Part shown: one piece after another, positions 1 to 6,167 of the stretch
How the letters are laid out: every line of letters begins with the position of its first letter
How positions within the stretch are numbered: position 1 is the stretch's first letter
Origin: Deltaproteobacteria bacterium
GTDB lineage: Bacteria; Desulfobacterota_B; Binatia; UBA9968
Assembly (NCBI GenBank): GCA_027297485.1
Contig: JAPUHZ010000475.1
Coordinates: forward strand, 1-6,167
Length of the DNA: 6,167 bases
Direction of reading: 5' to 3'
Made by a program: the position numbers and the translations under genes
The notes under the pieces: model-generated
Told to the model about the DNA's origin: nothing
Database searches by the model: none
The model's input: only the letters and a program-made list of their open reading frames with translations

Positions 1-66
1 GCAAGGTAATCGGCGGGCCAGAACAGTGAAAAACTTGCCCAGATCAGCGTGAGTAAGGATCGCCAT
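1..66 (-). CDS. Partial divergent copy of the nucleotidyltransferase N-terminus
   Basis: Read on the minus strand from an ATG at 66, the left repeat arm encodes the first 22 residues of the protein that starts at 315 on the plus strand. The only difference is Val3 to Ile. It leaves the window at base 1, so whether it continues as a full gene cannot be seen. Unlike the plus copy it has no GGAG-type ribosome site upstream (the sequence there is AATAAGATCAATGGTG), which argues against efficient expression. It may be a true second gene, a pseudogene fragment, or an assembly artefact. Confidence 0.4.
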   Translation of the reverse strand, partial: MAILTHADLGKFFTVLARRLPC

Positions 67-70
67 CACC
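1..70. repeat. Left arm of a 70-bp inverted repeat
   Basis: These 70 bases are the reverse complement of 311-380 with one mismatch (base 60). The match stops abruptly at base 70, four bases upstream of the ATG in each copy, and may continue beyond the left edge. The two arms are separated by 240 bases. Because the arm coincides with the first 22 codons of a gene, this is an inverted duplication of coding DNA rather than a transposon end. An assembly or amplification chimera at a contig end would give the same picture. Confidence 0.9.
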
Positions 71-157
71 ATTGATCTTATTGCGCGAGCGGTCGTCTCG
101 GGCAGACGGGGGCATGGGAAAAGAGTCGACCGCACCGCAGACTTTATCGCCGGGCTG

Positions 158-337
158 ATGAGTAACAAATTAGAGGCTGCGGGAGCTAAGGGTGCTATAC
201 GCTCCCGGAGGAGCAGACCGCCTGATACGTCTCTGCAAGACAGACAAATCCTTGATCTGTTGCTCCGTCGCACTGAAAAACATCTAGCCTCAAGCGTGCT
301 GGTGGAGAGTGGTGATGGCGGTCCTTACTCACGCTGA
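158..337 (+). CDS. Possible small basic protein overlapping the nucleotidyltransferase start
   Basis: An ATG at 158 opens a 59-codon frame ending at TGA 335-337. It overlaps the next gene (ATG 315) by 23 bases in a different frame. The frame stays open upstream to base 53 with no ATG, GTG or TTG, so the true start could lie further up if the left arm is a rearrangement. The product is rich in Arg/Lys (IRSRRSRPPD) and has a plausible amphipathic helix (LQDRQILDLLLRRTEKHL). I recognise no family. There is no clear ribosome site before 158. A small gene overlapping a nucleotidyltransferase start is the layout of some toxin-antitoxin pairs, but that is inference only, and the frame may be chance. 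Confidence 0.3.
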   Translation: MSNKLEAAGAKGAIRSRRSRPPDTSLQDRQILDLLLRRTEKHLASSVLVESGDGGPYSR

Positions 338-380
338 TCTGGGCAAGTTTTTCACTGTTCTGGCCCGCCGATTACCTTGC
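311..380. repeat. Right arm of the 70-bp inverted repeat
   Basis: Reverse-complement match to 1-70 (69/70 identical). This arm covers the last four bases of the leader and codons 1-22 of the nucleotidyltransferase gene. The strong ribosome site GGAGAG at 304-309 lies just outside the repeat, so only this copy has it. Confidence 0.9.
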
Positions 381-935
381 CCTGTAAAACTGATTATCAC
401 AGGCGGCATTGAAGCGATGCTTCTCGGCGGAACCCGCCCAACCGGTGATATTGACTTTGGCCTGGTCGTCTCGAAACAACAATCGAAATACATGTCAGAA
501 ATTGAGGCCGAGCTCGGAGCTGCTGCAAAGCAGGTCAGTGTGGCTGTCCAGTATTCCACGGATCTCGATCGTTGGTCGCCAGTAGCTATCCCGGAAAAAA
601 AATTTAAGACGCTCCCTTACAAACACCTTGGAAAGCTAACTGTTGATCTCCTCGACCCGAGATGCTGGGCCGTGTACAAGCTCGCCCGCTATCTGGATTC
701 GGACGTTACGGACTTGGCACAAGTGCTGAAACGCCAGAAGGTATCTTGGCTCGGCCTTGCTCAGCTTTGTGGAGAATGCCTGCGGTCCAGCCCGCGGTCG
801 CCCCAGCTTCTCCTTTTTAGAAAGCAGGTGGAACATTTCTTCCGCGAGCACGGACCAACAGTGTGGGGGAAAAAGTTCGACAGTGAGCGTACTGTTACGG
901 TTTTTCATCGAGCAGCGAAGATTCACCTTTCTTGA
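315..935 (+). CDS. Nucleotidyltransferase-fold protein (DUF6036/AbiEii-like)
   Basis: A 206-residue protein with the polymerase-beta-type nucleotidyltransferase signature. Gly30-Gly31 is followed by LLGGTRPTGDIDF, with Asp45 and Asp47 as the paired metal-binding acids, and a third likely acid is Asp111 in LTVDLLDP. The stretch WAVYKLARYLDSDVTDLAQVL (118-138) resembles the conserved K-L-x-R...D-x-x-D segment of DUF6036-type and AbiEii-like proteins. Such proteins may transfer nucleotides to RNA or protein and several act as toxins; the substrate here is unknown. I chose ATG 315 because GGAGAG (304-309) is well spaced for it; GTG codons at 309 and 312 are in frame but overlap or crowd that site. 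The first 22 codons are duplicated in inverted orientation at 1-66. The gene looks intact and ends 31 bases before the DJ-1 gene. Confidence 0.75.
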   Translation: MAVLTHADLGKFFTVLARRLPCPVKLIITGGIEAMLLGGTRPTGDIDFGLVVSKQQSKYMSEIEAELGAAAKQVSVAVQYSTDLDRWSPVAIPEKKFKTLPYKHLGKLTVDLLDPRCWAVYKLARYLDSDVTDLAQVLKRQKVSWLGLAQLCGECLRSSPRSPQLLLFRKQVEHFFREHGPTVWGKKFDSERTVTVFHRAAKIHLS

Positions 936-966
936 ATCCACCATCTATAGAAGTTGGAGAGATGCT

Positions 967-1575
967 ATGAAGGTTTCATTCATTATTTATGAGGGCATGA
1001 CTTCCTTGGATTTCATCGGTGTGTACGATCCGTTAACGAGGCTTAGGAGAATGGGGTTCATCCCCGACCTTCAATGGGATGTTTGTGCCTATTCTAAGGA
1101 AGTCAGGGATGGCACCGGGCTTCAAATTACTCCGACAAGAGTAGGCGAATCCTTCCAAGACTATGACATGGTTATCGTACCGGGCGGATTTGCATCGAGA
1201 AAGCTGGTTGATGACAGTGGTTTTATCGAATGGGTCAAAACCGCAAGGCCTTGCAGATTTAAAGTTTCCGTATGTACAGGCGCTTTACTGTTGGGTGCTG
1301 CGGGATTTTTAAAGGGAAAAACAGCAACCACTCACCCAAATGCTTTTCGTGATCTTCAAAAATACTGCTTGTCTGTTGTGGACCAGAGGGTTGTAGACGA
1401 GGGTGAGGTCATAACTGCAAGAGGAGTTACATCTTCAATCGATCTGGGGCTTTACCTTTGCGAAAAGCTGGCGGGGCGCGAGGCCAAAGAGAAGATCCGC
1501 AAACAGATGGACTATCCGTATGCAGGAGACAACGTAGATGACGCTAACCGCTCAGGAGATCCGAGCAAAGTATAA
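967..1575 (+). CDS. DJ-1/PfpI family protein (isonitrile-hydratase-like)
   Basis: A 202-residue class I glutamine amidotransferase-like protein of the DJ-1/ThiJ/PfpI superfamily. Visible landmarks are the N-terminal acid Glu9 (IIYEGMTSLDF), the VIVPGG strand-turn (69-74), the nucleophile elbow SVCTGALLLG with Cys103, then KTATTHPNAF with His123, and GVTSSIDLGL (153-162). This pattern is closest to isonitrile hydratases and the amidotransferase-like domains of AraC-type regulators. There is no AraC DNA-binding domain, so an enzyme such as a hydratase or glyoxalase-like activity is more likely. ATG 967 is preceded by GGAGAG at 956-961. An out-of-frame ATG-CTA-TGA (962-970) overlaps the start. 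The frame is open upstream to 757, but that part lies inside the nucleotidyltransferase gene and is not family sequence. The 3' end overlaps the methyltransferase relic by 38 bases. Confidence 0.85.
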   Translation: MKVSFIIYEGMTSLDFIGVYDPLTRLRRMGFIPDLQWDVCAYSKEVRDGTGLQITPTRVGESFQDYDMVIVPGGFASRKLVDDSGFIEWVKTARPCRFKVSVCTGALLLGAAGFLKGKTATTHPNAFRDLQKYCLSVVDQRVVDEGEVITARGVTSSIDLGLYLCEKLAGREAKEKIRKQMDYPYAGDNVDDANRSGDPSKV

Positions 1576-1744
1576 CGAGTTTGCTCCTGAGTGCGATTTT
1601 TTAGAAGGCATTCCGGACCTCTTATTGGGCGTAAGGCGACTTCGCCGCGAACTGCTGCAGCGGGCCTCCAGGAGAACTTTTTTTGGAGCCTTCCATGTGA
1701 TTGAGGCCATGCCTCTGAGATCTTCTCAAGTAGCCGGGTTGTAA
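1538..1744 (+). pseudogene. Class I SAM methyltransferase with its core deleted
   Basis: Residues 1-44 (EIRAKYNEFAPECDFLEG followed by LGVRRLRRELLQRAS) match the N-terminus of small class I methyltransferases of the UbiE/Methyltransf_11 type. There, that segment is normally followed at once by the SAM-binding VLEVGxGTG motif. Here the motif is absent. From codon 45 the frame reads RRTFFGAFHVIEAMPLRSSQ and stops after 68 residues. FFGAFHVIEAMP vaguely resembles the C-terminal strand of these enzymes, which would mean an internal deletion of over 100 codons; that part is uncertain. The start signals are intact (AGGAG 1524-1528, ATG 1538), and the overlap with the DJ-1 gene suggests coupled translation. 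The product cannot bind SAM. Bases 1703-1728 form two adjacent small hairpins. Confidence 0.65.
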
Positions 1745-1761
1745 GGGGCCAGGGATCCATT

Positions 1762-2338
<577 letters not shown>

Positions 2339-2349
2339 TAAAAAAGCTT

Positions 2350-2946
2350 ATGATGAATAATACGATCAAGTTCTATTTCAGTTTTCGGAGTCCGTATTCG
2401 TGGCTGGCCTTTAGCCGAATTGAGAAAGAGCTGACTGGTCTACCGGTTGGACTCGACTACATACCAATTTTCCCCCCTTCCCCGGCTGGTTCCTCGGATA
2501 GGCTTAACCCACCGGGGAAAAAGTCTCGTTACATTATTAGAGATGTCTCTCGGTTTGCCGAGGCCTATGGAATGCCACTGAAATTTCCCAGACGATTTGA
2601 CACTGACTGGTCAAAGCCTCACCGAGGCTTCCTATTTGCCCAGAGAAAAGGGAAAGGAAAAGAATACGGCCTTAGGGTCTATGGCGCCAGATTCTCCGAG
2701 GGGCGCGATGTTGGTGATCACAACCTTCTGGGTGAGATCGCCCTGGCCTGCGGCCTCGATCAGCAAGAGTTTCTTCAATCCATGAATAGCCTTCGCTATT
2801 CTGCTCAGCTTGGGAAGTGCTTTGCACAGGCCGGGGTTCATAGGGTCTTCGGCGTTCCTACGTTTATCTATCAAAGGCAGATGTTCTGGGGTAATGACCG
2901 CATTGATTGGCTTGTCCGTGAGGTTAAAAAACGGTCAAACCTATGA
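2350..2946 (+). CDS. DsbA-like thioredoxin-fold protein, HCCA isomerase / GST-kappa type
   Basis: A 198-residue protein beginning IKFYFSFRSPYSWLAF, the N-terminal strand and SPY helix start of 2-hydroxychromene-2-carboxylate isomerases. Ser14 takes the place of the CxxC active site of true DsbA proteins. The C-terminal half has the cis-proline loop GVPTF (168-172) and QMFWGNDRIDWL, which closes this fold. Relatives isomerise aromatic-degradation intermediates with glutathione or serve as kappa-class GSTs; the actual substrate is not visible. I prefer ATG 2350 or 2353, since a TTG at 2314 in the same frame lies inside the end of the VOC reading frame. The ribosome site is weak. It follows the VOC gene by 11 bases, so it belongs to the same unit. 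Its stop interleaves with that of the convergent DUF983 gene. Confidence 0.75.
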   Translation: MMNNTIKFYFSFRSPYSWLAFSRIEKELTGLPVGLDYIPIFPPSPAGSSDRLNPPGKKSRYIIRDVSRFAEAYGMPLKFPRRFDTDWSKPHRGFLFAQRKGKGKEYGLRVYGARFSEGRDVGDHNLLGEIALACGLDQQEFLQSMNSLRYSAQLGKCFAQAGVHRVFGVPTFIYQRQMFWGNDRIDWLVREVKKRSNL

Positions 2947-3369
2947 AAGAGGCTTGGGGTTGGTCCGCCGGTTAGGCTCTTTAGATCTGACGGAAATTTT
3001 CGGTACAGGGTATAGAGTGTTTTCTGGTGGATTAAAAAAGTGGTCAAGGGTCAGCCAAAAACTTCTGGAATGGCGAAAGAACAGCAGCGGAAATAAAATT
3101 GCAAATCCAATCCAAAGAGCAAGCTGCTTAGTGAGAGAGATATCGAAGAAGTAGTCCAAAATAAAATAGCCTGGGATAGCAATGATAACGGTTGCCGAGT
3201 AGTTGATATAGATAGCACCTACAAAATAACCCTGCTCCCGTTCAAATTCTAACGAACAGTTGGAACACTGCGACCGCATCGAAAACAGTCCGTAAAATAA
3301 CGGCCCTAATCCGCATCGGGGGCATTTCAAAAGAAGGCCGCTATTAAGAAGCCGAATAACCCGACTCAT
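2941..3369 (-). CDS. DUF983 family zinc-ribbon membrane protein
   Basis: A 142-residue protein with an N-terminal four-cysteine ribbon, CPRC (Cys16, Cys19) and CSNC (Cys35, Cys38), that probably binds zinc. The family hallmark EREQGYFVGAIYINYSA leads into a first hydrophobic segment at about 47-72. A second membrane segment lies at about 82-99, followed by FFRHSRSFWLTLDHFFNPP, also typical of DUF983. The tail after 120 is basic and likely cytoplasmic. The function of the family is not established; some members sit near respiratory-chain genes, but no such gene is here. Start ATG 3369 fits the domain, though only a weak GAGG lies upstream. It converges on the DsbA-like gene with a 6-base overlap and is divergent from nadX. 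Confidence 0.85.
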   Translation of the reverse strand: MSRVIRLLNSGLLLKCPRCGLGPLFYGLFSMRSQCSNCSLEFEREQGYFVGAIYINYSATVIIAIPGYFILDYFFDISLTKQLALWIGFAILFPLLFFRHSRSFWLTLDHFFNPPENTLYPVPKISVRSKEPNRRTNPKPLS

Positions 3370-3392
3370 CTCTGATGTGAGAACCTCGTTTC

Positions 3393-3462
3393 TTGCTTAA
3401 TATTTAAAGCTAGTATTATTCTAAGGCAATCACAACACCGTTTCCCTCGGGAAACAAAGAGG
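3393..3462 (+). promoter_or_regulatory. Divergent DUF983-nadX control region with palindrome
   Basis: The 105 bases between the two starts are AT-rich. A perfect inverted repeat GTTTCCC-TC-GGGAAAC lies at 3440-3455, directly before the nadX ribosome site (AGAGG, 3458-3462). It could be a repressor operator, or a hairpin near the ribosome site. A weak plus-strand promoter candidate is TTGCTT (3393-3398) and TATTAT (3414-3419), with a short 15-base spacer. The palindrome is certain as sequence; the promoter call is weak. Confidence 0.4.
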
Positions 3463-3474
3463 TAAATTTAATTT

Positions 3475-4302
3475 ATGGAATCTTTAATTAGAGTCGGTCT
3501 GCTAGGGTGTGGGAGTATAGGTACTACAATCGTAGAGGCGCTTTATAAGGACTCGTCCATCAATGCGGAGATTCTATATCTCTTTGACGGAGAGCCGGGT
3601 AAAGCGGAGCGTCTACAGACAAAAATAAAAAGAGAGCTGGTAGTCACAAGCTCCTTCGAGGATTTTACTAATGCCCCTTTTGATCTGCTCCTTGAGTGTG
3701 CCTCCCAGGAGGCAGTGAGGAGTTACGGTGAGAAGGCCTTGCGGGCCGGGAAAGATCTCCTGATCATGAGCGTGGGCGCGCTTATGGATGATGCCTTTCG
3801 AAACCGGCTTGCTAGCGTCGCTAAAGAGGTATCCAAAAATCTCTACCTCCCTTCAGGAGCGATCGGAGGGCTCGATATCTTAAGGGCTGCCAAGGAGGGC
3901 AAACTCTATGAGGTCAACCTCATTACCAGCAAGAACCCGTCGGCGTTAGCGGGCGCGCCCTACTTTCAAGAACATGCGATGGACCCGGATGAGATCCAGA
4001 ACAGGATGACGTTATTTGAGGGCACGGCCAAGGAAGCGGTGAAGCTCTTTCCGGCAAACGTGAATGTGGCTGCCATCCTGAGCCTTGCAGGGTTAGGAGG
4101 TGAAAAGACAAAGGTAAAAATTGTTGCCGACCCCCAGCTGAAGATCAACATCCACCAGATTGAGATCAAGGGCGATTTTGGAGAGGCAAAGATTACCGTG
4201 CAAAACCTCCCCCACCCTGAAAATCCCAAGACCAGCTACCTGGCCGCACTCTCGGCCATCGAGACTTTGCGGCGTGCATGTGCCAAAGGTCCCAGACTCT
4301 AG
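3475..4302 (+). CDS. nadX: L-aspartate dehydrogenase
   Basis: A 275-residue NAD(P)-dependent enzyme that oxidises L-aspartate to iminoaspartate, the substrate of quinolinate synthase in NAD synthesis; it replaces the flavoenzyme NadB in some organisms. The N-terminal Rossmann fold shows VGLLGCGSIGTTI (Gly11, Gly13, Gly16). Family blocks follow: LLLECASQEAVRSYGEKALR (71-90), IMSVGAL, LPSGAIGGLDILRAA (125-139), FEGTAKEAVKLFPANVNVAA (181-200), NIHQIEIKGDFGEA, and HPENPKTSYLAALSAI (247-262). The length and the uninterrupted match suggest a working enzyme. ATG 3475 is preceded by AGAGG at 3458-3462, a somewhat long spacing. No nadA or nadC is in view, so a catabolic or reductive-amination role is also possible. 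It converges on the GlcG-like gene with about 50 bases between their ancestral stops. Confidence 0.88.
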   Translation: MESLIRVGLLGCGSIGTTIVEALYKDSSINAEILYLFDGEPGKAERLQTKIKRELVVTSSFEDFTNAPFDLLLECASQEAVRSYGEKALRAGKDLLIMSVGALMDDAFRNRLASVAKEVSKNLYLPSGAIGGLDILRAAKEGKLYEVNLITSKNPSALAGAPYFQEHAMDPDEIQNRMTLFEGTAKEAVKLFPANVNVAAILSLAGLGGEKTKVKIVADPQLKINIHQIEIKGDFGEAKITVQNLPHPENPKTSYLAALSAIETLRRACAKGPRL

Positions 4303-4427
4303 CGTTTTACCTTCTTCTTCTAAACAGAACTTTATCCAGTTGCAGATTCCGTTTATATATTTTCCTTCCCCACCACCCAGCGTGCAAACTCCTCAGCCGC
4401 TGCCTTCGCACAGGCCATGTCCAAATC

Positions 4428-4431
4428 ACCG
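4428..4431. repeat. Target-site duplication, left copy (ACCG)
   Basis: ACCG directly abuts the left end of the MITE and is repeated at its right end. On the gene strand it reads CGGT and lies in the Gly108 codon region of the GlcG-like gene. Four bases could match by chance, but the frame restoration on excision supports it. Confidence 0.7.
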
Positions 4432-4611
4432 TTAGCCCACATTTCTCACCGGAGCGCGAAGCGAGGGCGCGCAGATGCCCGGAGATACAAGACACGCGAG
4501 AGACAAAGCGCGCAGGCGTACTGTACGTCGAGCCCTTTGTCCGAGCGTAACGCCGTAGATTCAGGTAGATGCGCGCACGCAGCCGTGGGCTGGTGAGAAT
4601 TGCGGGCTAGG
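4432..4611. mobile_element. 180-bp MITE-like insertion element
   Basis: The ends are imperfect inverted repeats. TAGCCCACATTTCTCACCGG (4433-4452) and the reverse complement of 4590-4609, TAGCCCGCAATTCTCACCAG, match at 17 of 20. ACCG flanks both sides (4428-4431 and 4612-4615) as a target duplication. The element has no coding capacity. It is GC-rich and folds on itself: GACAAAG (4502-4508) pairs with CTTTGTC (4535-4541), centred at 4521.5, the exact midpoint of the element, with GCGTAC/GTACGT nested inside. It interrupts the GlcG-like gene and supplies its new stop codon. A non-autonomous element moved by a transposase encoded elsewhere fits. The parent family is not certain; a 4-bp duplication occurs in several IS families. 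Confidence 0.82.
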
Positions 4612-4615
4612 ACCG
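4612..4615. repeat. Target-site duplication, right copy (ACCG)
   Basis: This is the second ACCG, directly after the right end of the MITE. Collapsing this and the left copy into one rebuilds a continuous GlcG-like reading frame. Confidence 0.7.
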
Positions 4616-4949
4616 CTTACTCCGACGGCTCCTTGTACCTCCCCGTCGTGGATTAAGGGGGCACCACCTCTCGCAAAGATGAACGGGCCCGGATCCTTGG
4701 CCGCCACGCTCTGCCAGAAGAGCGGATTTTCTTTTGCCTTCGCTGCCATGACCGCCGTGTAGGCCTTGCCAATCGCTACTCTTCCCATCGTCCTTCCAGT
4801 CCTGTCCATCTTTTCAAAAGCGACCAGATCCCCGCCAACGTCCACCACCACCACCACCACGATTGGCTTATCGCCCGCCAGTTTCCTTGCCTCAGCAATA
4901 AGCCTCTGGGCTACCTCCAAGCTCAGTTTCGTCACAGTTCCTAGCCTTC

Positions 4950-5531
4950 TTATGCAGATTTTCTAAGGGTTCGCATCCGTTCCAGCGATGCCTCGAACAA
5001 ACGATTGGCATCCTCCTCCAACTCTTTCGGAGGCCAAGGTTCTTTGTGGACTGTTAGCTGCTTGTCATAAGGACCTGCGGGAAGCTTTTCATGTCCCGGA
5101 TAATTTGAGCAATGCAGCTCTAGGTGGTTTCCATCCGGGTCGTTGAAGTATACCTCAGCGCTCCCTGTTCCGGCCCGGGTCATAGGGCCGACAATCAGAA
5201 CTTTCCATCTCTTGAAATGCTCCGCCCATTTTTCCAGCTCCTCGGCTGGGACGTCGAACGCATGATGGGGATGGGATTGGTTCCATACCGGTTGGCCGTA
5301 ATTCTGCTCGAAGAGGTCAATCTCCAGTCCGGAACAGAGCCTTACACCCACTTGTAATGCGCGAGCCAATCCTTTCTTGACCCTGTCTGGATCCGACTCA
5401 TGGTGCATCTCGCCCCCCAGGACCACGACATAAAATCGGGCCGCCCGGTACCGATCCCGGACCGGAATCGTCGTATGGTTAAGGGCTCGAATGTGAAGGG
5501 GAGCATCCGGATTGAAATCAGAAGCACTCAT
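4950..5531 (-). CDS. VOC-family (glyoxalase/extradiol dioxygenase-like) protein
   Basis: A 193-residue protein with paired VOC modules. IRALNHTTIPVRDRYRAARF carries the first likely metal ligand His19. SHPHHAFDVPAEELEKW carries a His cluster (87, 89, 90), one of which would be the second ligand. VYFNDPDGNHLELHCSNY places Glu138 as the third. This ligand set occurs in glyoxalase I, fosfomycin-resistance and extradiol dioxygenase enzymes; the substrate cannot be deduced. A charged helical tail (165-193) follows the domain. ATG 5531 has a near-perfect ribosome site, AAAGGAGGTG at 5537-5546, and a strong promoter at 5575-5604. It is the first gene of a two-gene unit with the GlcG-like gene 14 bases downstream. 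VOC and GlcG-like proteins together suggest a small-molecule catabolic operon, by inference. Confidence 0.82.
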   Translation of the reverse strand: MSASDFNPDAPLHIRALNHTTIPVRDRYRAARFYVVVLGGEMHHESDPDRVKKGLARALQVGVRLCSGLEIDLFEQNYGQPVWNQSHPHHAFDVPAEELEKWAEHFKRWKVLIVGPMTRAGTGSAEVYFNDPDGNHLELHCSNYPGHEKLPAGPYDKQLTVHKEPWPPKELEEDANRLFEASLERMRTLRKSA

Positions 5532-5536
5532 GTCAG

Positions 5537-5546
5537 CACCTCCTTT
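5537..5546 (-). promoter_or_regulatory. Strong Shine-Dalgarno site of the VOC gene
   Basis: On the minus strand this reads AAAGGAGGTG, close to a full anti-16S match, and lies five bases before the ATG at 5531. It is the strongest ribosome site in the window and fixes the start of the VOC gene. Confidence 0.85.
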
Positions 5547-5574
5547 CGGGATAAACAGAAGTTGAATCAGAGAA

Positions 5575-5604
5575 AAGATAGGCGCAGACAGGAACTCTTG
5601 TCAA
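5575..5604 (-). promoter_or_regulatory. Sigma-70-type promoter of the VOC-GlcG operon
   Basis: On the minus strand, TTGACA (5599-5604, perfect -35) and TATCTT (5575-5580, 4 of 6 for the -10) are separated by 18 bases. Transcription would start near 5567, leaving a leader of about 36 bases that contains only the ribosome site. No operator palindrome is evident beside it. Confidence 0.7.
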
Positions 5605-5761
5605 TAGCTGCTTTTATATCTGGGCGCTCCCATTTCCAACAGCCCTATCCTACCTAAGGTCATAATGATCTCGTGATGCACCAGGGTGGCCTGCGCTTAC
5701 TGTTTTAACAAAACCGCCAGGGTGAAATTAAAGAGCTATTTAATTGAGTCCTACGGTGCTG
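5605..5761. other. Intergenic DNA without recognisable genes
   Basis: Together with the promoter and hairpin regions on either side, this forms a gap of 310 bases (5532-5841) without a gene. Short open frames here show no family-like sequence and have no ribosome sites. An 8-base direct repeat CCAGGGTG occurs twice and may be chance. I see no RNA gene. Confidence 0.5.
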
Positions 5762-5809
5762 CTGGAAACAAAAACGGCGTCCCGGGACGGGGCGGGCGGC
5801 ATTTTCCAG
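5762..5809 (-). terminator. Hairpin-rich possible terminator after the cysteine protein gene
   Basis: It lies 33-80 bases beyond the stop of the small cysteine protein gene. A perfect 12-base palindrome CGTCCCGGGACG (5778-5789) is followed on the minus strand by CCGTTTTTGTTT. An outer pair, CTGGAAA (5762-5768) and TTTCCAG (5803-5809), encloses it. The palindrome has no natural loop, so the hairpin would be short; a rho-independent terminator is plausible but not certain. Confidence 0.4.
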
Positions 5810-5841
5810 TTTCTATATCTGACTTTCCAAAGGAGTGCCCG

Positions 5842-5997
5842 CTATTTTTGGAGAGGCCGGTCGTATTTACTTTCCGGCGGCGGTTCCTTTTGTGACTTTT
5901 CCTTTTTGTAATCGCCGACGATTCCCTTGACGGGGCAAGCCTTGAAAATTAGGCATTTTTCGCAACCGACGGCTAAAGCAATGGGGCAAAGCGTCAT
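5842..5997 (-). CDS. Small four-cysteine protein of unknown function
   Basis: A 51-residue protein starting at ATG 5997 with an excellent ribosome site, AAGGAG at 6005-6010, seven bases upstream. The N-terminal half, MTLCPIALAVGCEKCLIFKA followed by CPVKG, contains Cys4, Cys12, Cys15 and Cys21: a CxxC flanked by two CP pairs, spaced like a metal or iron-sulfur ligand set. The C-terminal half is lysine- and proline-rich and looks disordered. There is no signal peptide or clear membrane helix. I have the impression of similar short proteins in Desulfobacterota-like genomes but cannot name a family. It follows the stop of the preceding reading frame by one base, so it is probably translated by coupling and works with that gene's product. 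Zinc binding, 4Fe-4S binding or a carrier-type role are all possible. Confidence 0.7.
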   Translation of the reverse strand: MTLCPIALAVGCEKCLIFKACPVKGIVGDYKKEKSQKEPPPESKYDRPLQK

Positions 5998-5998
5998 C

Positions 5999-6167
5999 TT
6001 ATTTCTCCTTGTTAAGCGCTTGTTGCAAAGAGGGGGTTTTGGGGTCGTATCCCATGGCTAAAATTGAGTCTTGGAAGGTCAAATTAGGCGCATCATACAC
6101 CGTTGCTTACTTGATCACCTTGGTCGTTTCCAACAAGACCTCGGGGGTGCTCCTCAACCGCCAAGCT
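5999..6167 (-). pseudogene. C-terminal end of an unrecognised gene with an in-frame stop
   Basis: One reading frame enters from the right edge as WRLRSTPEVLLETTKVIK and stops at TAA (6107-6109). It then continues in the same frame as ATVYDAPNLTFQDSILAMGY, then DPKTPSLQQALNKEK and TAA (5999-6001). Both halves look like protein, and the second runs to exactly one base before the next gene's ATG, as a real gene end would. The simplest reading is one gene with a nonsense codon. The alternative is that the first TAA is the true end and a GTG or ATG within the second half starts a tiny gene of about 33 codons or fewer. I do not recognise the family from this short piece, and the gene is cut by the window edge. 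Confidence 0.45.

Follow-up and report, generated by a model that had tools for sequence, protein, structure and literature searches.

Small palindromic elements have been described in several bacterial genomes. In Geobacter uraniireducens, the Chunjie MITE spans 178-235 bp, has repeated ends and flanking repeats, and has a copy inside an operon; the same source presents the Rickettsia palindromic elements, which are palindromes of about 150 bp located inside genes (PMC10969869). Coxiella burnetii contains two bacterial MITEs, QMITE1, of 300-400 bp with repeats of 2-3 nt, and QMITE2, with variable direct repeats of 7-11 bp; small RNAs are produced from some copies (PMC5896051). Among larger transposons, piggyBac uses a four-base TTAA target (PMC7351741; PMC10813416) and displays terminal motifs such as CCCTT, with IS1380 as the outgroup (PMC10813416); for IS1247, another IS1380 member, a 5-bp repeat is listed (PMC3281130). 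These descriptions follow the available parts of the cited sources.

The locus considered here lies in a window of 6,167 nucleotides, namely the whole stretch of contig JAPUHZ010000475.1 (assembly GCA_027297485.1, Deltaproteobacteria bacterium) that was analysed. Computation reveals a 171-bp insertion and its target, a family of relatives with ends shared with IS1380, a covarying fold of one strand, and the recurrence of this core in elements bounded by other ends. The joint reading that we favour, with a probability of about 0.6, is that of a non-autonomous transposon, which would be served in trans by an IS1380 transposase and would carry a conserved, one-strand, RNA-like cargo.

An insertion in a GlcG-like gene

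On its minus strand the window contains a GlcG-like gene (PF03928) that was broken by the insertion of one element. The upstream part, up to GVSGPS, occupies 4607..4935, with an open frame that continues to 4561 inside the element; the severed 3' part, GDLDMACAKAAAEEFARWVVGKENI followed by the stop, is found at 4353..4431 and matches the C-terminus of the homologues, just beyond the insert, where an earlier note made from the sequence alone had placed it. The protein sequence is GVSGPS up to the element and continues as GDLDMACAKAAAEEFARW beyond it. A protein search with this GlcG-like protein found seven sequences, the window's own among them, and the four homologues that reach the insertion point have GVSGPSGD or GISGPSGD, with no insert; this comparison with relatives, which the earlier note had proposed, reveals uninterrupted homologues and an insert that is not conserved coding DNA.

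The GPSG of the homologues implies a native GGT CCT AGC GGT, thus the duplicated target is CTAG. Its right copy, CTAG (4607..4610), corresponds to the native CCT AGC, and the left one, TTAG (4432..4435), is one base off CTAG and is recognized by comparison with the CTAG or TTAA duplications of relatives; neither copy has a strand. The ACCG copies previously taken as duplications derive from the two GGT (glycine) codons native to this sequence, whose reverse complements they contain, and are ruled out as the target by the homologues, since GVSGPSGD and GISGPSGD make CCTAGC native coding DNA. The mobile element proper, as delimited by the match to covariance model R2 and by the GlcG homologues, is 171 bp long (4436..4606, on the plus strand, which is the best-folding one and the forward strand of the family); the insertion had been correctly perceived at first, but as a MITE of 180 bp with other ends. 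Similarly, the removal of 184 bases does join the two halves in frame, as proposed, giving 132 aa, but the native cut is of 175 bases with one CTAG kept and produces a 135-aa GlcG-like protein ending GVSGPSGDLDMACAKAAAEEFARWVVGKENI.

The element begins with a left terminal inverted repeat, CCCACATTTCTCACC (4436..4450, plus strand), of the same end type as in IS1380 elements, and finishes with a right one, whose reverse complement is CCCGCAATTCTCACC (4592..4606, minus strand); a conserved rod-shaped core (4452..4590, plus strand), identified by model R3 and common to elements with other ends, is found in between. The palindrome described in the earlier note is real: inverted-repeat arms of 18 bases (4433-4450 and 4592-4609; 2 mismatches, 16/18 matching, TAG..CACC) had no equal at that spacing in ten dinucleotide shuffles of the window. 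No transposase gene is present within the 171 bp, a short length as expected of a MITE. Model R2, which was built from 69 relatives with the window excluded, but aligned with model R1, whose 36 sequences include it, matches 4433-4609 with 130.5 bits on the plus strand (E 4.2e-35) and 52.1 bits on the minus strand.

Eight residues, A[IV]SGRET[AT], that all six other homologues have are missing from the GlcG-like gene (window 4700-4935), indicating that it is damaged elsewhere too. One extra valine is also observed, in a CCA/CAC repeat run of the plus strand near 4845-4862. In the genome contigs, 61 stretches fit the peptide pattern of GlcG relatives and 0 were confirmed, so that no nucleotide-level empty site is available for the window. 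Neither the window element nor one relative had a blastn match in plasmids; in phages one relative gave no match, and the window element only 38-base matches at E 0.05. The sole other inverted repeat noted in the window is longer than the 18-base arms and lies at the very left end (1-71 and 310-380; 71 bases, 70/71 identical); it repeats, in inverted form, the beginning of a DUF6036-like gene, and may be an artefact of fold-back or assembly, or else a genuine inverted duplication.

Spread, target and ends of the family

A search of GTDB contigs for two such ends, 167-227 bases apart, returned at least 119 stretches. Among the matches listed there are 121 elements, 96 spanning 179-184 nt and 64 exactly 182; they are found in at least 55 genomes of about ten phyla, according to a hand tally of accession prefixes. 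The other copies whose search had been suggested are present in many genomes, with titles that include Pseudomonadota, Acidobacteriota, Gemmatimonadota, Planctomycetota, Kiritimatiellae, Nitrospira, Myxococcota, 'Deltaproteobacteria', Fermentibacteria and Eisenbacteria. Most carriers are MAGs, for which binning can mislead; named strains are Thioalkalivibrio sulfidiphilus ALJ17 and Acanthopleuribacter pedis. The closest relatives of the window element among the matches listed are 76% and 71% identical.

With R2, and counting the centre genome in each case, matches were found in 10/144 genomes of the phylum of G007 (E<=1e-10), in 8/185 of the class of G001 and in 18/149 of the phylum of G010 (both at E<=1e-15); the strict two-end pattern was present in one of the 61 genomes of the family of G011, namely G011 itself. 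Six chosen carriers, all genomes of relatives, have 20-53 matches each at E<=1e-18, a count in which a single element may score on both strands, and the 18-base end pattern occurs from 2 to 61 times per genome in 14 carriers, with 0 for the reversed control. No description of the family was found in the part of the open-access literature that was searched. Within these limits the family is undescribed, as had been proposed; the term MITE family, conversely, misses a conserved and strand-specific interior, which is found also between different terminal repeats.

Some elements have the same ends and a different interior, such as L042, L045, L021 and L035, which reach only 40-46 bits with model R1. 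The viral contigs L002 (1-124) and L003 (1-125 and 4669-4768) are bounded by another palindromic repeat, with CTAGCCCGCATTTCTCACC ends and a different interior. Their R2 score is 18 bits or less; several kinds of small elements share these ends.

Both flanks could be compared in 78 of 80 copies fetched from three genomes: they are CTAG/CTAG in 46, TTAA/TTAA in 5, and unequal or changed in the other 27. The occurrence of both pairs indicates that the tetramer is the target and not the element end. Direct repeats outside CTAG did not stand out in 94 elements (four-base, 1 against 0.4 expected; three-base, 4 against 1.6). When one CTAG is kept in the relatives, 31 frames span the junction; three recognizable genes were picked by eye, and many of the remaining frames look like chance. 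The clearest restored gene is MtfA, where NL|VIHEFAHKLD aligns with NLVVHEVAHKLD of 3dl1 with no gap at the junction; the second is a B12-dependent ribonucleotide reductase and the third a GxxExxY protein, which matches from residue 6 to 122 across a junction at 38.

The same ends are found in IS1380 elements. Three of six plasmid IS1380 loci (L143, L144 and L148) have CTAGCCCGCATTTYTCACA ends and lengths of 1663-1667; in L143 and L144 the CTAGCCCGCATTTCTCACA ends are accompanied by CTAG on both sides, and L148 is likewise arranged, with one base changed. L145 has altered ends, and in L146 and L147 no such ends were found by script. Scores above the NF033539 cut-off were obtained for L143, L135, L011 and L148. 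Two Stutzerimonas plasmids (L265/L144) provide an empty and a filled site for a 1663-bp IS1380 element, with a single CTAG, and in G011, the genome that holds the window's closest relative among the matches listed, the start of an IS1380 gene adjoins TTAGCCCGGAAATCTCACC. Counting against an IS1380 enzyme as the mover are the 5-bp repeat listed for IS1247 and the scarcity of PF13701 transposases, which are present in only 4/14 carrier genomes, above the cut-off in 2; MAGs are often devoid of repeated genes, as may be the case here. In carriers of other end types they occur in 2/9 genomes, and ends matching those types were absent at these two loci. The element interior has no similarity to four IS1380 elements that stands out above shuffles, R2 gives nothing above 9 bits in loci L135, L143 and L144, and a closer autonomous IS1380 parent may be absent from the data. 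Integron attC and REP readings were set aside on general grounds, as the ends agree with those of IS1380. Mobility, with an IS1380/piggyBac-like target, is well supported, and the shared ends suggest that an IS1380 enzyme may move it.

The fold of one strand and its core

The hairpin noticed in the earlier note is confirmed, since 177 nt of the window form one full-length hairpin. With RNA parameters its energy is -91.3 kcal/mol, versus -62.4 +/- 4.3 for 200 shuffles (z -6.7); with DNA parameters z is -2.4, and 3/200 shuffles do as well. When 36 elements with less than 80% identity, the window's among them, were aligned, both-side changes were present in 30/46 pairs of the consensus hairpin, with 247 doubly changed cells versus 91 when shuffled, and 92.0% of cells are paired, versus 77.1% shuffled and 35-42% slid; the sequences are related, and the shuffle control leaves the signal of kinship in. 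The internal loops are rich in purine-purine oppositions: 33 non-redundant forward strands display 33 G.G (4 in the reverse strands), 42 A.G or G.A (4 in the reverse) and 22 GA/GA (0 in the reverse), and GA facing GCA, in either order, 27 times. No Rfam 15 family accounts for the fold: the window region gave a single unrelated match, outside the element (E 0.59), and there were 0 matches for 16 loci at gathering scores and for 12 short loci at E up to 0.1.

The fold of the forward strand is stronger than that of its complement in 99/99 elements and in all 36 non-redundant ones, with a mean difference of -19.9 kcal/mol (window, -91.3 versus -80.0); it is the more stable one with DNA parameters as well (36/36). 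The orientation given by the middle 70 nt alone is also that of the entire element in 99/99, with small margins for some. Dinucleotide-shuffled forward strands already have -7.5 kcal/mol over their complements, and the observed difference goes beyond the mean of the shuffles in 35/36 elements, with an average z of -3.3. The excess of G.T over A.C varies with the choice of pairs and with the region: it is 157 to 27 in the structure predicted from the forward strand, 17 to 8 in the pairs predicted from both strands, and 116 to 55 when pairs are defined by Watson-Crick letters only; this last set, summed by region, gives 73 to 13 in columns 19-42 but 15 to 26 in columns 67-85, where the alignment is poor. 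Changes within genomes amount to 31 distinct G.T and 16 A.C, not different from the ratio between lineages, and such copies do not distinguish selection that acted once an element had inserted from selection within the lineage that spreads. Neutral decay after insertion had been considered from a first hint (G.T 37, A.C 26; 17 and 18 without the two mixed groups JALSSX and DAOWFV), which these counts did not uphold.

The same core is found between other ends. Weaker R2 matches, of 79-87 bits, have ends that begin TAGAACGTATCTCAT, TAGGGTGTGTACC, AAGTTCGCATCC, TAGAATTCATTTCG or TAGAGCGCATCTCAA, and most of these elements retain motifs like CGU.GCGAG, CGGAGGCGU..ACGUCGAG and GCAGUAGAA. When 16 elements with the first ends were compared with 18 with other ends, 9/36 terminal positions were alike, 5 of them being letters of the target tetramer, and 32/142 core positions; this raw difference between core and ends is modest, and the stronger point is that the shared core letters fall in loop motifs that stay fixed as the outer stems are rebuilt. 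In a core-only alignment that excludes the window and comprises 31 elements (16 of the first end type and 15 of other types), 32 of the 33 pairs have both-side changes, and 87.7% of cells are paired, versus 63.9% shuffled and 35-43% slid. The core-only model R3, also made without the window, recognizes 4452-4590 on the plus strand with 83.6 bits (E 2.6e-23), and gives no match at E<=1 on the minus strand. R3 matches occur in 21/149 genomes of the phylum of G008 (E<=1e-9); among eight of these R3 loci, L288, L289 and L293 have TAGCCC..TTCTCACC ends, others are bounded differently, and L292 shows no visible end repeat. Many of the cores with other ends (L266-L283) contain a motif pair like GAGGACGCACAAG and GCGGAGGACGAAG, untypical of the CCCGCATTTCTCACC group. 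An interior without conserved function is a usual property of MITEs rather than part of a strict definition; here, the core is conserved, covarying and one-stranded across end types.

These data support an interior kept for a one-strand fold, with relatedness and composition accounting for part of the signal. Indeed, an ordinary IS1380-derived MITE family, older and wider, could have had its palindrome maintained by end matching or arm-to-arm conversion, and its strand difference inherited from a purine-richer, G+T-richer founder; its ends and target fit IS1380, the shuffled strands differ already by 7.5 kcal/mol on average, kinship remains in the shuffle control, and the within-genome counts of 31 and 16 reproduce the ratio between lineages. 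However, the observed difference of 19.9 kcal/mol exceeds the shuffled mean in 35/36 elements, both-side changes affect 32/33 core pairs across end types, and the fixed loop motifs outlast the replacement of the ends, for which a deletion derivative would have no reason, making this origin unlikely.

It is more doubtful still that the one-strand fold was selected as single-stranded DNA, during replication, DNA uptake or end synapsis, and not as RNA. Tandem G.A pairs are stable in DNA too, the forward strand prevails with DNA parameters in 36/36 elements, and no bias with respect to transcription was seen for 72 elements with an upstream gene (same direction 33, opposite 39). Against this, the window hairpin stands out much less with DNA than with RNA parameters (z -2.4 versus -6.7), the orientation relative to the replication strand, judged by GC skew, is unbiased as well (39/84), and IS1380 enzymes are DDE transposases, taken to act on double-stranded ends. 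A constraint on the reverse strand is also possible, given that frames overlapping the element lie on the reverse strand in 30/37 cases and that the reverse interior is often open. In the 36 non-redundant elements (A2) this interior is stop-free in 68/108 frames, and the forward one in 32/108. Finally, the view that there was no insertion at all, the sequence being original coding DNA of GlcG or an artefact of assembly, has in its favour that a single contig is known with this protein and is scarcely credible, since the insert is absent in the four homologues spanning the point, an independent model matches it with E 4e-35 and the target duplication is as seen in relatives.

Proposed mechanism and comparison with known systems

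The preferred reading is that of a non-autonomous transposon of about 180 bp with a conserved cargo. Its CCCGCATTTCTCACC-type ends would be recognized in trans by a DDE transposase of the IS1380 family, related to piggyBac, and insertion would occur at palindromic tetramers, CTAG and less often TTAA, which are then duplicated. The interior would not be drifting filler, but a rod of the forward strand with fixed, purine-rich internal loops, which may act as RNA once the insertion is transcribed; this rod, to which a host protein or an RNase probably binds, would favour the persistence of the element itself. An RNA function is suggested by the modelled fold, whereas the unbiased direction of neighbouring genes and the unbiased GC skew speak against it. 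We propose more tentatively, at a little under even odds, a SINE-like bacterial family, in which a rod-shaped ncRNA core of about 140 nt would be kept by selection and the terminal repeats, perhaps with the transposase partner, would have changed several times.

MITEs are usually taken as filler between two transposase-binding ends, whereas here the middle stays while the ends change, and the fixed loops and one-strand fold are kept in about ten phyla, the carriers counted having tens of copies. Provided that the RNA is made, it would represent a large ncRNA class absent from Rfam, and a selfish DNA equipped with a device made of RNA. In addition, the family links some bacterial IS1380 elements, as a group, to a target rule like that of piggyBac (TTAA/CTAG), and the covariance models allow its annotation at once.

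Among known systems, the Chunjie MITE, compared by its description only, is alike in size, ends and flanking repeats. For the QMITEs, the available part of the source reports no conserved core across end types (PMC5896051), differently from the present family. The Rickettsia palindromic elements, as far as the source describes them, encode a conserved in-frame peptide, whereas in the present case the insertion stops the gene and the forward strand is rarely open (13/108 frames). piggyBac, in the available descriptions, is similar in its four-base TTAA target and in terminal motifs such as CCCTT; however, it is eukaryotic and autonomous, and TTAA is the rule, while CTAG is commoner here. The IS1380 insertion sequences (NCBIfam NF033539, PF13701) differ in being autonomous elements of 1663-1667 bp with a transposase gene, and, in the four compared, no likeness to the small element was seen beyond the ends, but they have the same ends and the same CTAG target.
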